Source: Paraburkholderia sp. FT54 (GTDB lineage Bacteria; Pseudomonadota; Gammaproteobacteria; Burkholderiales; Burkholderiaceae). Taken from it: a stretch of DNA of 64,000 nucleotides. The translations under genes were made by a program, and so were the position numbers. Where the stretch lies: assembly GCF_031585635.1 (NCBI RefSeq), contig NZ_CP134196.1, positions 1 to 64,000 of the forward strand, read 5' to 3'. Positions 1 to 64,000 of the stretch are shown here, piece after piece. The notes beneath the pieces are model-generated. The model did no database searches and was not told the origin of the DNA. It saw nothing but the letters and a program-made list of their open reading frames with translations. Each line of letters begins with the position of its first letter. Positions within the stretch are counted from its first letter, which is position 1.

Positions 1-308
1 CTTCGCCGTTGCATAACTTACCCGTCGACGATGCTATCACCGCGGGCGAATGCATGTTTTCGCCCCTTGAGCCCGACCTGCATGCGACTTTCGGCCATCC
101 GCAGGCTGTTCGTAATGAGCCTCGCTCAATGCACGGACGGCCGGAAATCCGCCATGGGCGGCACTCGTCACATTGTTCGGTTTGGAGCAATTGTGATTTC
201 ACGCTATCGGCATAGAAAAAGGATAGACGCCGCCTAAACTGCATTTTGTCAGCGGCGCGCGTCTCACCCGACTTGCGGCGCTCCTCAAAATCGCATTGGA
301 GAGTCATC
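1..308. other. Intergenic start of window, no gene recognised
   Basis: The short open frames here (68 codons, two overlapping frames) show no family resemblance and no convincing ribosome binding site, so no gene is called. A purine-rich GGAG at 299-302 serves the gene that starts at 309. Confidence 0.6.
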
Positions 309-584
309 ATGAAAAGCAAACTTCTTGCAGCCTTGCTCATCGCAGCTACGACCGCTTTCGCTGCACCTGCGTTTGCCAGCGGCTACGGACCGGCACCTTC
401 GTATCGCCCGTCGGTGGGTGCGCCGGCATCGCAGCGCGGCCAAAGCGCACAAACGGTCGCAGCAGAACGCAACAATGCAGTCGGCTCCGTCAGTGATTCG
501 TACGGCGGCGTAGTCGCTTCGTCTTCGGACTCGGGAAGCCGTCAACCTGAGCAGTCTGTTGGTCGTCTGTACGCAGGTCACTAA
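309..584 (+). CDS. Small secreted hypothetical protein
   Basis: A 91-residue protein of unknown function. Residues 1-23 form a clear Sec signal peptide (MKSK, then a hydrophobic stretch, ending ...APAFA before SGYG), so the mature part of about 68 residues is likely periplasmic or secreted. The mature part is rich in Ser, Gly, Pro and Gln and has no cysteine, which suggests a flexible chain. The start at 309 is chosen over an in-frame ATG at 246 because it begins the signal peptide and has GGAG seven bases upstream. Such small signal-peptide proteins are common in Burkholderia. No function can be assigned. Confidence 0.7.
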   Translation: MKSKLLAALLIAATTAFAAPAFASGYGPAPSYRPSVGAPASQRGQSAQTVAAERNNAVGSVSDSYGGVVASSSDSGSRQPEQSVGRLYAGH

Positions 585-627
585 TCGGAACGTCGTCTCC
601 GTACCGAGGCTGTAGCGAGGTGTCGAA

Positions 628-984
628 ATGTTGAAGATTGTTGAAGGTGCGGCGGTTCTGGGTGCGGTGATGCTGTATTTGGCGCCCGCAATGATTGCGG
701 ACGCCAGGGAACGCAAAGACGCCTTTGCGGTGACCATGGTGAACGTCTTGCTCGGATGGACGGTGATCGGCTGGTTTGCGGCGCTGATATGGGCGCGACA
801 TCCGGTCAGCGATCGCCGTCTGAAGCACTTCGCAAAGCGAGCACAACGGGCAGTCGCACGGGTCACGATTGATGGAATCGTTGCTCGAGCTGAATGTCGT
901 GATAGCTCGATCCCGGCGTTCAACCCTCGCGTGGTGCCGATCGTTGCGCGCATTGCTGCAAGCAGTAGTCGCCGGAAAATTTGA
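628..984 (+). CDS. Superinfection immunity (Imm_superinfect) family membrane protein
   Basis: A 118-residue protein with two N-terminal hydrophobic segments (about 5-25 and 36-59) joined by a short charged loop. The stretch around LLGWTVIGWFAALIWA (residues 41-56) is the hallmark of the superinfection-immunity family named after phage T4 Imm, whose members sit in the inner membrane. In bacterial chromosomes the family is widespread and usually uncharacterised, so a phage-exclusion role is not shown here. The C-terminal half (about 60-118) is basic and probably cytoplasmic. GAGGTG sits just before the ATG. It lies 43 bp after the preceding small secreted protein. Confidence 0.65.
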   Translation: MLKIVEGAAVLGAVMLYLAPAMIADARERKDAFAVTMVNVLLGWTVIGWFAALIWARHPVSDRRLKHFAKRAQRAVARVTIDGIVARAECRDSSIPAFNPRVVPIVARIAASSSRRKI

Positions 985-1047
985 TTCGGCGTGCGGTTCG
1001 CACGGTGCGTACGACGATCGCAAGCTCTTTGGGTAGCGACAGTTCGC

Positions 1048-1566
1048 TCAGAACTTCACCTTCAATTGAAACCCAATGGTGAACGGAAGATTATCCGACG
1101 GGATAGGTGGAATCACGATAAAGTTCGCGCCCACACGCTTGTATTCGACCATGACGATCGGCGCGACCACTGGCCCAATCGTGTGGTCGCGGCCCAAGCC
1201 CCAGTTGCCATAGTTATAGCCCGAGATGATCCCGCCGATCGCCGCAATCCGCACTACGCCCCAGTGCGCGAACTCGGGCGCCCATACACCGCCGCCGTAA
1301 TACGAAGGCCGGCGCAGCGAGTTGCGGAAACCGCCGGCAGTCAACGCCCATTGGTTATTGAGCCAGCATTCGACGCCGAGGCCAGGGTTGAACTGTTCGA
1401 AATGAGTGTTCGGGTCGGGATTGATGTGATACGAACCCAGCATGGCGTCGACCCATACGCCGCCTTCACACCAGTTGCCCGCATGCGCGGCGGACGCCGC
1501 GGCCAGACTGGCAACGAGCGCCGCCAGAGTACGTCGGATGTTCTTCTTGATCTGCCGAAAATGCAT
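1048..1566 (-). CDS. Small outer-membrane beta-barrel-like hypothetical protein
   Basis: A 172-residue protein with a signal peptide (about 1-29, ending AAHAG). The mature part alternates aromatic and polar residues, and segments such as YHINPDPN, NPGLGVECWLN, WALTAGGFRNS and the final FTIGFQLKVKF (ending in Phe) are typical of a small outer-membrane beta barrel. Length and the NPGLG motif recall the small PagP/PagL-like barrels, but no lipid A enzyme active site is evident, so no activity is claimed. It is convergent with the preceding immunity-family gene. Confidence 0.55.
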   Translation of the reverse strand: MHFRQIKKNIRRTLAALVASLAAASAAHAGNWCEGGVWVDAMLGSYHINPDPNTHFEQFNPGLGVECWLNNQWALTAGGFRNSLRRPSYYGGGVWAPEFAHWGVVRIAAIGGIISGYNYGNWGLGRDHTIGPVVAPIVMVEYKRVGANFIVIPPIPSDNLPFTIGFQLKVKF

Positions 1567-1779
1567 GTGCTCTCCGCCACCGGTCGAACGCCGGCGTCAT
1601 CTATGTTCTGGGTATGCGTGTTTGCCGTCCGTCGCGCACTGTACCGCAACCCGCTCAGGCGATGTTGAGGACACGCTCGGGCGCGCCGGCACAAGACGTG
1701 CCCTGCCGCGCAGACACAACAGTAACGGAGAACCCATGGCAGAGCGGTGAACGCGCGTCACGCGTTCGCCCGCGGAAGA

Positions 1780-2259
1780 TCAGAGACCGAGATCGGACAG
1801 GCTCGGATGATCGTCGGGGCGGCGCCCGAGCGGCCAGTGATAAAGACGGTCGGCTTCGCGAATCGGCATATCGTTAATGCTGGCGTGACGGCGTGCCATC
1901 AGTCCGTGCTGGTCGAATTCCCAGTTCTCGTTGCCGTATGAGCGGAACCAGTTATTCGAATCGTCGTGCCATTCGTAGGCAAAGCGCACGGCGATGCGGT
2001 TATCGGTAAACGCCCACAACTCCTTGATCAAACGGTAGTCGAGTTCTCTCGCCCACTTGCGGCGCAACAAGCCGACAATCTCCGCGCGGCCGTGTGTGAA
2101 CTCGGCACGGTTGCGCCATACGCTGTCCACCGTGTAGGCAAGCGACACGCGCTCGGGGTCGCGGGTATTCCAGCCGTCTTCCGCGGCACGCACTTTCTGG
2201 ATCGCGGTTTCGCGTGTGAAAGGCGGCAACGGTGGGCGGGTTTCGATCGAGTCGGCCAT
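1780..2259 (-). CDS. DUF1348 / SnoaL-like (NTF2 fold) protein
   Basis: A 159-residue protein of the DUF1348 family, which adopts the NTF2/SnoaL-like cone fold. Recognisable family features are [18 protein letters not shown] near residue 26, a WRNRAEF segment, the central FAYEWHD and the C-terminal [16 protein letters not shown]. The enzymatic role of the family is unknown. The gene starts 13 bp after the TetR gene ends and is very likely co-transcribed with it, so the TetR protein may control it. Confidence 0.8.
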
Positions 2260-2272
2260 GATAGTTCCTCAG

Positions 2273-2938
2273 TCAGGTTGTGGTTCGCCGGGATGGCGGT
2301 CGTTTGCTTGGCGGTGTGCCGGATTCGCTCGCACACGCCGCCTCGAGCAGGACTTGGGCTGCAGCTTGCGCGTCGAGCGCGGCATCAGGCTCGCCGCTCA
2401 CCAGCGCCACGGCAATGGCGCCGTCGAGCAGGATCAGCCATTGACGCGACAAGCGCGCCGCGCGACGAGCGTCGATGCCCGACTCCGCCGCGAATGCATC
2501 GCATTCGGTTCGCACGAATGCCAGCAGACGTTCTTTGTGATGGCGCGCGACGATCCGGATCGGATCGTCCGCGGAGGCTATCTCACCGGACGCATTCAGA
2601 AACGCGCAGCCGTGAAAATCCGCCGATGCAAACCATTCGCGCAGCACCTCGAACATGCCGAGCAGGCGTTTGCGCGCCGTTTTCCCGTGCCGTTGCGTGC
2701 CGGCGATGAACCAGTTCATCCAGCGTTCGTCGCGCCGGTCGAGTGCGGCCGCCACGAGCGCGTCTTTCGATTCGAAATGCGTGTAAAAGCTTTTGCGCGC
2801 CGTGCCGGACTGCTTGACGATCGCGTCCACGCCGGTCGCGTGAATACCGCCCGCGTAGATCAACGCTTCAGCCGCGTCAAGCAGCCGCTCGCGCGCGCTG
2901 CCCGGTGTGACTGATTCAGTGTGAATTCCGGTAACCAT
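2273..2938 (-). CDS. TetR family transcriptional regulator
   Basis: A 221-residue regulator. The N-terminal helix-turn-helix (about residues 15-60) is typical: RERLLDAAEALIYAGG, then GVDAIVKQSGTARKSFYTHF as the recognition helix region. The rest is an all-helical ligand and dimer domain in which GCAFLNASGE resembles the TetR_C group of YxaF/LmrA-like repressors. It heads a two-gene unit with the DUF1348 gene and is divergent from the YceI lipoprotein at 3047. The 108-bp gap between them is the likely operator region. The ligand is unknown. Confidence 0.85.
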   Translation of the reverse strand: MVTGIHTESVTPGSARERLLDAAEALIYAGGIHATGVDAIVKQSGTARKSFYTHFESKDALVAAALDRRDERWMNWFIAGTQRHGKTARKRLLGMFEVLREWFASADFHGCAFLNASGEIASADDPIRIVARHHKERLLAFVRTECDAFAAESGIDARRAARLSRQWLILLDGAIAVALVSGEPDAALDAQAAAQVLLEAACASESGTPPSKRPPSRRTTT

Positions 2939-3046
2939 GAACGAAGGGTAGAACGATCATTCTACCTCGTCAAGTCTTTTGCGTTTTTGCAGGTTGGGGG
3001 CGCGAACTGCTATCTTGAGTACGATCGATCAACGGGAACGAACTTC

Positions 3047-3697
3047 ATGAACACACTGACTCTCCGCGCTACATTTGTGCGCGCCTTGCTCAGCGCAACA
3101 CTGCTGACGACGATGGCCTGCACGCCTGTGCAAGTGCTCACGCATTCGGTCAGCCAGAACGAAACGCGCGTGCCGCCCGGCCGCTACGAAATTGACCCGG
3201 ATCACTGCAGCATCACCTTCGATATCGATCATTTCAAGTATTCACGCTTCACGGCGCGTTTCGATCGCAAGAAGGGAGAGCTCGACTGGAACGAAGGCGG
3301 TCTCGACAAGAGCACGACATCGGTGACGATCGATGCCGCGAGCATCGATACGAATGTGCCCTTGCTCGACAAAATGGTGAAGAGCGGCAACATGCTCGAC
3401 GTGGAGCGTTATCCGGAGATTCGTTTCGTCAGCACGCGTTTTGAGCGCACCGGCGAATCGCGCGGCACGTTGACCGGCGATCTGACGATTCGCGGCGTCA
3501 CGCAACCGGTCACGCTCGACGTCACTTTCAACGGTTTTGCCCCGGACCCGCTCACGAAAAAAGACACGCTCGGCTTTTCCGCCGAGGGTCATTTCAGTCG
3601 CGCGAAGTTTGGCCTCGCGACGTGGTATCCGGCCGTCGGCGACGATATTCATGTGCGCATTCAGGCCGAGTTCGTTAAAACGCCCGCAGGCGGGTGA
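3047..3697 (+). CDS. YceI family protein, probable lipoprotein
   Basis: A 216-residue YceI-domain protein. YceI proteins are lipocalin-like beta barrels that bind amphiphilic or isoprenoid molecules in the periplasm. Visible family features are YEIDPDHCSITFDIDHFKYS, the middle FDVxRYPEIRFVSTRF-type segment (here MLDVERYPEIRFVSTRF), TGDLTIRGVTQPVTLDV and a C-terminal SAEGHFSRAKFGLATWYP. The N-terminus is hydrophobic and ends LTTMACTP, a degenerate lipobox, so Cys-25 may be lipidated. ATG 3047 is chosen over 2921 because it begins the signal sequence. A hairpin overlaps its stop codon. Confidence 0.85.
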   Translation: MNTLTLRATFVRALLSATLLTTMACTPVQVLTHSVSQNETRVPPGRYEIDPDHCSITFDIDHFKYSRFTARFDRKKGELDWNEGGLDKSTTSVTIDAASIDTNVPLLDKMVKSGNMLDVERYPEIRFVSTRFERTGESRGTLTGDLTIRGVTQPVTLDVTFNGFAPDPLTKKDTLGFSAEGHFSRAKFGLATWYPAVGDDIHVRIQAEFVKTPAGG

Positions 3698-3715
3698 GCG
3701 CGGTGCGGGCGTTTT
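3677..3715 (+). terminator. Rho-independent-type terminator after YceI gene
   Basis: A 12-bp perfect inverted repeat, AAAACGCCCGCA (3677-3688) and TGCGGGCGTTTT (3704-3715), ends in a short T run. The left arm lies inside the last codons of the YceI gene. It sits between convergent genes and could stop transcription in both directions. Confidence 0.7.
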
Positions 3716-3781
3716 GCCTAAGCGTTTTTCGCTGTGCGCGCTGCTGCGATTGCGCGCGTCAAAGCATGCTCACGTGTTAGC

Positions 3782-4813
3782 TCAGGCGGCTGTCCAGTCG
3801 AGAATCACCTTGCCGCTCTCGCCTGAGAGCATCGTGGCGAACGCTTCCTGATAGTCGTCGACCTTGAAATGGTGCGTGAGGATCGGCGAAAGATCCAGGC
3901 CGCTTTGCAGCATCGCGACCATCTTGTACCAGGTCTCGAACATCTCGCGCCCATAAATGCCCTTGATTTCAAGGCCTTTGAAGATCACCTGGGTCCAGTC
4001 GATCGCGGTTTGTGCGGGCGGAATGCCGAGCAGCGCAATCTTGCCGCCGTGATTCATCGCTTCGAGCATGCCGGTGAAGGCGCTTGGCACACCGGACATT
4101 TCCAGCCCGACGTCGAAACCTTCGGTCATGTGCAGGTCCGCCATCACGTCGCGCAACGATTCGCGCGAGACGTTGACCGCGCGCGTCGCGCCCATCTTGC
4201 GCGCGAGTTCGAGACGATAGTCGTTGACGTCGGTGATCACCACGTTGCGCGCGCCGACATGTTTCGCGATCGCCACCGCCATGATGCCGATGGGTCCGGC
4301 GCCGGTAATCAACACGTCTTCGCCGACCAGATTGAACGACAGCGCGGTATGCGTCGCGTTGCCGAACGGGTCGAAAATCGCGGCGAGGTCGTCGGAAATC
4401 TCGGGCGGAATCTTGAAAGCGTTGAATGCGGGAATCACAAGATATTCGGCAAACGCACCTTCACGATTCACGCCGACGCCCACCGTATTGCGGCACAAAT
4501 GCCGACGGCCCGCGCGACAATTGCGGCAGAAGCCGCAGGTGATGTGTCCTTCGCCGGATACGCGATCGCCGATCGCAAAGCCACGCACTTCCTGGCCCAT
4601 TTCGACGATTTCACCCACGTATTCATGGCCGACATGCATCGGCACGGGAATCGTTTTTTGCGCCCAGTCGTCCCACTTCCAGATGTGAATATCGGTGCCG
4701 CAAATCGCGGTGCGCGTGATGCGGATCATCACGTCGTTGTGACCGACTTCGGGTTTCTTGACGTCCGTGAGCGTGAGGCCGGGAGCGCGTTCGAGTTTTG
4801 CCAATGCTTTCAT
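3782..4813 (-). CDS. tdh: L-threonine 3-dehydrogenase
   Basis: A 343-residue zinc-dependent medium-chain dehydrogenase that oxidises L-threonine to 2-amino-3-ketobutyrate with NAD+. Length matches the family (about 341). Catalytic-zinc residues are seen in [10 protein letters not shown] and [12 protein letters not shown], the structural-zinc cysteines in [15 protein letters not shown], and the Rossmann glycines in [16 protein letters not shown]. The start at 4813 has GGAGG upstream; an in-frame ATG 54 bp further out lacks support. It follows kbl by 13 bp, giving a kbl-tdh operon that converts threonine to glycine and acetyl-CoA. Confidence 0.95.
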
Positions 4814-4826
4814 GTGCGCCTCCGTA

Positions 4827-6026
4827 TCAGATGACGCCGAGTTCACGACCGACACGCGCGAAAGCATCTACCGCGCGGTCGATCTGTTCGGGCGTGTGCG
4901 CGGCGCTCATCTGCGTGCGAATGCGCGCGCGGCCTTTCGGCACCACCGGGAACGAGAAGCCGATGACATACACGCCTTCCTTCAGAAGCGCGTCGGCCAT
5001 TTTCGATGCGAGTTGCGCATCGCCGAGCATGACCGGAATGATCGGATGTTCGCCGGGTACGAGTGTGAAGCCGAGCGCGCTCATCTTGCTGCGGAAATGC
5101 GCGCCGTTTTCGCGCACGCGCGCGCGCAGTTGCGCGCCTTCTTCGCTCGCCAGCAGTTCGAGTACTTTCAGCGAAGCGGCGGCAATGCTCGGCGTCAGCG
5201 TGTTGGAGAACAGATAGGGACGCGAGCGTTGCCGCAGCAACTCGACAATCTCCTTGCGCGCAGCCACATAGCCGCCCGATGCGCCGCCCAACGCTTTACC
5301 CAGCGTGCCGGTGATGATGTCGACGCGCGACAGCACGCCACAATGTTCCGGCGTGCCGCGTCCGTGTTCGCCGACAAAACCCACCGCGTGCGAATCGTCG
5401 ACCATTACGAGCGCGCCGTAACGGTCGGCCAGATCGCAGATGCCGGCGAGGTCGGCGATGATACCGTCCATGGAAAACACGCCGTCGGTCGCGATCAGTG
5501 TGAAGCGCGCGCCAGCGGCCTTCGCTTCGATCAGCTTCGCTTCGAGATCGGCGAGATCGTTGTTCTTGTAGCGAAAGCGCTTCGCCTTCGAGAGCCGCAC
5601 GCCGTCGATGATGCTCGCGTGGTTCAGTTCGTCGCTGATGATGGCGTCGTTTTCGTCGAGCAGCGTTTCGAACAGGCCGCCGTTTGCATCGAAGCAGCTG
5701 GAGTAGAGGATGCAATCGTCGGTTTGCAGAAACGCGGCGAGCGCGTGTTCCAGATCTTTATGCACGGTTTGCGTGCCGCAGATGAAACGCACCGATGCCA
5801 TGCCGAAGCCGTCGTTGTCGAGACCTTGCTTGGCGGCCTCGATCAGCCGTGCGTCGCCGGCGAGGCCGAGGTAGTTGTTCGCGCAGAAGTTCAGCACGTC
5901 GGTGCCGTTAGCCAGACGAATGTCAGCCGACTGCGGGCTGGCGATCACGCGTTCGTTCTTGTAAAAGCCGTCAGCGCGAATCTGCTCGAGGGTGCCGCGC
6001 AGATGGGCGAGGTAAAGGTCACGCAT
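4827..6026 (-). CDS. kbl: 2-amino-3-ketobutyrate CoA ligase (glycine C-acetyltransferase)
   Basis: A 399-residue PLP enzyme of the alpha-oxoamine synthase family, matching the usual length of 398. It cleaves 2-amino-3-ketobutyrate with CoA into glycine and acetyl-CoA. Family features include [13 protein letters not shown] near the N-terminus, [12 protein letters not shown], the [12 protein letters not shown] segment, [15 protein letters not shown], and the PLP-lysine region [14 protein letters not shown]. It is the first gene of the kbl-tdh operon. The promoter should lie in the 146-bp gap shared with the divergent XRE-cupin regulator. Confidence 0.95.
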
Positions 6027-6172
6027 GACCAGACTCCTGAAAAGGTGATAGCGCCCGTGTCAGCGTGTTCGGCATGTGCGACCACGAGGCGGCCTGTTAT
6101 AGTCGGCTGTCAGTTTATCGGATATTTTCGTTTTTCCGAACTAAAATCCGGTATGTCGAACAACTCTAAACG

Positions 6173-6811
6173 ATGGGTCAGGAAATGGCAAGTTCGGGTA
6201 TTCGCCGCGCCGCGGCCAACGCGGCGCCCATCCCAGGCGCAACTTCGGTCCCGGCAGCCGCGGCGCCGCCACGCGTCGGCGAGCAGATTCAGCGTTTGCG
6301 CGCCGAACGGCGCATGACGCTCGACGATCTGTCGCGCGCGGCCGGCGTGTCGAAATCGATGCTCTCGGAGATCGAGCGCGACAAGGCCAATCCGACCATT
6401 GCGGTCGCCTGGCGGTTAACCAATGCGCTCGGCGTCAGCCTCGATTCGCTGTTCGCGCCGCAAAAGACGCCGGAAGCGATCGCCGTCTCCGGTCCGCACG
6501 AGATTCCCACGTTGAGCGGTCACGACGCCAAGTATCAGTTGCGTGTGTGGGGGCCGATCGAGCTGGCCGGCAAGTTCGAGTGGTATGAGCTGACGCTGCA
6601 ACCGGGCGGGGCGCTGGTGTCGAACGCGCATGAGCCCGGCACGCGCGAACATCTGACTGTGCTGCAAGGATCGATCGAGATCGAAGCGGCGAGCACGACA
6701 AAACGGCTCAAAGCAGCGGACACCGCGCGCTATGTCGCCGACGAACCGCACGCGATCCGCAACGCCGGAAAGGGCGAGGCGAGAGCGTTGCTAGTGGTGA
6801 TTCACGGCTGA
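6173..6811 (+). CDS. XRE family regulator with C-terminal cupin domain
   Basis: A 212-residue regulator. An N-terminal low-complexity Ala/Pro stretch (1-34) precedes a helix-turn-helix (about 36-95: GEQIQRLRAERRMTLDDLSRAAGVSKSMLSEIER), followed by a linker and a cupin barrel (about 125-212: LQPGGALVSNAHEPGTREHLTVLQGSIEIEA). This architecture usually senses a small metabolite. Its divergent position beside kbl-tdh suggests it controls threonine catabolism, which is inference. A second in-frame ATG at 6185 is possible. The 146-bp intergenic region contains AT-rich TTTTCGTTTTTCCGAA-like sequence that may hold operators. Confidence 0.85.
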   Translation: MGQEMASSGIRRAAANAAPIPGATSVPAAAAPPRVGEQIQRLRAERRMTLDDLSRAAGVSKSMLSEIERDKANPTIAVAWRLTNALGVSLDSLFAPQKTPEAIAVSGPHEIPTLSGHDAKYQLRVWGPIELAGKFEWYELTLQPGGALVSNAHEPGTREHLTVLQGSIEIEAASTTKRLKAADTARYVADEPHAIRNAGKGEARALLVVIHG

Positions 6812-6863
6812 CTGTTCGGCGCACGGCGGCTAGCAGTTGGCGGAATCGGCACTTCGGCTGAGG

Positions 6864-6892
6864 TTGCGTCCGACACTGTATATTTGTACAGT
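6864..6892 (+). promoter_or_regulatory. LexA (SOS) box overlapping a probable promoter
   Basis: CTGT at 6876-6879 and ACAG at 6888-6891, separated by the AT-rich 8 bp ATATTTGT, form a perfect LexA consensus palindrome (CTGT-N8-ACAG). It overlaps a plausible sigma-70 promoter, TTGCGT at 6864-6869 and TACAGT at 6887-6892 with 17-bp spacing. The next start codon is at 6917, so LexA bound here would block it. The box is seen directly; SOS control is inferred. Confidence 0.75.
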
Positions 6893-6916
6893 ATAGGGTA
6901 TCGACTGGAGCCGATC

Positions 6917-7315
6917 ATGAACAACCTGACCACCGACTCGACCGACCATGCTCTGGCCGCGCTGCGCTATCAAACCGCAGCGCGCGATCTCGAACACATC
7001 GTGCGCAGTATTGCTGCGCGCTACATCGTGCAGCAGGTGCCGCTGACCTGGCGTTTGCTCCACGCCATCGAAGCCGAGGCGCTGGCGGACCTCGGCTTCG
7101 CCAGCCGGCACGACGCCTTGATGCTGGGCCTTTTTCAACGGCCGTCCGATCTGCCGTATCCGGAAACGGACGAGGCAGTGGATTTCGGCACGTCCACGGC
7201 ACTGCCGGCGGTGTTCGCGTTCGCGGTCAGTGCTTATGAAGAGGCAGCACGTCGCGCTGCACAACCGTCGTCGGAGAATGCGCCTCTGAAACACGCGCGC
7301 GCCTGGGGAGACTGA
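6917..7315 (+). CDS. Hypothetical protein, probably SOS-regulated
   Basis: A 132-residue, mainly helical, soluble protein with no signal peptide and no family that I recognise. The N-terminal half (ALAALRYQTAARDLEHIVRS and following) looks amphipathic. A Pro/acidic linker (PSDLPYPETDEAVDFG) precedes an Ala-rich C-terminal helix. The start at 6917 has GGAG nine bases upstream; the ATG at 6884 lies inside the LexA box and is rejected. Its promoter carries a perfect LexA box and it sits 62 bp before the recombinase-like gene, so it may act in DNA damage response or replication control near the origin. Confidence 0.65.
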   Translation: MNNLTTDSTDHALAALRYQTAARDLEHIVRSIAARYIVQQVPLTWRLLHAIEAEALADLGFASRHDALMLGLFQRPSDLPYPETDEAVDFGTSTALPAVFAFAVSAYEEAARRAAQPSSENAPLKHARAWGD

Positions 7316-7377
7316 ATCAGGGCTGTATTTCCATCGATTGCCACCTACAATGTGTGCAACTAACGGAAGGATAGCTC

Positions 7378-8460
7378 ATGTCACCTCCTCATCTCGTCGA
7401 CCCCGTTCCGCGTCCCGCGCCGTCCACGGATCTCTTCGATCAGCAACGCGAAGACTGGCGTCGCGATCCGCAAATCGCATTCGACGCATGGCTTGCCAAA
7501 CAACATTTCCGCCGCTCTTCCGCTGAAGTCTACCAGGCACAGTGGGGGCTTTTTCTCGAATGGCTGGGCATGCGCCAGAAGAGTCTGGTCACGGTTGACA
7601 CTCGCACGATTGCCGAATTCGTCGCGGGACTGGATGTCAAAAAAACGCAGCGCGCGCGGTATTTACGATTGATCGAGCGGGTACTCGATCATGTGCGGGA
7701 AATCGAATCCACTTCGACCAATCCGGCGCGCTTCATTGCTCAGGATGGCGAAGCAGCGTGGCGAAACGCGCGCGATAACGAGCCGACCGGCTTTCTCAAC
7801 CACGCCGAACGGACCGCGCTGATCGCGCATCTGTTTTCTCCGTTGCCGGATTTGTCGGCAGCGCAACGGTGGAGGGAGCGGCGGGACCGCGCTTTGATTG
7901 CTGTGTTTTTAGGCGGCGGATTGAAAACGGGCGAGGGCGCCTCGCTTACGGTTAGTTGCGTGAATGCAGGCTCGCCCTGGGTGGCGATCGAGTCAGCCAA
8001 TCCGATGCTGACACGGCGCACCCGGCTCGCGCCTTTCGCCGCGGCCATTCTCGACGCGTGGCTTGCCGAACGGCGTCTTTCGGAATTGGCGGGCAATCTG
8101 GTTTTTCCCGCATCGCCTTCCGGACGGCCGATGCATAAAGCCACCATGCTGCGCGCGGTCGACGCCCTGATCGACGGGGCCGGGATCGCTGAATCGCGGG
8201 CGTCGCGAGCTAGTCCGCAGACATTGCGCAACACATTTGCAGCGGATCTGTTCGAGAGCGGGGTCGAGGCGGAACTGGTCGGACAATGGCTGGGGTTCGT
8301 GCAGGCGGTTTCGGCGAACCGTCTCTATCGTGCGTGGCAAAACTGGATGGATCAGCAGGATTCTCCCGCCTCGGACGTTCCTGATCCGGCCGTTCCGCCG
8401 TTACCCGCACCTAGGCGTGACGGGCGTTTGACGCGGAAAAGGGGAGCCGACGAGTCCTGA
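7378..8460 (+). CDS. Tyrosine recombinase-like protein with degraded catalytic residues
   Basis: A 360-residue protein with phage-integrase/XerC-D architecture: a SAM-like core-binding domain (about 33-125) and a catalytic-like domain (about 140-322). Residues normally catalytic are altered. The first Arg box, usually GLRxSE, reads GLKTGE (Lys-183). The HxxR box reads SPQTLRNTFA (Gln-281, with Arg-284 kept). The LGH box reads LGF (Phe-307). The nucleophile-position Tyr-317 is retained. This suggests DNA binding without efficient strand exchange. The C-terminus is a Pro-rich basic tail. It has a good RBS (GGAAGG), and an inverted iteron overlaps its stop codon. Confidence 0.75.
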   Translation: MSPPHLVDPVPRPAPSTDLFDQQREDWRRDPQIAFDAWLAKQHFRRSSAEVYQAQWGLFLEWLGMRQKSLVTVDTRTIAEFVAGLDVKKTQRARYLRLIERVLDHVREIESTSTNPARFIAQDGEAAWRNARDNEPTGFLNHAERTALIAHLFSPLPDLSAAQRWRERRDRALIAVFLGGGLKTGEGASLTVSCVNAGSPWVAIESANPMLTRRTRLAPFAAAILDAWLAERRLSELAGNLVFPASPSGRPMHKATMLRAVDALIDGAGIAESRASRASPQTLRNTFAADLFESGVEAELVGQWLGFVQAVSANRLYRAWQNWMDQQDSPASDVPDPAVPPLPAPRRDGRLTRKRGADES

Positions 8461-8496
8461 AACGCTCACCTTTCGAGTCCCGAATTTCCTCACCTT
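8455..8496 (-). repeat. Two outlying RepA-type iterons in inverted orientation
   Basis: Read on the minus strand, AAGGTGAGCGTTTCAGGA (8455-8472) and AAGGTGAGGAAATTCGGGA (8478-8496) match the 19-bp units of the main array at 10121-11685, which lie on the plus strand. They are 1.6 kb from the array, between the convergent recombinase-like and KfrA-like genes. The first overlaps the stop codon of the recombinase-like gene. They may be a handling or titration site for RepA. Confidence 0.8.
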
Positions 8497-8530
8497 TGGC
8501 GATTTATCCGCTATTGCACCGAGTCAAACG

Positions 8531-9736
8531 TCACGCCGACGCCGCGATCGAGGTGCTCGACAGAAACCGGCTAACCGCCTCCAGCCTTGATTCGCCCAGA
8601 CCCGACGAGTGATCGCATTCCAGGCACTGTAGCTCGAAGCGGTGATCCACTTGCGACAGTTCCGGCTCACCTTCCTCACATTTTGGGCACCGCAGCGGTA
8701 GGGCGACATGACCGTCCGCCGTCGTGCCGATCGCCCTTAATTCGTCGGTCGTCAGCCGGCCGGCTTCGACCAGCGAGCAGAGCAGACTCGCAATCGCCGG
8801 ATCGATACCTTGCTGGCCGCGCAGGCTGGCGATCTCTTTCGTGAGCGCGTCCACTTCGTCGGATTGCTCGCGCAGCTGGGCGTCGAGCCGGTCGCCGCGT
8901 GCCTTGGCCGCGGCGATTTGCTGAATAAACTCAAATTCTTTGCGGCTTGCGTCGCGCACGCCGGACTGATAGGTGGCCGCCATGCTGCGCAAGGAGTCGA
9001 GCTCGACCAGCATCGGCTTGACGCGCCGCTCAGCTTCCGCGACAGCGTCCTTGATCTGCTGCGCATAGTGTTCAGTGCTTTGACGCAATTCGACGTGCAA
9101 GGCGTCGATCCGGTCTCGCAATGTCGCATTGTTCGCGAGTTCATTGTCGAGGCGTTGACGAAGCACTTCGTTCTCGTGATCGAGTCGGCGCACCGTGGCC
9201 TGTAAGCCTTCCTGGTGAGCATTTCCGTGTGTGGTCGCGCTCGATAGCTCGGCTTCGAGCGCACGAACACGTTCCCATGCGGCCTCCGCTCGCAGTTCGC
9301 TGCGCGTGATCGCGTCTTCCGATACTTGCTGGCGAATTTCCGCTTCTCGAGCGCGCTGCTCGGCGCTGTTGATTTGCGCACGAATTTCTTCGCGTTCGTC
9401 GTCGAGTGTCGTGCGTGCCTGTACGACGGCTTCTTCGAAAAGTGCGCCCAGCAATTCGCCGGCGCGGTCTTCGAGTGCTTTTGGGATAGCGCCGGCGCCG
9501 ACTTTCACGCGCGACACATTTCGGATGCGCTCCCAGAAGTGGTCGATGTCCTTTGGAATGTCGCTCGCACTGCCGGTCTGAGTCAGATCGCGGACGGCGG
9601 CCATGGACGGACGGATTCCCAGATCAAAAAACAGTCGCTTACATGCGTGCAGCGAAAGTTCCTGTCGCCGTGCCCCGTTGAGCCGTAGCGCCTCAAGCTC
9701 GTTTCGAATGGCTTGCCGTTCCTGATCCAGATTCAT
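8531..9736 (-). CDS. KfrA-like DNA-binding coiled-coil protein
   Basis: A 401-residue protein. The N-terminus (about 1-110) resembles the plasmid KfrA DNA-binding domain (GARRQELSLHACKRLFFDLGIRPSMAAVRDLTQTGSAS...). Residues about 115-320 form a long coiled coil rich in Glu, Arg, Ala and Leu. The C-terminus has a zinc-ribbon-like pair, CPKC (350-353) and CLEC (371-374). KfrA proteins autoregulate and support plasmid partition or nucleoid attachment; that this one serves chromosome 2 maintenance is inferred from its position beside the origin. ATG 9736 has GAGGT upstream; the longer frame to 9967 has no such support. Confidence 0.75.
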   Translation of the reverse strand: MNLDQERQAIRNELEALRLNGARRQELSLHACKRLFFDLGIRPSMAAVRDLTQTGSASDIPKDIDHFWERIRNVSRVKVGAGAIPKALEDRAGELLGALFEEAVVQARTTLDDEREEIRAQINSAEQRAREAEIRQQVSEDAITRSELRAEAAWERVRALEAELSSATTHGNAHQEGLQATVRRLDHENEVLRQRLDNELANNATLRDRIDALHVELRQSTEHYAQQIKDAVAEAERRVKPMLVELDSLRSMAATYQSGVRDASRKEFEFIQQIAAAKARGDRLDAQLREQSDEVDALTKEIASLRGQQGIDPAIASLLCSLVEAGRLTTDELRAIGTTADGHVALPLRCPKCEEGEPELSQVDHRFELQCLECDHSSGLGESRLEAVSRFLSSTSIAASA

Positions 9737-9766
9737 GTATACCTCGATGTCGCTCGAATTGGATTG

Positions 9767-9800
9767 ATCATAACAATTTACGTATTGTTTGCTACGTATT
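9767..9800 (-). promoter_or_regulatory. Candidate kfrA operator/promoter with TACGTATT direct repeats
   Basis: TACGTATT occurs at 9779-9786 and 9793-9800, each containing the palindrome TACGTA, 14 bp apart. On the minus strand TATGAT at 9772-9767 is a plausible -10 for the KfrA-like gene, so the repeats lie where its promoter should be. Autoregulation through such repeats is usual for KfrA proteins and is inferred here. Confidence 0.4.
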
Positions 9801-9881
9801 CGTTGGTGCGATGGACGGATGCGAGAAAAGGCGTGTTTTGCTGTCCGGAGGGGGGCAGTGGATTCGCGCCAGCTAGTTTTC

Positions 9882-9970
9882 TTCGTGAAACAAAACGAAG
9901 AATAGCCAATAAGGTCTTGTAAAGAAAGAGTTTTTAAAGATTTTACATCGATCGCGCACTGTTTCACGAA
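9882..9970. other. AT-rich segment bounded by 11-bp inverted repeats, candidate unwinding element
   Basis: TTCGTGAAACA (9882-9892) and TGTTTCACGAA (9960-9970) are exact inverted repeats that enclose an unusually AT-rich stretch (about 9893-9950) with runs such as GAGTTTTTAAAGATTTTAC. This is the most AT-rich segment near the iterons and could be the duplex unwinding element of the origin. The arms contain GTTTCACG, half of the chromosome 1 parS palindrome known in this group. Confidence 0.5.
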
Positions 9971-10120
9971 TGCTTCACGACGGCTACTTCGGTTCGAAGG
10001 CTTTGTCCGAAGGACACGCGGGGAAAATTCTAGAGAGTAATAAAAGTAAACACCTTTGAACCCATGTTAAAAACGTTAACGCCACGGCAAAGCCTTATCC
10101 AGCAAGGGTTCCAGCCCGAT

Positions 10121-11117
10121 AAGGTGAAGCTTTGCGGGAGAGGTGGTGAGATCTTGCGGGATTGTCGAGTGATGAGGTTCGGGGGCCTCGGTGAGCGGCT
10201 CCGGGACAGAACGTGAGCGGGTTCAGGAGGCATCCCAAAAGTGCGGTGCGGCCAAAGGTGAGATTTTGCAGGACCTGAACGCTATGGATCACCCGACTGG
10301 GCTCGAAAGTCTGTTCCAGGCCCGGGCAGGGAGAAGGTGAGCGCTTTCGGGACGTGCTCGTCCGGCCAATTTCGGCCTTGTTTTGAGCTCGCTCACCCCA
10401 TTGGTGAGTCAAGTCGGGAGAAAACGCGAACCGAAGGTGAGATTTTACGGGGCAGAGGTGGCATTTTTGCCTTATTTCTGTGCATTCCGGTGCCTAAGGT
10501 GAGGATTTTCGGGAGTGAGGTCGGGTTTCGGACCGAATGCTCGCGTCTACGCTGGATGAATGAACCGATCCCTACTGGCAAAGGTGAGGAAATCCGGGAG
10601 GTAGACTTTCGCGCGATCCGCCGCTCGAGAAATGCGCGTGATTTTGGTCAAAGGTGAGACTTTTCAGGAATCGTTTGGCTGCTTGATGGGCATTAAGGTG
10701 AGGAAATACAGGATCAAAACGGCTTCCATCGCCGGGAAAAGCCCTACTGACGCTGCTGAAGTCGCTTGCGTTCTGTCGTCGCGGAAATCGCACGGTGAGA
10801 ATTTTCAGGACCGTGGTGGCTACGATCGGAAACGCCCAATTTCGCCGAAATGCGCTTTGAGGTGAGGTTTTACGGGAGCCATGATGGCTGCGCTCGGCAA
10901 CGTGTCGTCTGTAAGTTGATGAAATCATTGAATATTTGTGTTGTATTTTGCAAAGGTGAGGTTTTTCGGGGGCTCCTTCTAGAGACGAGCGGCGAGGATC
11001 AGATGGCACTACGGTGAGGTTTTGCGGGACCGTTTTTCGGTGCTTTTGGAGCACAACACGCCTGAAGGCCGCGTCGTTCCAAGCGCTTCGCTGGCGTTAA
11101 GGTGAGCTTTTTCGGGG
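10121..11117 (+). repeat. Iteron array of the RepA-dependent origin
   Basis: At least 14 full 19-bp units close to RAGGTGAGRWTTTNCGGGA are seen, starting at 10121, 10255, 10334, 10434, 10496, 10581, 10651, 10695, 10792, 10859, 10953, 11011 and 11099, with a slightly shorter one at 10145. More degenerate copies lie at about 10172, 10190, 10213 and 10401. All are on the plus strand, and unit spacing varies from about 44 to 100 bp. Such repeats upstream of a Rep_3 initiator are binding sites for the initiator and define the origin. Confidence 0.9.
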
Positions 11118-11553
11118 GCTTTCAGAGGGTTGAGCCGGGCTCGTCGGGACAAGAGGCGTTGCTCGTGCACGGTCGATTACCTTTGCGCAAGTAGTAGTTG
11201 CATCGATGCGCGAAACTCAGGCCGGGCGCGCGGTTGGAACGCTTGCGACACCTGGAGGCATCGCCCTCGGCTGCATCGCGTGAACGCCGGGGCTGCACGC
11301 GGGGCGGTCTCAATAACACGGGTGGCCGGTTTGCCGCTGCGCAGTACTCTCTTCGCACGGCGCAATGCATGCGTGGAGTTGCGCATTAAGACGGTGCCGA
11401 TTCATCAGTTCGCATGCCGGCGTCCACCCTTTTGCGCCGCCCCCAACCCTCCCCTGTCGGCCAACCACTACTTGAAACTTGTTCACTGCCTTGATCGGCC
11501 GCAACTGCACCCAGTCCGCAGAGGTGCACCGGTCAGAATCCCGAAATTTTTTT

Positions 11554-11685
11554 GAGGTGAGAAGATTCGGGATCGAGTGGCTTCCGTTCACGTACACAGT
11601 GAAAACGGCTCGGATTTGCCAAGCCCGCGACCTGCAAGGACGGCCCGAACTTGGCGCGAAACGGCTGAGGTGAGGGTTTTCGGGA
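11554..11685 (+). repeat. Two repA-proximal iterons
   Basis: GAGGTGAGAAGATTCGGGA (11554-11572) and GAGGTGAGGGTTTTCGGGA (11667-11685) match the main array but lie close to repA (start 11772). Further partial GGTGAG motifs occur at about 11695 and 11731. Iterons next to the initiator gene usually mediate RepA autorepression, which is inferred here. Confidence 0.75.
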
Positions 11686-11771
11686 GTTGTTCGAGGTGAG
11701 GTGCGCCCCGTAAACTCGCTTCACCCGCAACGGTGAGATGCACGCTATAGACGCGTATCACCGCAGCCGGT

Positions 11772-13154
11772 ATGCTCTCGCCAAATCCCCCCTCGACCAG
11801 ACGCATGGCCACGAAGCGCGCGAAGAAGACCGATGTAGTCAGCCCGAGCTCGGCCGAATTGCGTAAAGCCGTCGAGGCGATCGCCATTCAGCCCAAAAGC
11901 GGCAAAATCACCCTCCTTACCCGCAAGCTGTTCAACGTGCTCCTCGCCGTGGCTCAGCAGGCGGACGAATCCGGCGATACCTATCGGGCCTTGCTCTCCG
12001 ACATCGTCGCGAACTCCGCATTTGATTCCAACGACACGGCGCTCGTCAAGGAGCACTTGCGGCGTATGGTGTCGGTCCAGGTCGAATGGAGCACCGGCAC
12101 GTCGAGCCAGAAGCCGGGCCGGAAATGGGGTATTTCCACGCTGATTGCCGACGCCGAAATTCTCGAAGACCCCACAACCCGCCGCGTCTGGGTGGAATTC
12201 TCGTTTGCGCCGAAGATCAAGAAGAAGCTGCTCGACCCGGTTCAGTACGCCCGGCTGAGTCTCCAGTTCCAGAGCCAGTTACGCAGCAGCGCGGGTCTTG
12301 CGCTGTACGAGATTTGCGTGCGCTACCTGACCAACCCGAGCCATCTGACGATGCGCGAGACTTGGGAATGGTGGCGCCCTATCCTCTCCGGCACACCGGA
12401 CACGGAAGCGGGCGATGAAGCGAAGCGCGAGTACAAGTACTTCAAACGTGATTACCTGCGCCCGGCTATCGCCGAAGTCAACGCCGTCACCAATATCTTC
12501 GTCGAACTGATCGAGCATCGGGAAGGACGGCGGGTCGCCGAGATCCAGTTCCGCGTGACCGAGCGCAAGCAGCCGATGCTCGCGCTCGACGAACATCCGA
12601 ACGTGTTCGACAGCACGCTGGTCGACCGAATGGTGAAGATCGGCATCCCGTTGAAAGAAGCGCAAACGCTATATGCCGACAGCGAAGAAAATCGTATTCG
12701 CGCCGCGCTTCAGATGACCGAGCAACGCATGCGCAGCACGTCCTTGCCGCCGGTGCGCAGCGCGCCCGCGCTGTTCAAGGACGCGCTGAAGAAAGGCTAC
12801 GCGCCGCCCGTCGAAGCGCTGCCGTCGGGTAGCGGCGGCAAGGCAGCGGTTGCCGCGCCGGCCGACGACCTCAAGGCGCGCCTGCTTGGCGAGTACTCGG
12901 CGTATCGGCGCAAGGAAGCGCGCGAGTTGTACGACGAACAAGGTGAGTCTGAGCGGGAGATCGCGCGGCAGTCGTTTGAAGAAGATGAACTGCCGGGACT
13001 CGGCACTCACCTGCGCGACGACTGGCGCCGTCGCGGGCTGGATTCGAAGATTGTCGAAACGGCATTCTTCGATTGGCTGGCTCGCAAGACATGGGGCGAG
13101 CCTACCGATGGCGATCTGCTTGCCTTCACGCTGAGCCAATCGCGCGCAGCGTAA
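11772..13154 (+). CDS. repA: Replication initiator protein RepA (Rep_3 family)
   Basis: A 460-residue iteron-binding initiator. The family's twin winged-helix core spans about residues 45-280. It is recognisable from KITLLTRKLFNVLLAVAQQ, the strand-rich VWVEFSFAPKIKKKLLDPVQYARLSLQFQSQLRSSAGLALYEICVRYL region, and EYKYFKRDYLRPAIAEVNAVTNIFVELIEHREGRRVAEIQFRV. The C-terminal 160 residues are a longer extension than in plasmid Rep_3 proteins. It acts on the adjacent iterons to start replication of chromosome 2. An alternative start is ATG 11805, and neither start has a strong RBS. The partition genes follow on the opposite strand. Confidence 0.92.
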   Translation: MLSPNPPSTRRMATKRAKKTDVVSPSSAELRKAVEAIAIQPKSGKITLLTRKLFNVLLAVAQQADESGDTYRALLSDIVANSAFDSNDTALVKEHLRRMVSVQVEWSTGTSSQKPGRKWGISTLIADAEILEDPTTRRVWVEFSFAPKIKKKLLDPVQYARLSLQFQSQLRSSAGLALYEICVRYLTNPSHLTMRETWEWWRPILSGTPDTEAGDEAKREYKYFKRDYLRPAIAEVNAVTNIFVELIEHREGRRVAEIQFRVTERKQPMLALDEHPNVFDSTLVDRMVKIGIPLKEAQTLYADSEENRIRAALQMTEQRMRSTSLPPVRSAPALFKDALKKGYAPPVEALPSGSGGKAAVAAPADDLKARLLGEYSAYRRKEARELYDEQGESEREIARQSFEEDELPGLGTHLRDDWRRRGLDSKIVETAFFDWLARKTWGEPTDGDLLAFTLSQSRAA

Positions 13155-13211
13155 TTCGAGCGGGGCGCGGCTTTCGGCTGACACCCTGCCCCACCTCGGT
13201 GCCAGCGGTGC

Positions 13212-14270
13212 TTACTTCAACATCTTTTCAATCTGGCGAAGGATATCGTCGCGTTTTTCACGCGTGAGCCCCTTTAGACGAAGTTCGATTCGATCATCCC
13301 CATATGATTTGAGATCGCCGACTGACACACCGTCGAGTTTGATTTCCAGACGTTGCGCGTAGCGCTGCCGGCCCGCAGGTTTGCTGCTTTCCTGGGCACT
13401 CGCCCTTCCCTTGACGATATCCGCGACTTGCCGCGTACTCAGATCGTCCGAGAGGATCTTGTTGATCAGGCGCAGGGTTGCATCGGCGCCGCGGGCAGTG
13501 TGATAACGACCCACCTGATACGCCATGTTCGAGCCGAAGCGGTCCGGTCGCGCGACCATCTCATGCATGACGGCTTCAGGCAACTTGGCGATCGACAAGG
13601 CGACAGCAACAGTGGACTCGTCTAGCCCGAGGTGTTCGGCGAGTTCCTTCTGACTCTGGAAATGCCGGTCGTCGAGAAAGCGTTTCCATACGACCGCGTT
13701 GTCGAACACCGTCTGCGAGTCGCGTTGGACGTTGAGGTCGTAGCCGAGCTTGTAGCTCTGGATACCGATCGGCAGATCGATGACGATCGCCTTCACCGTT
13801 TCCTTGTTGGCTTCTTTCAGTGCCCGCACTCGTCGTCCGCCATCGCTGACGTAGTAGGTGCCGGGATTGTCGTAATCCGGGATGACGTGGATCGCCTGCT
13901 GCTGCCCCTGCTTTGCGAGATTGACGGCGAGCTCGGCAATCGATGACTTCAGATAGAAGTACCGCGGATTGAAGGGACTCGGCTTGATCGTCTTGAGCGC
14001 CAACTCGATGACCTGACCTGGCCGGTAGCCGTGCTCGATCCGCCATATGCGGTAGGCCGCCGACTCATTGGCTGCGTCAACGGCGTCGATATCGGCGACG
14101 TTATGCGACGGCACGACGGGCGCGAGGGTGCGCCCCGCGACGTCGCCAGTCGCGGCGCCGTTCTTGACCAAGCCGTCGATGGCGTTCAGACGATCGAGCG
14201 CGGTCCGCTTTTCACTGCTGGTCGAATCAGGACGTGCTTGAAAGCCTTTGGCGAATTGGGAGGGTTTCAT
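13212..14270 (-). CDS. parB: Chromosome 2 partition protein ParB
   Basis: A 352-residue ParB. The N-terminal CTP-binding/Box I-II region is seen around VIELALKTIKPSPFNPRYFY and TYYVSDGGRRVRALKEANKE. The helix-turn-helix is QSQKELAEHLGLDESTVAVALSIAKLPEAVMHEM, and the C-terminal dimerisation domain ends LTREKRDDILRQIEKMLK. ParB loads at parS and segregates the origin region with ParA. The gene follows parA by 25 bp, and one parS lies exactly in that gap. It is convergent with repA, 57 bp away. Confidence 0.93.
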   Translation of the reverse strand: MKPSQFAKGFQARPDSTSSEKRTALDRLNAIDGLVKNGAATGDVAGRTLAPVVPSHNVADIDAVDAANESAAYRIWRIEHGYRPGQVIELALKTIKPSPFNPRYFYLKSSIAELAVNLAKQGQQQAIHVIPDYDNPGTYYVSDGGRRVRALKEANKETVKAIVIDLPIGIQSYKLGYDLNVQRDSQTVFDNAVVWKRFLDDRHFQSQKELAEHLGLDESTVAVALSIAKLPEAVMHEMVARPDRFGSNMAYQVGRYHTARGADATLRLINKILSDDLSTRQVADIVKGRASAQESSKPAGRQRYAQRLEIKLDGVSVGDLKSYGDDRIELRLKGLTREKRDDILRQIEKMLK

Positions 14271-14279
14271 TCAGGGTCC

Positions 14280-14293
14280 TTTATGCGCATAAA
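14280..14293. promoter_or_regulatory. parS centromere site between parA and parB
   Basis: The perfect palindrome TTTATGCGCATAAA fills most of the 25-bp parA-parB gap. It matches the parS type reported for chromosome 2 of Burkholderia cenocepacia. Its position could also let ParB influence parB expression. Confidence 0.9.
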
Positions 14294-14295
14294 TT

Positions 14296-14958
14296 TCACG
14301 GGAGCAAGGCGGCGATCTCATTCGCGCACGCCCGTACTTCGATGGCGGCGAGCTTGGCGCCGCGATCATTCATCTGAAGCACTGTTTGCCCTAACGCCAT
14401 GGCCTGCTTGTAGGCCTCGCGAGTCGGGATTTGTGTCTTGAGCAGCGGGAACCCGAGCTCTTCCAACGCGCGCTTCAGTTCGCGCGTCAGCATCCGTTTT
14501 TCTTCGGTCTTATTGAGCAGGAAGACGGCACGCAGGTCTTCGTTCATGACCTGCGCCTGCTGGACAAGCTTTACCAATCCGATACTCGACCAGTAGTCGG
14601 CGGGCGATGACGATGTCGGGATCACCGCCACGCTCGCGGCGAGAAGGACAACGCCGGAGACTTTCTCGGTGATGGAAGGCGGGCAGTCGACGACGATGAT
14701 GTCGTAGTCAGCCACGAACTTCTTGATCTCGCGATGGATCTGGCTGCCTGCTTCGGAGAGGTTGACGACTGGAAAGGGGATGCCGGTGTCGCCGTCGGAT
14801 GATGCACTGGCCCAATGGATCAGGGTGTTTTGACCGTCTGCGTCTACGACGAGGACGCGTTTGCCTTTCTCATGAAACGCAGCGCCGAGGTGCATCGCGA
14901 TTGTGCTCTTCCCGACCCCGCCCTTCTGCTGAGTTACCGCGATGATTTCTGCTGCCAA
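14296..14958 (-). CDS. parA: Chromosome 2 partition ATPase ParA
   Basis: A 220-residue ParA/MinD-type ATPase with a deviant Walker A motif KGGVGKST (residues 12-19), the switch region VVDADGQNTL, Walker B-like IIVVDCPPS and LNKTEEKRMLTRELKRAL. It lacks the N-terminal helix-turn-helix of large plasmid ParA proteins, so it resembles the small chromosomal and type Ib forms. It drives segregation of parS-ParB complexes on the nucleoid. The start codon is TTG (14956-14958), chosen because AGGAGG lies just upstream and the Met-Ala-Ala-Glu start aligns with the family N-terminus. It is the first gene of parA-parB. Confidence 0.93.
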   Translation of the reverse strand: MAAEIIAVTQQKGGVGKSTIAMHLGAAFHEKGKRVLVVDADGQNTLIHWASASSDGDTGIPFPVVNLSEAGSQIHREIKKFVADYDIIVVDCPPSITEKVSGVVLLAASVAVIPTSSSPADYWSSIGLVKLVQQAQVMNEDLRAVFLLNKTEEKRMLTRELKRALEELGFPLLKTQIPTREAYKQAMALGQTVLQMNDRGAKLAAIEVRACANEIAALLP

Positions 14959-15059
14959 TCTTCACCTCCTCTTTTTAGACGCAAATGGATTTTACCTGGA
15001 AGAATTTGTATTTCAATCGTTTTAGTGGAAATGCGAGAAGGATTAGCCATTCGGCTTAG

Positions 15060-15075
15060 GTTTATGCGCATAAAG
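15060..15075. promoter_or_regulatory. parS site 2
   Basis: TTTATGCGCATAAA at 15061-15074 with flanking G on both sides, 102 bp upstream of the parA start. Same palindrome as the site in the parA-parB gap. Confidence 0.9.
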
Positions 15076-15362
15076 GCGCGGCAGCGCGATGTGGAAACCA
15101 TGTGGGATGAGGGCGCACGCCGGGTGGATACGCCAGAGAAGGGTTTGCTCCACGTCGCAACCGTAGATGCTCCGAGCGGTGACGGAAATGTGATCGCGCC
15201 GATGCCTTGCGTCGCCGAGTGGTCTGGCTAGGGCGGCTGCCAATCCGAATGCATTTGGGCGCGACGGCGACGTGGCTCTGCATAACACCACGAGGGTCAC
15301 CCAGCGACGCGATGCGCGCGGTGACGGCGAGGGTGCGGTCGACGACCGGCGCGGCCCGAAAA

Positions 15363-15376
15363 TTTATGCGCATAAA
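15363..15376. promoter_or_regulatory. parS site 3
   Basis: TTTATGCGCATAAA, followed by C as in the extended consensus GTTTATGCGCATAAAC. Lies in the gene-free stretch upstream of parA. Confidence 0.9.
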
Positions 15377-15583
15377 CTCGTCGCCGCGGGATCTGCTTTG
15401 AAGCTCTTTCGCCAGTAGCGAGTCGGCTCCACAGTTCAATGCTTCATCTCGGTGATCACAGCATCGGGCGGTGTGACCTGACGTGCCAGGGTCCCTCGAG
15501 GACGGTCGCACGCAGCGCGCACAGGCTGCAACAGCTACAGCCAGATAGCGTGGCCAGTGCGGAAAAAAGCAGATGCCCGGCGC

Positions 15584-15597
15584 TTTATGCGCATAAA
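15584..15597. promoter_or_regulatory. parS site 4
   Basis: TTTATGCGCATAAA followed by C. It is the most distal perfect copy seen, about 630 bp upstream of parA. Confidence 0.9.
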
Positions 15598-15839
15598 CCA
15601 GCAGCCCGACCCGGCGCAGACAGGAACGTTGCCGCGCTTCGAAGCGCACGCCACGCGGTCACGAAGGAATCGGGAGTGGTGGAATGCATCCTCCGCAAAT
15701 CGTCACCCACCACAAATACAACAGGCTCTGCGTGCATCGCCCAACCGCTTCCCCACCCGCTAAAATCGCCGCGCGACAACGCACAATCCATTGACCCTCG
15801 CACGCGGCGGCGAGCCACCATCACGACCCCAGGGAGCCC

Positions 15840-16199
15840 ATGATCACGATCTACCACAACCCCCGCTGCTCAAAATCGCGCGCAGCATGCGAGTTAATCA
15901 CCGGCACGTACGGCAGCGAAAACGAGGCAACAGAAATCGTCGAATACCTGAAGTGTCCGCTCACGGTCGAACAACTCAAGCAACTCAACGCCCAACTAGG
16001 CTGCCCAGTCCGCGAGATGATTCGCGACACCGAAGCCGAATACAAAGAACTCCAACTCTCCGACGCCACCCTGAATGACACTCAGCTATACGAAGCATTG
16101 GCGAACCATCCCATCCTTCTGCAACGGCCGATCGTCGTGCGAAACGGCCGAGCCGTCATCGGCCGGCCGCCGGAAAACGTCGCCGCGCTATTCGCCTGA
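15840..16199 (+). CDS. arsC: Arsenate reductase (glutaredoxin-dependent type)
   Basis: A 119-residue thioredoxin-fold protein of the ArsC family, close to the usual length (115-140). The single catalytic cysteine lies in YHNPRCSKSRAA (Cys-10). RPIVVRNGRAVIGRPPENV, near the C-terminus, carries the conserved RPI and GRPP elements of the family. It would reduce arsenate with glutathione and glutaredoxin. There is no ars operon around it. Solo copies of this family sometimes have other roles, so arsenate is the likely but unproven substrate. ATG is preceded by GGGAG. Confidence 0.85.
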   Translation: MITIYHNPRCSKSRAACELITGTYGSENEATEIVEYLKCPLTVEQLKQLNAQLGCPVREMIRDTEAEYKELQLSDATLNDTQLYEALANHPILLQRPIVVRNGRAVIGRPPENVAALFA

Positions 16200-16247
16200 A
16201 TGGCGTAGCGAAGCGCCCGAATCGAAGCCGGTTATCCAGCCTGCAAG

Positions 16248-17234
16248 CTAGACTTTGCTGGCAGGCAACGCTGCATCCTTAGTGATGAGCTTTGTCGGGA
16301 TGATGCGCAGTTCGCTGAAAGTGTCAGCGATACGTTGTTGTTCCGCGAGCACGTTCGCATCGACAGGTTTATAGACGTGCGCGTAGTGCCGCAAGCCCGC
16401 TTCGATCACCCCCGCGTCGAGCCCCTGAATCGGCGCAAGTTCTGCAGCGGCTTCGCTGTAATGCCCCCGTACCCACGCGCCTTCTTTGCCCACTTCATCC
16501 ATCGTGATCGCGAGCACATCGGCGTTCTGTTCGGCGAACGAGCGGGCGCTCAGGAAGAACTGGTGATGGCTCACAATGCCCTCGGCATCCGCCAGCAAGC
16601 GCGCGTTCGACTGCCGCTTCGCCGCTTCGAGGAACGGATCCCAGATCGCCCATGCATCGATCGCACCGCGTTCAAAGGCCGCGCGTGCATCGGCGGGTGC
16701 CAGAAAGACCGGCTGAACTTCGCTGTACTTAACGCCGCTTTTCTGTAGCGCGGCAACCATAAACCAGTGAACATCCGAGCCTTTGTTGAAGGCGATTTTC
16801 TTGCCCTTCAGATCGGCCAGCGTTTTGATGGGCGCGTCCTGATGCACCAGAATGCCTTCGGCGTGCGGCGTCGGAACCTCATAGGCGACGTAGACGAAGT
16901 TCGCGCCGGCGGCCTGCGCGAACACCGGCGGCGCCTCGCCGACATAGCCGAAGTCGATGGCGCCGACGTTCAGTCCTTCCAGCAACTGCGGCCCCGCAGG
17001 GAACTCGGTCCATTTGACGGTGATGCCGAGCGGCGCGAGCCGCTTTTCGAGCGTCCCGTGCGCCTTCAGCAACACCAGCGTATTGGCGGCTTTCTGATAT
17101 CCGATGCGGAACTCCTTGGCGTGCGCATCGGCGGCAAAAACGGAGGTCGAGACAATGGGCAGCGTGGCGGCGGCCAGCGAAACGCCCACACCGGCAATGA
17201 AGGCGCGGCGCGTGAGCAACGAATGACGTGACAT
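16248..17234 (-). CDS. Aliphatic sulfonate ABC transporter substrate-binding protein (SsuA-like)
   Basis: A 328-residue periplasmic binding protein. The N-terminus has a Tat-like signal (LLTRRAFIAGVGVSLAAATLP) ending near SVFAAD. The mature protein carries SsuA/NMT1 features: FRIGYQKAANTLVLLKA, GLNVGAIDFGYVGEAPPVFAQ, LKGKKIAFNKGSDVHWF, and RGAIDAWAIWDPF. It would capture sulfonates for uptake. No permease or ATPase gene (ssuC/ssuB) is next to it, so it is an orphan component. The start at 17234 begins the signal peptide; the frame continues upstream without a supported start. It is divergent from the permease gene at 17458. Confidence 0.85.
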   Translation of the reverse strand: MSRHSLLTRRAFIAGVGVSLAAATLPIVSTSVFAADAHAKEFRIGYQKAANTLVLLKAHGTLEKRLAPLGITVKWTEFPAGPQLLEGLNVGAIDFGYVGEAPPVFAQAAGANFVYVAYEVPTPHAEGILVHQDAPIKTLADLKGKKIAFNKGSDVHWFMVAALQKSGVKYSEVQPVFLAPADARAAFERGAIDAWAIWDPFLEAAKRQSNARLLADAEGIVSHHQFFLSARSFAEQNADVLAITMDEVGKEGAWVRGHYSEAAAELAPIQGLDAGVIEAGLRHYAHVYKPVDANVLAEQQRIADTFSELRIIPTKLITKDAALPASKV

Positions 17235-17457
17235 GAAGTGGCTCGAAAAAAGACGGACGCAAAACGGACCGATTGGCTCCGACGATAATTCGCCTGCAAG
17301 CCTGGACGAACCGATAAATTCGCATAAGCAAATCACGCGAGCGGCCGAAGCGCACCGGCCTCGATCTGCCCGCCTTGCTGCGTCGAATCTGCGCCCCCCG
17401 CTACAATTCGTCATCCGCGCCCGGCCGCGGCTGCGTCAATCGACAAAAAGGGACTCC

Positions 17458-18834
17458 GTGCATCTGACGACAACACTCGCGCCGTGGTCATCCCACGACA
17501 CCCAACTCATTCTGTCGTGCGTGCTCGGGCTCGCACTGATCATCGTTTTCATCAGCGTACTGAAACTCGCGCCGTTCCTGTCGATTCTGGTCGGCACGTT
17601 CGCCGCGGGTTTTTCCGCCGGCCTGCCGCTCGAAGCGGTCGCCAGCGCATTCAGTAAAGGCGCCGGCGCGCTGCTCGGCGACGTCGGCATCATCATTGCG
17701 CTCGGCGCCATGCTCGGCGCGCTCATGGCCGAATCCGGCGCCGCCGACCGGCTCGTCTCGACCATTCTCAAACACTCCACGCCACGCACTCTGCCGTGGA
17801 TGATGGCGGTGGTCGCGCTGATCATCGGCTTGCCGCTCTTCTTCGAAGTCGGCCTGGTGATGATGGTACCGATCATCTTCGTGATGGCGCGCCGTTCGCA
17901 GCAGCCAATCCTTCGCATCGCGATTCCGGCGCTGGCCGGCATGACCACATTGCACGCGCTCCTGCCGCCGCATCCCGGTCCACTGATCGCGGTGAGCGCA
18001 TTGCATGCCGATCTCGGCCTGACGCTCGGGCTCGGTCTGATCGTCGCGATTCCCGCGGTGATCCTCGCCGGTCCGCTGTATGGCATCTGGTTATCCAAGC
18101 GGATGCACGTGGTCGAGCCGGAAGAAATGGGCAAGCTCTTCAGCGCCAAGCAAGACACCGGCGAGCCGCCGAGTTTCGCGATCTCGCTCATCACGATTCT
18201 GTTGCCCGTCGTGTTGATGCTAGGGCGCACGGTCGCCAAGCTGCTGCTTGTGCCCGAAACGTTCCTGTTCAACACGCTGAATTTCCTGGGTGAGCCGCTG
18301 ATCGCGCTCGGCCTCACCGTGCTGTTCGCCGTGGTGGCGCTGGGTTGGTCGCGGGGCATGGCGCGCGAGCGCGTCGGCGGTATCCTGCGCAAGAGCTTGC
18401 CGCCGATCGCCGCGCTGCTGCTGACCATCGGCGCCGGCGGCGGCCTCAAGCAGGCGCTCGTGGTAGCGGGCATCAGTTCGACCATCGGCAAGATCGCAGT
18501 CGGCGCGCACATGCCGCTGATTCTGCTGGCGTGGCTGATCGCCGTCGCGCTGCGCCAGGCGACGGGCTCGGCGACGGTTGCCACCACCACGACGGCCGGC
18601 ATCGTCGCGCCGGTCGTCGCCGGTCTCAGCACGACGCACAATTCGCTGATGGCGCTCGCCATCGGCGCGGGCTCGGTGTTCTTCTGCCACGTGAACGATG
18701 CCGGCTTCTGGATGGTCCGCGAGTACTTCGGTCTGCAACTGAAACAGACCGTGATGGTCTGGTCGGTGTTGCAGACGATCGTGTCCGTCGTCGGCCTCGC
18801 GCTCACACTCGTGTTGTGGACCGTGCTGACGTGA
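17458..18834 (+). CDS. GntP family permease (gluconate:H+ symporter)
   Basis: A 458-residue inner-membrane protein with about 12-14 predicted transmembrane segments. GntP-family marks are VGTFAAGFSAGLPLEAVASAF, the GAMLGALMAESGAADRL loop, LHALLPPHPGPLIAV, IGAGGGLKQALVVAGIS, and QATGSATVATTTTAGIV with HVNDAGFWMVREYF near the C-terminus. It imports gluconate or a related sugar acid with protons. No kinase gene is nearby, so the exact substrate is uncertain. The start is GTG 17458, preceded by AAGGGAC; longer frames run back into the divergent promoter. Confidence 0.88.
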   Translation: MHLTTTLAPWSSHDTQLILSCVLGLALIIVFISVLKLAPFLSILVGTFAAGFSAGLPLEAVASAFSKGAGALLGDVGIIIALGAMLGALMAESGAADRLVSTILKHSTPRTLPWMMAVVALIIGLPLFFEVGLVMMVPIIFVMARRSQQPILRIAIPALAGMTTLHALLPPHPGPLIAVSALHADLGLTLGLGLIVAIPAVILAGPLYGIWLSKRMHVVEPEEMGKLFSAKQDTGEPPSFAISLITILLPVVLMLGRTVAKLLLVPETFLFNTLNFLGEPLIALGLTVLFAVVALGWSRGMARERVGGILRKSLPPIAALLLTIGAGGGLKQALVVAGISSTIGKIAVGAHMPLILLAWLIAVALRQATGSATVATTTTAGIVAPVVAGLSTTHNSLMALAIGAGSVFFCHVNDAGFWMVREYFGLQLKQTVMVWSVLQTIVSVVGLALTLVLWTVLT

Positions 18835-18968
18835 CGGCGCCATAGCCTCGCGCGGCGTTGGCAGGAATTGATGCGCGACTGTCCATTCCGGGCAGCCAGC
18901 GCCGCTTACACTGCGCGGCAGGCGAGCTGCGCTCCCGCACCTCGCTTCCCTGAAAACGCGGAGCCACC

Positions 18969-19259
18969 ATGCTTGAACTGAGACCGTCCTGCGAAGGATG
19001 CGGCAAGTCGCTGCCGCCGAACGCGTCCGAAGCCATGATCTGCACGTACGAGTGCACCTTCTGCGAAGTGTGCGCGCTCACTACGCTGCGCAACGTGTGT
19101 CCGAATTGCGGCGGCAATTTCCAGCATCGGCCGGTTCGCACGCGCGCGCAACTCGAGAAACACCCGGCCGGTACAGCATCGCATCCCGTTTCGATCGACG
19201 AAACGTCGCACGCGCGTTTCTTCGAGCGCTACCGGAACACGCCGCCCGGCGAGCGCTAG
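18969..19259 (+). CDS. DUF1272 small zinc-binding protein
   Basis: A 96-residue protein of the DUF1272 family. The N-terminal half holds closely spaced cysteines (CEGCGKSLP, CTYECTFCEVC, CPNCGG) that should bind two zinc ions in a treble-clef-like arrangement. The C-terminal part is polar and probably flexible. Function is unknown for the whole family. ATG 18969 follows the gluconate permease by 134 bp, so an independent promoter is possible. Confidence 0.85.
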   Translation: MLELRPSCEGCGKSLPPNASEAMICTYECTFCEVCALTTLRNVCPNCGGNFQHRPVRTRAQLEKHPAGTASHPVSIDETSHARFFERYRNTPPGER

Positions 19260-19332
19260 ACCAAGTGGCGCGCTCACGCCTGCCGTGCCACCAAAGCGCG
19301 ACGCACCCACGCGCGCCGGCTCACAGCGCGCT

Positions 19333-19536
19333 TCAATCGTCGTTATTCACCGCACCCGGCGTCGCGATTCCACTCGCCGTATGCGCCGCCACGCGAAGCA
19401 AGCGGATCTGCTTTCGATAGTTGCGGCAGCCGCTGCAAGTCGGCAGATGCAGCCGGATCGCGACCCACTCGCCGGTCGTCAAGGAGCGGTCGAGCGCGTC
19501 GGACAACAAGCGCGTGATGTGCTTACATTTCCCCAT
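19333..19536 (-). CDS. Putative zinc-finger anti-sigma factor (short)
   Basis: A 67-residue protein with the anti-sigma zinc-finger pattern: Cys-4 and His-6 in MGKCKHITRLLSDALDR, then HLPTCSGCRNYRKQ with His-30, Cys-34 and Cys-37 (HxxxCxxC). No membrane segment is present, so it would act in the cytoplasm as a redox- or zinc-sensitive partner. Its start overlaps the end of the sigma gene by 14 bp, a layout typical for ECF sigma and cognate anti-sigma. It should bind and restrain that sigma factor. Confidence 0.8.
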   Translation of the reverse strand: MGKCKHITRLLSDALDRSLTTGEWVAIRLHLPTCSGCRNYRKQIRLLRVAAHTASGIATPGAVNNDD

Positions 19537-20131
19537 TTGCGTCCTCGCGGGATAGGCCCTGTTCGCTCAGGCAAGTGCGCAAACGCAGCCGCGCGCGGTA
19601 GATCAGGACGCTGCAATGATTGGCGGTCATCTGCAATTCGGCGCAGATCGCCTCGGTTTCGAGATCGAGAAATTCGCGCATCATGAACACGCGTCCGATG
19701 TGCTCGGGCAAGTGTTCCAGGCACATCTCGAACAAGGTCCAGAACTGTTGCTGACGCAGCGCGGTTTCAGGCGTCGGCCAAGGGCGCGGCTTGGTTTCGC
19801 GCGACCAATGGCCGTTGTCCTTGAACAGCTCGCGATCGAGCAACGCTTCACCGTCGAGTTCGGATTCGAGCGCCGACAGGTTGATCGTGCGTCGCCGGGC
19901 GCGCAGTGTGTCGACGAGTTTGTGCCGCAGGATGCCGAAAACCCAGGTCTTATGTTCCGACTGCGCCGTGAATCGATCGGCTTGCGCCCATGCCGCGGCG
20001 AGCGCCTCCTGGACGGCGTCTTCCGCCGCGGCGGCATCGCGCAACTGCAAACGGGCGAAGCGCACCAGGTCGCGTCGCAATTGCGTCAGATAAACGGGAT
20101 CGTCGAGCGCCGGCCCGCTCATTTGCGCCAT
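19523..20131 (-). CDS. ECF RNA polymerase sigma factor
   Basis: A 202-residue ECF sigma factor. Region 2 is seen in LVRFARLQLRDAAAAEDAVQEALAAAW and KTWVFGILRHKLVDTLRARRR. Region 4 is LEHLPEHIGRVFMMREFLDLETEAICAELQMTANHCSVLIYRARLRLRTCL. The start is uncertain: 20131 gives the usual ECF length, 20122 is possible, and the frame stays open to 20344 with non-conserved sequence. It is translationally coupled to a zinc-finger anti-sigma gene and probably answers redox or envelope stress, which is inferred. Confidence 0.85.
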   Translation of the reverse strand: MAQMSGPALDDPVYLTQLRRDLVRFARLQLRDAAAAEDAVQEALAAAWAQADRFTAQSEHKTWVFGILRHKLVDTLRARRRTINLSALESELDGEALLDRELFKDNGHWSRETKPRPWPTPETALRQQQFWTLFEMCLEHLPEHIGRVFMMREFLDLETEAICAELQMTANHCSVLIYRARLRLRTCLSEQGLSREDANGEM

Positions 20132-20584
20132 GGACGGCCCCGTTGGCGCGATCCTGAATGCCGCGGTTTTTTTCTTGGATCGTAGTGATTCATGAGCGGT
20201 TGGTTTTCCTCGCGCTGTGGCTGAGCGCGTACGCCATTCTCCCGCAAGCGCCTGCGCAATCGAATCGGTATTGAACATAGGCCCGACCATGAGCGATGAC
20301 CAGAATGGACTTAGTCGCGCCGCGCACGTGCTTATGACAACCACAAAACATTATTGCGAAAATTGAAATCGTCGCCGGTTGGGGCGTTTGCGGCGGACTG
20401 CCGTGCGCGGATTACCCGTCGCCAATGGGCACTCGAATCTGGCGCCAATTGCCCGACTGGATTATTTCAGTAATTGAAAAGAAGTCTTCTTGTCTTCGCT
20501 GTTTGTCGGCGAAGACTCAGTCGCTATTCTCCACTCCATCGATCGCACCAGATCGCGAACCAAACGCTGAAGAGGAGTAGCACC
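20132..20584. other. Intergenic region upstream of sigma factor and small peptide gene
   Basis: About 450 bp if the sigma gene starts at 20131. The sigma reading frame stays open to 20344, so part of this may be N-terminal coding sequence. The remainder carries the divergent promoters. No other gene is seen. Confidence 0.4.
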
Positions 20585-20716
20585 ATGAAACGCATTCTTT
20601 CCGCCCTGATCGCTTCCGTCGCCCTGTTTGCGGCCGCTTCGGGCGCCGCCCACGCTGCCGCCCCGTCGCAATGCAACGGCCCGGCGTCGTACTGCAACGT
20701 GTTCTTCGGCAACTGA
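20585..20716 (+). CDS. Small secreted cysteine-containing peptide
   Basis: A 43-residue protein. Residues 1-26 form a strong signal peptide (MKRILSALIASVALFAAASG...AHA), leaving a mature peptide of about 17 residues, APSQCNGPASYCNVFFGN-like, with two cysteines that could form a disulfide. GAGGAG lies just before the ATG, and a strong terminator follows 54 bp after the stop codon, so this is a discrete single-gene transcript. It is divergent from the sigma gene and may belong to its regulon. Function is unknown. Confidence 0.65.
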   Translation: MKRILSALIASVALFAAASGAAHAAAPSQCNGPASYCNVFFGN

Positions 20717-20769
20717 TCGGCCGACGGGCGCAGATCCGTCAGCGAGAAGATTTCTCGAACAACAAAAGA

Positions 20770-20799
20770 AGGGCGCCGATAGCGGTGCCCTTTTTGCTT
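20770..20799 (+). terminator. Rho-independent terminator after small peptide gene
   Basis: AGGGCGCC and GGTGCCCT form a stem with one G-T pair around the loop GATAGC, followed directly by TTTTTGCTTTT. A textbook intrinsic terminator on the plus strand. Confidence 0.8.
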
Positions 20800-21207
20800 T
20801 TGATCGGCGCTGACCCAAACGAAGTCCAGAAAAACACAGTCCAGGGAAGCCGCGCGTCACAGCAGCGGCAAACAATACGCGACACCCCAAAGCAACACTC
20901 GCGCCCGGCGCGCAAATGCGTTCAATGCTCACCCTACTAACGTGTTACAGTGGGTCAACAGCTTGCAGTTCTCCTGCGCATCGCGCGCAGTCCCTGACGC
21001 AAACGCCTCGCGTCATAGCGCCCTGAACGAACAGGGTCCCTTCCTCCTACGCAACTCCGCGGTGTCGTCGAGCGGGCTAATGAAGCGGCCGTTCTTTACG
21101 CACATCGTCGATCAACACGACGTTTCGCAGGTACACCGCGACCTGGCGGGCATTGCGCCCGACAACGACGCCACGTTCCACGAAAGTCTTCACCGGAGAC
21201 GAGCATC
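20800..21207. other. Intergenic, no gene recognised
   Basis: About 400 bp with a moderately lower-GC stretch (20815-20960). An open frame from 20942 overlaps the downstream gene out of frame and shows no family features. The promoter of the hypothetical pair at 21208 should lie here. Confidence 0.4.
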
Positions 21208-21492
21208 ATGGGCAATACGATCAGAAGCTATCGGGGTCTTGAGATCTATCCGTTGGTGTATCCGCACCAGCCGAGCGGTCTCGATGGCGTCCGCCACTAC
21301 GACTCCGGCTTCGACGCCGCTGTGCGAATCTGCAGGCGGGGCACCGACGACACGATGACCAGCAGCCGCGTGTTTCGCGTGCCGAGCCGTTCGCCGTTCG
21401 GCGCGGCAGGCGACGCGCGCATTGCTTCAGCCAGTTACGCGGAGCAGGTTATCGACGGCATGGTTGCCGGCCAGTCGATCGCTGGGCTCTGA
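21208..21492 (+). CDS. Hypothetical protein
   Basis: A 94-residue soluble protein of unknown function. The N-terminal part (SYRGLEIYPLVYPHQ, then HYDSGFDAAVRICRRG) looks like a compact beta-rich domain, and the C-terminus (ASYAEQVIDGMVAGQSIAGL) is a short amphipathic helix. CGGAG precedes the ATG. Its TGA overlaps the next ATG by one base (TGATG), so the two are translationally coupled. Similar small pairs occur in Burkholderia genomes, but I do not recognise a named family. Confidence 0.65.
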   Translation: MGNTIRSYRGLEIYPLVYPHQPSGLDGVRHYDSGFDAAVRICRRGTDDTMTSSRVFRVPSRSPFGAAGDARIASASYAEQVIDGMVAGQSIAGL

Positions 21493-21773
21493 TGCGTGCG
21501 CGAATGGCAAGTCAAGTTTCCAGGCGCGCGCAGGGCGCGAATCATCCGGTGCTCACGGGGCGCGCGAACTATCAGGTGATGGCGTCTTCGCGCCGCATCT
21601 CGAGCGGCACTGTGCCGACGCTGAAAGTCATCCGCCTGAGCGACGAACGGGTGATCTACCCGTTCCAGGGGCACGCCGACATGCCCTTTTTCGAAGATGC
21701 CGAAGCGGCGCAGACGTTTGCCGAGACCTACGGCTGGCAACTGGTGGATGGTGACATCGCGGTGCCGGAGTGA
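21492..21773 (+). CDS. Hypothetical protein, possibly DUF6723-like
   Basis: A 93-residue soluble protein coupled to the preceding gene by a TGATG overlap. The sequence PVLTGRANYQVMASSRRISSG followed by PTLKVIRLSDERVIYPFQG and a C-terminal AQTFAETYGWQLVDGDIAVPE resembles a small Burkholderia family that I associate tentatively with DUF6723. A start at ATG 21504 is also possible. The function is unknown. Confidence 0.6.
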   Translation: MRARMASQVSRRAQGANHPVLTGRANYQVMASSRRISSGTVPTLKVIRLSDERVIYPFQGHADMPFFEDAEAAQTFAETYGWQLVDGDIAVPE

Positions 21774-21920
21774 CACGCTGAACGCGGAGCGAGGCAAGCT
21801 CGTGACGTAAGGCCGCAAGCAAGGCACAACGCCTCGCCTTCACGGTGGGCAAAGCGCCACCGCAAAGCGCGCCACGCACAACCGCGGCGGCGCAAGACCC
21901 CCGCGCCGTCTTGCCGGCGA

Positions 21921-22127
21921 CTAGATCTTCCCACCGCCGTCCATGCCGCTGCCGCGGCGCCACACTTCCTTGCCGCGTTCGGACAACTCGCCGCTACTAT
22001 GCGCGGCGTCGGCTTCCGTACCTTCGATGGCCATCTCACCGCCTGGCTGTTCCTGTGCCCGCTGCTTTTCCTTCTTGCGAGCGGCCACGGCTTCGTCGTG
22101 GGATTTACCTGCGTAATTCGCACTCAT
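21921..22127 (-). CDS. Small hydrophilic hypothetical protein
   Basis: A 68-residue, highly charged protein (SHDEAVAARKKEKQRAQEQPGG, ending in GSGMDGGGKI) with no hydrophobic core, likely intrinsically disordered. Such small hydrophilic proteins in this group are often stress-linked, but nothing in this sequence proves it. The start at 22127 has GGAGG seven bases upstream; a longer frame to 22229 has no such support. Confidence 0.6.
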   Translation of the reverse strand: MSANYAGKSHDEAVAARKKEKQRAQEQPGGEMAIEGTEADAAHSSGELSERGKEVWRRGSGMDGGGKI

Positions 22128-22488
22128 GGTTCGATCCTCCATAAAGTAGGGTTCGCTCACGCGGCGCGCGTAATCGCTCACTGATGCCCAGCGCGTCGAT
22201 TTCCGCCAGAGCGGGACACAAACAAACACCTGGTTGCCTCAAAACGTCCTAGGCCGGAAGCATGCTTGATTGACAAGGCAAAAGTACCAGTTATCCACAA
22301 GGTTATTCAGCAAATCTGTGGATAACTTTCTGCGGGGCAAGGTTATCCACCGCGCACCACGTCGTATGTGCCCCAATAGTCGCGAGGCGGTATTTGGCGC
22401 GGGTCGTCGCCGCATGCGCTGCTTTTGCCTATGATGGACAGTTCGTACCCTTATGCGCATCAAGCGCGTCACAAGAAGGAAGCGAATC
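22128..22488. other. Intergenic region with DnaA boxes and a degenerate parS
   Basis: About 360 bp between divergent genes. It contains three near-perfect DnaA boxes within 61 bp (22291-22351) and an imperfect chromosome-2 parS-like palindrome at 22449-22464. Otherwise it serves as the promoter region for the small hydrophilic protein and the FMN reductase. Confidence 0.6.
22291..22351. promoter_or_regulatory. DnaA box cluster
   Basis: TTATCCACA (22291-22299) and TGTGGATAA (22317-22325) are perfect R1-type DnaA boxes in opposite orientation, and TTATCCACC (22343-22351) is a one-mismatch box. TTATTCAGC (22303-22311) may be a weak fourth. The cluster is about 9 kb beyond repA, outside the iteron field. 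It could titrate DnaA, assist origin function or regulate the flanking genes. Confidence 0.75.
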
Positions 22489-23043
22489 ATGACCCACCAC
22501 ATTGCAGTGGTCGTCGGCAGCTTGCGGCGCGACTCGTTCAATCGGCACCTGGCGCAGGCCGTGATTTCACTCGCGCCGTCCGACTTCACCTTCGAATTCA
22601 TCGACATCGGCTCGTTGCCCCTCTACAGCCAGGACTACGACGCCGACTATCCGGAAGCCGGCAAACAGCTGAAGCAGCGGATCGAAGCCGCCGATGGCCT
22701 GCTATTTGTCACGCCCGAATACAACCGGTCCATACCCGGCGTGCTGAAAAACGCGCTCGACTGGGCTTCGCGCCCGTGGGGCACCAATTCGTGGCGCGGC
22801 AAACCCGGCGCCGTGCTCGGCACGTCGGTCGGCGGGACTGGCACGGCGTTGGCGCAACAGCATCTGCGCAACGTGCTGGCGTATCTCGATGTGGCGACGC
22901 TCGGTCAACCCGAGGTGTTCATCAAGCACGATCCGGCGGTCATCAACGAAAAAGGCGAGATCCTGAACGACGGCACGCGTAAATTCCTGCAGACTTTCGT
23001 CGACCGCTACGTCACGTGGGTCAAGCGCCACACCGCTGCCTGA
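22489..23043 (+). CDS. NADPH-dependent FMN reductase family protein
   Basis: A 184-residue flavodoxin-like reductase. The phosphate-binding loop GSLRRDSFNRHLA sits at the N-terminus (residues 10-22), and the family motif PEYNRSIPGVLKNALDW follows in the middle (about 80-96). It would reduce FMN, quinones or azo compounds with NAD(P)H as a cytoplasmic dimer. ATG 22489 is chosen over 22453 because GAAGGAAG lies just upstream and the beta-strand MTHHIAVVVGSL begins there. It is a single gene with no redox partner adjacent. Confidence 0.88.
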   Translation: MTHHIAVVVGSLRRDSFNRHLAQAVISLAPSDFTFEFIDIGSLPLYSQDYDADYPEAGKQLKQRIEAADGLLFVTPEYNRSIPGVLKNALDWASRPWGTNSWRGKPGAVLGTSVGGTGTALAQQHLRNVLAYLDVATLGQPEVFIKHDPAVINEKGEILNDGTRKFLQTFVDRYVTWVKRHTAA

Positions 23044-23140
23044 TGCGCCTGGCGATACGTAACGGAGCGGGCAGGCCAGACGGCTCAATGCGGCGGCAAC
23101 GCCGTAATCTCACGGCCTGCCGCCACGGACGCTGTCACGT

Positions 23141-24154
23141 TCACACGTGGTGATGTCCTGTCACCCGCTCCCAGCCGTGACGCACGGCCAGCTTGAAGCG
23201 CTCCCAAGTGCTGTCCGGCGAGGTGCTTTCCCAATGACGTCGGGCTTCCGGTTCGACGTCGTCCCACGGCTGGTCGCGATAGCGCATGTCCTTGCCGATC
23301 TCCGCGCCATAGCGGTAGGCCGGCACGTAGTCTTCGTAACGCGCGCTTTCGGAGGCGTACTGCTCGTCGTAGTGTGCGCGGAAGTCTTCCTCGTACTCGA
23401 GATATTCGTTCGGCATCTGGCCGCCTAAACCGGCGGTCGGCTGCCCCGCTTCCGAGACGACTTCGGATGGCTGCATGATCGCGCCCGAACCCGGAACCGA
23501 GCCTGCCGCGATTGCACTACGGCCCACGTCGCCGACCAGCGGATCCGTGACCGGTTCGTTGAGCGGGTCCGTCACCGGCCGCTCGCTAAGCGGCGGTGGC
23601 ACGAACGGCTCGGCGTCGGTGCTGCCCGGCGGCACGGTGTACCGTGGATCAGCCGTCGTGGCCGGCCTTGTGGTCGCCCCGGCGCTCGACGCCGGCATGC
23701 TCGACGCACGCGGTGTGCCGGGCGTCATGGCGCCGATGCCGAGTTCATCGAGGACGGAATGCTCGCGTCCGGATTCCTCCGTTTGCGCGTCCCAGCCTGG
23801 CGAGCGTTCGCCGATGTCGGTCGCACCCAGTCTCGTCAAGGTATTGCGCGCGAGGTCGGCATGGGCTTCGCTTGCCGCGCTGACGCAGACGAGCACGGCG
23901 CCGCGGCGCACGGCTTCGGCGTAGCGCGCGGTTTCCGGCGCACGCGGACCGCTGGCAAACAGACTCGACAGGAAGCGTTCGATATTCGCCAGCACGCCAG
24001 AACTGGCGACTTCGTCGGTCGCGGAACCGACAGACGGCTCCGGATTCGCCTGCAATTCGATCGTTTCGCGTCCAAAACCAGTCTCGACGAGCGTGTCGCG
24101 TGCAGCTTCCGCTTGAGCATAGGTGTCGAATAAACCAATCACGGTGTGTCGCAT
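23141..24154 (-). CDS. Stress-type protein with N-terminal GSP17M/YflT-like domain
   Basis: A 337-residue soluble protein. Residues 1-120 resemble the general stress protein 17M/YflT domain: MRHTVIGLFDTYAQAEAARDTLVETGF, then AVRRGAVLVCVSAASEAHADLARNTLTRLGATDI. The middle (about 130-250) is a Pro/Ser/Thr-rich linker with repeated PVTDPLNEPVTDPL elements. The C-terminus (about 275-337) has the conserved YEDYVPAYRYGAEIGKDMRYRDQPWDDVEPEARRHWE-type segment seen in many proteobacterial stress proteins. The start at 24154 begins the domain; the frame upstream is not conserved in style. Confidence 0.75.
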   Translation of the reverse strand: MRHTVIGLFDTYAQAEAARDTLVETGFGRETIELQANPEPSVGSATDEVASSGVLANIERFLSSLFASGPRAPETARYAEAVRRGAVLVCVSAASEAHADLARNTLTRLGATDIGERSPGWDAQTEESGREHSVLDELGIGAMTPGTPRASSMPASSAGATTRPATTADPRYTVPPGSTDAEPFVPPPLSERPVTDPLNEPVTDPLVGDVGRSAIAAGSVPGSGAIMQPSEVVSEAGQPTAGLGGQMPNEYLEYEEDFRAHYDEQYASESARYEDYVPAYRYGAEIGKDMRYRDQPWDDVEPEARRHWESTSPDSTWERFKLAVRHGWERVTGHHHV

Positions 24155-24296
24155 GGCTGTCTCCCGACGTATTTGGCACAACGGACGGCACGCCAACGCG
24201 CCGTCCTCCTTGCTTCGGTACTGCGCAACGATCATGCCGGGTCCGGGCGACCGGCCTGCGCCCGCTGGCGCCTACCCGCGCGCAGCGGCGACGCAA

Positions 24297-24323
24297 AAAA
24301 GCGCGGCCTGCCGCCGCGCTTTT
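24297..24323 (-). terminator. Intrinsic terminator of the histidine kinase gene
   Basis: AAAAGCGCGGC (24297-24307) and GCCGCGCTTTT (24313-24323) form a perfect 11-bp stem with a 5-base loop. On the minus strand it is followed by a T run, so it ends the kinase transcript about 50 bp after its stop codon. Confidence 0.8.
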
Positions 24324-24373
24324 ACAACCGCTGGTAAATGTCAGACTTCAGGCCACGCCCACCAGCGCGGGCC

Positions 24374-26680
24374 TCACTCCGCCGGATGCGCCGCCGGATC
24401 GGCGCCCGTCTGCGCCAGATCGTGCTGGATCGCTTGCAGGAGTTCTTCCAGCAGACCGATATCGAAAGGCTTGGAGAGCACCCGCACGTCGACGTGGCGG
24501 GCACGGTCGAGCTCTTCCGCGTAGCCGGTGACGAGAATGACCGGCAGTTTGGTGTGAAATGCGAGCACCGCCTCGGCCAGATCGATGCCATTCAAGGTGC
24601 CGGGCATATGGATGTCGGACAGCACTAGATCGAACGGCAGCGGTTCGCCGGTGCGGGCTTGCCGCGCGTGGGCGTCGTCGAACAGGCGCAGCGCGGTGTC
24701 GGCGTTGAAGACGCACGTGACCTGATGGCCCATCATCTGCAGCAGGGCTTCGGTGCCGGCGGCCACTTCCTGGTTGTCCTCGACCAGCAGAATGCGCAGG
24801 CCAGGCGGCGCGCCGTTTTGCTCGACGCTCGTTTCAGGCGGTCCGTCGGCCTCCGGCTCGGCCGTGGCGCGCGGCAGATAGAGACGCACGGAAGTGCCCG
24901 CGCCAACCGCGCTGTCGATCGCGGCGAGGCCGCCGGAGCGCTCGCAGAACGCGAAAACCTGCGGCAAACCGAGACCCGTGCCCATGCCTTTCGGCTTGGT
25001 CGTGAAAAGCGGCTCGAAGGCGCGCGCGAGCACGTCGGGCGCCATGCCCGCGCCGGTATCTTCGAGCGACAGCTGCACGAAGTCGCCCGTTAGCGGAAAG
25101 CCGTCTTCGTGCCGGAAATGGATATTGGTGGCGCGCACTGTGAAGCGCCCGCCGTTCGGCATGGCGTCGCGCGCGTTCACCGCAACGTTGATGAGCGCCA
25201 GCTCCAGTTCCGCGACATCGACGCGCATCGGCCAGACCTTGACACTGATATCGATCACCAGCGATACCTTCGCGCCGAGCGAGGCGCGCAGCAACTCGCG
25301 GCACGCCGGCAGCCAGCGTTCCAGCGACAGTGTCTCGTTGCGCAAGGGCTGCTTGCGCGCAACGCCGAGCAGCTGCCGGGTGAGCGACTGGCCGCTCTTG
25401 AGCGCCCGCTCCATCGCCGACAGTTCGCGGTCCAGACCGCTTGTACCGCGCCGCCGCACGATCTGCACGTTGGCGGAGAGGATCATCAGCAGGTTATTGA
25501 AGTCGTGCGCGACGCTGCCGACCAGCGTGCCCAGCGCTTCCATCTTGCGCGACTGACGGTACGCCGATTCGATCGAGCGGCGCATGGACGCTTCGGCCTG
25601 CCAGCGTTGCCACGCCTCCTCTTCGGCGCCGAGGCGGCGCAGCGACAACCAGATCACGCACCACAGCGCGATGGACGGCGTGAACATCGACAGGATCAGC
25701 ACGCCGAGGTGCCGGTACCACGCGGCCCAGATCGCCGAGGCGCGATAGCCGCATACCACGTACACGGGATACGAACCGACGTGGCGGAACGCGAGGATCA
25801 GATTTTCGCCGTCGACATTCGAATGCATGCGTATCACGCCGGCCCGACGTCCCTGCGCGAGCGCTTCGGCGAACGGCGTTTGCGACGCCATGGCGGTGGG
25901 CTCGCGCGGCGTGCGCGGATAGTGCGCGAGGATCGAGCCGTCCGTGCGCACGAGGCTCATGGTCATCGGCGTGCCGCTGTTGTTGCCGCCGAGCAGTTCG
26001 CGATAGAACGCGTCGAAATAGCTCGGCCGCAGCGCGACGGAGACCACGCCGGCGAACGAGCCGTCCGCGCCGAGCCGCTTGACGCCCATGTTGAACACCT
26101 GTTCGCCGGCCACGTGCCCCGTCATGACCTTCGACACATGCTCGAGATCCTTGCCGTCGCGAATGCCCGTGAAGTCCTCGCGCTCGCCGACCGAGATGGC
26201 CGGCGACGGCAGGTAGCGGCTGCTGGCGAGCAAGGCGCCGTCGCGCCCGAAGATCGACACGGCCGCCACCTGCGGATAGCCGCCGCCCATGACGCGCAAC
26301 TTCTCGTGAATGGCGGCTTCGCGGGCGCGAATGCCGTCGTCGTCAAGACCCTCGGTCAGATCGACGATGCGCGCATCGAGCGTTTCGTTCATGTCGAACA
26401 CTTTCAGCGCGTGTTCTTCGGCAATCCGCACCGTGCGCAGCGTCATGTCGGTGGCGTCGGCCTCGCGCGTGCGCCAATCGCTGAGCGCCATGGCCGCGAC
26501 ATACACGCATGGCAGGACGATCGCCACGATCAGCAGGGCGATCAGGGTAATGCGCCGCACATGGAAATTCTGTTCCGGCACGGCTGGGAACAACGCCTCA
26601 TCCTGCCGGCTAGCGGCACGGCGACTCGCGGGCGGCGGTTCGAACCGGTCTGGTGTCATTGTCGATAATGCGAAGGTCAT
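24374..26680 (-). CDS. Hybrid sensor histidine kinase with Cache-type sensor and receiver domain
   Basis: A 768-residue inner-membrane kinase. It has a transmembrane segment at about 42-66, a periplasmic double-Cache-like sensor (about 75-310, VSIFGRDGALLASS... and DGSILAHYP), and a second membrane helix at about 325-348. The histidine phospho-acceptor region is VAHDFNNLL (His-392), followed by an HATPase with GAGMAPDVLARAFEPLFTTKPKGMGTGLGL. The C-terminal receiver has phospho-Asp-689 in LVLSDIHMPG and KPF near the end. It is divergent from the response regulator-CheC-cyclase operon and probably signals to it, which is inference. ATG 26659 is an alternative start. Confidence 0.9.
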   Translation of the reverse strand: MTFALSTMTPDRFEPPPASRRAASRQDEALFPAVPEQNFHVRRITLIALLIVAIVLPCVYVAAMALSDWRTREADATDMTLRTVRIAEEHALKVFDMNETLDARIVDLTEGLDDDGIRAREAAIHEKLRVMGGGYPQVAAVSIFGRDGALLASSRYLPSPAISVGEREDFTGIRDGKDLEHVSKVMTGHVAGEQVFNMGVKRLGADGSFAGVVSVALRPSYFDAFYRELLGGNNSGTPMTMSLVRTDGSILAHYPRTPREPTAMASQTPFAEALAQGRRAGVIRMHSNVDGENLILAFRHVGSYPVYVVCGYRASAIWAAWYRHLGVLILSMFTPSIALWCVIWLSLRRLGAEEEAWQRWQAEASMRRSIESAYRQSRKMEALGTLVGSVAHDFNNLLMILSANVQIVRRRGTSGLDRELSAMERALKSGQSLTRQLLGVARKQPLRNETLSLERWLPACRELLRASLGAKVSLVIDISVKVWPMRVDVAELELALINVAVNARDAMPNGGRFTVRATNIHFRHEDGFPLTGDFVQLSLEDTGAGMAPDVLARAFEPLFTTKPKGMGTGLGLPQVFAFCERSGGLAAIDSAVGAGTSVRLYLPRATAEPEADGPPETSVEQNGAPPGLRILLVEDNQEVAAGTEALLQMMGHQVTCVFNADTALRLFDDAHARQARTGEPLPFDLVLSDIHMPGTLNGIDLAEAVLAFHTKLPVILVTGYAEELDRARHVDVRVLSKPFDIGLLEELLQAIQHDLAQTGADPAAHPAE

Positions 26681-27371
26681 TCGGGACGCAGAGGCCCGGA
26701 GTCAGCATCATACGAGAAGCATAGACGCGGCGCGGCGGTAGAAGTTACTCGCGGCAAACGGGCCGCCTCGGCGGCTGTCGGACCGCCATCGACTGACGAC
26801 TCAATCGTCTGCTTTTTAAAACAGCGACGAATCGAGAAGCGCAAACGTACACAAAAGGATAGAAGTAAAAGGATCCCTTCAAAACATATCGAAATATTCT
26901 AAAAAATAGTGCTTGGTGGGAAAATGTATTTAACGAAAGCGAAATCGGCGAGTTGCCTTTCCGCCGTTTTACTTCGAGAATCAGCCCCATGATAAGAGTG
27001 CGTCCGCCATGTTCGGACGCATCTGCCGCGAGGGCACCCAGCCAAGCCATGCGTACCACGCGTGGCGGAAGGCGTTCGCGGATCACGTGCGCGGCAAGGG
27101 ACCAGCCCGATCCACGAGGCCGCGCAGATTCATCTACGGGGTAGGCTTCGAACATGCCGGTCATCGCCGTCGTCCATCGTGCGCGTACGTTCTCAGGCGT
27201 GCCCACCGGTTCCATCCATCGCGCCTCGCCGCGCGCGCTCCCCGCTCGCCTGCAATCCGCATTTCAGCAAGCTTCAGCCCGCTTTGCCGCTGGTCGACAG
27301 AGTTCGCGCTAAAGAATCCTCCTCCATACGCCGTTAACGCGAGTGAGCTAATTCCGCTTTCCGACCCGCCC
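26681..27371. other. Long intergenic region between divergent signalling genes
   Basis: About 690 bp without a supported gene. The segment 26815-26945 is markedly AT-rich compared with its surroundings, with runs such as ATTCTAAAAAATAG, and may hold promoters for both directions. The open frame that continues upstream from the response regulator has no family features before residue Met at 27372. Confidence 0.55.
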
Positions 27372-27740
27372 ATGTCATTGCCTATTGTGATCGCCGACGA
27401 TTCGCTGCTTGCCCGCAAGGTGCTCACCAAGGCATTGCCGCCGGACTGGGAGGTCGACGTGTCTTACGCATCGAACGGGCGCGAAGCGCTCGCGCTGTAT
27501 CGCGAAGGCAAAGCGTCGGTGATGTTCCTCGATCTGACCATGCCGGACATGACCGGTTATCAGGTGCTGGAAGCACTGCAGCACGAGGATCTGAACACCT
27601 TCGTCATCGTCGTCTCCGCTGACGTTCAGCCGATGGCCCAGTCGCGCGTGCGCGCGCTCGGTGCTGTCGCGTTCATCGCCAAGCCCGTGACGCCCGATTC
27701 GGTACTACCCATCCTCAAGGAGTACGGGTTGTATGTCTGA
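27372..27740 (+). CDS. Single-domain response regulator (CheY-like)
   Basis: A 122-residue stand-alone receiver domain. The acidic pair Asp-9/Asp-10 (VIADDSLL), phospho-acceptor Asp-54 (MFLDLTMPDM), Ser-82 (VVSAD) and Lys-104 (IAKPVTP) are all present, so phosphorylation should work. It has no output domain and must act by protein contact. Its end overlaps the CheC-family gene by 8 bp, which makes the CheC protein its probable phosphatase. ATG 27372 starts the first beta strand. Confidence 0.92.
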   Translation: MSLPIVIADDSLLARKVLTKALPPDWEVDVSYASNGREALALYREGKASVMFLDLTMPDMTGYQVLEALQHEDLNTFVIVVSADVQPMAQSRVRALGAVAFIAKPVTPDSVLPILKEYGLYV

Positions 27741-28356
27741 GCCAGTCCTCAACGAAGATCAGCGCGACGCGCTGCAAGAGGTCGCCAATCTGGCGATGGG
27801 CCAAGCCGCGACGCGTCTGGCGCGGCTGCTCGATGCGTTCATCGAGTTGTCGGTGCCGCGCGTGAAGGTGGTGGCGGTCAGCGAGGCGGCGCAGGCGCTG
27901 CGGGAGATGACCGGGATCGAGGACACCGTGAGCGCGGTGCGCCAGGGTTTCCGCTCCGATATCAAGGGCGAGGCGCTGGTGATCTGCCGCAGCGACAGCA
28001 TCGAACAACTGTGCGCGCTCGTCAGCGATCCATACTCGCGCTCGACCTACGAGGCGGTGAGCCAGACAGAGCTGGTGTTCGATGTGGCGAACGTGCTGAC
28101 TGGCGCCTGCGTGTCGTGCATTCTCGACCAGCTCGGCCGCACGCCGATCTTCTCGGCGCCGGGTTTGCTCGGCGAAGCCATGACGCTCGACGAGGTCTTC
28201 CAGCCCGGTGTGCTGCAATGGGAAGTGGCCTTGCTGGTCGAAGTGAATTTCGCGCTCGAGGACCAGAGTTTCCGCGCGCACCTCGTGATGCTGATGGCCG
28301 AAGAATCGATTCGCCACATGAACAACGCGCTCGACGCGCTGCTGTCGAGCCTATGA
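27733..28356 (+). CDS. CheC/CheX family phosphatase
   Basis: A 207-residue CheC-type protein, which dephosphorylates CheY-like receivers. The first active-site helix is intact (LQEVANLAMG, Glu-16 and Asn-19). In the second (ELVFDVANVLTG) Asp-117 replaces the usual Glu, with Asn-120 kept. The gene overlaps the response regulator by 8 bp and the diguanylate cyclase by 4 bp (ATGA), so all three are translated together. The likely role is to reset the response regulator that feeds the cyclase. Confidence 0.88.
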   Translation: MSEPVLNEDQRDALQEVANLAMGQAATRLARLLDAFIELSVPRVKVVAVSEAAQALREMTGIEDTVSAVRQGFRSDIKGEALVICRSDSIEQLCALVSDPYSRSTYEAVSQTELVFDVANVLTGACVSCILDQLGRTPIFSAPGLLGEAMTLDEVFQPGVLQWEVALLVEVNFALEDQSFRAHLVMLMAEESIRHMNNALDALLSSL

Positions 28357-29291
28357 ATGCGCCCGTGGACTCGTTGAGCGATCTGGTGGTCGAACGTGTC
28401 GGTTTCGGCATTTTCGTACTGGATCGCGACATGAACGTGCTCATGTGGAACCGCTTCATGCAGGATCACAGCGGGCTGACGCCGGACCAGGTGGTCGGCA
28501 AGTCGCTATACACGCATTTTCCCGAACTGCCGCGCGTGTGGCTGTCGCGCAAGATCGAAAGCGTGTTCCAGCTCGGCAGCTTTGCGTTCAGTTCGTGGGA
28601 ACAGCGCCCGTATCTCTTCAAGTTCGATCACGACCGGCCGATTACGGGCGGTGTCGATTTCATGCAGCAGGACTGCACCTTCATGCCGCTGATGCGTGAG
28701 CGCGAAGTGGTGGCGGTGTGCGTGACCATTTCCGACGTCACGCACGTGAGCATCGTGCAGCGCGAACGCGAAGAGGCGGTCGCCAAGCTGCAGGAATATG
28801 CCGACCGCGACGGCCTGACGGGCATTGCCAACCGCCGCTTCTTCGAAGCGCGCCTGCGCGACGAATACACGCGCTGGCAGCGCTACGGCGGCGACATGTC
28901 GGTGCTGCTGTTCGATCTCGACCACTTCAAGAAAATCAACGACCAGTTCGGCCACGGCGTCGGCGACACGGTGTTGCGCGTGATGGCCCAGCGCGTCGCC
29001 GAGGTGGTGCGGGCGCAGGACACGTTCGGGCGCTTCGGCGGCGAGGAATTCGCGCTGCTGCTGCCGTGCACGCCGCTCGACGACGCGATGCGCGTCGCGG
29101 AAAAGATCCGCTGCACGATCGCCGACACGCCGGTCGAAGTGCAGGGCACGAGCGTGCCGGTGACGGCGAGCGTCGGCGGCGCGTCGGCGCGGGGCGGCGT
29201 GCCTTCATATGACGTGCTCATCAACGAAGCCGACGCTGCGTTGTACAGCGCGAAACGGCAAGGACGCAACCGCTCGGTCGGGTTCGTCTGA
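28353..29291 (+). CDS. PAS-GGDEF diguanylate cyclase
   Basis: A 312-residue cytoplasmic protein. An N-terminal PAS domain (about 10-135: ERVGFGIFVLDRDMNVLMWNRFMQDHSG...) is joined by a short coiled helix to a GGDEF domain (about 145-312). The active-site loop is GGEEF (229-233), and the product-inhibition I-site RxxD is present at 220-223. It should make cyclic di-GMP from two GTP. ATGA overlap with the CheC gene makes it the third cistron of a receiver-CheC-cyclase operon, so its activity is probably set by that phospho-switch. Confidence 0.92.
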   Translation: MNAPVDSLSDLVVERVGFGIFVLDRDMNVLMWNRFMQDHSGLTPDQVVGKSLYTHFPELPRVWLSRKIESVFQLGSFAFSSWEQRPYLFKFDHDRPITGGVDFMQQDCTFMPLMREREVVAVCVTISDVTHVSIVQREREEAVAKLQEYADRDGLTGIANRRFFEARLRDEYTRWQRYGGDMSVLLFDLDHFKKINDQFGHGVGDTVLRVMAQRVAEVVRAQDTFGRFGGEEFALLLPCTPLDDAMRVAEKIRCTIADTPVEVQGTSVPVTASVGGASARGGVPSYDVLINEADAALYSAKRQGRNRSVGFV

Positions 29292-29564
29292 CTTCGCGCG
29301 AGCACGGCCTTCAGCCTTGCGAGAGGCTCCGCGCAAGCCTCGAGGCGTGCCGCGAGGCGCACGGGCGAGCCCGCCTCAGGCTTCCTTCCGGCCCCTTATC
29401 CGCCGCCGAATCTGCGGCATCTCACAAACGTTGATATACTTTTCGCCGTTTCCGGCCTCCCAGCCGGGTCTTTCGCGCGTGTCCGCGCGCGCTTGCCGCC
29501 GGCCCTGCGGCAGGCATCAAACTTCTTGAACGCCTTTCAGCGGGCGCCTCCTGCGGAGATCGTC

Positions 29565-30413
29565 TTGGCTGTTTCCAATCTTGTCGTGGACGATACAGAA
29601 ATCGACGCCGCTGCCGCCACGTCCGGCAGCTCGTTCTATCTCGCCATGCGCATCCTGCCGGCCGCGCAGCGCGACGCGATGTATCAGGTCTACGCTTTCT
29701 GCCGCGCCGTCGACGATATCGCCGACAGCGACATGCCGCGCGCCGAACGCGCCGCCGCGCTCGAGCGCTGGCGGGCCGACATCGACGCGTGCTACGCCGG
29801 CGCGCCGCGCGCTTCGCTGCGCGCGCTGACGCGGCACATTCATACGTTTCATCTGCAACGCGAAGACTTCCACGCGATGATCGACGGCATGGCAATGGAC
29901 GCCGCCGAAGACATCTGCGCCCCCGATGAAGACACGCTCGACCTCTATTGCGACCGCGTCGCGAGCGCGGCGGGCCGTCTATCGGTGAGGATATTCGGGA
30001 TGCAGGAAGAGCTCGGCCGTTTGCTCGCGCATCATCTGGGCCGCGCGCTGCAGCTCACCAACATCCTGCGCGATATCGACGAAGACGCCGGCATCAATCG
30101 CTGCTATCTGCCGCACGAATTGCTGGCGCGCGAAGGCATCGCGGTGACGAACCCCACGCAGATCGCCGACGACCCGTCGCTGCCGCGCGTGTGCGCCACG
30201 CTCGCCGAGCGGGCCAAGGAACACTTCGCCGCGTCCGACGCGATCATGGACCGCGAGCCGCGCAATCACGTGCGGGCGCCGCGCATCATGTCGGGCGTGT
30301 ATCGCGTGCTGCTCGAACGGACGCTGGAGCGCGGCTTCGACATTCCGCGTACGAAGGTCAGCAAGCCAAAGCTCCGCATGCTGTGGATCGTCGCGCGTTA
30401 CGCGCTCTTCTGA
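29565..30413 (+). CDS. hpnD: Presqualene diphosphate synthase HpnD
   Basis: A 282-residue trans-isoprenyl diphosphate synthase that condenses two farnesyl diphosphates into presqualene diphosphate. Both Asp-rich motifs are visible: YAFCRAVDDIADS near the N-terminus, and LTNILRDIDEDAGINRCYLP in the middle. The start is TTG 29565, preceded by CGGAG; ATG 29493 is a weaker alternative because the sequence between does not look like the family. It is the first gene of hpnD-hpnE-shc-hpnG, with 4 bp before hpnE. Confidence 0.92.
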   Translation: MAVSNLVVDDTEIDAAAATSGSSFYLAMRILPAAQRDAMYQVYAFCRAVDDIADSDMPRAERAAALERWRADIDACYAGAPRASLRALTRHIHTFHLQREDFHAMIDGMAMDAAEDICAPDEDTLDLYCDRVASAAGRLSVRIFGMQEELGRLLAHHLGRALQLTNILRDIDEDAGINRCYLPHELLAREGIAVTNPTQIADDPSLPRVCATLAERAKEHFAASDAIMDREPRNHVRAPRIMSGVYRVLLERTLERGFDIPRTKVSKPKLRMLWIVARYALF

Positions 30414-30417
30414 GCTG

Positions 30418-31686
30418 ATGCAAAAGCTCGTACATGTGGTCGGCGCAGGCCTTGCCGGCCTGGCCGCCGCAGTGCAGTTGCAACGGCGCGGCGCGCACGT
30501 CGTGCTGCATGAAGCCGCTGCCCAGGCGGGCGGCCGTTGCCGTTCGTATTACGACGCCAGGCTGGGCGCGACGCTCGACACCGGCAATCACATGATGGTG
30601 TCGGGCAATGCCGCGACGCTCAACTACGCACGAGCGATCGGCGCCGCCGACGAACTGGTCGGCCCGGCCCATCCCGAATATGCGTTCGTGGATCTGGCCA
30701 CGCGGGCGCGCTGGACCGTGCGCCTGTCGCCGGGACATCTGCCGTGGTGGATCTTCGACCCGAACGCGCGCGTGCCGAACACGGCGCCAGGCGACTATCT
30801 GGCGCTGCTGCCGCTGCTGTTTGCCAAACCCGGGCGCAGCGTCGCGCAGACCATGCGTTGCAACGGTGCGTTGTGGGACCGTCTGCTGCGGCCGCTGTTT
30901 CACGCCATGCTGAACGTCGAGCCGCGCGAAGCCTCGGCGGAACTGACGGGCGCCATGGTGCGCGAGGCTCTGCTCGCCGGCGGCCTTGCGTGCCGGCCGC
31001 TGGTGGCGCGCAACGGTCTCGGCAGCGCGTTCGTGGATCCGGCGCTGCGGCTGCTGCAACATGGCGGCGCGGCGATCAGGCTGGGTTCGCGCCTGGACGG
31101 AATCGTCTTTGCCGCCGACAACCGTCGCGTACAAGCGCTGAATTTCGCCGCTGAAAGCATCGCGCTCGACGCGAACCAGGCCGTGATCCTCGCGGTCCCG
31201 CCTGAAATCGCGCAAACGCTCGTGCAGGGTTTGCGCGCACCGACGCGCTTCGCGGCGACCGTCAACGTGCATTTCGCGGTCGAGCCGCCGTTTGGCTTGC
31301 CGCAGGTCACCGGGCTGCTCAACGGCACGGCTGAATGGCTGTTCGCCTTCGAAGGCCGCTTGTCGGCGACCGTGAACGGTGCTGAGCGGCTGCTCGACAC
31401 GCCGCATGAAGCACTCGCGGCCACGGTCTGGGCCGAAGTGGCTCAGGCGGCCAGTTTGCCGGTCGCGCCAATGCCGGCCTGGCAGGTCGTCGTGGAAAAA
31501 CGCGCGACCTTCGCCGCGCTGCCGGATCAGGAGACGCGGCGGCCCGGCACGCGCACTCGCTGGAATAACTTGATGCTCGCGGGCGACTGGACGGCTACCG
31601 GTCTGCCCGCGACGATTGAAGGCGCGATCCGCTCAGGCCAGAAGGCCGCGGATACGTTGCTGAATGAACCGATGGAACGCCGATGA
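30418..31686 (+). CDS. hpnE: Squalene-associated FAD-dependent desaturase/oxidoreductase HpnE
   Basis: A 422-residue flavin amine-oxidase-like enzyme that completes squalene formation from the HpnC/HpnD intermediate hydroxysqualene. The N-terminal dinucleotide-binding fold is clear: VHVVGAGLAGLAAAVQLQRRGAHVVLHEA. The C-terminal FAD-binding segment is LMLAGDWTATGLPATIEGAIRSGQ. It lies 4 bp after hpnD, and its stop overlaps the shc start by 4 bp (ATGA). Confidence 0.93.
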   Translation: MQKLVHVVGAGLAGLAAAVQLQRRGAHVVLHEAAAQAGGRCRSYYDARLGATLDTGNHMMVSGNAATLNYARAIGAADELVGPAHPEYAFVDLATRARWTVRLSPGHLPWWIFDPNARVPNTAPGDYLALLPLLFAKPGRSVAQTMRCNGALWDRLLRPLFHAMLNVEPREASAELTGAMVREALLAGGLACRPLVARNGLGSAFVDPALRLLQHGGAAIRLGSRLDGIVFAADNRRVQALNFAAESIALDANQAVILAVPPEIAQTLVQGLRAPTRFAATVNVHFAVEPPFGLPQVTGLLNGTAEWLFAFEGRLSATVNGAERLLDTPHEALAATVWAEVAQAASLPVAPMPAWQVVVEKRATFAALPDQETRRPGTRTRWNNLMLAGDWTATGLPATIEGAIRSGQKAADTLLNEPMERR

Positions 31687-33713
31687 ACGATTTATCTCAA
31701 GCCCAGCCACTGGACGCCGTGCTGCCCGAATTCGCCGACGCCACGCCGGACGCGACCGCGCCGGCTGTTGCGGGTGAGGCGCCCGCAGCGTCGCTCGACA
31801 CCGCGATCACGCGCGCGACCGATGCGATTCTCGCCGCGCAGAAGGCGGACGGCCACTGGGTCTACGAACTCGAAGCCGACGCCACGATTCCCGCTGAATA
31901 CGTGCTGCTGGTCCACTATCTCGGTGAAACACCGAACGTGGAGCTGGAACAGAAGATCGCGCGCTATCTGCGCCGCATCCAGTTGCCCGACGGCGGCTGG
32001 CCACTGTTTACCGACGGCGCGCTCGACGTCAGCGCCAGCGTGAAGGCGTATTTCGCACTGAAGATGATCGGCGACCCGGCGGACGCCGAGCACATGGTCC
32101 ACGCACGCGAGGCAATTCTCGCCAACGGCGGTGCCGAAACCGTGAACGTCTTCACGCGGATTCTGCTTGCGCTGTTCGGCGTGGTGTCCTGGCGCGCGGT
32201 GCCGATGATGCCCGTCGAGATCATGCTGTTGCCCATGTGGTTCCCGTTCCATCTGTCGAAGGTGTCGTACTGGGCGCGTACCGTCATCGTGCCGCTGCTC
32301 GTGCTGAATGCGAAGCGGCCGGTGGCGCGCAACCCGCGCCGCGTGCGGATCGACGAGTTGTTCCGCGGCGCGCCGGTCAACACCGGCCCGCGCGATCGGG
32401 CGCCGCATCAGCATTCCGGCTGGTTCCGGTTTTTCAGTGGCGTGGACGTGCTGCTGCGCGCCGTCGACGGCCTGCTCCCGAAAGCCACGCGCGAGCGCGC
32501 GGTGCGGCAAGCGGTGGCTTTCGTCGACGAACGGCTCAATGGCGAAGACGGCCTCGGCGCGATTTTCCCGGCCATGGCGAACTCGGTGATGATGTACGAC
32601 GTGCTTGGCTATCCGGCCGATCATCCGAATCGCGCGATTGCTCGCCAGTCGATCGACAAGCTGCTCGTTATCAAGGATGACGAAGCGTATTGCCAGCCGT
32701 GTCTGTCGCCGGTATGGGATACCTCGCTCGCGGCGCACGCGCTGCTCGAAACCGGCGAGGCGCACGCCGAACAGGCGGCCGAACGCGGGCTCGCGTGGCT
32801 GCGTCCGCTGCAGATTCTCGACGTGCGCGGCGACTGGATTTCGCGCCGTCCGAATGTGCGGCCGGGCGGTTGGGCGTTCCAGTACAACAACGCGCATTAC
32901 CCGGACGTCGACGATACGGCGGTGGTCGTGATGGCGATGCAGCGCTCGGCAACGGTGACGCAATCGGATGTCGATCGCGAAGCGATTGCGCGGGCGCGCG
33001 AGTGGGTGGTCGGCATGCAGAGCAGCGACGGCGGCTGGGGCGCGTTCGAACCGGAAAACACGCAGTATTACCTGAACAACATTCCGTTCTCCGATCACGG
33101 CGCCTTGCTCGATCCGCCGACCGCGGACGTCTCGGGCCGCTGTCTGTCGATGCTCGCGCAACTCGGCGAACTGCCGCAGAACAGCGAGCCGGCGCAACGC
33201 GCGTTCGCGTACATGCTGCGGGAGCAGGAATCGGACGGCAGCTGGTACGGCCGCTGGGGCCTGAACTACATCTACGGCACGTGGACCGCGCTGTGTTCGC
33301 TGAACGCAGCCGGCATGCCGCACGACGACCCGCACATGAAGCGCGCGGCGCAGTGGCTCCTGTCGATCCAGAACGAAGACGGCGGCTGGGGCGAGGGCGG
33401 CGAGAGCTACAAGCTCGACTACCACGGTTACGAGCGCGCGCCGAGCACGGCTTCGCAAACCGCGTGGGCGCTGATGGGCCTGATGGCGGCCGGCGAGGTC
33501 GATCACGAAGCGGTCGCGCGAGGCGTCGCGTATTTGCAGCGTGAACAGCGCGAGCACGGTCTGTGGGACGAAGCGCGTTTCACCGCGACCGGCTTCCCGC
33601 GCGTGTTCTATCTGCGTTATCACGGCTATCGCAAGTTCTTCCCGCTGTGGGCACTGGCGCGCTTCCGTCATCTGAAGCGCAACGGCCTCACGCGCGTCGC
33701 CGTCGGGATGTAA
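31683..33713 (+). CDS. shc: Squalene-hopene cyclase
   Basis: A 676-residue class II triterpene cyclase that turns squalene into hopene and diplopterol at the inner membrane. Length fits the family (630-680). The catalytic DxDD motif is DVDD at residues 408-411. QW repeats are visible as QKADGHWVYELE, QLPDGGWPLF, QSSDGGWGAFE and QNEDGGWGEGGE. The first 45 residues are an Ala/Pro-rich extension before the core. It is translationally coupled to hpnE, and hpnG follows after 3 bp. This is the committed step of the cluster. Confidence 0.96.
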   Translation: MNDLSQAQPLDAVLPEFADATPDATAPAVAGEAPAASLDTAITRATDAILAAQKADGHWVYELEADATIPAEYVLLVHYLGETPNVELEQKIARYLRRIQLPDGGWPLFTDGALDVSASVKAYFALKMIGDPADAEHMVHAREAILANGGAETVNVFTRILLALFGVVSWRAVPMMPVEIMLLPMWFPFHLSKVSYWARTVIVPLLVLNAKRPVARNPRRVRIDELFRGAPVNTGPRDRAPHQHSGWFRFFSGVDVLLRAVDGLLPKATRERAVRQAVAFVDERLNGEDGLGAIFPAMANSVMMYDVLGYPADHPNRAIARQSIDKLLVIKDDEAYCQPCLSPVWDTSLAAHALLETGEAHAEQAAERGLAWLRPLQILDVRGDWISRRPNVRPGGWAFQYNNAHYPDVDDTAVVVMAMQRSATVTQSDVDREAIARAREWVVGMQSSDGGWGAFEPENTQYYLNNIPFSDHGALLDPPTADVSGRCLSMLAQLGELPQNSEPAQRAFAYMLREQESDGSWYGRWGLNYIYGTWTALCSLNAAGMPHDDPHMKRAAQWLLSIQNEDGGWGEGGESYKLDYHGYERAPSTASQTAWALMGLMAAGEVDHEAVARGVAYLQREQREHGLWDEARFTATGFPRVFYLRYHGYRKFFPLWALARFRHLKRNGLTRVAVGM

Positions 33714-33716
33714 CGG

Positions 33717-34448
33717 ATGCCGCTTTCCCCAACGCCGTCAACCGATGACGGCCGCCGTCCCTTGCCGGTAATCGTGGTGACGGGCATGGCGTTCGAGGCG
33801 CGCATCGCGCGTGGCGAAGGCGTCGAGGTCGTCTACGCGGCGCGCGCCGACCTGCTGGAGAGCGCGTTGAGCGCGGCGGTGGCGCGTGGCTGTTCGGGCA
33901 TCATCAGTTTCGGTACGGCGGGCGGTTTGGCGCCGGACCTGGAGCCGGGCTCGCTGATCGTCGCGGACGCCGTCGAGGGTCCGTTTGGGCGCCTCCAGAC
34001 CGATCGGCCATGGTCCGACCGGCTCGCGGCCGCGCTGGCGGCAGGCCCGCTCTCCGCGCGTTTGCGGCGTGGTCTCATGGCGGCAGTCACCGCGCCTCTG
34101 GTGACGGCGGGCGACAAGGACGTGCTGCATCGCTCGAACGGCGCTCTAGCGGTGGACATGGAGTCGCACATTGCCGGCGCGAAAGCGGCCGCGCACGGGG
34201 TCCCGTTTGCCGTGTGCCGCGCGATCGTCGATCCGGCGTGGCGCACGCTGCCTTCCGCGGCGACCGCCGGCCTGCGCGACGACGGCGGCACGGCGCTCGG
34301 GCCGATTCTGCGGGAATTGATGCGGCAGCCGTCGCAGCTCGGCGCGCTGATTCAGGTTGCCGTCGACGCCCGGGCGGCGCGCATTTCGCTGGTGCAGGCG
34401 CGACGCGCGATAGGCGAGGCCGGGGCATTGCGCGTGACCATCGGCTGA
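33717..34448 (+). CDS. hpnG: Hopanoid-associated phosphorylase HpnG
   Basis: A 243-residue nucleoside phosphorylase-like protein. It removes adenine from adenosylhopane to give a ribosyl (phosphoribosyl) hopane in bacteriohopanetetrol synthesis. Family features are VVTGMAFEARIA at the N-terminus, GIISFGTAGGLAPDLEPGSLIVAD, and the purine-site region ALAVDMESHIAGAKAAAHGVPFAVCRAIVDPAWRTLP. It is the last gene of the hpnD operon, 3 bp after shc, and acts downstream of HpnH, whose gene is 5.4 kb away. Confidence 0.88.
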   Translation: MPLSPTPSTDDGRRPLPVIVVTGMAFEARIARGEGVEVVYAARADLLESALSAAVARGCSGIISFGTAGGLAPDLEPGSLIVADAVEGPFGRLQTDRPWSDRLAAALAAGPLSARLRRGLMAAVTAPLVTAGDKDVLHRSNGALAVDMESHIAGAKAAAHGVPFAVCRAIVDPAWRTLPSAATAGLRDDGGTALGPILRELMRQPSQLGALIQVAVDARAARISLVQARRAIGEAGALRVTIG

Positions 34449-34497
34449 AGCGCGCGCCGCCGCGCTATTTCCCTTTTATTCAGCAGTTATTGAAATA

Positions 34498-34543
34498 CTA
34501 GGGAAAACCCTTATATTTGGTACAATGTTAGTGTTAACCCTAG
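34498..34543 (+). promoter_or_regulatory. Promoter of the thioesterase gene with CTAGGG/CCCTAG inverted repeat
   Basis: CTAGGG (34498-34503) and CCCTAG (34538-34543) flank an extended -10 element TGGTACAAT (34518-34526). GGGAAAACCC at 34501-34510 forms a second small palindrome. The AT-rich setting within GC-rich DNA and the symmetry suggest a regulated promoter, but the regulator is not known. Confidence 0.5.
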
Positions 34544-34594
34544 GTCGTGCCGTTAAGGCGCGCGGCCCAAGCGCCTCGAACACGGAGTACCAAA

Positions 34595-35074
34595 ATGAAT
34601 TTCCACACCAGAAAGTGGGTCAAGCCCGAAGATCTGAACCCCAACGGCACGCTGTTCGGCGGCAGCCTTCTACGCTGGATCGATGAAGAAGCCGCCATTT
34701 ACGCCATCTGCCAGCTCGACAATCAGCGCGTCGTGACCAAGTTCATGTCCGAGATCAACTTCGTCAGCTCGGCGCGGCAGGGCGACATCATCGAACTCGG
34801 CATGACCGCCACGCATTTCGGCCGCACCTCGATCACGCTCCGCTGCGAAGTGCGCAACAAGATCACGCGCAAAAGCATCCTGACCGTCGAGAAAATGGTG
34901 TTCGTCAATCTCGACGAGAACGGCGAGCCGGGGCCTCACGGGCGCACGCGGATTCGTTATGCGGATGAGGCGTTTGCCCGCTATCGCGAGAATTCGCGCC
35001 CGGTGCCGAAAGGCGCGGTTGCCGTCGAAGAAGAGCGGGTTGCGTCGCGCGCCGAGGTGGATAGCTTGCATTGA
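34595..35074 (+). CDS. Acyl-CoA thioesterase (YciA-like hotdog fold)
   Basis: A 159-residue acyl-CoA hydrolase of the hotdog superfamily. The characteristic start NFHTRKWVKPEDLNPNGTLFGGSLLRWIDEEAAIYA contains the catalytic Asn/Asp-helix region, and FVSSARQGDIIELGMTATHFGRTSITLRCEVRN is the core. It releases free fatty acids and CoA from acyl-CoA. ATG 34595 has CGGAG upstream; a longer frame has no RBS. It lies between two hopanoid operons but has its own promoter, so a role in lipid supply is only suggested by context. Confidence 0.85.
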   Translation: MNFHTRKWVKPEDLNPNGTLFGGSLLRWIDEEAAIYAICQLDNQRVVTKFMSEINFVSSARQGDIIELGMTATHFGRTSITLRCEVRNKITRKSILTVEKMVFVNLDENGEPGPHGRTRIRYADEAFARYRENSRPVPKGAVAVEEERVASRAEVDSLH

Positions 35075-35164
35075 GCCGGTTGATCGGCTCCGACTCAAGC
35101 TGTGGCGCAGTGCGCGCCGATGCGGTAATTCGTTCTGTTTTTGCCAGCGCTTAGCTCGGCTTTG

Positions 35165-35189
35165 CGGGGCGCCCGTTCTGGGCGCCCCG
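35165..35189. terminator. Hairpin between convergent thioesterase and mlaA genes
   Basis: CGGGGCGCCC (35165-35174) and GGGCGCCCCG (35180-35189) form a perfect 10-bp stem with loop GTTCT. There is no T run, so it is either a weak bidirectional terminator or an mRNA-stabilising hairpin. Confidence 0.55.
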
Positions 35190-35204
35190 TCTGAATCCCA
35201 ATTC

Positions 35205-36293
35205 TTATTGCGTCACTGGCGCCGAGGCCGGCTGTGTGCGGTCGGCCGGTGTTGCGGGCGGCGTCCGTGCGGCCGCGCCTGACGCGCCGTTGGGCGCCGC
35301 TGCCGGCACGGCCGGCGGGGAGCCCGCTGGACCGCTCGCGGGCGTTTCGCCTGGATCACTGTAATCAGGCACACCTGCCGGCACGGCCGGCTTCGCGCCC
35401 GCCGCGCCGCTTGCGGGCGTCTCACCCGGATCGGTGTAGTCAGGCACGCCTGCCGGGGCGCCTGTGGCAGCGCCAGAGGCCGCATTAGGGGCTTCCGCGG
35501 CGTCGCCCGGATCCGCATAGTTCGGCAGAGCACCTGCCGCCGGCGCGCCGGCTGCGGGCGCCGACGAGGCGCCGGAATCGCCTTGATCGTCATAGTTCGG
35601 CAGCGGCGCAGCGTTGTCGCTGGTGCCGCGCAGACGCGCCCGGCGTTGCTGCGTATACGCGTCGCGCACGAACGAGTACTTGTCCAGCGCAGCTTGTTGC
35701 AGCAGATCCGAAGCACCCAGCAGGTCTGAACGCACGCTCACGAATTGCAGTACGTAGAGCGGATTGCGCAGCGCCGGCTCCATGTAGTTCAGCGGGTTGA
35801 ACTTCACGTCGACGATAAGACCCATGCTGTCGCGCACCGTGCTCGGGCCGAACAGCGGCAGGACGAGGTACGGACCCGACGGAATGCCCCAGTGTCCCAG
35901 CGTCAGGCCGAAATCCTGATGATGCTTAGGCAGCCCGGCCGGTGTCGCCCAATCGAGCAAGCCGCCCAGACCGAAGGTGGAGTTGAACGCGAAACGGACG
36001 ATGTCCTCGGTCGCGTCGGTGATCTTCAACTGCAGCAGCGCGTTCGCGGCGTTGGTCAGATCGCCCAGATTCGAGAAGAAGTTGCTTACGGCGGTGCGCA
36101 ACGGCTGCGGCGTCACCTTCTGGTAGCCCTTCGCCACCGGAACGGCGACGTAGCGGTCCAGTCCATCGTTGAAATTGAACACCGCCCGGTTCATGGGTTC
36201 GAACGGGTCGCCGGGCTTGCGGTCGGGGCCGGTGGCGCAGCCAGAAATCAAACCGGTGGCGACGAGTGCCAGCGCGGTGTTACGCAGCTTCAT
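35205..36293 (-). CDS. mlaA: MlaA (VacJ) family lipoprotein with repeated C-terminal tail
   Basis: A 362-residue outer-membrane lipoprotein. The signal peptide ends in lipobox LISGC (Cys-19). Residues 28-215 are the MlaA domain (DPFEPMNRAVFNFND, FAFNSTFGLGGLLDWA, LPLFGPSTVRDSMGL), which removes misplaced phospholipid from the outer leaflet. The tail is unusual: four imperfect 25-27-residue repeats begin at 231, 256, 283 and 308 with a (L/V)P(N/D)YxDPG(D/E) core in an Ala/Pro-rich context. The gene follows hpnN by 2 bp, tying it to hopanoid or phospholipid transport. Typical MlaA is about 250 residues. Confidence 0.9.
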   Translation of the reverse strand: MKLRNTALALVATGLISGCATGPDRKPGDPFEPMNRAVFNFNDGLDRYVAVPVAKGYQKVTPQPLRTAVSNFFSNLGDLTNAANALLQLKITDATEDIVRFAFNSTFGLGGLLDWATPAGLPKHHQDFGLTLGHWGIPSGPYLVLPLFGPSTVRDSMGLIVDVKFNPLNYMEPALRNPLYVLQFVSVRSDLLGASDLLQQAALDKYSFVRDAYTQQRRARLRGTSDNAAPLPNYDDQGDSGASSAPAAGAPAAGALPNYADPGDAAEAPNAASGAATGAPAGVPDYTDPGETPASGAAGAKPAVPAGVPDYSDPGETPASGPAGSPPAVPAAAPNGASGAAARTPPATPADRTQPASAPVTQ

Positions 36294-36295
36294 GC

Positions 36296-38911
36296 TTATA
36301 TTCCTTTTTGCTTCGCGCGACGTGAGCGCGGCTTACCCATCAGCACGGGTTGAAACACCACTGCGCCGATCAGCGTACAGAACAGCGAGAGCGCCAGCAG
36401 ACGCCCCATGCTGGAAGTCCCCGGGTGGTGCGACAGCCAGAGGCTGCCAAACGCCGTCGCCGTGGTCGCCGCACTGAACAGCACAGCGTGCGTCAGGCTC
36501 GACTGCAGGAGGCCGGTCTGACCATGGCGCCACGCCATCACGAAGTAGATCTTGAACGCTACGCCGACGCCGAGCATCAGCGGCAACGCGATGATATTCG
36601 CAAAGTTCAGCGGCATGCCGAATACCACGCACAACTCGAGCGTCACGAGCGCCGACACCAGCAGGGGAACCAGCGTGCGCAGCATGTCGCCGACGCGCCG
36701 CAGCGCGATCCAGAGCAGAATCGCAATCGACACGAGCGCGTAACCGGCGGCCTGCAGAAACGCCTTGATGATGGTGTCGGCCGAGTGCAGGATCGAAATC
36801 GGGCCGCCGATCGCGCCCGGCTCCGCCTTCTTCACGGCGTGCGCAAAGTGCGCGAGCATGACGTCGTCGTTCGGGTCGGTGCCGGGTTTCACCTTCGGCG
36901 AGATGTCGACGAGGGCGCGGCCGTCTTTCGAGATCCAGCCTTTGGAGATCTCCTTGGGCAGATTTTCGCGCGTGATCTCGGTGGGTTGCAGCAGGTTGGC
37001 CAACTGCTTCAGCGCAATGCGCAGCGTCTCGGACATCGCGGTTTCGGCGCGGTCGCGCGTGGCGGCATCGGCAGCGGCTAATTTCTGCAATGTGGCGGAC
37101 AGATGTTTGGCTTCGGCGGCGCCTGGTCCCGGGTGATCGTCGGCGGCGAGCGAGAGCTGGTTCGACGCGCGTTTGAGCGCGGCGACGCGCACGGCATCCG
37201 TCGCCTGTTGCGCGGGCTGTTGCTGCAGCGCGGGCAATAGCTGCTGCGCAGCGCTCACGATCAGCATCAGCTTTTGCTGCTGATCGGCGGGAACGAAGGT
37301 GTCGAGCGTATTGACGCGGCCCACTTCCGGCAACGTACGCAGACGCGCGGCCATGCGATCGGCGTCGGCGAGCGACGGCGCCAGCGCATGCACGTTGTTG
37401 ACCGCCGCCTCAGGCGAATCCTTCAGCGACAACAGCGTCTCCATCGATTCCGTGTGCGGATCCTTCAGATGAAGCGGGTTGAAGTCGAAGCGCAAATGCG
37501 TAAGCAACGGCGTGGCGCCGATCACGACGATGAGCGTGCCAATCAGCACCGGTTTGCGATGGCGATCGAGGAAATCGTCGACGGGCGCGAGTTGCTTGAA
37601 ACCAGGCGAACCGGCTTCGCCGGGCGGCCTGAAGATCTTCAGCAGGGCCGGCAGCAGCGTCATGTTGGTGAAGTACGCGACGAACATGCCGACGCCCGCG
37701 ATCTCGCCCAACTCGGACACGCCGCGGTAAGCCGTCGGCAGGAACGAGAAGAAGCTCAACGCGACGGCGACCGCGGCGAGCGTGAGCGGCACGCCGATGC
37801 TGTGCGACGTATGCATGAGGGCCGCGGAAAGCCGGTTGTCGCGATTGCGCTCCTCGCGATACTTGACGCCGAACTGCACGCCGAAATCGACCCCGAGTCC
37901 GACGAACAGCACCATGAAGGCGACCGAAATCATGTTGAGCGCGCCCACCAGCAGCAGGCCGAGCGCCGCGGTAATCGCGAGCCCGACGAACAGCGTGATG
38001 AACACGGCGGCGATCATGCGGCCCGAGCGCAGCGCCAGCCACAAAATGATCAGCACGACGATGAAGGTGCCGATGCCGTTGAGCACCGCGCCGTCCTTGA
38101 CCGACGCGAACTCTTCGTCCGCGAGCGGCTGTTCGCCCGTGAGACGGACAGTGGCGCCGTAGCGCGAGTCGAGGTGCAGCGCGGCGGCGGTGTCGCGGAT
38201 CGACTTCGAGGCCGTCGCGCCGGGCTCCAGCGCGTCGTAGTTCACGACCGGCTGCACGATGACGAAGGCGCGCGCCGGCTCGGTGGCCGCGCTCTTGTCG
38301 ACCAACGCACGCCACGAGAAGGCGGCCGGCTGGCCAGCCAGCACGCCGTCGAGTGTGGTCGCGCTTTGCGACAGCAGATGGCTCATGTCGCCGAGCTTCA
38401 CTTGACCCAGTTGAAGCGGCAGCAACAGACTTGTGGTGAGCGTGCCGGCAAGGCCGGTCAGGCTCGGATCGTGCGCGAGGGCGTTGACGAGCGGGCGCGA
38501 TTGGACGAGCTGCGAGGTGGTCGACATCACCTCGTCGATTGATGGGAACAGCAGGCCGTTGTGCTCGAAGAACGGGCCGCCGGCCGGCTGCGAAACCGCG
38601 ACGAACTCTTTGGGATCGGCCTTGAGCGCCGTGGTCAGGGCTTGTGCGGCGGCGTCGGCGAACTCCGGCGCGCGCGCCTGGACCACCACTAGAACAGTTT
38701 GACCACGGTCCGGAAAGGCCTGGTCCATGGCATCTTCGAGCGACGACCATTGCTTGTCGGTCTCGACGAGACGGCTGATGTCCGTGTTGATCTTGAAGTT
38801 ATAGGCAACGTAAAAACCGCTCAGCACGGTGAGCACGAGCGACAGCACGACGATCCTCATCGGATGACGCACTGAATAGGCGACGAGACGGACAATAGAT
38901 GACTTCAGCAT
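36296..38911 (-). CDS. hpnN: Hopanoid transporter HpnN (RND/MMPL family)
   Basis: An 871-residue inner-membrane RND-type exporter that moves hopanoids toward the outer membrane. It has about 12 transmembrane helices in two halves, each with a large periplasmic loop. The first helix follows [19 protein letters not shown], and [23 protein letters not shown] carries the family Gly/Asp motif of helix 4. The start at 38911 fits the family N-terminus; the frame extends to 39193 without support. It forms an operon with mlaA and is divergent from hpnM, which together resemble an Mla-like export path. Confidence 0.93.
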
Positions 38912-39123
38912 GTAGGCGAACGTGGCCTTATCACGGTTGTTGTTTTTGACGAAAGTGCACAAGTATACAGAGCCGGAGCGCTCAGTCTCCGGTTCGGTAG
39001 CAAGTGCGGCTCCCGGAGAGGCTCTTCGGGGCGGAACGCAATCTCGGTATACTGGTCTATCCTGCTGTCGCCGTGAGCTTGCAAGCCCGGCGGTGCTTAC
39101 TTCTTTCTGGTCCTGTCGAGCGT

Positions 39124-39729
39124 ATGAAACGTTATCTGTCTGCTTTTCTGGCCGCGGCCGTGGTGTCCACAGCGGCATATGCGCAAAGCGCACCCGAAGC
39201 GGTGGTAAAAAGTGCTGTCGAGGGCACGGTGGCCGCGATGAAGGCTGACCCGCAGGCGCGCGGCGGCGACATGGCGAAGATCACCCAACTGGTCGAGTCG
39301 CGCTTCCTGCCGGCCACCGACTTTCAGCGCACCACGCGGATCGCGGTCGGCAAGGCCTGGACTACCGCGACGCCCGAACAGCAAAAGCAGTTGTACGAGC
39401 AGTTTACGCTGCTGCTCACGCGCACTTACGCGGCCTCGCTGTCGCAACTGCGCGATCAGGACGTGAAGTTCAAGTTCTTGCCGGTGAGCGTTCCGGCTGG
39501 CGCCAAAGACGTCGTCGTGCAGTCGCACGTACTCAGCAATGGCGGCGACGATGCGATCGACTATCGCATGACCAAGGGCGACGCCGGCTGGAAGGTCTAC
39601 GACATCAACATGATGGGCGCCTGGCTGATCCAGGTGTACCAGACGCAATTTGCCGATCAGATTTCCAAAGGCGGCATCGACGGGCTGATCAAGTTTCTGA
39701 CCGCTCACAATGCGCGCAGCGCTGGGTAA
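39124..39729 (+). CDS. hpnM: Hopanoid-associated periplasmic lipid-binding protein HpnM (MlaC/Ttg2D family)
   Basis: A 201-residue periplasmic protein with a signal peptide (1-20, cleavage after AYA). The mature part is an MlaC domain: [73 protein letters not shown]. MlaC proteins ferry lipids across the periplasm. Its divergence from hpnN-mlaA supports a hopanoid or lipid transfer role. The start at ATG 39124 is set by the signal peptide; the frame upstream is non-coding-like. A strong terminator follows. Confidence 0.92.
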
Positions 39730-39778
39730 CGGCTGATGGCCTGGTCTCATGAGGCGTGAGACGTGAAACCCAAGGCAT

Positions 39779-39817
39779 AAAAAAAGCGCGGTGGCTTGAT
39801 GGCCACCGCGCTTTTTT
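39779..39817. terminator. Strong bidirectional terminator between hpnM and hpnH
   Basis: AGCGCGGTGGC and GCCACCGCGCT pair perfectly around the loop TTGATG, with an A run on the left and a T run on the right. It can end both hpnM (plus) and hpnH (minus) transcripts. Confidence 0.9.
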
Positions 39818-39860
39818 GTGTCTTCGATCAGGGCCGGTGATAAACCGCCCCCTCGACCGC

Positions 39861-41015
39861 TTAGTGTGCAGCCGTCGCCGTCTGCACTTTCTTACCTTTG
39901 CCAGACACCTTGATCTCTTCCAGCTTGATCTCGACGTGGCGCGAGAAGACATACTCGGCGGGACGCTGCTTATCCAAAGGAATGTCCTTGGTGAACGCGC
40001 CCGAGGTCTTCGGACCGCGCAGGCTGACCTTCAGCGCCTTCAGCGGATGCGCCACTGTATCCATCACGGCGGTCGCTTCGAAACCGCAGTGCACCATGCA
40101 GTCCGCGCACTTTTCGTAGTTGCCCGTGCCGTACTTGTCCCAGTCCGTGGTTTCCATCAGTTCCTTGAAGGTCTTCACGTAACCTTCGCCGACGAGATAG
40201 CACGGCTTTTGCCAGCCGAACACGGTACGGGCCGGGTTGCCCCACGGCGTGCATTCGTACGTCTGATTGCCGGCCAGGAAATCGAGGAACATGCCCGACT
40301 GGCTGAACGACCAGTTCTTGCCATTGTTGCCGCGCTTGAAAATCTCGCGGAACAGTTGCTTGGTCTTGTCGCGATTCAGGAAGTGCTGCTGATCCGGCGC
40401 GCGTTCGTACGCATAACCCGGCGAGACGGTGATGCCGTCGACGCCCATCGGGCCCAGCGTGTCGAAGAACGCGGCGACGCGTTCCGGCACGGCGTCGTTG
40501 AACAACGTGCAGTTGATGTTCACGCGGAAACCGCGGCGCTTCGCTTCCTTGATGGCGGCGACAGCCTTGTCGTATACGCCTTCCTGCGAAACAGAGTGAT
40601 CGTGTGCCTGCTGATCGCCGTCGAGGTGAACCGACCAGACGAAGTACGGATTCGGCTCGTAGTCGTCCATTTTCTTTTCCATCAGCAGCGCGTTCGTGCA
40701 CAGGTACACGAATTTCTTGCGCGCCATGATGCCCTTCACGATCTGCGGCATTTCCTTGTGCAGCAGCGGTTCGCCACCTGCGATCGAGACCACCGGTGCA
40801 TTGCATTCGTCGACGGCTTCAAGGCATTCTTGCAGCGACAGGCGCTGATTCAGGATGGGATCCGGATAGTCGATCTTGCCGCAGCCATTGCAGGCGAGAT
40901 TGCAGCGGAACAGCGGCTCCAGCATCAAGGCGAGCGGATAGCGTTTATTCCCGGACATATGCTGACGCATGATGTATGCGCCGACCCGGACTTTCTGTAG
41001 CAGCGGAATAGACAA
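39861..41015 (-). CDS. hpnH: Adenosylhopane synthase, radical SAM protein HpnH
   Basis: A 384-residue radical SAM enzyme that joins the 5'-deoxyadenosyl group to diploptene, forming adenosylhopane, the first extended hopanoid. The 4Fe-4S motif CxxxCxxC is CNLACNGC (Cys-38, -42, -45), followed by the GGEP motif (SIAGGEPLLHKEM). A C-terminal Cys group (NYEKCADCMVHCGFEA) is typical of the subfamily and may hold a second cluster or metal. It follows the ispH copy by 10 bp in one operon. Confidence 0.95.
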   Translation of the reverse strand: MSIPLLQKVRVGAYIMRQHMSGNKRYPLALMLEPLFRCNLACNGCGKIDYPDPILNQRLSLQECLEAVDECNAPVVSIAGGEPLLHKEMPQIVKGIMARKKFVYLCTNALLMEKKMDDYEPNPYFVWSVHLDGDQQAHDHSVSQEGVYDKAVAAIKEAKRRGFRVNINCTLFNDAVPERVAAFFDTLGPMGVDGITVSPGYAYERAPDQQHFLNRDKTKQLFREIFKRGNNGKNWSFSQSGMFLDFLAGNQTYECTPWGNPARTVFGWQKPCYLVGEGYVKTFKELMETTDWDKYGTGNYEKCADCMVHCGFEATAVMDTVAHPLKALKVSLRGPKTSGAFTKDIPLDKQRPAEYVFSRHVEIKLEEIKVSGKGKKVQTATAAH

Positions 41016-41025
41016 GACGTCCTCC

Positions 41026-41970
41026 TTAAACTTCGCGTGCAGCGAGTGGTTGCATCAGCTTCGATGGCAACTTGAATTCGACTTTTTCTTCACGGCCCGC
41101 CATCGTCGTGACATCGACAGGCCCCAATGCGCTCAGCGCATCGATTACGTTTCTGACCATCTCTTCCGGCGCCGAAGCGCCGGCCGTGATGCCGACCGCT
41201 TGCACGTTAGCAAACCACTCCGGCTTCACTTCCGAACCGTCGGCGACGAGATAGCTCGCCACGCCGCTTTCGCTGCCGATCTCGCGCAGCCGGTTCGAGT
41301 TCGAACTATTGGTTGCGCCCACCACCAGCAGCACGTCGACCTGTTTGCTCAACTCGCGCACCGCCGCCTGGCGGTTTTGCGTGGCGTAGCAGATGTCGCG
41401 CGTATCCGGACCGACGATGTCGGTGAAACGGCGCAGCAGCGCGTCGATAATGCCACGCGTGTCGTCCACCGACAGCGTGGTTTGCGTGACATAAGCGAGC
41501 GGCGTGTCGAGCGGCAGGTCCAGATGTTCGACCTCGGCCTCGCTCTGCACCAGCAGCACTTTGCCTGGAATCTGGCCGATCGTGCCTTCCACTTCCGGAT
41601 GCCCGGCGTGGCCGATCAGAATCAGCGTGCGGCCGGCGCTGACGTACTGGCGGCCCTGCACGTGCACTTTGGTGACCAGCGGGCAGGTCGCGTCGAGCAC
41701 GTCGAGACCCCGCGCTTGCGCGTCACGCTCGACGGTCTGGGCGACACCATGCGCGCTGAAAATCGCCACGGCGCCTTGCGGCACTTCGTCGAGTTCCTCG
41801 ACGAAGCGCGCGCCTTTCTGGCGCAGATTGTCGACCACGTGCCGATTGTGAACAATCTCGTGGCGGACATACACGGGTGCGCCGTGTTGCTGTAACGCAC
41901 GATCGACGATCTCGATCGCGCGAACAACGCCCGCACAAAAGCCGCGGGGTTGAGCAAGGATGACTCGCAT
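41026..41970 (-). CDS. ispH: 4-hydroxy-3-methylbut-2-enyl diphosphate reductase (second-copy IspH)
   Basis: A 314-residue Fe-S enzyme giving IPP and DMAPP at the end of the MEP pathway. The three cluster cysteines are in QPRGFCAGV (Cys-12), [11 protein letters not shown] and [10 protein letters not shown], and the substrate-binding [10 protein letters not shown] is present. The start at 41970 fits the family; the frame runs on to 42039 without support. Lying 10 bp before hpnH, it is probably a cluster-specific paralogue that boosts isoprenoid flux to hopanoids. The usual housekeeping copy would be elsewhere in the genome, not in this window. Confidence 0.94.
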
Positions 41971-42319
41971 AAGTTGGCGAACTCCGACTGACGCGGGCTT
42001 CGAAGAAGTCGGTAAATATGACTTTATCGCCGCGATCATCTAATTAGTTGACGTCTTGAGCCCCGGCGACGTGCCGGTACAGCAAAACCAAACGCGCATT
42101 CTAACGCTATCAGGCCGGCTTTGCTTCGAGGCGCCCGGCGCGTGTTGGGCAGACGCCGCAGCGGCGCAGCCTGGTCCGGCGCCGGCGCCGGCGCCGGCGT
42201 AGGCGGTGGTGCGATGCGGCAATGATTACACGCTGCAGCGGTTTAACGGAACCCTTAAACTACGGGGTCCTGCGGCGCGCTGGCGCCCGCGTTACCAATG
42301 GGTTTTCGAGGCTCGCTGG
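41971..42319. other. Intergenic region between ispH and hpnC
   Basis: About 350 bp shared by two divergent hopanoid operons, so it must hold both promoters. It contains a simple hexanucleotide repeat at 42176-42199. The frame that extends hpnC upstream crosses it without family features. Confidence 0.6.
42176..42199. repeat. Hexanucleotide tandem repeat (CCGGCG) x4
   Basis: Four perfect consecutive copies of CCGGCG in the divergent ispH/hpnC promoter region, about 120 bp before the hpnC start. Copy number could vary by slippage, but no effect on expression is shown. Confidence 0.8.
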
Positions 42320-43186
42320 ATGGACGTTGAACAGTACGAAAATTTTCCGGTCGCGAGCGTGTTGCTGCCAAAGGCGCTGCGCGCGCCTATCGGCACTATC
42401 TATCAGGTGGTCCGCACGGCGGCCGATATCGCCGACGAAGGCGACTGGAGCGCAGCCGAGCGCCACGCCCGTCTCGCCGACTTCCGCGCCGGCCTCGACG
42501 CGGTGGCGGCGCGGCGCGCGGCGCCGGTCCATCCGCTCCTGTTCGGCAAGCTGGCCGGCGTGGTGGCTCAGTATAAACTGCCGCTCGCGCCGTTCTACGA
42601 TCTGCTCCACGCGTGCGGTCAGGGCATCGACACCAGTCGTTACGCCGACCGCGCCGCGCTGCTCGACTATTGCCGCCACTCGGCAAATCCGCTTGGGCAT
42701 CTGATGCTGCATCTGATCGACGCGGCCACGCCGGAGAATCTCGCCGACGCCGACGCGATCTGCACGGCGTCGCAGTTGATCAGCTTCTGGCTGGACGTCT
42801 CCGCCGACTGGAAAAAGGACCGCGTGTATCTGCCGCGCGCCGATATGCGGCGCTTCAACGTGACCGAGGCGCACATCGCCAACGGTGTCGCCGATGAAGA
42901 CTGGCGGGCGCTCATGGCGCACGAGGTGTCGTTCGTCCGCGAGACGCTGGTGCGCGGCGCGCCGCTCGCGTTGCGTATTCCGGGGCGGCTGGGCATCGAA
43001 TTGTGCGGCGCCGTTCACGGTGGCCTGCGCTTTCTCGAACGAATCGAGAAGGCAGGCTACGACGTGTTTCACGAGCGGCCGGTGCTCAATACGTTTGACT
43101 GGTGCGTCGTCGCGGCTCGGGCCGTGGTGATGTGGCTGTCGCGGCGCGTCGGCGTGCAAGCGCGTTCAATCGAGGGTAATGCTTAA
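42320..43186 (+). CDS. hpnC: Hydroxysqualene synthase HpnC
   Basis: A 288-residue isoprenyl synthase-fold protein that converts presqualene diphosphate to hydroxysqualene. It is related to HpnD but with its own motifs: VVRTAADIADEGDW and FWLDVSADWKKDRVYLP. Start ATG 42320 begins MDVEQYENFPVASVLLPK, the usual N-terminus; the longer frame from 42206 has no support. Its TAA shares one base with the hpnB ATG. With HpnD and HpnE, encoded 12 kb away, it provides squalene. Confidence 0.93.
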   Translation: MDVEQYENFPVASVLLPKALRAPIGTIYQVVRTAADIADEGDWSAAERHARLADFRAGLDAVAARRAAPVHPLLFGKLAGVVAQYKLPLAPFYDLLHACGQGIDTSRYADRAALLDYCRHSANPLGHLMLHLIDAATPENLADADAICTASQLISFWLDVSADWKKDRVYLPRADMRRFNVTEAHIANGVADEDWRALMAHEVSFVRETLVRGAPLALRIPGRLGIELCGAVHGGLRFLERIEKAGYDVFHERPVLNTFDWCVVAARAVVMWLSRRVGVQARSIEGNA

Positions 43187-44358
43187 TGGCGGTGGTTCTG
43201 TTTCTTCTTTCGTGTCTATCCCTGCTGATCTGGTGTGTGTTGCTGTTCGCGCGCGGCGGTTTCTGGCGCGCGCGTCCTGCCGCGCCGCTGACCGTCGGGC
43301 CGCGCGCAACGTGGCCGGCGGTCGCCGCCGTGGTGCCGGCTCGCAATGAAGTCGACGTGATCGCCGAGGCGGTCACCACGCTGCTTCAGCAGGACTATGC
43401 CGGCGAATTCCACGTGATCGTCGTCGACGACCACAGCACCGACGGCACCGCCGACGCCGCTCGCGCGGCCGCGCTGCAGTTGCAATGCCCGGGCCGTCTG
43501 ACCGTACTGAGCGCGAAGCCGCTGCCGCCGGGCTGGTCCGGCAAGGTGTGGGCGCAATCGCAGGGTATCGAGGCCGTGCGCACGCTCGGCCTGTCCGCGG
43601 ACTTCCTCTTGCTGACCGACGCCGACATCGGCCATCCCGCCGACGCGGTCGCGCAACTCGTCGCGCGTGCGGACGCGGAACAGCGCGATCTCGTCTCGCT
43701 GATGGTGCGTCTGCGCTGCGATTCGTTCTGGGAAAAGGCGCTGATTCCGGCCTTCGTCTTCTTCTTTGCCAAGTTGTACCCGTTCTCGTGGGTCAACAAC
43801 CCGCGCAATCGCACGGCGGCGGCCGCGGGCGGCTGCATGCTGGTGCGCCGTAGCGCGCTGGAAGAAGCGGGTGGCATCGAGTCGATCCGCGCCGAGTTGA
43901 TCGACGACTGCAGCCTCGCCGCGCGCATCAAGCATCGCGGCACGGGGCGTCATCCGATCCGGCTGGATGTGGCGGCGCGCAGCGTGTCGCTGCGCCCGTA
44001 CGACAGCTGGCGTGAGATCTGGAACATGATCGCGCGCACGGCATTCACGCAGCTGCATTACTCGCCGTTGCTGCTGGCGGGCACGCTGGCCGGCATGACG
44101 ATCATTTACCTGATGCCGCCGGTCGCCGCGCTGGTGCTCGGCCCGACTGGCTGGCCGGCGTGGCTCGGGTGGGCGGCCATGTGCTGCGCTTATGCGCCGA
44201 TGCTCAGCTACTATCGCCGCTCGCCGTTGTGGGCGCCGTTTCTGCCGCTGGTCGCGTTGTTCTATGTCGGCGCGACGTTTGCGTCGGCCGTGCGCTACTG
44301 GCGCGGCAAGGGCGGGCAGTGGAAGGCGCGGGTTCAGGCGCCGGTGCAGGAACGCTGA
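43186..44358 (+). CDS. hpnB: Hopanoid-associated glycosyltransferase HpnB
   Basis: A 390-residue membrane-bound family 2 glycosyltransferase. An N-terminal membrane helix (about 3-20) precedes the GT-A domain (AVVPARNEVDVI, DDHSTDGTADAA, LTDADIGHPADAV with the metal-binding DxD-like motif), and three helices follow near the C-terminus (about 295-370). Its exact donor and acceptor in hopanoid modification are not established. It overlaps the hpnC stop by one base and is co-transcribed with it. A hairpin terminator follows. Confidence 0.9.
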   Translation: MAVVLFLLSCLSLLIWCVLLFARGGFWRARPAAPLTVGPRATWPAVAAVVPARNEVDVIAEAVTTLLQQDYAGEFHVIVVDDHSTDGTADAARAAALQLQCPGRLTVLSAKPLPPGWSGKVWAQSQGIEAVRTLGLSADFLLLTDADIGHPADAVAQLVARADAEQRDLVSLMVRLRCDSFWEKALIPAFVFFFAKLYPFSWVNNPRNRTAAAAGGCMLVRRSALEEAGGIESIRAELIDDCSLAARIKHRGTGRHPIRLDVAARSVSLRPYDSWREIWNMIARTAFTQLHYSPLLLAGTLAGMTIIYLMPPVAALVLGPTGWPAWLGWAAMCCAYAPMLSYYRRSPLWAPFLPLVALFYVGATFASAVRYWRGKGGQWKARVQAPVQER

Positions 44359-44390
44359 CGCAGCGCTCGGATATCGCAGTGGGATAGAAG

Positions 44391-44417
44391 AAGCGACGCT
44401 CTCGGGCGCCGCTTTTT
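44391..44417 (+). terminator. Probable intrinsic terminator of hpnC-hpnB
   Basis: AAGCGACGC and GCGCCGCTT pair with one A-C mismatch around a short loop and are followed by a T run. It lies directly after hpnB and before the convergent hypothetical gene. Confidence 0.65.
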
Positions 44418-44421
44418 CACA

Positions 44422-44958
44422 TCAGCCTTTGGTGAGCATCATGTAGAGCTGAATCACCATGTCGGGCGAGAACGTGAACGGTACCCAGCCGTGACCGGTG
44501 TGACGCATGACCAGCAAACGGTCGCCGTTCGACTGTTTCTGCACCGCCATGACCGGATTCTTCGTGGACACGAAGCGCCAGCCCGGCGGAATGCCAGGCG
44601 GCGGCTCCGGCGTCATCGACGCGCGGGCGTTCGACAGTTCCTCGATCAGTTGGCCGATCTGCTCCGCGCGTAGCGCGACCGTCTGGCCGCCGATCGTCAT
44701 CGTGATCTCGTTCTGCGCGGGGCGGTTGATTTCGAGCGTGGGCTGAAGCTGCGGAGCCGGCGCCTTGTCTTTGACAACGGCCGCCTCCGTCTCAGCCGCT
44801 TCCGCCGTGGATGCGGACGCGATCTGATCCGCCGACGCCTGCGGCGCGGCGTTTTCTGCGGGTGTCTCGGGGATGTGTTCGGCCTGCGGGGCCACGACAG
44901 CCTGAATGAGCTGATCGACGCCCATTTCCAGTGCGCCGAGCTGTTCGTGAAGGTTCAT
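44422..44958 (-). CDS. Hypothetical protein
   Basis: A 178-residue soluble protein of unknown function. The N-terminal helix (MNLHEQLGALEMGVDQLIQ) is followed by a disordered Ala/Glu/Pro-rich linker (about 25-75). The C-terminal domain (about 80-178) contains NEITMTIGGQTVALRAEQIGQLIEELSNARASM, then PPGWRFVSTKNPVMAVQKQSNGDRLLVMRHTGHGWVPFTFSPD, which looks like a compact beta-rich fold. It lies between hpnB and hpnA, but no hopanoid function follows from the sequence. Confidence 0.7.
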   Translation of the reverse strand: MNLHEQLGALEMGVDQLIQAVVAPQAEHIPETPAENAAPQASADQIASASTAEAAETEAAVVKDKAPAPQLQPTLEINRPAQNEITMTIGGQTVALRAEQIGQLIEELSNARASMTPEPPPGIPPGWRFVSTKNPVMAVQKQSNGDRLLVMRHTGHGWVPFTFSPDMVIQLYMMLTKG

Positions 44959-45095
44959 GCGAGGTTTCTCTGGTAAGACCCGCGATTTTACCTGCTGCGC
45001 GCAGGCTTTTACCTTTTGCTGACACCGTGACGTTGTAACAAAATGCTTGCGGCGGCATCGGCCCGCCCAGCGCAGGCCAGGTCGTTAGCCGCGCT

Positions 45096-46106
45096 TCATG
45101 GCTTCAAATAGCCCGCTTGCCGGAACCAGTCGAGGGCGTCGCTCAAGCCCTCGCGATAGGGGCGCGCGCTATAGCCGAGTTCCCGTTCCGCTTTCGCCGA
45201 CGTGAAATACATCTTGTTTTTCGACATTTTCAAGCCGTCGACGGTGACGAACGGTTCGCGTTTCGTGATCTTGGCGACCGCTTCCGCGCCCATGGCCAGC
45301 GGATAGAGCGGCCAGCGCGGCAGGCTCAGCGTCGGCGCCTTGCGGCCGGTCAGCGCCGCGATATCCGCGAGCATCTGCTGAAGCGGCAGATTTTCGCCGC
45401 CGAGAATATAGCGCTCGCCGATCTTGCCGCGTTCGAGTGCGAGAAAATGGCCGGCCGCGACGTCGTCCACGTGCACGAGATTCAGGCCCGTGTCGACGAA
45501 CGCGGGAATCTTGCCGAGTGCCGCTTCCACGATGATGCGTCCGGTCGGCGTCGGCTTGACGTCGCGCGGTCCGATCGGCGTGGACGGATTGACGATCACC
45601 GCCGGCAGGCCGTCTTCGGCGATCATCCGCTCCACCGCGCGCTCGGCCAGCACCTTGCTGCGCTTGTACACGCCGATCGCCTGATCGGCTTTGAGTGGCG
45701 AAGTTTCATCGGCGGACTGGCCGGAACTGGTCACTTTCAGCGTGGCCACGCTGCTGGTGTAGACAATGCGCTCGACGCCTTCCTTCAACGCCGCGCGCAT
45801 GGTCGCCTCGGTGCCTTCGAGGTTCGAGCGCTCGATCTCGGTCGGGTCCGGCGCCCACAGGCGATAGTCGGCGGCCACATGCAGCAGATAGCGCACGCCG
45901 TGCAGCGCGTTGCGCATCGACGCTTCGTCGCGCATATCGCCGATCACGATTTCCGCGTCCAGCGACTCGACGTTCTGCCGCGGACTGGTGGCGCGCACCA
46001 GCACGCGCACTCTGAAACCCTTCTGTTGCGCGATGCGCGCCACCGACGAGCCGACAAAGCCGGAAGCGCCGGTGACGAGCACGAGATCGCGATTCTGTTC
46101 GGTCAT
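45096..46106 (-). CDS. hpnA: Hopanoid-associated sugar epimerase HpnA
   Basis: A 336-residue NAD-dependent epimerase/dehydratase of the extended SDR family. The nucleotide-binding motif is TGASGFVGSSVAR (about residues 13-25). The catalytic YxxxK is in GVYKRSKVLAER, and VNPSTPIGPRDVKPTPTG is typical of the HpnA group. It is thought to act on the sugar-derived side chain of extended hopanoids. It is the last hopanoid gene in the window and stands alone on the minus strand, 137 bp from the unrelated hypothetical gene. Confidence 0.9.
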   Translation of the reverse strand: MTEQNRDLVLVTGASGFVGSSVARIAQQKGFRVRVLVRATSPRQNVESLDAEIVIGDMRDEASMRNALHGVRYLLHVAADYRLWAPDPTEIERSNLEGTEATMRAALKEGVERIVYTSSVATLKVTSSGQSADETSPLKADQAIGVYKRSKVLAERAVERMIAEDGLPAVIVNPSTPIGPRDVKPTPTGRIIVEAALGKIPAFVDTGLNLVHVDDVAAGHFLALERGKIGERYILGGENLPLQQMLADIAALTGRKAPTLSLPRWPLYPLAMGAEAVAKITKREPFVTVDGLKMSKNKMYFTSAKAERELGYSARPYREGLSDALDWFRQAGYLKP

Positions 46107-46271
46107 TCTGTTTCCATTCCCTGCATGACAGTCGACGGATTGTACGTGGCGTGCGGGCCGTGTGTCGTGCGGACGGTTTCAAGGAGGCGCGGTCGAGATC
46201 GCGCGTTGCCGAGCAAGCTCGCCGCGACACGACTAGAATGCCGGCTTGAAAGATTGCGAAGAGAGGACGGC

Positions 46272-46565
46272 ATGGCCCCGGATCTGGATCAGCGGATCGA
46301 AACGTATTACGTGCGCGTGCGCGGCACCGTGCAAGGCGTCGGCTTTCGCCACGCGACCGTGCGGCAGGCTCACGCGCTCGGTATCAAGGGATGGGTGGCG
46401 AATCTCGATGACGGTTCCGTCGAAGCCATGTTGCAGGGCTCGGCTAACCAGGTGGACCGCATGTTGTCGTGGCTGCGGCACGGGCCGCCGGCGGCGCGCG
46501 TGACCGAGGTAGCCGGCGAAGAGCGCGCCACCGAAAAGCGCTACGAGCGTTTCGAACAGCACTGA
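46272..46565 (+). CDS. acyP: Acylphosphatase
   Basis: A 97-residue acylphosphatase, a small ferredoxin-like enzyme that hydrolyses carboxyl-phosphate bonds. The catalytic Arg is in GTVQGVGFRHATVRQA and the catalytic Asn in GWVANLDDGSVEAMLQG. Length fits (90-100). ATG 46272 is preceded by GAGAGGA; the frame upstream runs through the hpnA antisense strand and is not used. A promoter-like CTAGAATGCCGGCT lies at 46233-46246. It is convergent with egtD. Confidence 0.92.
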   Translation: MAPDLDQRIETYYVRVRGTVQGVGFRHATVRQAHALGIKGWVANLDDGSVEAMLQGSANQVDRMLSWLRHGPPAARVTEVAGEERATEKRYERFEQH

Positions 46566-46602
46566 GCGGCTGCACGGAGAACAGGCAAAACACACCAAAC
46601 AA

Positions 46603-46640
46603 AAGGCAGCGCGCCATCATGCACGATGGCGCGCCGCCTT
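46603..46640. terminator. Hairpin between convergent acyP and egtD
   Basis: AAGGCAGCGCGCCATC and GATGGCGCGCCGCCTT form a 16-bp stem with one internal mismatch around a 6-base loop. It sits between convergent stop codons and likely terminates both transcripts. Confidence 0.7.
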
Positions 46641-46675
46641 GCCGTGTTCGCGCTTCAGTCAGCGGCCGGGCGCGC

Positions 46676-47656
46676 TCAACGCGCCAGCAGCAGGCTCTCC
46701 GCAAAGCCCCATTCTTCCTCGACCCATTGATGGCTGCACACGAAGCCGGCGTCGCCGGCAATCGCGGGCATCTCTTCCGCGCGATATTTGTGGCTGCTCT
46801 CGGTCCAGATCGTTTCGCCCGCCTTGAGCGATATCGTCAGCTTCGCCGCGCCCACGCGCGCGGTGATATCGCGCTTCGCCCGCAGATGCATTTCGATGCT
46901 GCGCGCGTCAGGGTTGAAGCGCGCGACGTGTTCGAACGCCTCGAGCGGAAAGTCGCCGTCGAGTTCGCGATTGATGCGCGCGAGCAGGTTCAGATTGAAC
47001 GACGCGGTGACGCCGATCGAGTCGTCGTAGGCGGCCACCAATACGGGAGTCGGCTTGATCAGATCCGTGCCGAGCAGCAACGCATCGCCGGGAGCGAGCA
47101 TGTTGCGGATATCGCGCAGGAAACGCGTCGCCGCCAGTCTGCCGAAATTACCGATCGTACTGCCAAGAAACAGTACGAGTAACCGTTCGTCCGCAGCGCG
47201 CTGCTTGCTGACTTCAGCGAGGCCGGCCAGATAATCGCGTTCGTAACCCACAATCGAAATCCGCTCGATGTCGCCGAGTTCGCGCCTGCACAACTGCAAC
47301 GCACTGCGCGAAATTTCAATCGGGCAGTAAGAAGTGGGGCGCTTTTTACACAGCGCTTCCAGAATGCGCCGTGTTTTACGGCCGCTGCCGCTGCCGAGTT
47401 CGGCGACCGTCACGTCATGCGGCAGGTGCGCGACGATATCCGCGGCGTGCCTGGCGAGCAGGCGCTCCTCGGCGCGCGTCACGCCGTATTCCGGTAGCAC
47501 GGTAATCACTTCGAACAGCGCGGAGCCCACTTCGTCATAGAGGTACTTCGAGGGCAGTTCTTTCTGCGGCGTATGGGTGAGGCCGGCGCGAACGTCGGCG
47601 GCAAAGGCGGAGCGTAGGTCGGGCGATGCGTCGTGCGATAGGGCTGGCTGGGTCAT
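46676..47656 (-). CDS. egtD: L-histidine N-alpha-methyltransferase (EgtD-type)
   Basis: A 326-residue SAM methyltransferase of the EgtD family, which trimethylates histidine to hercynine in ergothioneine synthesis. Family marks are KELPSKYLYDEVGSALFEVITVLPEYGVTRAEERLL, the SAM loop VAELGSGSGRKTRRIL, VLFLGSTIGNF and the C-terminal WTESSHKYRAEEM. Length matches EgtD (about 321). The start at 47656 has TGGAG upstream. No egtB gene is adjacent, although the two are usually neighbours, so the pathway must be completed from elsewhere or stop at hercynine. Confidence 0.9.
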   Translation of the reverse strand: MTQPALSHDASPDLRSAFAADVRAGLTHTPQKELPSKYLYDEVGSALFEVITVLPEYGVTRAEERLLARHAADIVAHLPHDVTVAELGSGSGRKTRRILEALCKKRPTSYCPIEISRSALQLCRRELGDIERISIVGYERDYLAGLAEVSKQRAADERLLVLFLGSTIGNFGRLAATRFLRDIRNMLAPGDALLLGTDLIKPTPVLVAAYDDSIGVTASFNLNLLARINRELDGDFPLEAFEHVARFNPDARSIEMHLRAKRDITARVGAAKLTISLKAGETIWTESSHKYRAEEMPAIAGDAGFVCSHQWVEEEWGFAESLLLAR

Positions 47657-48247
47657 GCTGGCTCCAGTAGTCACATTCGATGAGCGGGATTGCTGCCGGG
47701 CGTCGGCACGCGCGATGAAACGTAGTTGAGGCGTGCCGCGAAGAAGAAGGGCGGGCTCGGTCCGTAGGACTGCCATCGCCGGCCCGGCTCATGGATGCTG
47801 CACATGCTGTCCCCCGAGGGGACTTCCTGCGGGGCGCTGCGAACGACAAGGCAAACAGCGTCGCAAGGCTAAGTAGCAAGATTCGCGCTTGAGCCGTTTT
47901 GCGCGAGGTGGTGTGCGACCTTGCCTGGGAGAAGCCTGGCTCCTTTGGCCGCACGTGAAGTTATGTTCTAGTGCATCGACGCGCGATGCGCACGGAATAA
48001 TTGCAGCCTGCTGACGAAAGCGCGCGGAACCTACGCTGAGCCGCGAACAGATAACCCGTCTAGAATGCCGGCTCTGCGTCGCTTACTGAAGACGAAAACG
48101 CAGCGCCGGATGCGCGCTGCACGCTTGTGAGACCTCACTTCCAATGACAACACCGAACGCCGCGCGACTCAATGCTGCGCTGCAAACACATCTGCCCGCA
48201 CACGCGGCTGTATCGCATATCGAAGCGGTTGCGCAACGGGGCGCTCG
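47657..48247. other. Intergenic region between egtD and rarD
   Basis: About 590 bp with no credible gene; frames on the minus strand upstream of egtD have no EgtB features. CTAGAATGCCGGCT at 48060-48073 repeats exactly the promoter-like sequence found before acyP (46233-46246), with TAGAAT as a plausible -10, and probably starts the rarD transcript. Confidence 0.55.
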
Positions 48248-49144
48248 ATGAACCAGTATGACCCGAAGCGCGGGATCGCATTGTCGGTGTGCGCGTCCGC
48301 GATGTTTGCATTACTGTCCGCTTACGCCACACTGCTCGCGCCGCTGAGCGGCCTCGATATTTTCGCCTGGCGCATCATATGGACGGTCCCGGGCGCGCTG
48401 TTGCTCGTGGCGTTGCGAAAGCGCCTGCCCATTCTCCGGCGACTTCTTTACCGCATGGTGACCGAGCCGAAGCTCGGCGTGGCGATGATCGTGAGCGCGG
48501 CCTTGCTCGGCGCGCAATTGTGGGTATTTCTCTGGGCGCCGCTGCATGGCCGGATGCTCGACGTCTCCCTCGGCTATTTCCTGCTGCCGCTAGTGATGGT
48601 GCTCGTCGGGCGCTTCTACTACCACGAACGTATCGACGGTTTGCAGTGGTTGGCAGTTGCATGCGCGGCTGCCGGCGTCGGCCATGAACTTTGGGTGACG
48701 GGCGCCTTTTCGTGGCCGACCTTGCTGGTCGCACTCGGCTATCCGCCGTATTTCGTGCTGCGCCGCAAAATCAATCAGGACTCGCTCGCGATGTTCACTG
48801 TGGAAATGGCGCTGCTGCTGCCACCGGCGATATTGTTCGTGATCAGCGGCGGGTCGCTGGCGATGATCTCAGGCCGTCTCGACATGTGGTGTCTATTGCT
48901 GCCTGGCCTCGGCGCGCTGAGCACCATTGCGCTGGCGTCGTATCTCAAGGCGAGCCGGTTGTTGCCGGTCGCATTGTTCGGCATTCTCGGCTATGTCGAG
49001 CCGGTGTTGCTCGTGCTGATCTCGATCACGTTGCTCGGCGAAACGCTGAGCGCCGCGCAGTTGGCCACCTACGGTCCAATCTGGATTGCCGTCGCGTTGA
49101 CGGCATTGCATAGCGTGCGCCTTGTGCGCCTCGCGCCGAACTGA
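48248..49144 (+). CDS. rarD: RarD family EamA-type transporter
   Basis: A 298-residue inner-membrane permease of the drug/metabolite transporter superfamily with about 10 predicted transmembrane helices. RarD group features are KRGIALSVCASAMFALLSAYATLL at the start, LDIFAWRIIWTVPGALLL, AALLGAQLWVFLWAPLHGRMLDVSLGYFLLPLVMVLVGRFYYHERI, and LGYVEPVLLVLISITLLGE near the end. The substrate is unknown; the E. coli homologue is named for chloramphenicol sensitivity. It is convergent with the Mpo1-like gene. Confidence 0.88.
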   Translation: MNQYDPKRGIALSVCASAMFALLSAYATLLAPLSGLDIFAWRIIWTVPGALLLVALRKRLPILRRLLYRMVTEPKLGVAMIVSAALLGAQLWVFLWAPLHGRMLDVSLGYFLLPLVMVLVGRFYYHERIDGLQWLAVACAAAGVGHELWVTGAFSWPTLLVALGYPPYFVLRRKINQDSLAMFTVEMALLLPPAILFVISGGSLAMISGRLDMWCLLLPGLGALSTIALASYLKASRLLPVALFGILGYVEPVLLVLISITLLGETLSAAQLATYGPIWIAVALTALHSVRLVRLAPN

Positions 49145-49206
49145 CTTGGGCTGAGTTGCATCGAGCGTGCGGGCCGTGAATGGGGCGGCGCGCTTGAGCG
49201 ATGCGC

Positions 49207-49746
49207 CTAGCGATGTGCCGCTGTCTGGTCCGCATTGATCCGCGTCGGACCGACCTGCGCCTCGATCGCTTCGCGCAGCGCAGGCCGCCAGCCGAAGCCG
49301 AACAACGCTTCGGCCAGCACGAACACTGGTCCGATCAGCAGGCCGATTACATCGTCGACGAAGGCCGGCTTGCGATGTTCGTAGGCAATGTGTCCGATGA
49401 ACTGAAACACCCAGCCGACCAGAAAGAGTCCGACGCCGATCACGAGCCACGCGAATGTGGATTGCGCCGCCGCCCACTGGCCGAACGCGACGCAGAGTGC
49501 GGACACGAACGCCATCATCACGCCGAGCGGCACGTCCAGCACCAGGTAGTAGAGCGTGGCCGCGAAGAATACTACCCACGCCGGCGATAGCGTCCATGGC
49601 AGTGCGCCGACCGCGAAAGCGGGCCGGCTCAACAGCACCGCCAACGCCAGCACGATCATCGGAATGCCGATGAAGTGCGTGGCGATATTGCGCCGGTCAC
49701 GATGGTAGGCCGCGTACTGCGTAAGCTGTTGCGTCAGCGTTCTCAT
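49207..49746 (-). CDS. Mpo1-like / DUF962 membrane protein
   Basis: A 179-residue inner-membrane protein of the DUF962 (YGL010w/Mpo1-like) family, with about four transmembrane helices. The N-terminus QLTQYAAYHRDRRNIATHFIGIPMIV holds conserved His residues, and the C-terminal FQFIGHIAYEHRKPAFVDD holds the second His group. Yeast Mpo1 is an iron-dependent 2-hydroxy fatty acid dioxygenase, so a related lipid reaction is possible here. The start at 49746 has AGGAG upstream. Confidence 0.85.
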   Translation of the reverse strand: MRTLTQQLTQYAAYHRDRRNIATHFIGIPMIVLALAVLLSRPAFAVGALPWTLSPAWVVFFAATLYYLVLDVPLGVMMAFVSALCVAFGQWAAAQSTFAWLVIGVGLFLVGWVFQFIGHIAYEHRKPAFVDDVIGLLIGPVFVLAEALFGFGWRPALREAIEAQVGPTRINADQTAAHR

Positions 49747-49837
49747 GGATGCCGCTCCTGGATCAAAGCCAGCATAATCGCGGTCAGCGGAATTTGAAAC
49801 CATCGGGTAGCCGACAATCGGGCACGAGTGCCGTTTT

Positions 49838-50155
49838 ATGACTGCGAGTTTGCCATCGAACGAGCTTGCCGCGTTGCTTGTGCGCAGCGCGCGGTTTCGC
49901 TCGGCGCCAGCTGCCATGCGGGCGCAGTCGATCGAAGCGGGATGTGCCGAACGGCTCGCTGCGGGTCAGAGGATTTTCAAATGCGGCGATTCCGACGACA
50001 GCCTCTATTGTGAGTTCGATGGGCTCGAAACGATCAACCAGGTGTTGAAGCGGTTGGAAACGCAAGGCGCGCTGAAGCCCGGTTATGCCGAAATCGAAAT
50101 CACCGATATGCACAAGCTGGACGCTTTGGCGGAGTTGAATCCTGTTGCAGATTGA
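49838..50155 (+). pseudogene. Internally deleted Crp/Fnr family regulator remnant
   Basis: A 105-residue open frame. Residues 1-62 match the N-terminus of a Crp/Fnr cyclic-nucleotide-binding domain (ELAALLVRSARFRSAPAAMRAQ..., AAGQRIFKCGDSDDSLYCEFDGL). Residues 63-105 match the end of the family's helix-turn-helix domain (ETINQVLKRLETQGALKPGYAEIEITDMHKLDALAE). The rest of the effector domain and the first part of the HTH, about 120 residues, are missing. The junction is in frame at about nucleotide 50024. This is most likely a nonfunctional deletion product, although a short protein could still be made. Confidence 0.7.
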
Positions 50156-50179
50156 TGGCTGTGTTGTGCCTTTGCCTGC

Positions 50180-50404
50180 TCACGAGAAGAATGCGAATGG
50201 CAGCGTGGCGGCCAGATAGACCGCAATGCCCATCGAGGGCAAGCCCACCGCAATAGCGATGGCCGCGATGGCACCGCTCGCGACGGTCAGCGAGAGCGTG
50301 CGCTGGCGAGCCTTCTTCCGCCCGGCAAGCGATGCGCGGTGCAGCGTATCGCTGTTCTCATCTAACGATGCGACAGCGTTCTGGCGGATGTTCAAACTGG
50401 ACAT
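50180..50404 (-). CDS. Small membrane hypothetical protein
   Basis: A 74-residue protein with two adjacent hydrophobic helices near the C-terminus (about 36-54 and 58-73, TLSLTVASGAIAAIAIAVGL... and GIAVYLAATLPFAFFS) preceded by a basic stretch (GRKKARQR), so it should insert with the N-terminus in the cytoplasm. The start at 50404 has GGAAAG upstream; a frame up to 50464 is possible. No family is recognised. Confidence 0.6.
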   Translation of the reverse strand: MSSLNIRQNAVASLDENSDTLHRASLAGRKKARQRTLSLTVASGAIAAIAIAVGLPSMGIAVYLAATLPFAFFS

Positions 50405-50622
50405 GATGACTTTCCGGTGATCGATCATCGGAGTCTGCCATTCCTGCCATATTGAACGGCTCAATAACGCGTCGCGCGGCGCAAAAGAGATATAAACGGC
50501 CGCTGCGAACCACGCGCACGCGCCGCATCTTTATAAGCATTTTACGGCGCGGCGCCGTTTCTTTTGCGATTCGCTACACCCAGCCCGGTAAGGTCGAGAC
50601 ACCCCGGTCAGGAAGCGAAAAT

Positions 50623-51234
50623 ATGCTTGGAAATAGCGCTCTGGATGGTGTGCCAGTACCACGAAAAGCGGACCGTTATCCGGCATCCGGCTTGGCGATC
50701 ATCCTTGCAGCGATCTTTGTCTCGTTCGCCGGTGCCGCGCGTGCGGCTGACGCTCAGTCCGTTGCACAAGCATCCATCGTGGCGAGCGAGGCGACTTCAG
50801 AAACCAGCTTGCCGACACTCAGCGATATCACCGCCGTGCTGCGCGCGCAATTTCGCGTGGCGCCGACGGAATCGCTGAAGATCGCGCGCGCGGTGCTGAT
50901 CGAAGCCGATCGTCACGCCGTCTCGCCCGTCTTGCTGCTTGCGGTGATGGCGGTTGAATCGGGCTTCGATCGGCATGCGGTGAGTGTCGCGGGCGCGCGA
51001 GGGCTCATGCAGATTTTGCCCGCCGCGCATCCGCAATTGATCGCGACGGCGACCGATCTGTCCGATCCGGCAATCAACGTGCGGATCGGCTCGACCATTC
51101 TGCGCCGCTACCTCGACGAGAGCGGCGGCGATCTCGATACCGCCTTGCTTCGCTACAGCGGCGGCGGGCGCGGCTATGCGCGGCGTGTCGCGCTGAGTAT
51201 GCAGCGTTTCGACGCAAGCCTGCGCCGCGAATGA
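50623..51234 (+). CDS. Lytic transglycosylase, SLT domain
   Basis: A 203-residue cell-wall enzyme. Residues about 22-42 form a signal/anchor sequence (GLAIILAAIFVSFAGAARAAD). The SLT domain follows, with catalytic Glu-112 in LAVMAVESGFDRHAVSVAGARGLMQILP and a C-terminal GGDLDTALLRYSGGGRGYARRV segment. It cleaves peptidoglycan with formation of 1,6-anhydro ends. ATG 50623 is preceded by AGGAAG; the frame upstream to 50452 has no support. It is short and has no other domain, like the single-domain SLT proteins found in many Burkholderia genomes. Confidence 0.85.
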   Translation: MLGNSALDGVPVPRKADRYPASGLAIILAAIFVSFAGAARAADAQSVAQASIVASEATSETSLPTLSDITAVLRAQFRVAPTESLKIARAVLIEADRHAVSPVLLLAVMAVESGFDRHAVSVAGARGLMQILPAAHPQLIATATDLSDPAINVRIGSTILRRYLDESGGDLDTALLRYSGGGRGYARRVALSMQRFDASLRRE

Positions 51235-51254
51235 AGTACTCATTCGCGGCGCAG
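51220..51254. terminator. Hairpin overlapping the end of the transglycosylase gene
   Basis: CTGCGCCGCGAATGA (51220-51234) and TCATTCGCGGCGCAG (51240-51254) form a perfect 15-bp stem with loop AGTAC. The left arm holds the last codons and stop of the gene. No T run follows. It lies between convergent genes. Confidence 0.65.
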
Positions 51255-51278
51255 TGAGAAGAGACCGAACAGGATTCG

Positions 51279-52163
51279 CTAGTTCATCACGCCGGCATAC
51301 TCGGCGCGCAAATCCTGCAGCCTGTCGCGCGCGGTGCTCAGACGTTCGACGAGTTGCGCCGAAGCGCGCGAGATCGGCATGCGCGTCTCGTCGCTGAGCG
51401 AATGATCGAAGGCCAGCATGGCTTTGATCGCGGACGGATTCGGCGCGGCGAACAGGAGCCGCAGAACCGGCAGCAGGCAGGCGAACAGGTTGCGCGCGTC
51501 CACATCGCGTTCAGCCCTGAGCAGGTCCTGGAACGTGACCAGCAGGTCGGCGCAGACATGTGCACTGGCGAGAATGCCGCCTGTTCCGCCGTGATGCAGA
51601 CAATCGTCCAGGGCTTCGTCCGTGCCGCACAGGACGTTGATCGGCAGGGCGCTCAACTTGGCGAAATGCTCCTTCACGCACTCCTTGATCGCGACGATGT
51701 TGCCGCACTCGACGAGCCGCGCGACCGTATCCGGCGCGATCGTCACGCCGGTTCGGTGCGGCACGTTATAGAGGACGATGGGACGCTCGGTCGCGAGCGC
51801 GGCCTGCTCGAAGTGCCACTGCACGCCGGCTTGGTCCGGACACACGTATGACGGCGCGGAGACCAGATAACCCGCGCACTCCCAACGCTCATAGCGCTGA
51901 ATATCGCGCAGAACGTCGCGCGTATTCGATCCGCCGACGCCGATCAGCATCGGCAGACGGGAGCCGGTCACTTCGGTCAGCGCCTGCAAAACGGTGAGGC
52001 GCTCCGCTTCCTCCAGCAAGGCGGCTTCGCCCGTCGTGCTCAACGCGACGATACCGCTGATCTCCGTGCGCAAGTAGTATTCCGCGAGACGCTGCAATGA
52101 GTCGATATCGACTTCGCCGTTACGCAGCGGTGTAACGATGGGCAACCAGATACCTGAGAACAT
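51279..52163 (-). CDS. Dihydrodipicolinate synthase family protein
   Basis: A 294-residue class I aldolase-fold protein. Features of the DapA family are GIWLPIVTPLRNGEVDIDSLQRLAEYYL, STTGEAALLEEAER, MLIGVGGSNTRDV, the catalytic Tyr in VLYNVPHRTGV, and the Schiff-base Lys in IVAIKEC (about residue 161). The TTGE segment (GTTGE in standard DapA) and context suggest either a second DapA or a related aldolase such as KDG or N-acetylneuraminate lyase type. It is next to a small gene of unknown function, not to lysine genes. Confidence 0.85.
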   Translation of the reverse strand: MFSGIWLPIVTPLRNGEVDIDSLQRLAEYYLRTEISGIVALSTTGEAALLEEAERLTVLQALTEVTGSRLPMLIGVGGSNTRDVLRDIQRYERWECAGYLVSAPSYVCPDQAGVQWHFEQAALATERPIVLYNVPHRTGVTIAPDTVARLVECGNIVAIKECVKEHFAKLSALPINVLCGTDEALDDCLHHGGTGGILASAHVCADLLVTFQDLLRAERDVDARNLFACLLPVLRLLFAAPNPSAIKAMLAFDHSLSDETRMPISRASAQLVERLSTARDRLQDLRAEYAGVMN

Positions 52164-52165
52164 GA

Positions 52166-52507
52166 TTAGCGCGCCTTTGCGGCCGCGCTGCGGCGCTTCA
52201 ATGGTCCGATCGTCGCGGCGGGAAGTGTTGCGATCAGTGTGTGGAGTGTGAAGTCGAGGTCGTCGAAGGCAATGTCGAGTTGCACGCGGATTTCCTGACG
52301 GACCGCTTCCGTGGCGACGACATAGACACCGAGAGGAGAATGAAGCAGGACGCGAAGTTGAGTGCCGGGAAGTTCGCACGATCGGTGAGGCAGTGTCACC
52401 TGCAAGCGGACTCGCCCCGCGGGAAAGGGAATGACGTTGTTGCGTTGAACGTGCGATTCGTTGAGCGGCTGAGTGGCGAAGCTGTCGATTGATTGTGTGA
52501 GAGCCAT
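52166..52507 (-). CDS. Hypothetical protein
   Basis: A 113-residue soluble protein. The first 30 residues are polar. Residues about 33-90 (RVRLQVTLPHRSCELPGTQLRVLLHSPLGVYVVATEAVRQEIRVQLDIAFDDLDFTLHTLIATLP) look like a small alpha-beta domain, followed by a basic tail. Its end is 2 bp from the start of the dihydrodipicolinate-synthase-like gene, so the two probably share a transcript. No family is recognised, and no clear RBS precedes the ATG. Confidence 0.6.
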   Translation of the reverse strand: MALTQSIDSFATQPLNESHVQRNNVIPFPAGRVRLQVTLPHRSCELPGTQLRVLLHSPLGVYVVATEAVRQEIRVQLDIAFDDLDFTLHTLIATLPAATIGPLKRRSAAAKAR

Positions 52508-52760
52508 GTGATGCGGCGTTCGTCGACGCCATGGTTGATCAAGACAGTTCGAGATTAGACGTCTGCGGGTAAACGCGGTGCAAAAATTGGGGTGTTCGTT
52601 GGAAAAATCATACGGGCTTGCTTGAAAGTGCAGGTGCTCGACGCGAGACGACACGCGCAAGAAAAAAGGCGAGTCATACGACTCGCCCTCCCTGAACGGC
52701 ACAGTTCGGCTTCGATTACCTACACATGCCTGGCCGGTGCGTGCCGAAACCGATCACGTG

Positions 52761-53141
52761 TTATTGCGTTTTCGTCGTGTCGGTCTTTGCGCCGTCGGCT
52801 TTCACCGGGGCATTGCTGGCCTCTTTCGCGCTCTCCGTTTTAGTCTTGGCGGCGCTTGTTTCTGCAGCGCTCTTCTTGGTGATCTTGTGGGCCTTTGCCG
52901 TCTGATGGGCGGAAGTCTTCTTCACTTGCGCTTTGGTCGTGGCTTTGGCGGGCGCTTTCGCCGCCGCGGTGCTTTCGTTCGCGGCGCCCGTTTGCACGGC
53001 GGTGCTCGCCTTCAGGTTCGCCTGGCCGGCGGGCTGCGTTTGCGCGGGCTGTGCGGATTGCGTCGTGGACGGCGCGGCCGTTTGAGCGAAAGCGGTCGAT
53101 ACGAGCAGAGCGGAAGCGAGAGCGGCGAAAAGCGTCTTCAT
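52761..53141 (-). CDS. Secreted Ala/Thr/Lys-rich hypothetical protein
   Basis: A 126-residue protein with a signal peptide (1-19, cleavage after AFA). The mature part consists almost only of Ala, Thr, Lys, Gln and Ser, with basic stretches such as KATTKAQVKKTSAHQTAKAHKITKKS. It is intrinsically disordered and positively charged, resembling acid-shock or histone-H1-like repeat proteins. AGGAG precedes the ATG. Function is unknown. Confidence 0.7.
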   Translation of the reverse strand: MKTLFAALASALLVSTAFAQTAAPSTTQSAQPAQTQPAGQANLKASTAVQTGAANESTAAAKAPAKATTKAQVKKTSAHQTAKAHKITKKSAAETSAAKTKTESAKEASNAPVKADGAKTDTTKTQ

Positions 53142-53439
53142 GGTTTGACTCCTGGTTTTACCGGTTGATTCTTGTGTCGCGGCTGAAATGTTTCAGCGCT
53201 GCCGGTTTAACGTTGGCGGGAAGACAGGAGTTGACGACGTTGTGGTGACAAAACGTAACCGTTGAAACATATTGGGATCCCGAAGCAATTACGGCTCCGC
53301 GCCCCATGATCGGTGCCGGATGCGCTACCGGCGATGGCTCCGACACATGAGACCGTGTGCGGAAGGCAGCGAAGGGGGCGAAGGCGAAGGCGGCAAAAAA
53401 AGCCTTCACGCCTCCGCACGCCCGCGCTGCGTTAGCGCG

Positions 53440-53700
53440 TCATTGAAACGGGTTCTGTACGACGCCCGGCTTCGCGTCCGGCTCGTCCTTCACCTTCGCG
53501 GGCAACTTGGGCTGCGCCTGCAAACTGGCGACGATCGCATCCACCGCTTCCTTGAGTGCGATCGCCGCCTTCAATCCGCGCTGATCCTGCGTCAGTTCCA
53601 GCGTGCCGCTCAGCACGATGCGCGTGGTGCCGTTGCTCACGGTCAACGCGTCGCCCTGAATGTTGAGCACGTCGTCGTCGTTCGAATAGGGTTTAAACAC
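53440..53700 (-). CDS. Small hypothetical protein coupled to the nuclease gene
   Basis: An 86-residue soluble protein with no signal peptide. The sequence VLNIQGDALTVSNGTTRIVLSGTLELTQDQRGLKAAIALKEAVDAIVASLQAQ suggests strands followed by a long helix, with a flexible Pro/Lys tail. The start codon is GTG (53698-53700), overlapping the nuclease stop by 8 bp, so it is translated with the nuclease. A cytoplasmic partner or inhibitor of the nuclease is a possibility that the sequence does not prove. Confidence 0.65.
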   Translation of the reverse strand: MFKPYSNDDDVLNIQGDALTVSNGTTRIVLSGTLELTQDQRGLKAAIALKEAVDAIVASLQAQPKLPAKVKDEPDAKPGVVQNPFQ

Positions 53701-54442
53701 CTTTCAGTCCTCCCGGTCGCTGATCTTTGAGGTTCTCGGGAATGCCCGGAAAACGGATGCCCGATGCTGCTTCGAGTTCGTGAATCGTCTTGATGTCGTA
53801 TCTGTTGGTCGAGACATTGTCCACCACCACGGCAAATGCCATCTTCCGCGACGGCACGTAGACCACCTTGAATAACTGCGTCGGCACGAAGACGCGCGTC
53901 GGTCCGATGGTCTGCAACTGCTGGCCGTTGAAGATCGGGCCGGTGACCACATAGGTATCGTCGTACGACACCGCGATCTTGCGCACCGACGTTTCAATGC
54001 GTGCCCACAGACGCTGATTGTTTTCGCGGTTTTGCGGCACGACGTTGGCGAGCGAGAACGATTGTGCCATCGCCTCCTGATTCCAGCGATTACCCGCCGG
54101 GCTCATATGACCACGATCGAATCCGCTGCGCTTGTAGTCCGCGAGCGTGGCGCCTTCGCCGTCCGGCAGGCGCGCGTCTTCGAAGAACTTGTTGGTGCGC
54201 ACCATGTCTTTGGCGGCTTCGATATGGTCGCGCGTCAGAAGCTCGGCGGACCACAGCGGACCGTGCGTGATGCCCGAATGCAAAACCGCGAAATCGCTAT
54301 AGCAAAGCATGCGCGTTTTCGGGGCCATCTTCTGATTGCTCAGAACCGGCCATTGCGCATTCGGTGTGAATTGGGTGCAGGAGGGCGCTGCGCTCGCGTG
54401 AGCGGCAACGGCGAACAACAGACAGGCAAACCACTTCTTCAT
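53693..54442 (-). CDS. Secreted DNA/RNA non-specific endonuclease (NUC family)
   Basis: A 249-residue protein with a signal peptide (1-19, ASAA-P). The NUC domain is clear: catalytic His-112 in FDRGHMSPAGNRW, and the metal-binding Asn region NVVPQNRENNQRLWARIE. YVVTGPIF and the C-terminal IHELEAASGIRFPGIP complete the family pattern. It cuts DNA and RNA outside the cytoplasm, perhaps for nutrient use or defence. Its stop overlaps the start of a small cytoplasmic gene by 8 bp. Confidence 0.92.
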   Translation of the reverse strand: MKKWFACLLFAVAAHASAAPSCTQFTPNAQWPVLSNQKMAPKTRMLCYSDFAVLHSGITHGPLWSAELLTRDHIEAAKDMVRTNKFFEDARLPDGEGATLADYKRSGFDRGHMSPAGNRWNQEAMAQSFSLANVVPQNRENNQRLWARIETSVRKIAVSYDDTYVVTGPIFNGQQLQTIGPTRVFVPTQLFKVVYVPSRKMAFAVVVDNVSTNRYDIKTIHELEAASGIRFPGIPENLKDQRPGGLKGV

Positions 54443-54818
54443 GTGTCAGTCAGTCGGGAGATGGGGGCGCAAGTATAGCGTTGCGGGCCCATCTCGCGCG
54501 ACGTGAAATACAGGGAAAACACCGGAAGAGAAAACGGAATCGCGCATTGAGCGCTGTCATGAAAACGATACCGACGCGTGGCACGCACGCAGACGTCTCC
54601 ATCTCGCCGCACCAAAAAAAAACGGGCCGCCTTGCAGCGACCCTAATGCGTGGATTTCCAACTCTACGCACGCAAACTTAAGGCGGGCTTAAATGCGCAA
54701 GAGAGCCGGAGTTTTTTTGAAACGGCAGCGCGCGAACGTGCGTGCGAAATCGGCCATGCGCGAGCGAAGCGCCGCTCGCGCATGGCAAATTCGACCGAGA
54801 GAAAATACGTGCTGAAAC
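54443..54818. other. Intergenic, no gene recognised
   Basis: About 375 bp upstream of the nuclease. It contains a 9-base A run near 54612 next to a GC-rich segment, possibly part of a terminator for a minus-strand gene. Open frames on both strands have no family features. Confidence 0.45.
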
Positions 54819-55178
54819 CTAATTGCCGAATACGCTGTGTTCGGCGTGGACCTGCTGGCGGTCCACTGCTTGCAGACGCCAAAAACCGTTTGTCGGCGCG
54901 CGCGTCGGTAGAGCGGTCCATGCCGCGGCGCCTTGCGCGGCGCTCACGCGTTGCTTGCGGTCTACGTGCAAGCCGCGCAGCGTGCATAGCGGCGCATCCG
55001 TGCTTGGCGCACAGAGGGTCGTCACGCCGTTATCGTCGCGTAGCTCGCCCCAGGGGGGCAGATCGATCCCTTGATGTGCTTCTCTCGACCACCGGTGTTC
55101 GTCGGTATCGAGCCATAGCACAGCGTAGTCGTGGCTGACGGTGGGATCGGAACCGTTGATGAGGATGGTCAGTCGCAT
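54819..55178 (-). CDS. Hypothetical protein
   Basis: A 119-residue soluble protein with no signal peptide. The sequence reads as a beta-rich fold: MRLTILINGSDPTVSHDYAVLWLDTDEHRWSREAHQGIDLPPWGEL followed by VTTLCAPSTDAPLCTLRGLHVD. It has two cysteines. ACGGAA precedes the ATG at 55178; an in-frame start at 55229 is weaker. I do not recognise the family. Confidence 0.6.
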   Translation of the reverse strand: MRLTILINGSDPTVSHDYAVLWLDTDEHRWSREAHQGIDLPPWGELRDDNGVTTLCAPSTDAPLCTLRGLHVDRKQRVSAAQGAAAWTALPTRAPTNGFWRLQAVDRQQVHAEHSVFGN

Positions 55179-55338
55179 GGCGGGTTCCGTACAAAGTGCG
55201 AAGTTGTGCTTTATCAGTCTACGCCGCAACCTGTGTTATGCAAGGCAAAACGTATGACGATCGGGCACGAAAAAACGGACGCGCCGTGCATACAGTTGTA
55301 CGATAGCCGCGTCCTGTTGACGCTCGCGGAGGCACGCC

Positions 55339-56010
55339 ATGCTGCATCGATTTCTGCAATGCACGCTGATGGCGGGATGCCTGAGCGTGGTGGCCGTCAG
55401 CGCAGCAGCGGATAGTGCACCGTTCGCTGCGCCGGTGCCGATCGTCTATGTGGCCGACTTCGATCTGGACGTCGCGAACGTGACGCCGGACAGCGGACCG
55501 GGCCAACGCGTGCGCCGCCTGCGCGGTTTGCTGCCGAGCGGACCGGGACCGATGGGGCAGGACAAGAATCCGCAGGAGCACGCCAAACACATCGTGGATG
55601 AAATGGCGGACGCGCTGACGGAAGACCTGAAAAAGGCTGGCGTCGACGCGCGTCGCAGTGCGCCGGGTCAATCGTTGCCGACTGTCGGCTGGCAAGTGCG
55701 CGGCGTGTTTCTGAGCGTGGACGACGGCAATCGCCTCAGGCGTGCGATGGTGGGTTTCGGCGCCGGTCAGAACGGCATTCAGGTGGCGGTGTCGTGCGAC
55801 AGCCTCGGGGCGGCTGATTTGCCGCCGCTGTATCAGGCCGTCGAGGAAGCGGACAGCAAGGGCATGCCGGGCGCGGTCATCAAATTGAATCCGTACGTGA
55901 TCGCCGCCAAGTTCGTGATGGCGAGCGGCGACGAGAAGAAGACGATCAAGAAAACGGCTCAGGAGATTTCAGATGCGGTGATCGCCAAGCTGCATGGCGC
56001 AGCGCAGTAG
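55339..56010 (+). CDS. DUF4410 family secreted protein
   Basis: A 223-residue protein of the DUF4410 type. A signal peptide (1-24, ending SAAAD) is followed by IVYVADFDLDVANV, HIVDEMADALTEDLKKAGVDARR, VGWQVRGVFLSVDDGNRLRRAMVGFGAGQ (a typical DUF4410 segment) and a C-terminal QEISDAVIAKL. It is presumably periplasmic or outer-membrane attached, but there is no lipobox. The function of the family is not established. Confidence 0.75.
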   Translation: MLHRFLQCTLMAGCLSVVAVSAAADSAPFAAPVPIVYVADFDLDVANVTPDSGPGQRVRRLRGLLPSGPGPMGQDKNPQEHAKHIVDEMADALTEDLKKAGVDARRSAPGQSLPTVGWQVRGVFLSVDDGNRLRRAMVGFGAGQNGIQVAVSCDSLGAADLPPLYQAVEEADSKGMPGAVIKLNPYVIAAKFVMASGDEKKTIKKTAQEISDAVIAKLHGAAQ

Positions 56011-56080
56011 CTTGCATGGAAACGCCGACGGCGCGGCCGCAGGCGTTCCATTTCTCACGAACTCTCGAACGTTCAGCAGT

Positions 56081-57775
56081 TCAAGCCAGATCCAACGGAG
56101 CCGTCAAATCCCCCAACGGCGCGAGCCCGTTGCTCGCGAACGCCCGATCGCGCGCCACCACGCCGTCGAGCGGCGCGAGGCCATGCACACGGCTGATCAG
56201 TCGAAGAATCGAATTGGTGTCGTACACCGTGTGATCAACGTAACCCTTCTTCGCCAGCGGCGAGATCACCAGCGCGGGAATCCGCGAGCCCGGACCCCAG
56301 CGGTCGCCCTTCGGCGGCGACACGGGATCCCACCAGCCGCCGTTCTCGTCGACGGTGACGATCACGACCGTGTTCGCCCACTGCGGCCCGCGTTGGATAT
56401 GCTCGATCACCGTCGCGATGTGACGGTCGCCCGATTCGACATCCGCGTAACCCGCGTGCATGTTCAGATCGCCTTGTGGCTTGTAGAAGGCGACCGCCGG
56501 TAAGCGTCCCGCGTCGATATCCGCGACCAGGCGGTTGCTCGATGCGTCGTTGCCGAGGCCGCCATCGCGCAGATACTTGCGCCGTGCCGCCGTGCCCGGC
56601 GCGTAATTGGCGAAGTAGTTGAATGGCTGGTGGTGATACTGGAAGTCGGGCACCGCGCCCGTATCCTGATGCTCCAACGCGTACTGCCACGCGCCGCTGT
56701 ACCACGCCCAGTCGACGCCCTTGTCCGTCAGCCGGTCGCCGATCGTCGCGTAATTCTGCGGCGGCAGCACGCGCGGATTCGACAGATCCGCGAAGGCCGG
56801 ATTGCCGCCTTCGGCCGGACGCACGTTGCTCGGCTGATACGGCGGCGCCATGGTGTTGACGGCGTAGCCATCCGCGGTGAACGCGCCGTCGTTGACGAAT
56901 TTCGGCGGACCGTCGAGCGCGGAGGCGGGCGAGCCTTCCGCCTGCTTCAACCGCGTGCCGGTCGGATCGTCGCCTTCGACTACCGACACCATCTTTTTCG
57001 CCGGGCTGTTCTGAATGTCGGGATAGAACGGCGCCTGCGCCGAGATCAGAAAGATGTGGTTCAGCCACGAGCCGCCAAAGGCCGCCATGAAGAAGTTGTC
57101 GCATAGCGTGTACTGCTGCGCGAGATTCCACAGACGCAGCGTGTCGGCGGAATTACGGTAGTGCCCCATCACCAGGCCGCCGGAATCGCCCCAGGCAGCA
57201 AACTGATTGTTGCGGCCGGCGTTGATCTGCATCTGGTTCTGATAGAAGCGATGCACGAGGTCGCGCGTGATCACGCCGGTCGGCAGCGGCGCGCCCTGCG
57301 CGTCGACGATATGGAACGGCCGGTTGTGCAGGTCGACGATATCCTTCTGGCCGATCATGTAGCGCTTGCCGTCGACTTCCTGCGCTTGCGGCACGAGGCC
57401 ACCCCAGATGGCCGGCAAGCGCGGCAGCGGCGTCTTGCCGTCGCGGTCGAGTTGCAGATAGCGCTCGGCGCTCACGGCATCGAGCGGATGCTGGACGCCG
57501 GGGAAGTTGCCGTACAGGTTCGCGAAGCTGCGATTCTCCGCGTAAATCACCACGATGTGCTTCACCTGATCGTGGAGCGCGGCGTCGAGGCGCAGGTCGG
57601 CGGCGCTGCGCGGCGCGCCTGTGCTCGATAGGCTTTGCTCGGTTTTGCAGCCCGTCAGCGCCAGTCCGATACCGACCGCTGCCAGGCCGGTGAGGACCCG
57701 GCGGCGTTCAGGGTCGTCGGGCGCGTTATGGGCGGTGTCGGCGTTTGGCGGCAGAGTGGAGTCGTGATCGGTCAT
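56081..57775 (-). CDS. Acid phosphatase AcpA / phospholipase C-type phosphoesterase, Tat lipoprotein
   Basis: A 564-residue exported phosphoesterase. The N-terminus combines a twin-arginine signal (PERRRVLTGLAAVGIGLAL) with a lipobox (LTGC, Cys-43), so it is probably exported folded and lipid-anchored. Family motifs are IVVIYAENRSFANLYGNFPG (metal-binding Glu-Asn), GGSWLNHIFLIS, HAGYADVESGDRHI and VIVTVDENGGWWDPVSPP. Such enzymes release phosphate from organic esters or lipids in the cell envelope. No start closer to the signal has better support. It is a single gene. Confidence 0.9.
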   Translation of the reverse strand: MTDHDSTLPPNADTAHNAPDDPERRRVLTGLAAVGIGLALTGCKTEQSLSSTGAPRSAADLRLDAALHDQVKHIVVIYAENRSFANLYGNFPGVQHPLDAVSAERYLQLDRDGKTPLPRLPAIWGGLVPQAQEVDGKRYMIGQKDIVDLHNRPFHIVDAQGAPLPTGVITRDLVHRFYQNQMQINAGRNNQFAAWGDSGGLVMGHYRNSADTLRLWNLAQQYTLCDNFFMAAFGGSWLNHIFLISAQAPFYPDIQNSPAKKMVSVVEGDDPTGTRLKQAEGSPASALDGPPKFVNDGAFTADGYAVNTMAPPYQPSNVRPAEGGNPAFADLSNPRVLPPQNYATIGDRLTDKGVDWAWYSGAWQYALEHQDTGAVPDFQYHHQPFNYFANYAPGTAARRKYLRDGGLGNDASSNRLVADIDAGRLPAVAFYKPQGDLNMHAGYADVESGDRHIATVIEHIQRGPQWANTVVIVTVDENGGWWDPVSPPKGDRWGPGSRIPALVISPLAKKGYVDHTVYDTNSILRLISRVHGLAPLDGVVARDRAFASNGLAPLGDLTAPLDLA

Positions 57776-57873
57776 CGGGAGGTTCCGAAGTGGCTGTGAC
57801 GGACGCTAAAGCGTCGCTCGGAGCGGCGTGCGTGCGGCACCGGTTGCGGATTCGAAGCGGCGAAAGATGCAGA

Positions 57874-58161
57874 CTACGGCAGGCGGCGCTTCACGCGCCA
57901 ACTGTTATGCGTGGCGTCGACGGCAAGCAGAAGCCAATGCCGCGTGTCGACAGGGTGACGCTTTTGCGTGGCATAGCGGTCCACCATCAATTCGAGTTCG
58001 TCGAGCGCTCGCCGGTGGCAGGTGGCATTGGCGCCGGAGCCGTCCGCGAATTCGACGACGGCGGCTGCCCCCCGGGCCGGCTCGGGCAAGTGCGCGATGC
58101 GCACCGCGCAGCCCGGATAAAGGTGCGAGTCGGCAACCTGAATCTGAATGGAATCGGACAT
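57874..58161 (-). CDS. Hypothetical protein
   Basis: A 95-residue soluble protein of unknown family. It may be a small beta barrel: MSDSIQIQVADSHLYPGCAVRIAH, then AAAVVEFADGSGANATCHRRALDEL and DTRHWLLLAVDATHNSWRVKRRLP. The frame stays open upstream to 58926 with no features, so ATG 58161 is taken, with little RBS support. Adjacent genes on the plus strand are decayed. Confidence 0.5.
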   Translation of the reverse strand: MSDSIQIQVADSHLYPGCAVRIAHLPEPARGAAAVVEFADGSGANATCHRRALDELELMVDRYATQKRHPVDTRHWLLLAVDATHNSWRVKRRLP

Positions 58162-58332
58162 GAGCACGGCCTCCGGACGCTTGAGCGGAGCGAATGCGCG
58201 GCAGTCAGGCATCGCGCAGTGGACCGTTTCAAAGCATAGCACCGCGAAGCGGCGTGGCAATGCAGCAAAAGGCATGGTTAACCACTGCCCGGCCTCCCGC
58301 GAGCGCGTCGCATTCGTCGACGATCGCATGGC

Positions 58333-58863
58333 TTGCGGCAGCTGCTGCCGATCCGCGATCAGCGCGACGTGGTGTTCGTCGCCAAGGCGCAAACCCATGC
58401 GCCGATGTTCAGCTCGGTGAAGGTGCATGTCGGCACGCGCTTGCCGGCGCATGCGACGGTGCACGGCCAGGTGTTGATGGGCGATCTGACTTTCGAGGAA
58501 TTGCGTCAGTTGTATCCCGAACCGCAACTCGAACGTTTCACCGAACGCACGCCGGCCACCGTCGAAGAACTGTACGAAAGAGTGCGCGAAAACGCGGCGC
58601 TCGGTTATGCGCTGAGCGAAGCGTCGTTCGAGCGGGGTATTTCGGTGGTGAGCGCGCCGGTGCGGGACCAGAGCGGCGAGATCGCGGCGGCGTTGACCGT
58701 CACGATTCCGCGCTCGGAAATCGGTGAAGCCGAAGAGCGCGAGCCGCTCATCACCGCGGTTTGCCAGGCGGCGCTCGAGCTGTCCGTGCGACTCAGCTAC
58801 CGGCCGCGTGTGGACGATCCAACTGCGGCTCAGGCTCGCCGCAAGCAGATGGCGGCGGGCTGA
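58333..58863 (+). pseudogene. IclR family regulator remnant lacking the DNA-binding domain
   Basis: A 176-codon open frame that matches the C-terminal effector-binding domain of IclR regulators (QRDVVFVAKAQTH, VGTRLPAHATVHGQVLMGDLT, ASFERGISVVSAPVRDQSGEIAAALTVTIPRS). The winged-helix DNA-binding half that should precede it is absent. In frame, only about 17 codons lie between a stop codon at 58279-58281 and the TTG at 58333, and they do not resemble the family. It probably cannot bind DNA. It lies next to a broken MFS transporter that it may once have regulated. Confidence 0.75.
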
Positions 58864-58966
58864 TTCCGGTTCTACTTCAGCATTCACTTCAACGTTAGCC
58901 CGGCTGCGTTTGCGGCCGGCCTGCACGCTTCAGATCACTCTCTCGACAGAACCTCAAAACGAGTGA

Positions 58967-59524
58967 TGGATGCCGGTCAGAATTTTCGGCTGGTTCCGTG
59001 CACTCGACACACCCGCCGTAAAGAACGCCGCATCCGCGCAAGTTCGGCGTCGAAGCCACGGTGGTGGAAGGTGCGCCGCGTCTGTGCGCACGCTCGTTGC
59101 CGTGTTCGCGGCGTTCGTCGTGTTGCGCGTGATTCAAGGGCTCGGGCTTGGAGGCGAATTGCCGGTGGCCGCGACTTACATCAACGAGATCAGCCGTGCG
59201 CATGGCTGATCTCGTTTCGTGCTGTTATACGAGATCGTTTTCCCGGTCGGGCTGCTCGCCTCGAATGCGTTGGGTGCGTGGATCGTGTCGCGTTTCGGCT
59301 GGCAAGCCATGTACTTTATCGGCGGCATGCCCCGTTGATCCTGTTTTTCGTGCTGTGCAAGCTCGTGCCCGAATCGCCGCGCTGCCTCGCCGAACGTGAG
59401 CGCATGGCCGATGCGGATATGGCGGTGCATGCGTTCGAACGCGCGGTCAAAGGTCCGCTTCCGGCCGTGACTCAATCTCGGTATCGAGACCAAGGGGAAG
59501 GTGCTGGAGCAGCTTGAGGCTTGA
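58967..59524 (+). pseudogene. MFS transporter remnant with frameshifts and deletion
   Basis: Pieces of one MFS sugar or aromatic-acid transporter appear in successive frames. VLRVIQGLGLGGELPVAATYINE ends at a stop near 59209. LYEIVFPVGLLASNALGAWIVSRFGWQAMYFIGGMP ends near 59338. ILFFVLCKLVPESPRCLAERERMADADMAVHAFERA follows in a third frame. The family C-terminus IETKGKVLEQLEA ends at 59524. The N-terminal helices and most of the second half are missing. No functional protein can be made. Confidence 0.8.
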
Positions 59525-59632
59525 GGTTTTTTGCAGTTCGAGTTTGGTGGGCGACGGATGTTGTAGTGCCGCGATAGCTGGGAGACGTGCGGCGCACTTC
59601 AAGGTGGTGCGCCCCTTCGTTTTTGGGCGTGG

Positions 59633-61354
59633 TTAACGCGTTGCCTGTTGCGCTTCCCGCCGCTGCTTGATCCCGTCGATAACCCAGATACTCATCAACC
59701 CCGCACTCACGCAGGCGATGATGTCCGGCTTGTAAATCGCCAACGCCATCCACACAAGATTGGCATACCCGCGAAAAAAAGCCGGTATGGCACTACGCAG
59801 ATCATTCCAACGCGTCGTCGCCAGCACGCCGCCCGCCGCCGACATCACCGTAAACAGTGCCCACGCGAACTGCGTCGCGCGCACTTCACGCTGCAGCAGC
59901 AACACGATCAACGCTGCGAATCCAGCGAACCACAAAGGCGCGCAAACCCAAAACAGCCGCGGCCGACGCGCGATCCATCCGCGCCATTCCGCTTGCAAAA
60001 AGGAAATGAAGAACGCGAACAGCACACCATGCGCAAAGGGCATCGGCCACGCATGCGAATCCGTGGCGATCCAGTGGCCCGCAAAGCCCAACGCCGTCGC
60101 GCTGAATGCGGCGAGTATTGCGAGCTCCTTGATGGGCGGCCAACCGTGAATCAACGCGGCCCAGATCGTGCACGCGCCTAGCGTGGCCATCGCGATGGAT
60201 GTCGAACGGCCGCTGCCGTCCTCACATAGCGCAACAGTGGTCGCGCCGAGCCACACGGGAACCCAGCCATAGCGCAGCCAACCGATCGAACGCAACGCTC
60301 GCAGCCGCTGCTGCTGCGGCTCGGATAGCAGCACGGTCGTGGCGGCGACGCTCACCAGCGCGAGCATCAGCGTCGACAGAAGGATGCCCAACTGGGCTGC
60401 GGACCACTGATCGAACCATCGGCTGCTATTGGGGTTCAGCGAAGCGTCCGCGAACAGCAAACCGCACCACGCATTCAACGCGAGCGCCGGGCCAAACAGC
60501 CGGCCCGCGCCAATGCGGAATTTGAGGCAACGTCCCCAGAAATCGACCTTTTCGACATCGAGCCGAAGCCGCACGACATTCGGATGGTAGCGGCCAAGCG
60601 CGGTCAATAGCTGGCCCATCTCGACGCGCATGCCGGCCCGAAGCAGCGCCCGCGCGCCGGCCGCCATTTGCGGCAGCGGACCTTCGAGCAATGCCATCGC
60701 GTTCGTGAAGCGCAGGCGTAGCGTGTTGTAGTCCTCGTCGGCGAATACGCGGTTCAGCGCTAGCGTGGCGATGGCCGCGTTGCGCCGCCGCAGATGCGCC
60801 GAGTTGTCCCGCCAGCCGAGGACCGCGCTCAGATTCATGCGCAGCGTGGCCGGTGTGTCCTCGTTCAGACAATGGCATAGCGCCTGCCATTCGAGTTCGT
60901 CACGGGTCGCAATGTTGACGACGGCGGCGAACAGATCCTCCAGCGAACGGCGCGACTCGAGGTCGTCCGCTTGCGCGATGAAGTCTTGCCAGAGCTGGAC
61001 GGCGGTTTCGAAAGCGTCGGGTTCGCGAGCGGCGGCCTGGACTTCAGATGTGTTAGCCACGACGTGGGACGTGGCTGACGCGGTTGCACGCGCGTGCATG
61101 GGCTCGATCGAAACGGCAGTTTCGGCGTGGGAGGCTTCAGCTTGGGCCGCGGCCACTCCCTTCGCGACCGCGCCGCTCACCATCTGCAACGCCGACTCAT
61201 ACGCGTACCGCAGGCGTTGAAACGCCTCGGTATCTTCATCCGGCCGTTGCTGTTTCAGCAGCCGCGCATAAGCGCGACGCACCGCTCGCTCGTCGGCACT
61301 CGACTCGATGCCGAGCACGTCCCACGGCCAAAGATTGTTGGCGATCGTATTCAT
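59633..61354 (-). CDS. J-domain membrane protein, probable HscC partner
   Basis: A 573-residue protein. The N-terminal J-like domain (about 8-60) reads WPWDVLGIESSADERAVRRAYARLLKQQRPDEDTEAFQRLRYAYESAL. The essential HPD tripeptide is RPD here. Residues 65-280 are a helical soluble region, and about 285-565 contain eight or so hydrophobic helices, so it sits in the inner membrane. It lies 6 bp after hscC. In E. coli, J proteins near hscC likewise serve that Hsp70. It probably recruits the HscC chaperone to the membrane. Confidence 0.8.
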   Translation of the reverse strand: MNTIANNLWPWDVLGIESSADERAVRRAYARLLKQQRPDEDTEAFQRLRYAYESALQMVSGAVAKGVAAAQAEASHAETAVSIEPMHARATASATSHVVANTSEVQAAAREPDAFETAVQLWQDFIAQADDLESRRSLEDLFAAVVNIATRDELEWQALCHCLNEDTPATLRMNLSAVLGWRDNSAHLRRRNAAIATLALNRVFADEDYNTLRLRFTNAMALLEGPLPQMAAGARALLRAGMRVEMGQLLTALGRYHPNVVRLRLDVEKVDFWGRCLKFRIGAGRLFGPALALNAWCGLLFADASLNPNSSRWFDQWSAAQLGILLSTLMLALVSVAATTVLLSEPQQQRLRALRSIGWLRYGWVPVWLGATTVALCEDGSGRSTSIAMATLGACTIWAALIHGWPPIKELAILAAFSATALGFAGHWIATDSHAWPMPFAHGVLFAFFISFLQAEWRGWIARRPRLFWVCAPLWFAGFAALIVLLLQREVRATQFAWALFTVMSAAGGVLATTRWNDLRSAIPAFFRGYANLVWMALAIYKPDIIACVSAGLMSIWVIDGIKQRREAQQATR

Positions 61355-61360
61355 GGCTGA

Positions 61361-63070
61361 TCAGTAAGTCACATGCACATCGAAGCGATCCAGCAACGCG
61401 CGCAATTCGCTGCGCGCCTGCGTGATTTCGTCGGCGTTTTGCCGCTCGATCAGTGCCTGGAAGCGAGCGATATGCGCCGCCAGATATTGCCGATGGTCGC
61501 CAAGCGTTTCTTCATAGACACGGTCGGCGCGCGTCAACAGTGTCCGGTTCTCGAGTTGATCGCGAGGATGGACCTTCAACGCGCTCAACGCCGTGAGACG
61601 CTCGCGGATTTGTTCCGGGGTCATCACGCCGGGATTTTCTTCGATCACCATCGCGCGCTGCACGCCGTCCGGAAACGCAGTGGCCTCCACTTCCAGCACG
61701 CCGTTGATGTCGTATGTGAAGCGCACATCCGCGCCGGCCTCGCCCGCTGGTTTGAGCGGCACTTCGAGCGTGAACTCGCCGAGCGCGACGTTGTCCGTGG
61801 TCAGACGCGCTTCGCCCTGAAACACCTTGATGCTCAGCCTCTGCTGACGGTCGCGCACCGTGAAAATGCGCTGCATGCGGCTCACCGGCACGATCGTATT
61901 ACGCTCGATAATCGGCAGAAAGTGACCCGGCACGAACTGAGCCGGACCGACTTGCATGGCCGTATCGATGCCGAGGCTGTAGGGCGCGACATCGGTCAGC
62001 ACCATTTCGTCGAGGCCGGCGTCGCGTCCGACGAGGCCGGCCTGCACCGCCGCGCCGAGGGCGACCACTTCGTCCGGATTCAAATGTCCGGCGGGCAAGC
62101 GGCCGAACATCTTCGAGACCAGCTTGCGGACCATTGGCATGCGCGAAGCGCCGCCGACGAGGATGATCTCGTCGAGCGCGGCGACGGCGATCTTCGAATC
62201 GCGCAATGCACGTTCCACTGGTTTGCGCAGTCGTTGCAGCAAGTGCTCGCAGGTGCGCTCCGCGGTGGCTGCGTCGAGTTCGAGCGCGTATTCGTGGTCG
62301 CCGATCGTGAGTTGGAGCGTGACGCTTTCGAAGCCGTTCTGCGTGAGCCGGCGCTTCGCGCGTTCGGCTTGCTGATGCAGACGTTGCGCGGCCACTGGCG
62401 TGAGCGATTGGATCTTCAGGCCGTTGCGCTGGCAGAACAACTCGACCAATGCTTCCGTGAAATCCTCGCCGCCCAGAAAATTGTCGCCGGTGCTCGCGCG
62501 CACTTCCATCACGCCTTCGAAGAAGTCGAGCACGGAGACGTCGAAGGTGCCGCCGCCCAGATCGAAGATCAGAAACTTGCGCTCGCTGTCGCGTTGATGC
62601 ACGCCATACGCTAGCGAGGCCGCTGTCGGTTCATTGACGAGGCGCAGCACATTCAGGCCGGCGAGTTCGCCGGCAATGCGCGTGGCTTTGCGTTGTGCGT
62701 CGCTGAAATAGGCGGGCACGGCGATCACGGCGTCGCTGACCGTTTCGCCCAGAAACGCTTCGGCATCGGCCTTCAACGACTTGAGCACCAGCGAGGACAA
62801 CTCTTCGGGACGCAGCGTCTTCGCGCCGAGCGAGACGCTGCGGCTCGTGCCCATATAGCGTTTGAAGTTGGCGGCGGTGCGCTCCGGATGCGTATGCAAG
62901 CGGTCATGAGCGGGGCGGCCGACGAGGATCGAGCCATCGTCGTCGATAGAAACGCACGACGGCGTGAGCATCTCGCCTAACGCATTTGGGACGAGCAGAG
63001 CATGGTTGTCGCGCCAGATTGCGGCGAGACTATGTGTGGTTCCAAGATCGATGCCGATGATCGAAGGCAT
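61361..63070 (-). CDS. hscC: Hsp70 family chaperone HscC
   Basis: A 569-residue Hsp70 of the HscC type, shorter than DnaK (638) and close to E. coli HscC (556). ATPase motifs are present: [34 protein letters not shown] and [18 protein letters not shown]. The substrate domain is seen in [13 protein letters not shown] and the beta-sandwich ITVPVSRMQ-like region, but the helical lid is reduced and the DnaK C-terminal EEVD-like end is missing. The start at 63070 is set by [10 protein letters not shown]; the frame upstream to 63391 is not coding-like. It is co-transcribed with the downstream J protein. Confidence 0.92.
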
Positions 63071-63347
63071 GTACAGTTTCCGATTCGTTTGCGCCCCTCC
63101 ATGAGGAGATCGCCCAAGTTTTCGCTGATCGCGTGGAGCCGGGTGTAGCTCCGTCCAATGGCGATAACGGCAGGGCGCACGCAAACTTGAGCGGCGAGAG
63201 AAACGAAGGCAGTGGAATTCGGACAGGACGATGCGCGGCGCATGACGGCCGCAAGATCGGTTCGAGATAAAAATGCACTGTGCCGCATAGAGGGCGCGGC
63301 ACGGTGAAACGAGCGGGAAGCGTGCTAGGCGAGGCCGCCGCGTGACA

Positions 63348-63809
63348 TCACAACGCTTTGCGATAGACCACGAAGCCCGAGCGGTCCGCAACCTTGTCGT
63401 AAAGCTTCATCGCAGTCTGATTCGTTTCGTGCGTTTGCCAATAAACACGTTGTGAGCCATCGGCTTTGGCACGCTCATACACAGCCTCGATCAACGCCCG
63501 GCCGACGCCTTTGCCGCGTTCGGTGTCGAGGGTGTACAAGTCTTGCAGATAGCAGATCGGTCCTTTCATCGTCGTGTGGCGGTGATACAGAAAATGCACG
63601 AGACCGAGCAACTGGCCGTTGCGTTCGGCCACCATGGCATGCATCGGCTCGTAGCCGTCGAAGAAACGTTCCCAGGTGATTTGCGTGATCTCGCGCGGCA
63701 AGGCGGTTTCGCCCGAGCGGCCATAGAACGCGTTGTAGGCGTCCCATAGTGGCAGCCAGGCATCGAAGTCGCCGGGGACGACGGGGCGGATTTGAATCGA
63801 GTCAGACAT
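63348..63809 (-). CDS. GNAT family N-acetyltransferase
   Basis: A 153-residue acetyltransferase. The acetyl-CoA loop is GKGVGRALIEAVYERAKADG, preceded by the strand YLQDLYTLDTERG, and LGLVHFLYHRHTTMKGP and a C-terminal GFVVYRKAL match the family. It transfers an acetyl group to an amine substrate not known from sequence. The start at 63809 has AAGGAA upstream; a longer frame reaches 63902. It lies upstream of the hscC operon by 277 bp but with its own promoter. Confidence 0.85.
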   Translation of the reverse strand: MSDSIQIRPVVPGDFDAWLPLWDAYNAFYGRSGETALPREITQITWERFFDGYEPMHAMVAERNGQLLGLVHFLYHRHTTMKGPICYLQDLYTLDTERGKGVGRALIEAVYERAKADGSQRVYWQTHETNQTAMKLYDKVADRSGFVVYRKAL

Positions 63810-64000
63810 GTGCGGTTCCTTGTTGAGGGAAGACTCTCGATCCGTCTTCGGGCGATATCGATCTCGATCCGGCATTGCCGGATGAGTGAAGGGGAAATAC
63901 ATCAGCTATAAAACAGCACGACCGAAGCGGCACAATCGTCGATGCTAGCGCGCGGTGAACTATCTGATTGCGCGGCTCAGTTACTCATCGTCACTGTGCG

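Follow-up and report, generated by a model that had tools for sequence, protein, structure and literature searches.

Known iteron origins

The iteron plasmids P1 and F have phased iterons in ori, a separate control array (inc) and an autoregulated rep gene. Among secondary chromosomes, Burkholderia cenocepacia chromosome 2 (c2) has an iteron origin with the consensus ctCCCGAAAAacCTCACCTtt, and by marker frequency it replicates bidirectionally from the origin region, with a slightly lower read depth near the origin in its left arm (Du 2016, PMC4948915); the S1 Table legend of that paper places a second iteron cluster of strain J2315 140 kb anticlockwise. In Vibrio cholerae chromosome II (chrII), a 74-kb stretch some 40 kb away from the origin holds additional initiator sites, which titrate the initiator and inhibit replication (Baek and Chattoraj 2014, PMC3937223), and ParB2 binds a parS2 half-site in the origin and raises the copy number of origin plasmids (Venkova-Canova 2013, PMC3688505). 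The timing of secondary relative to primary chromosomes is known in few systems; how the B. cenocepacia chromosome 1 (c1) Par system acts on the replication of the three chromosomes was named as open by Du 2016 (PMC4948915), and a 2026 survey regards the identification of "timers" in further systems as a remaining task.

The window analysed here is a 64,000 nt stretch, bases 1–64000 of the 2,949,897 bp contig C2 of Paraburkholderia sp. FT54, whose Paraburkholderia-type genome is 8.65 Mb in five contigs. We consider it quite probable (roughly 0.85) that the region described below is the replication origin and copy-control region of a Paraburkholderia-type second chromosome, a plasmid-type origin with a Rep-titrating array. 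The original prediction of an iteron-type secondary chromosome origin is borne out by the Rep_3 domains of the initiator, parAB, four parS-like palindromes, the size of the contig and the iteron consensus, which is the c2 consensus on the other strand, i.e. aaAGGTGAGgtTTTTCGGGag.

The replicon and its origin-proximal genes

The FT54 initiator (Rep) is 97–99% identical to those of many Paraburkholderia, the best named matches being Paraburkholderia sp. BL25I1N1, sp. BL9I2N2 and P. xenovorans LB400 chromosome 2, and about 87–92% identical to those of Burkholderia, Caballeronia and Mycetohabitans replicons of 0.7–3.5 Mb; it is present in 143 of 144 same-genus genomes, the FT54 genome counted. A Pfam domain search finds Rep3_N (45.4 bits) and Rep3_C (39.7 bits) in it, both above cut-off, and there is a weak match to the PI protein 2nra; the two winged-helix domains of a Rep_3 iteron replicon initiator are present. 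The start previously given to this gene, 11772, is probably to be replaced by ATG 11805, the start in three annotated relatives. The TTTATGCGCATAAA palindromes at the par locus (Table 1) are the B. cenocepacia chrII parS of Table 1 in PMC7022226, so that iteron consensus, Rep and parS are all alike between FT54 and the Burkholderia c2 type.

Left of the origin, a tyrosine recombinase gene (7378–8460) lies between tdh-kbl-like genes and kfrA; it is absent at the same place from the (incomplete) Mycetohabitans pBRH01 gene table and is perhaps an insertion. No Rfam family matches 9600–11900 at E values up to 1. P. phenoliruptrix LMG 22037 has a second, 92% identical Rep (L132) whose upstream DNA is without iterons.

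Table 1. Features of the probable FT54 second-chromosome origin region (window positions)
Feature	Position	Strand	Basis or remarks
Nearest satellite iteron	8478..8496	-	opposite orientation; 24-bp-spaced pair in many relatives
kfrA-like gene (KfrA_N)	8531..9736	-	domain match; adjoins split-parS element
Split-parS element, 85 bp	9884..9968		CGTGAAACA at 9884, 67-bp AT-rich spacer, TGTTTCACG at 9960
Conserved AT-rich block	10030..10098		alignment of relatives
Compact core, five iterons	10121..10228	+	starts 10121, 10143, 10166, 10188, 10210; steps 22, 23, 22, 22
Dispersed array, 12 iterons	10255..11117	+	conserved spacing; starts (repeat search) 10255, 10334, 10434, 10496, 10581, 10651, 10695, 10792, 10859, 10953, 11011, 11099
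Variable-length gap	11118..11553		internal control for spacing
Two promoter-proximal iterons	11554-11572, 11667-11685	+	distance to rep near-constant
Half-iterons, alternating orientation	11695..11762		sequence; GGTGAG 11695, TTCACC 11720, GGTGAG 11732, TCACC 11758
Rep_3 initiator gene (Rep3_N, Rep3_C)	11805..13154	+	open frame from 11772; ATG 11805 likelier start
parB of second chromosome	13212..14270	-	profile matches
parA of second chromosome	14296..14958	-	NF041546 above cut-off
Four parS-like TTTATGCGCATAAA palindromes	14280, 15061, 15363, 15584 (region 14280..15597)		at par locus
Three DnaA boxes (+,-,+)	22291..22351		third box one mismatch; 26-bp steps; ~10.4 kb right of rep

The iteron array

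Allowing up to three mismatches, the 19-bp repeat has 18 matches in the 64 kb, against 0.15 expected (100 shuffles, largest count 1). Sixteen are on the plus strand at 10121–11685, one is on the minus strand at 8478–8496 and one is at 29982. The 16 near-identical plus-strand iterons that had been reported upstream of the Rep_3 gene are thus real and far above chance; that tally overlooked three degenerate iterons at 10166, 10188 and 10210. The start-to-start spacings of the 16 are 22, 112, 79, 100, 62, 85, 70, 44, 97, 67, 94, 58, 88, 455 and 113 bp, a range of 22 to 455 bp rather than the 44–100 bp first given. The match at 29982–30000, 18 kb to the right, lies inside a squalene/phytoene synthase gene and recurs in Caballeronia SBC2 (L067) and B. 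cenocepacia (L158), where it is identical or differs by a single base; it is therefore probably a coding coincidence. A lone good iteron is found 1.68 Mb from the origin (L016:6713-6734, C2:1681713), with a 17-base stretch, AGGTGAGCTTTTGCGGG, that is found again at G018:C1:1742046 and G099:C1:5886558.

The leftmost five iterons, including the three degenerate ones, form a compact core which reads as an ordinary 22-bp-phased plasmid-type array adjoining an AT-rich block; phased direct iterons beside an AT-rich region, as expected of a Rep_3 replicon, are present here as five copies at 22–23 bp steps. When 77 anchored loci are aligned on iteron 3, weak iterons appear at -89, -67 and -45 in addition to those at -134 and -112, and the slot at -23 is empty; at each core position GGTGA, AGTGA or CGTGA stands at the exact offset in 41–48 of the 77 loci, and further loci carry core iterons displaced by one base. 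The Mycetohabitans core has the same 22–23-bp steps. The AT-rich block at 10030–10098 (..GAGAGTAnTAnAAGTAAACACC..GTTAAAaACGTTAACGCC..) is more conserved than most of the surrounding DNA. It is a candidate DNA-unwinding element.

The array had been described as differing from compact plasmid arrays; this holds for the dispersed iterons, but a compact core, partly degenerate, is there as well. Dispersal does not establish the distinct mode of handling or initiation that had been suggested; dispersed iterons are also found on a 440-kb Janthinobacterium plasmid and on a 1.1-Mb B. cenocepacia replicon, and are therefore not unique to second chromosomes. The 12 dispersed iterons of the Janthinobacterium plasmid (L164:1561-3290) have a related motif, TGAGCTTTTACAGGGA.

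Between the last iteron and rep, half-iterons of alternating orientation are conserved in a 30-locus alignment and make up a candidate Rep-dimer operator of rep. From these features we infer the following scheme. Rep would bind the five 22-bp-phased iterons of the compact core and open the adjoining AT-rich block, while the twelve dispersed, the two promoter-near and the satellite iterons (below) would take up further Rep; these extra iterons would, through titration and handcuffing, hold initiation down in the manner of iteron-plasmid inc loci or the extra RctB sites of V. cholerae chrII, and rep would be autorepressed through the alternating half-iterons at its promoter.

Conservation of iteron spacing

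Alignment of the origin regions of related genomes had been proposed as a check on repeat conservation, and in such alignments both the array and its spacing recur. The count covers 80 relatives (78 of 80 named loci, B. cenocepacia and Mycetohabitans); locus L132, the second Rep without iterons, was excluded from every interval count, as was L096, in which our script did not detect the Rep motif and whose array still shows the conserved spacing. The relatives have the 13 spacings of the window from 22 through 88, then a gap, then 110–113 bp. Setting aside changes above 16 bp, 679 of 780 intervals are within 2 bp of the FT54 value, 27 differ by 3–8 bp, 61 by 9–12 and 13 by 13–16 (691 of 792 are within 2 bp if the window's own zeros are counted). 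Agreement is looser where an interval spans a missing iteron (n=134; 104 within 2 bp, 11 of 3–8, 7 of 9–12 and 12 of 13–16). Of 61 cases of the 44-bp step, the FT54 window counted, 60 are exact. This "ruler" makes what had been called irregular spacing measurable, and models of handcuffing or looping must account for it.

It is quite improbable that the dispersed and satellite iterons are passive relics of array duplication whose spacing was kept by descent and a low indel rate. Site-by-site identity, computed for the 34 relatives with 13 iterons matching within 6 bp, averages 0.89 in the iterons and 0.65 in the spacers, and drops to 0.53–0.60 in the spacers of the more distant of these (shuffled own spacers give 0.50); spacers thus lose most of their sequence identity and yet keep their length. 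The adjacent gap before the last two iterons measures 125–823 bp between iteron starts, with 65 distinct lengths in 80 loci, so nearby DNA changes length freely. Exact-length parsimony on the rep tree gives, for 11 intervals, 168 steps of 1–3 bp, 5 of 4–8, 26 of 9–13 and 2 larger, whereas the 70 steps in the gap on the same tree comprise 13 of 1–3 bp, 8 of 4–8, 5 of 9–13 and 44 larger. The larger spacing changes are mostly of about one helical turn, which also speaks against passive relics (26 one-turn against 5 intermediate steps, binomial p 1e-4; a coarser four-state parsimony, done before the exact-length one, gave 21 against 11). Our own reading is that there may be selection on helical phase between neighbouring iterons, and the conserved spacing suggests a fixed geometry. 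A test for placement of the whole FT54 array on a single helical face was negative (R 0.20 at 10.5 bp).

Satellite iterons

Left of rep, weight matrices find single satellite iterons at -3.3 kb (the nearest, about 1.6 kb from the array) and -62 kb, two each at -48 and -75 kb, six at -21 kb and, depending on the cut-off, six or seven at -12 kb; the distances that run across the contig join presume that C2 is circular. These satellites spread over about 75 kb, most of them face the opposite way to the array, and all lie outside open frames that match Pfam families, although small family-less frames overlap some.

The same one-sidedness is seen near the origin in relatives. In ten genomes (G015 and G044, which have rep at a contig start, and the FT54 genome not being among them) the exact iteron pattern has 123 occurrences in the main array and, within 100 kb, 162 on the left and none on the right, the right side wrapping past the contig start in G026 and G142; the same replicon has another 44 sites farther off (15 belong to G066, of which 14 are 178–272 kb leftward), and 21 are on other contigs. 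Seven genomes (G018, G026, G036, G071, G099, G120 and G142) have a far pair, about 350 bp apart, between -55 and -84 kb, and the small genomes G015 and G044 have one near -15 to -20 kb. Satellite number and position differ among genomes, and this variation, with the distant G066 block, is what passive relics would be expected to show; against such relics, the satellite sub-spacings of 65, 83, 24 and about 350 bp are common to several species. Candidate distal initiator sites near the origin, as in V. cholerae chrII, are recognizable here by their sequence, in keeping with the Rep-titrating role proposed above.

We give little credence to the idea that Rep is also a transcription regulator with the satellites as its operators. 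Some satellites, in the -12 and -75 kb clusters, do lie upstream of gene starts, in part as far as 450 and 760 bp from the closest gene with a family match, but the six-site -21 kb cluster is between two convergent genes, the -62 kb site lies behind the end of an MCP gene and faces a family-less open frame, and the genes that neighbour satellites have no common function.

Candidatus Vallotia plasmids (61 and 66 kb; L068, L071, L072) retain the chromosome-2 Rep and parAB with a shrunken array, and are a natural reduced version of the second-chromosome replicon. They keep 3 or 8 iterons, the 8 with several of the ruler distances (133, 33, 79, 146 and 87), and no satellites were found in the whole 61-kb plasmid or in 50 kb of the 66-kb plasmid, a loss that is confounded with genome reduction.

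A cluster like that 140 kb from the J2315 origin was not found in B. cenocepacia CMCC(B)23006 in the record outside positions 243001–255000. A chromosome-1 iteron acting as a crtS-like trigger was considered and rejected, as C1 has only two-mismatch sites, 20 of them against 19 in a whole-genome reversed control; three of the 20 are copies of one word that is found on C2 too. crtS itself is described as being without similarity to iterons.

DnaA boxes

DnaA boxes are common in iteron origins, though not universal. The absence of a perfect box from the FT54 origin, previously noted, extends to boxes with 0–1 mismatch, so that this feature of Rep_3 replicons is lacking, and the TTATCCAGC at 10095 that had been put forward as a DnaA-like box is not conserved among relatives. 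A box with 0–1 mismatch is present in the origin of 16 of 81 loci (perfect in 3), and no box is conserved among the aligned loci of the relatives.

The cluster of three DnaA boxes right of rep is extremely unlikely to be the true origin. Three-box clusters, mostly with 26-bp steps, are found in 51 of 81 loci, an inverted box pair lies 4.2–10.7 kb right of Rep in 56 of 82, and for B. cenocepacia c2 the origin predicted by Ori-finder is 4 kb away from the iterons (Du 2016, PMC4948915). However, the inverted pair (TTATCCACA-N17-TGTGGATAA) recurs at up to two mismatches 3–13 times per genome in 20 genomes, on several contigs (reversed control 0–1); it was not found in 26 of the 82 loci, Caballeronia among them (9 of the 26 have less than 4.3 kb on the right); and its distance to Rep is highly variable, which that of the iterons is not.

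A split parS element

The origin had been taken to start at 9971, which leaves outside an 85-bp element at 9884–9968. Its two ends, CGTGAAACA and TGTTTCACG, are the outward-facing halves of, and identical to, the genome's own chromosome-1 parS (TGTTTCACGTGAAACA); the full site (TGTTTCACGTGAAACA; TGTTNCACGTGNAACA) occurs in the FT54 genome only at C1:27072 and C1:28626, near the chromosome-1 parAB genes. Among the 80 loci with enough upstream DNA (FT54 included) the first half is present in 77, the second in 79 and both in 76, the chance expectation being 0.0023 per half per 600 bp. The halves are 76 bp apart in 65 of the 76 loci, 75 in five, 77 in one and 91–121 in five, and the spacer falls to an identity of 0.45 with its length held at 66–68 bp. 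The 7-mer GTTTCAC by itself is common, with 11 occurrences in the window. The FT54 spacer carries a YAAN4TTG core; among 110 distinct elements, 81 have this core or CAAN4TTR (7.4 in shuffles), although most of these are related second-chromosome copies and hence not independent. The full IHF consensus scores modestly: 17 of 75 second-chromosome copies reach 8 or 9 of its 9 positions (9% in shuffles), as do 5 of 12 extra copies on other contigs (5% in shuffles). An RNA stem was discarded, since two diverged elements carry a mutation in one half with no compensating change in the other.

A whole-genome search found the pair in 139 of 144 same-genus genomes, the reversed control giving 0 in all; G015, G044, G056, G116 and G128 had no match. 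A shorter version is present in 17 of 17 genomes of the own genus, G015 and G044 among them, and in 70 of 160 family genomes and 9 of 24 genera (control 0), and was not found in the other 15 genera of this 160-genome sample. Among the matches listed for 15 few-contig genomes of G000–G038 (13 counted, with G000 and G015 added), 26 elements stand on 44 non-primary contigs, one primary contig being assumed per genome, and never are there two on one contig. In B. cenocepacia CMCC(B)23006, chromosome 2 carries one element, with one mismatch, and the 1.1-Mb replicon another; 401,222 bp of control DNA gave no match at up to two mismatches. P. xenovorans LB400 chromosome 2 (L077) shares both the iteron array and the element with FT54. 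Not every secondary replicon has the element: FT54 has one exact copy, on C2, and none on C3, C4 or C5 (relaxed searching of C5 and of the par regions of C3 and C4 yielded a single pair with two mismatches, on C3 at 78 bp, which we do not count as a copy), and the two Ca. Vallotia plasmids are without it.

Possible readers of the element

The element might be merely an operator of the adjacent kfrA-like gene, a reading that we regard as unlikely. It does lie about 150–230 bp upstream of kfrA at the second-chromosome origin, and the two Vallotia plasmids that lack it have no kfrA-like gene listed beside rep in their (incomplete) gene tables. Away from that origin the association fails: among the matches listed for few-contig genomes there are 12 extra copies on other contigs, of which one has a KfrA_N gene within 10 kb and 11 have none, whereas each of the 12 has a parA or parB match no more than about 5 kb away (in L176 a weak ParB match only) and four are also near a Rep homologue. 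The ParB domain matches vary among the 12. Since the extra copies are near par genes with differing ParB matches and rarely near KfrA_N, the reader is more likely to be one trans-acting factor shared by the replicons than the KfrA that each of them encodes.

The ParB of chromosome 1 (ParB1) would be the natural candidate for this reader. We tentatively propose, at somewhat less than even odds, that Burkholderiaceae secondary chromosomes and many megaplasmids carry one 85-bp split centromere which ParB1 binds and which couples them to chromosome 1. The split centromere would adjoin the replicon's own origin or partition genes, with its halves 75–77 bp apart around an IHF-like bend site; ParB1 would bind it without loading as it does on full parS, and the bound protein would tie the initiation or position of each replicon to chromosome 1. 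B. cenocepacia ParB of c1 retains 49% of its SPRi binding score on half-parSc1 (Pillet 2017, PMC5450999), and for F ParB a two-fold SPRi drop meant a 100-fold loss of affinity (PMC5450999). ChIP-seq shows that ParB of P. aeruginosa and several others bind the half-parS GTTTCAC or GTTCCAC, and nine ParBs in the same review analysis did not bind half-sites (PMC7022226). Full B. cenocepacia parS sites are not bound by the ParBs of its other replicons (PMC5450999), and the split site might respect this replicon specificity. B. cenocepacia that has lost c1 parA, with a polar effect on parB, shows a lower ori/ter of c1, c2 and apparently c3, but it also doubles more slowly (136 vs 72 min), and the authors emphasise its delayed c1 replication (PMC4948915). 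If the proposal is correct, coupling of ParB1 to split parS would be the missing link by which c1 parA loss acts on the replication of the other chromosomes; the element offers this question a concrete cis-acting site that is amenable to test.

Comparison with known systems

The FT54 origin shares phased ori iterons, a separate control array and rep autoregulation, the last as predicted here, with the P1 and F plasmids. It differs from them in having partly degenerate ori iterons and a control array that is placed between ori and rep and whose conserved distances are not phased.

The B. cenocepacia J2315 c2 origin is alike in iteron consensus, repA-type initiator and parAB (PMC4948915), so an iteron origin with this consensus is already known and the basic finding is not new. 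The compact core, the spacing ruler, the one-sided satellites and the split-parS element go further; they are not known to have been described for J2315 c2 (PMC4948915). In the literature searched we found nothing on conservation of iteron spacing in Burkholderiaceae or on a two-half parS element, and an earlier mention is possible.

V. cholerae chrII likewise combines an iteron origin with extra initiator sites at a distance (PMC3937223), but its initiator is RctB, and the nearest FT54 satellite is only about 1.6 kb from the array. It also has a parS half-site within its second-chromosome origin region (PMC3688505); there the ParB2 of the same chromosome is involved, whereas the FT54 half-sites match the primary-chromosome parS and form an outward-facing pair of fixed spacing. 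Known half-parS binding concerns scattered single half-sites or synthetic probes, while the FT54 site is a conserved two-half element at replicon origins.
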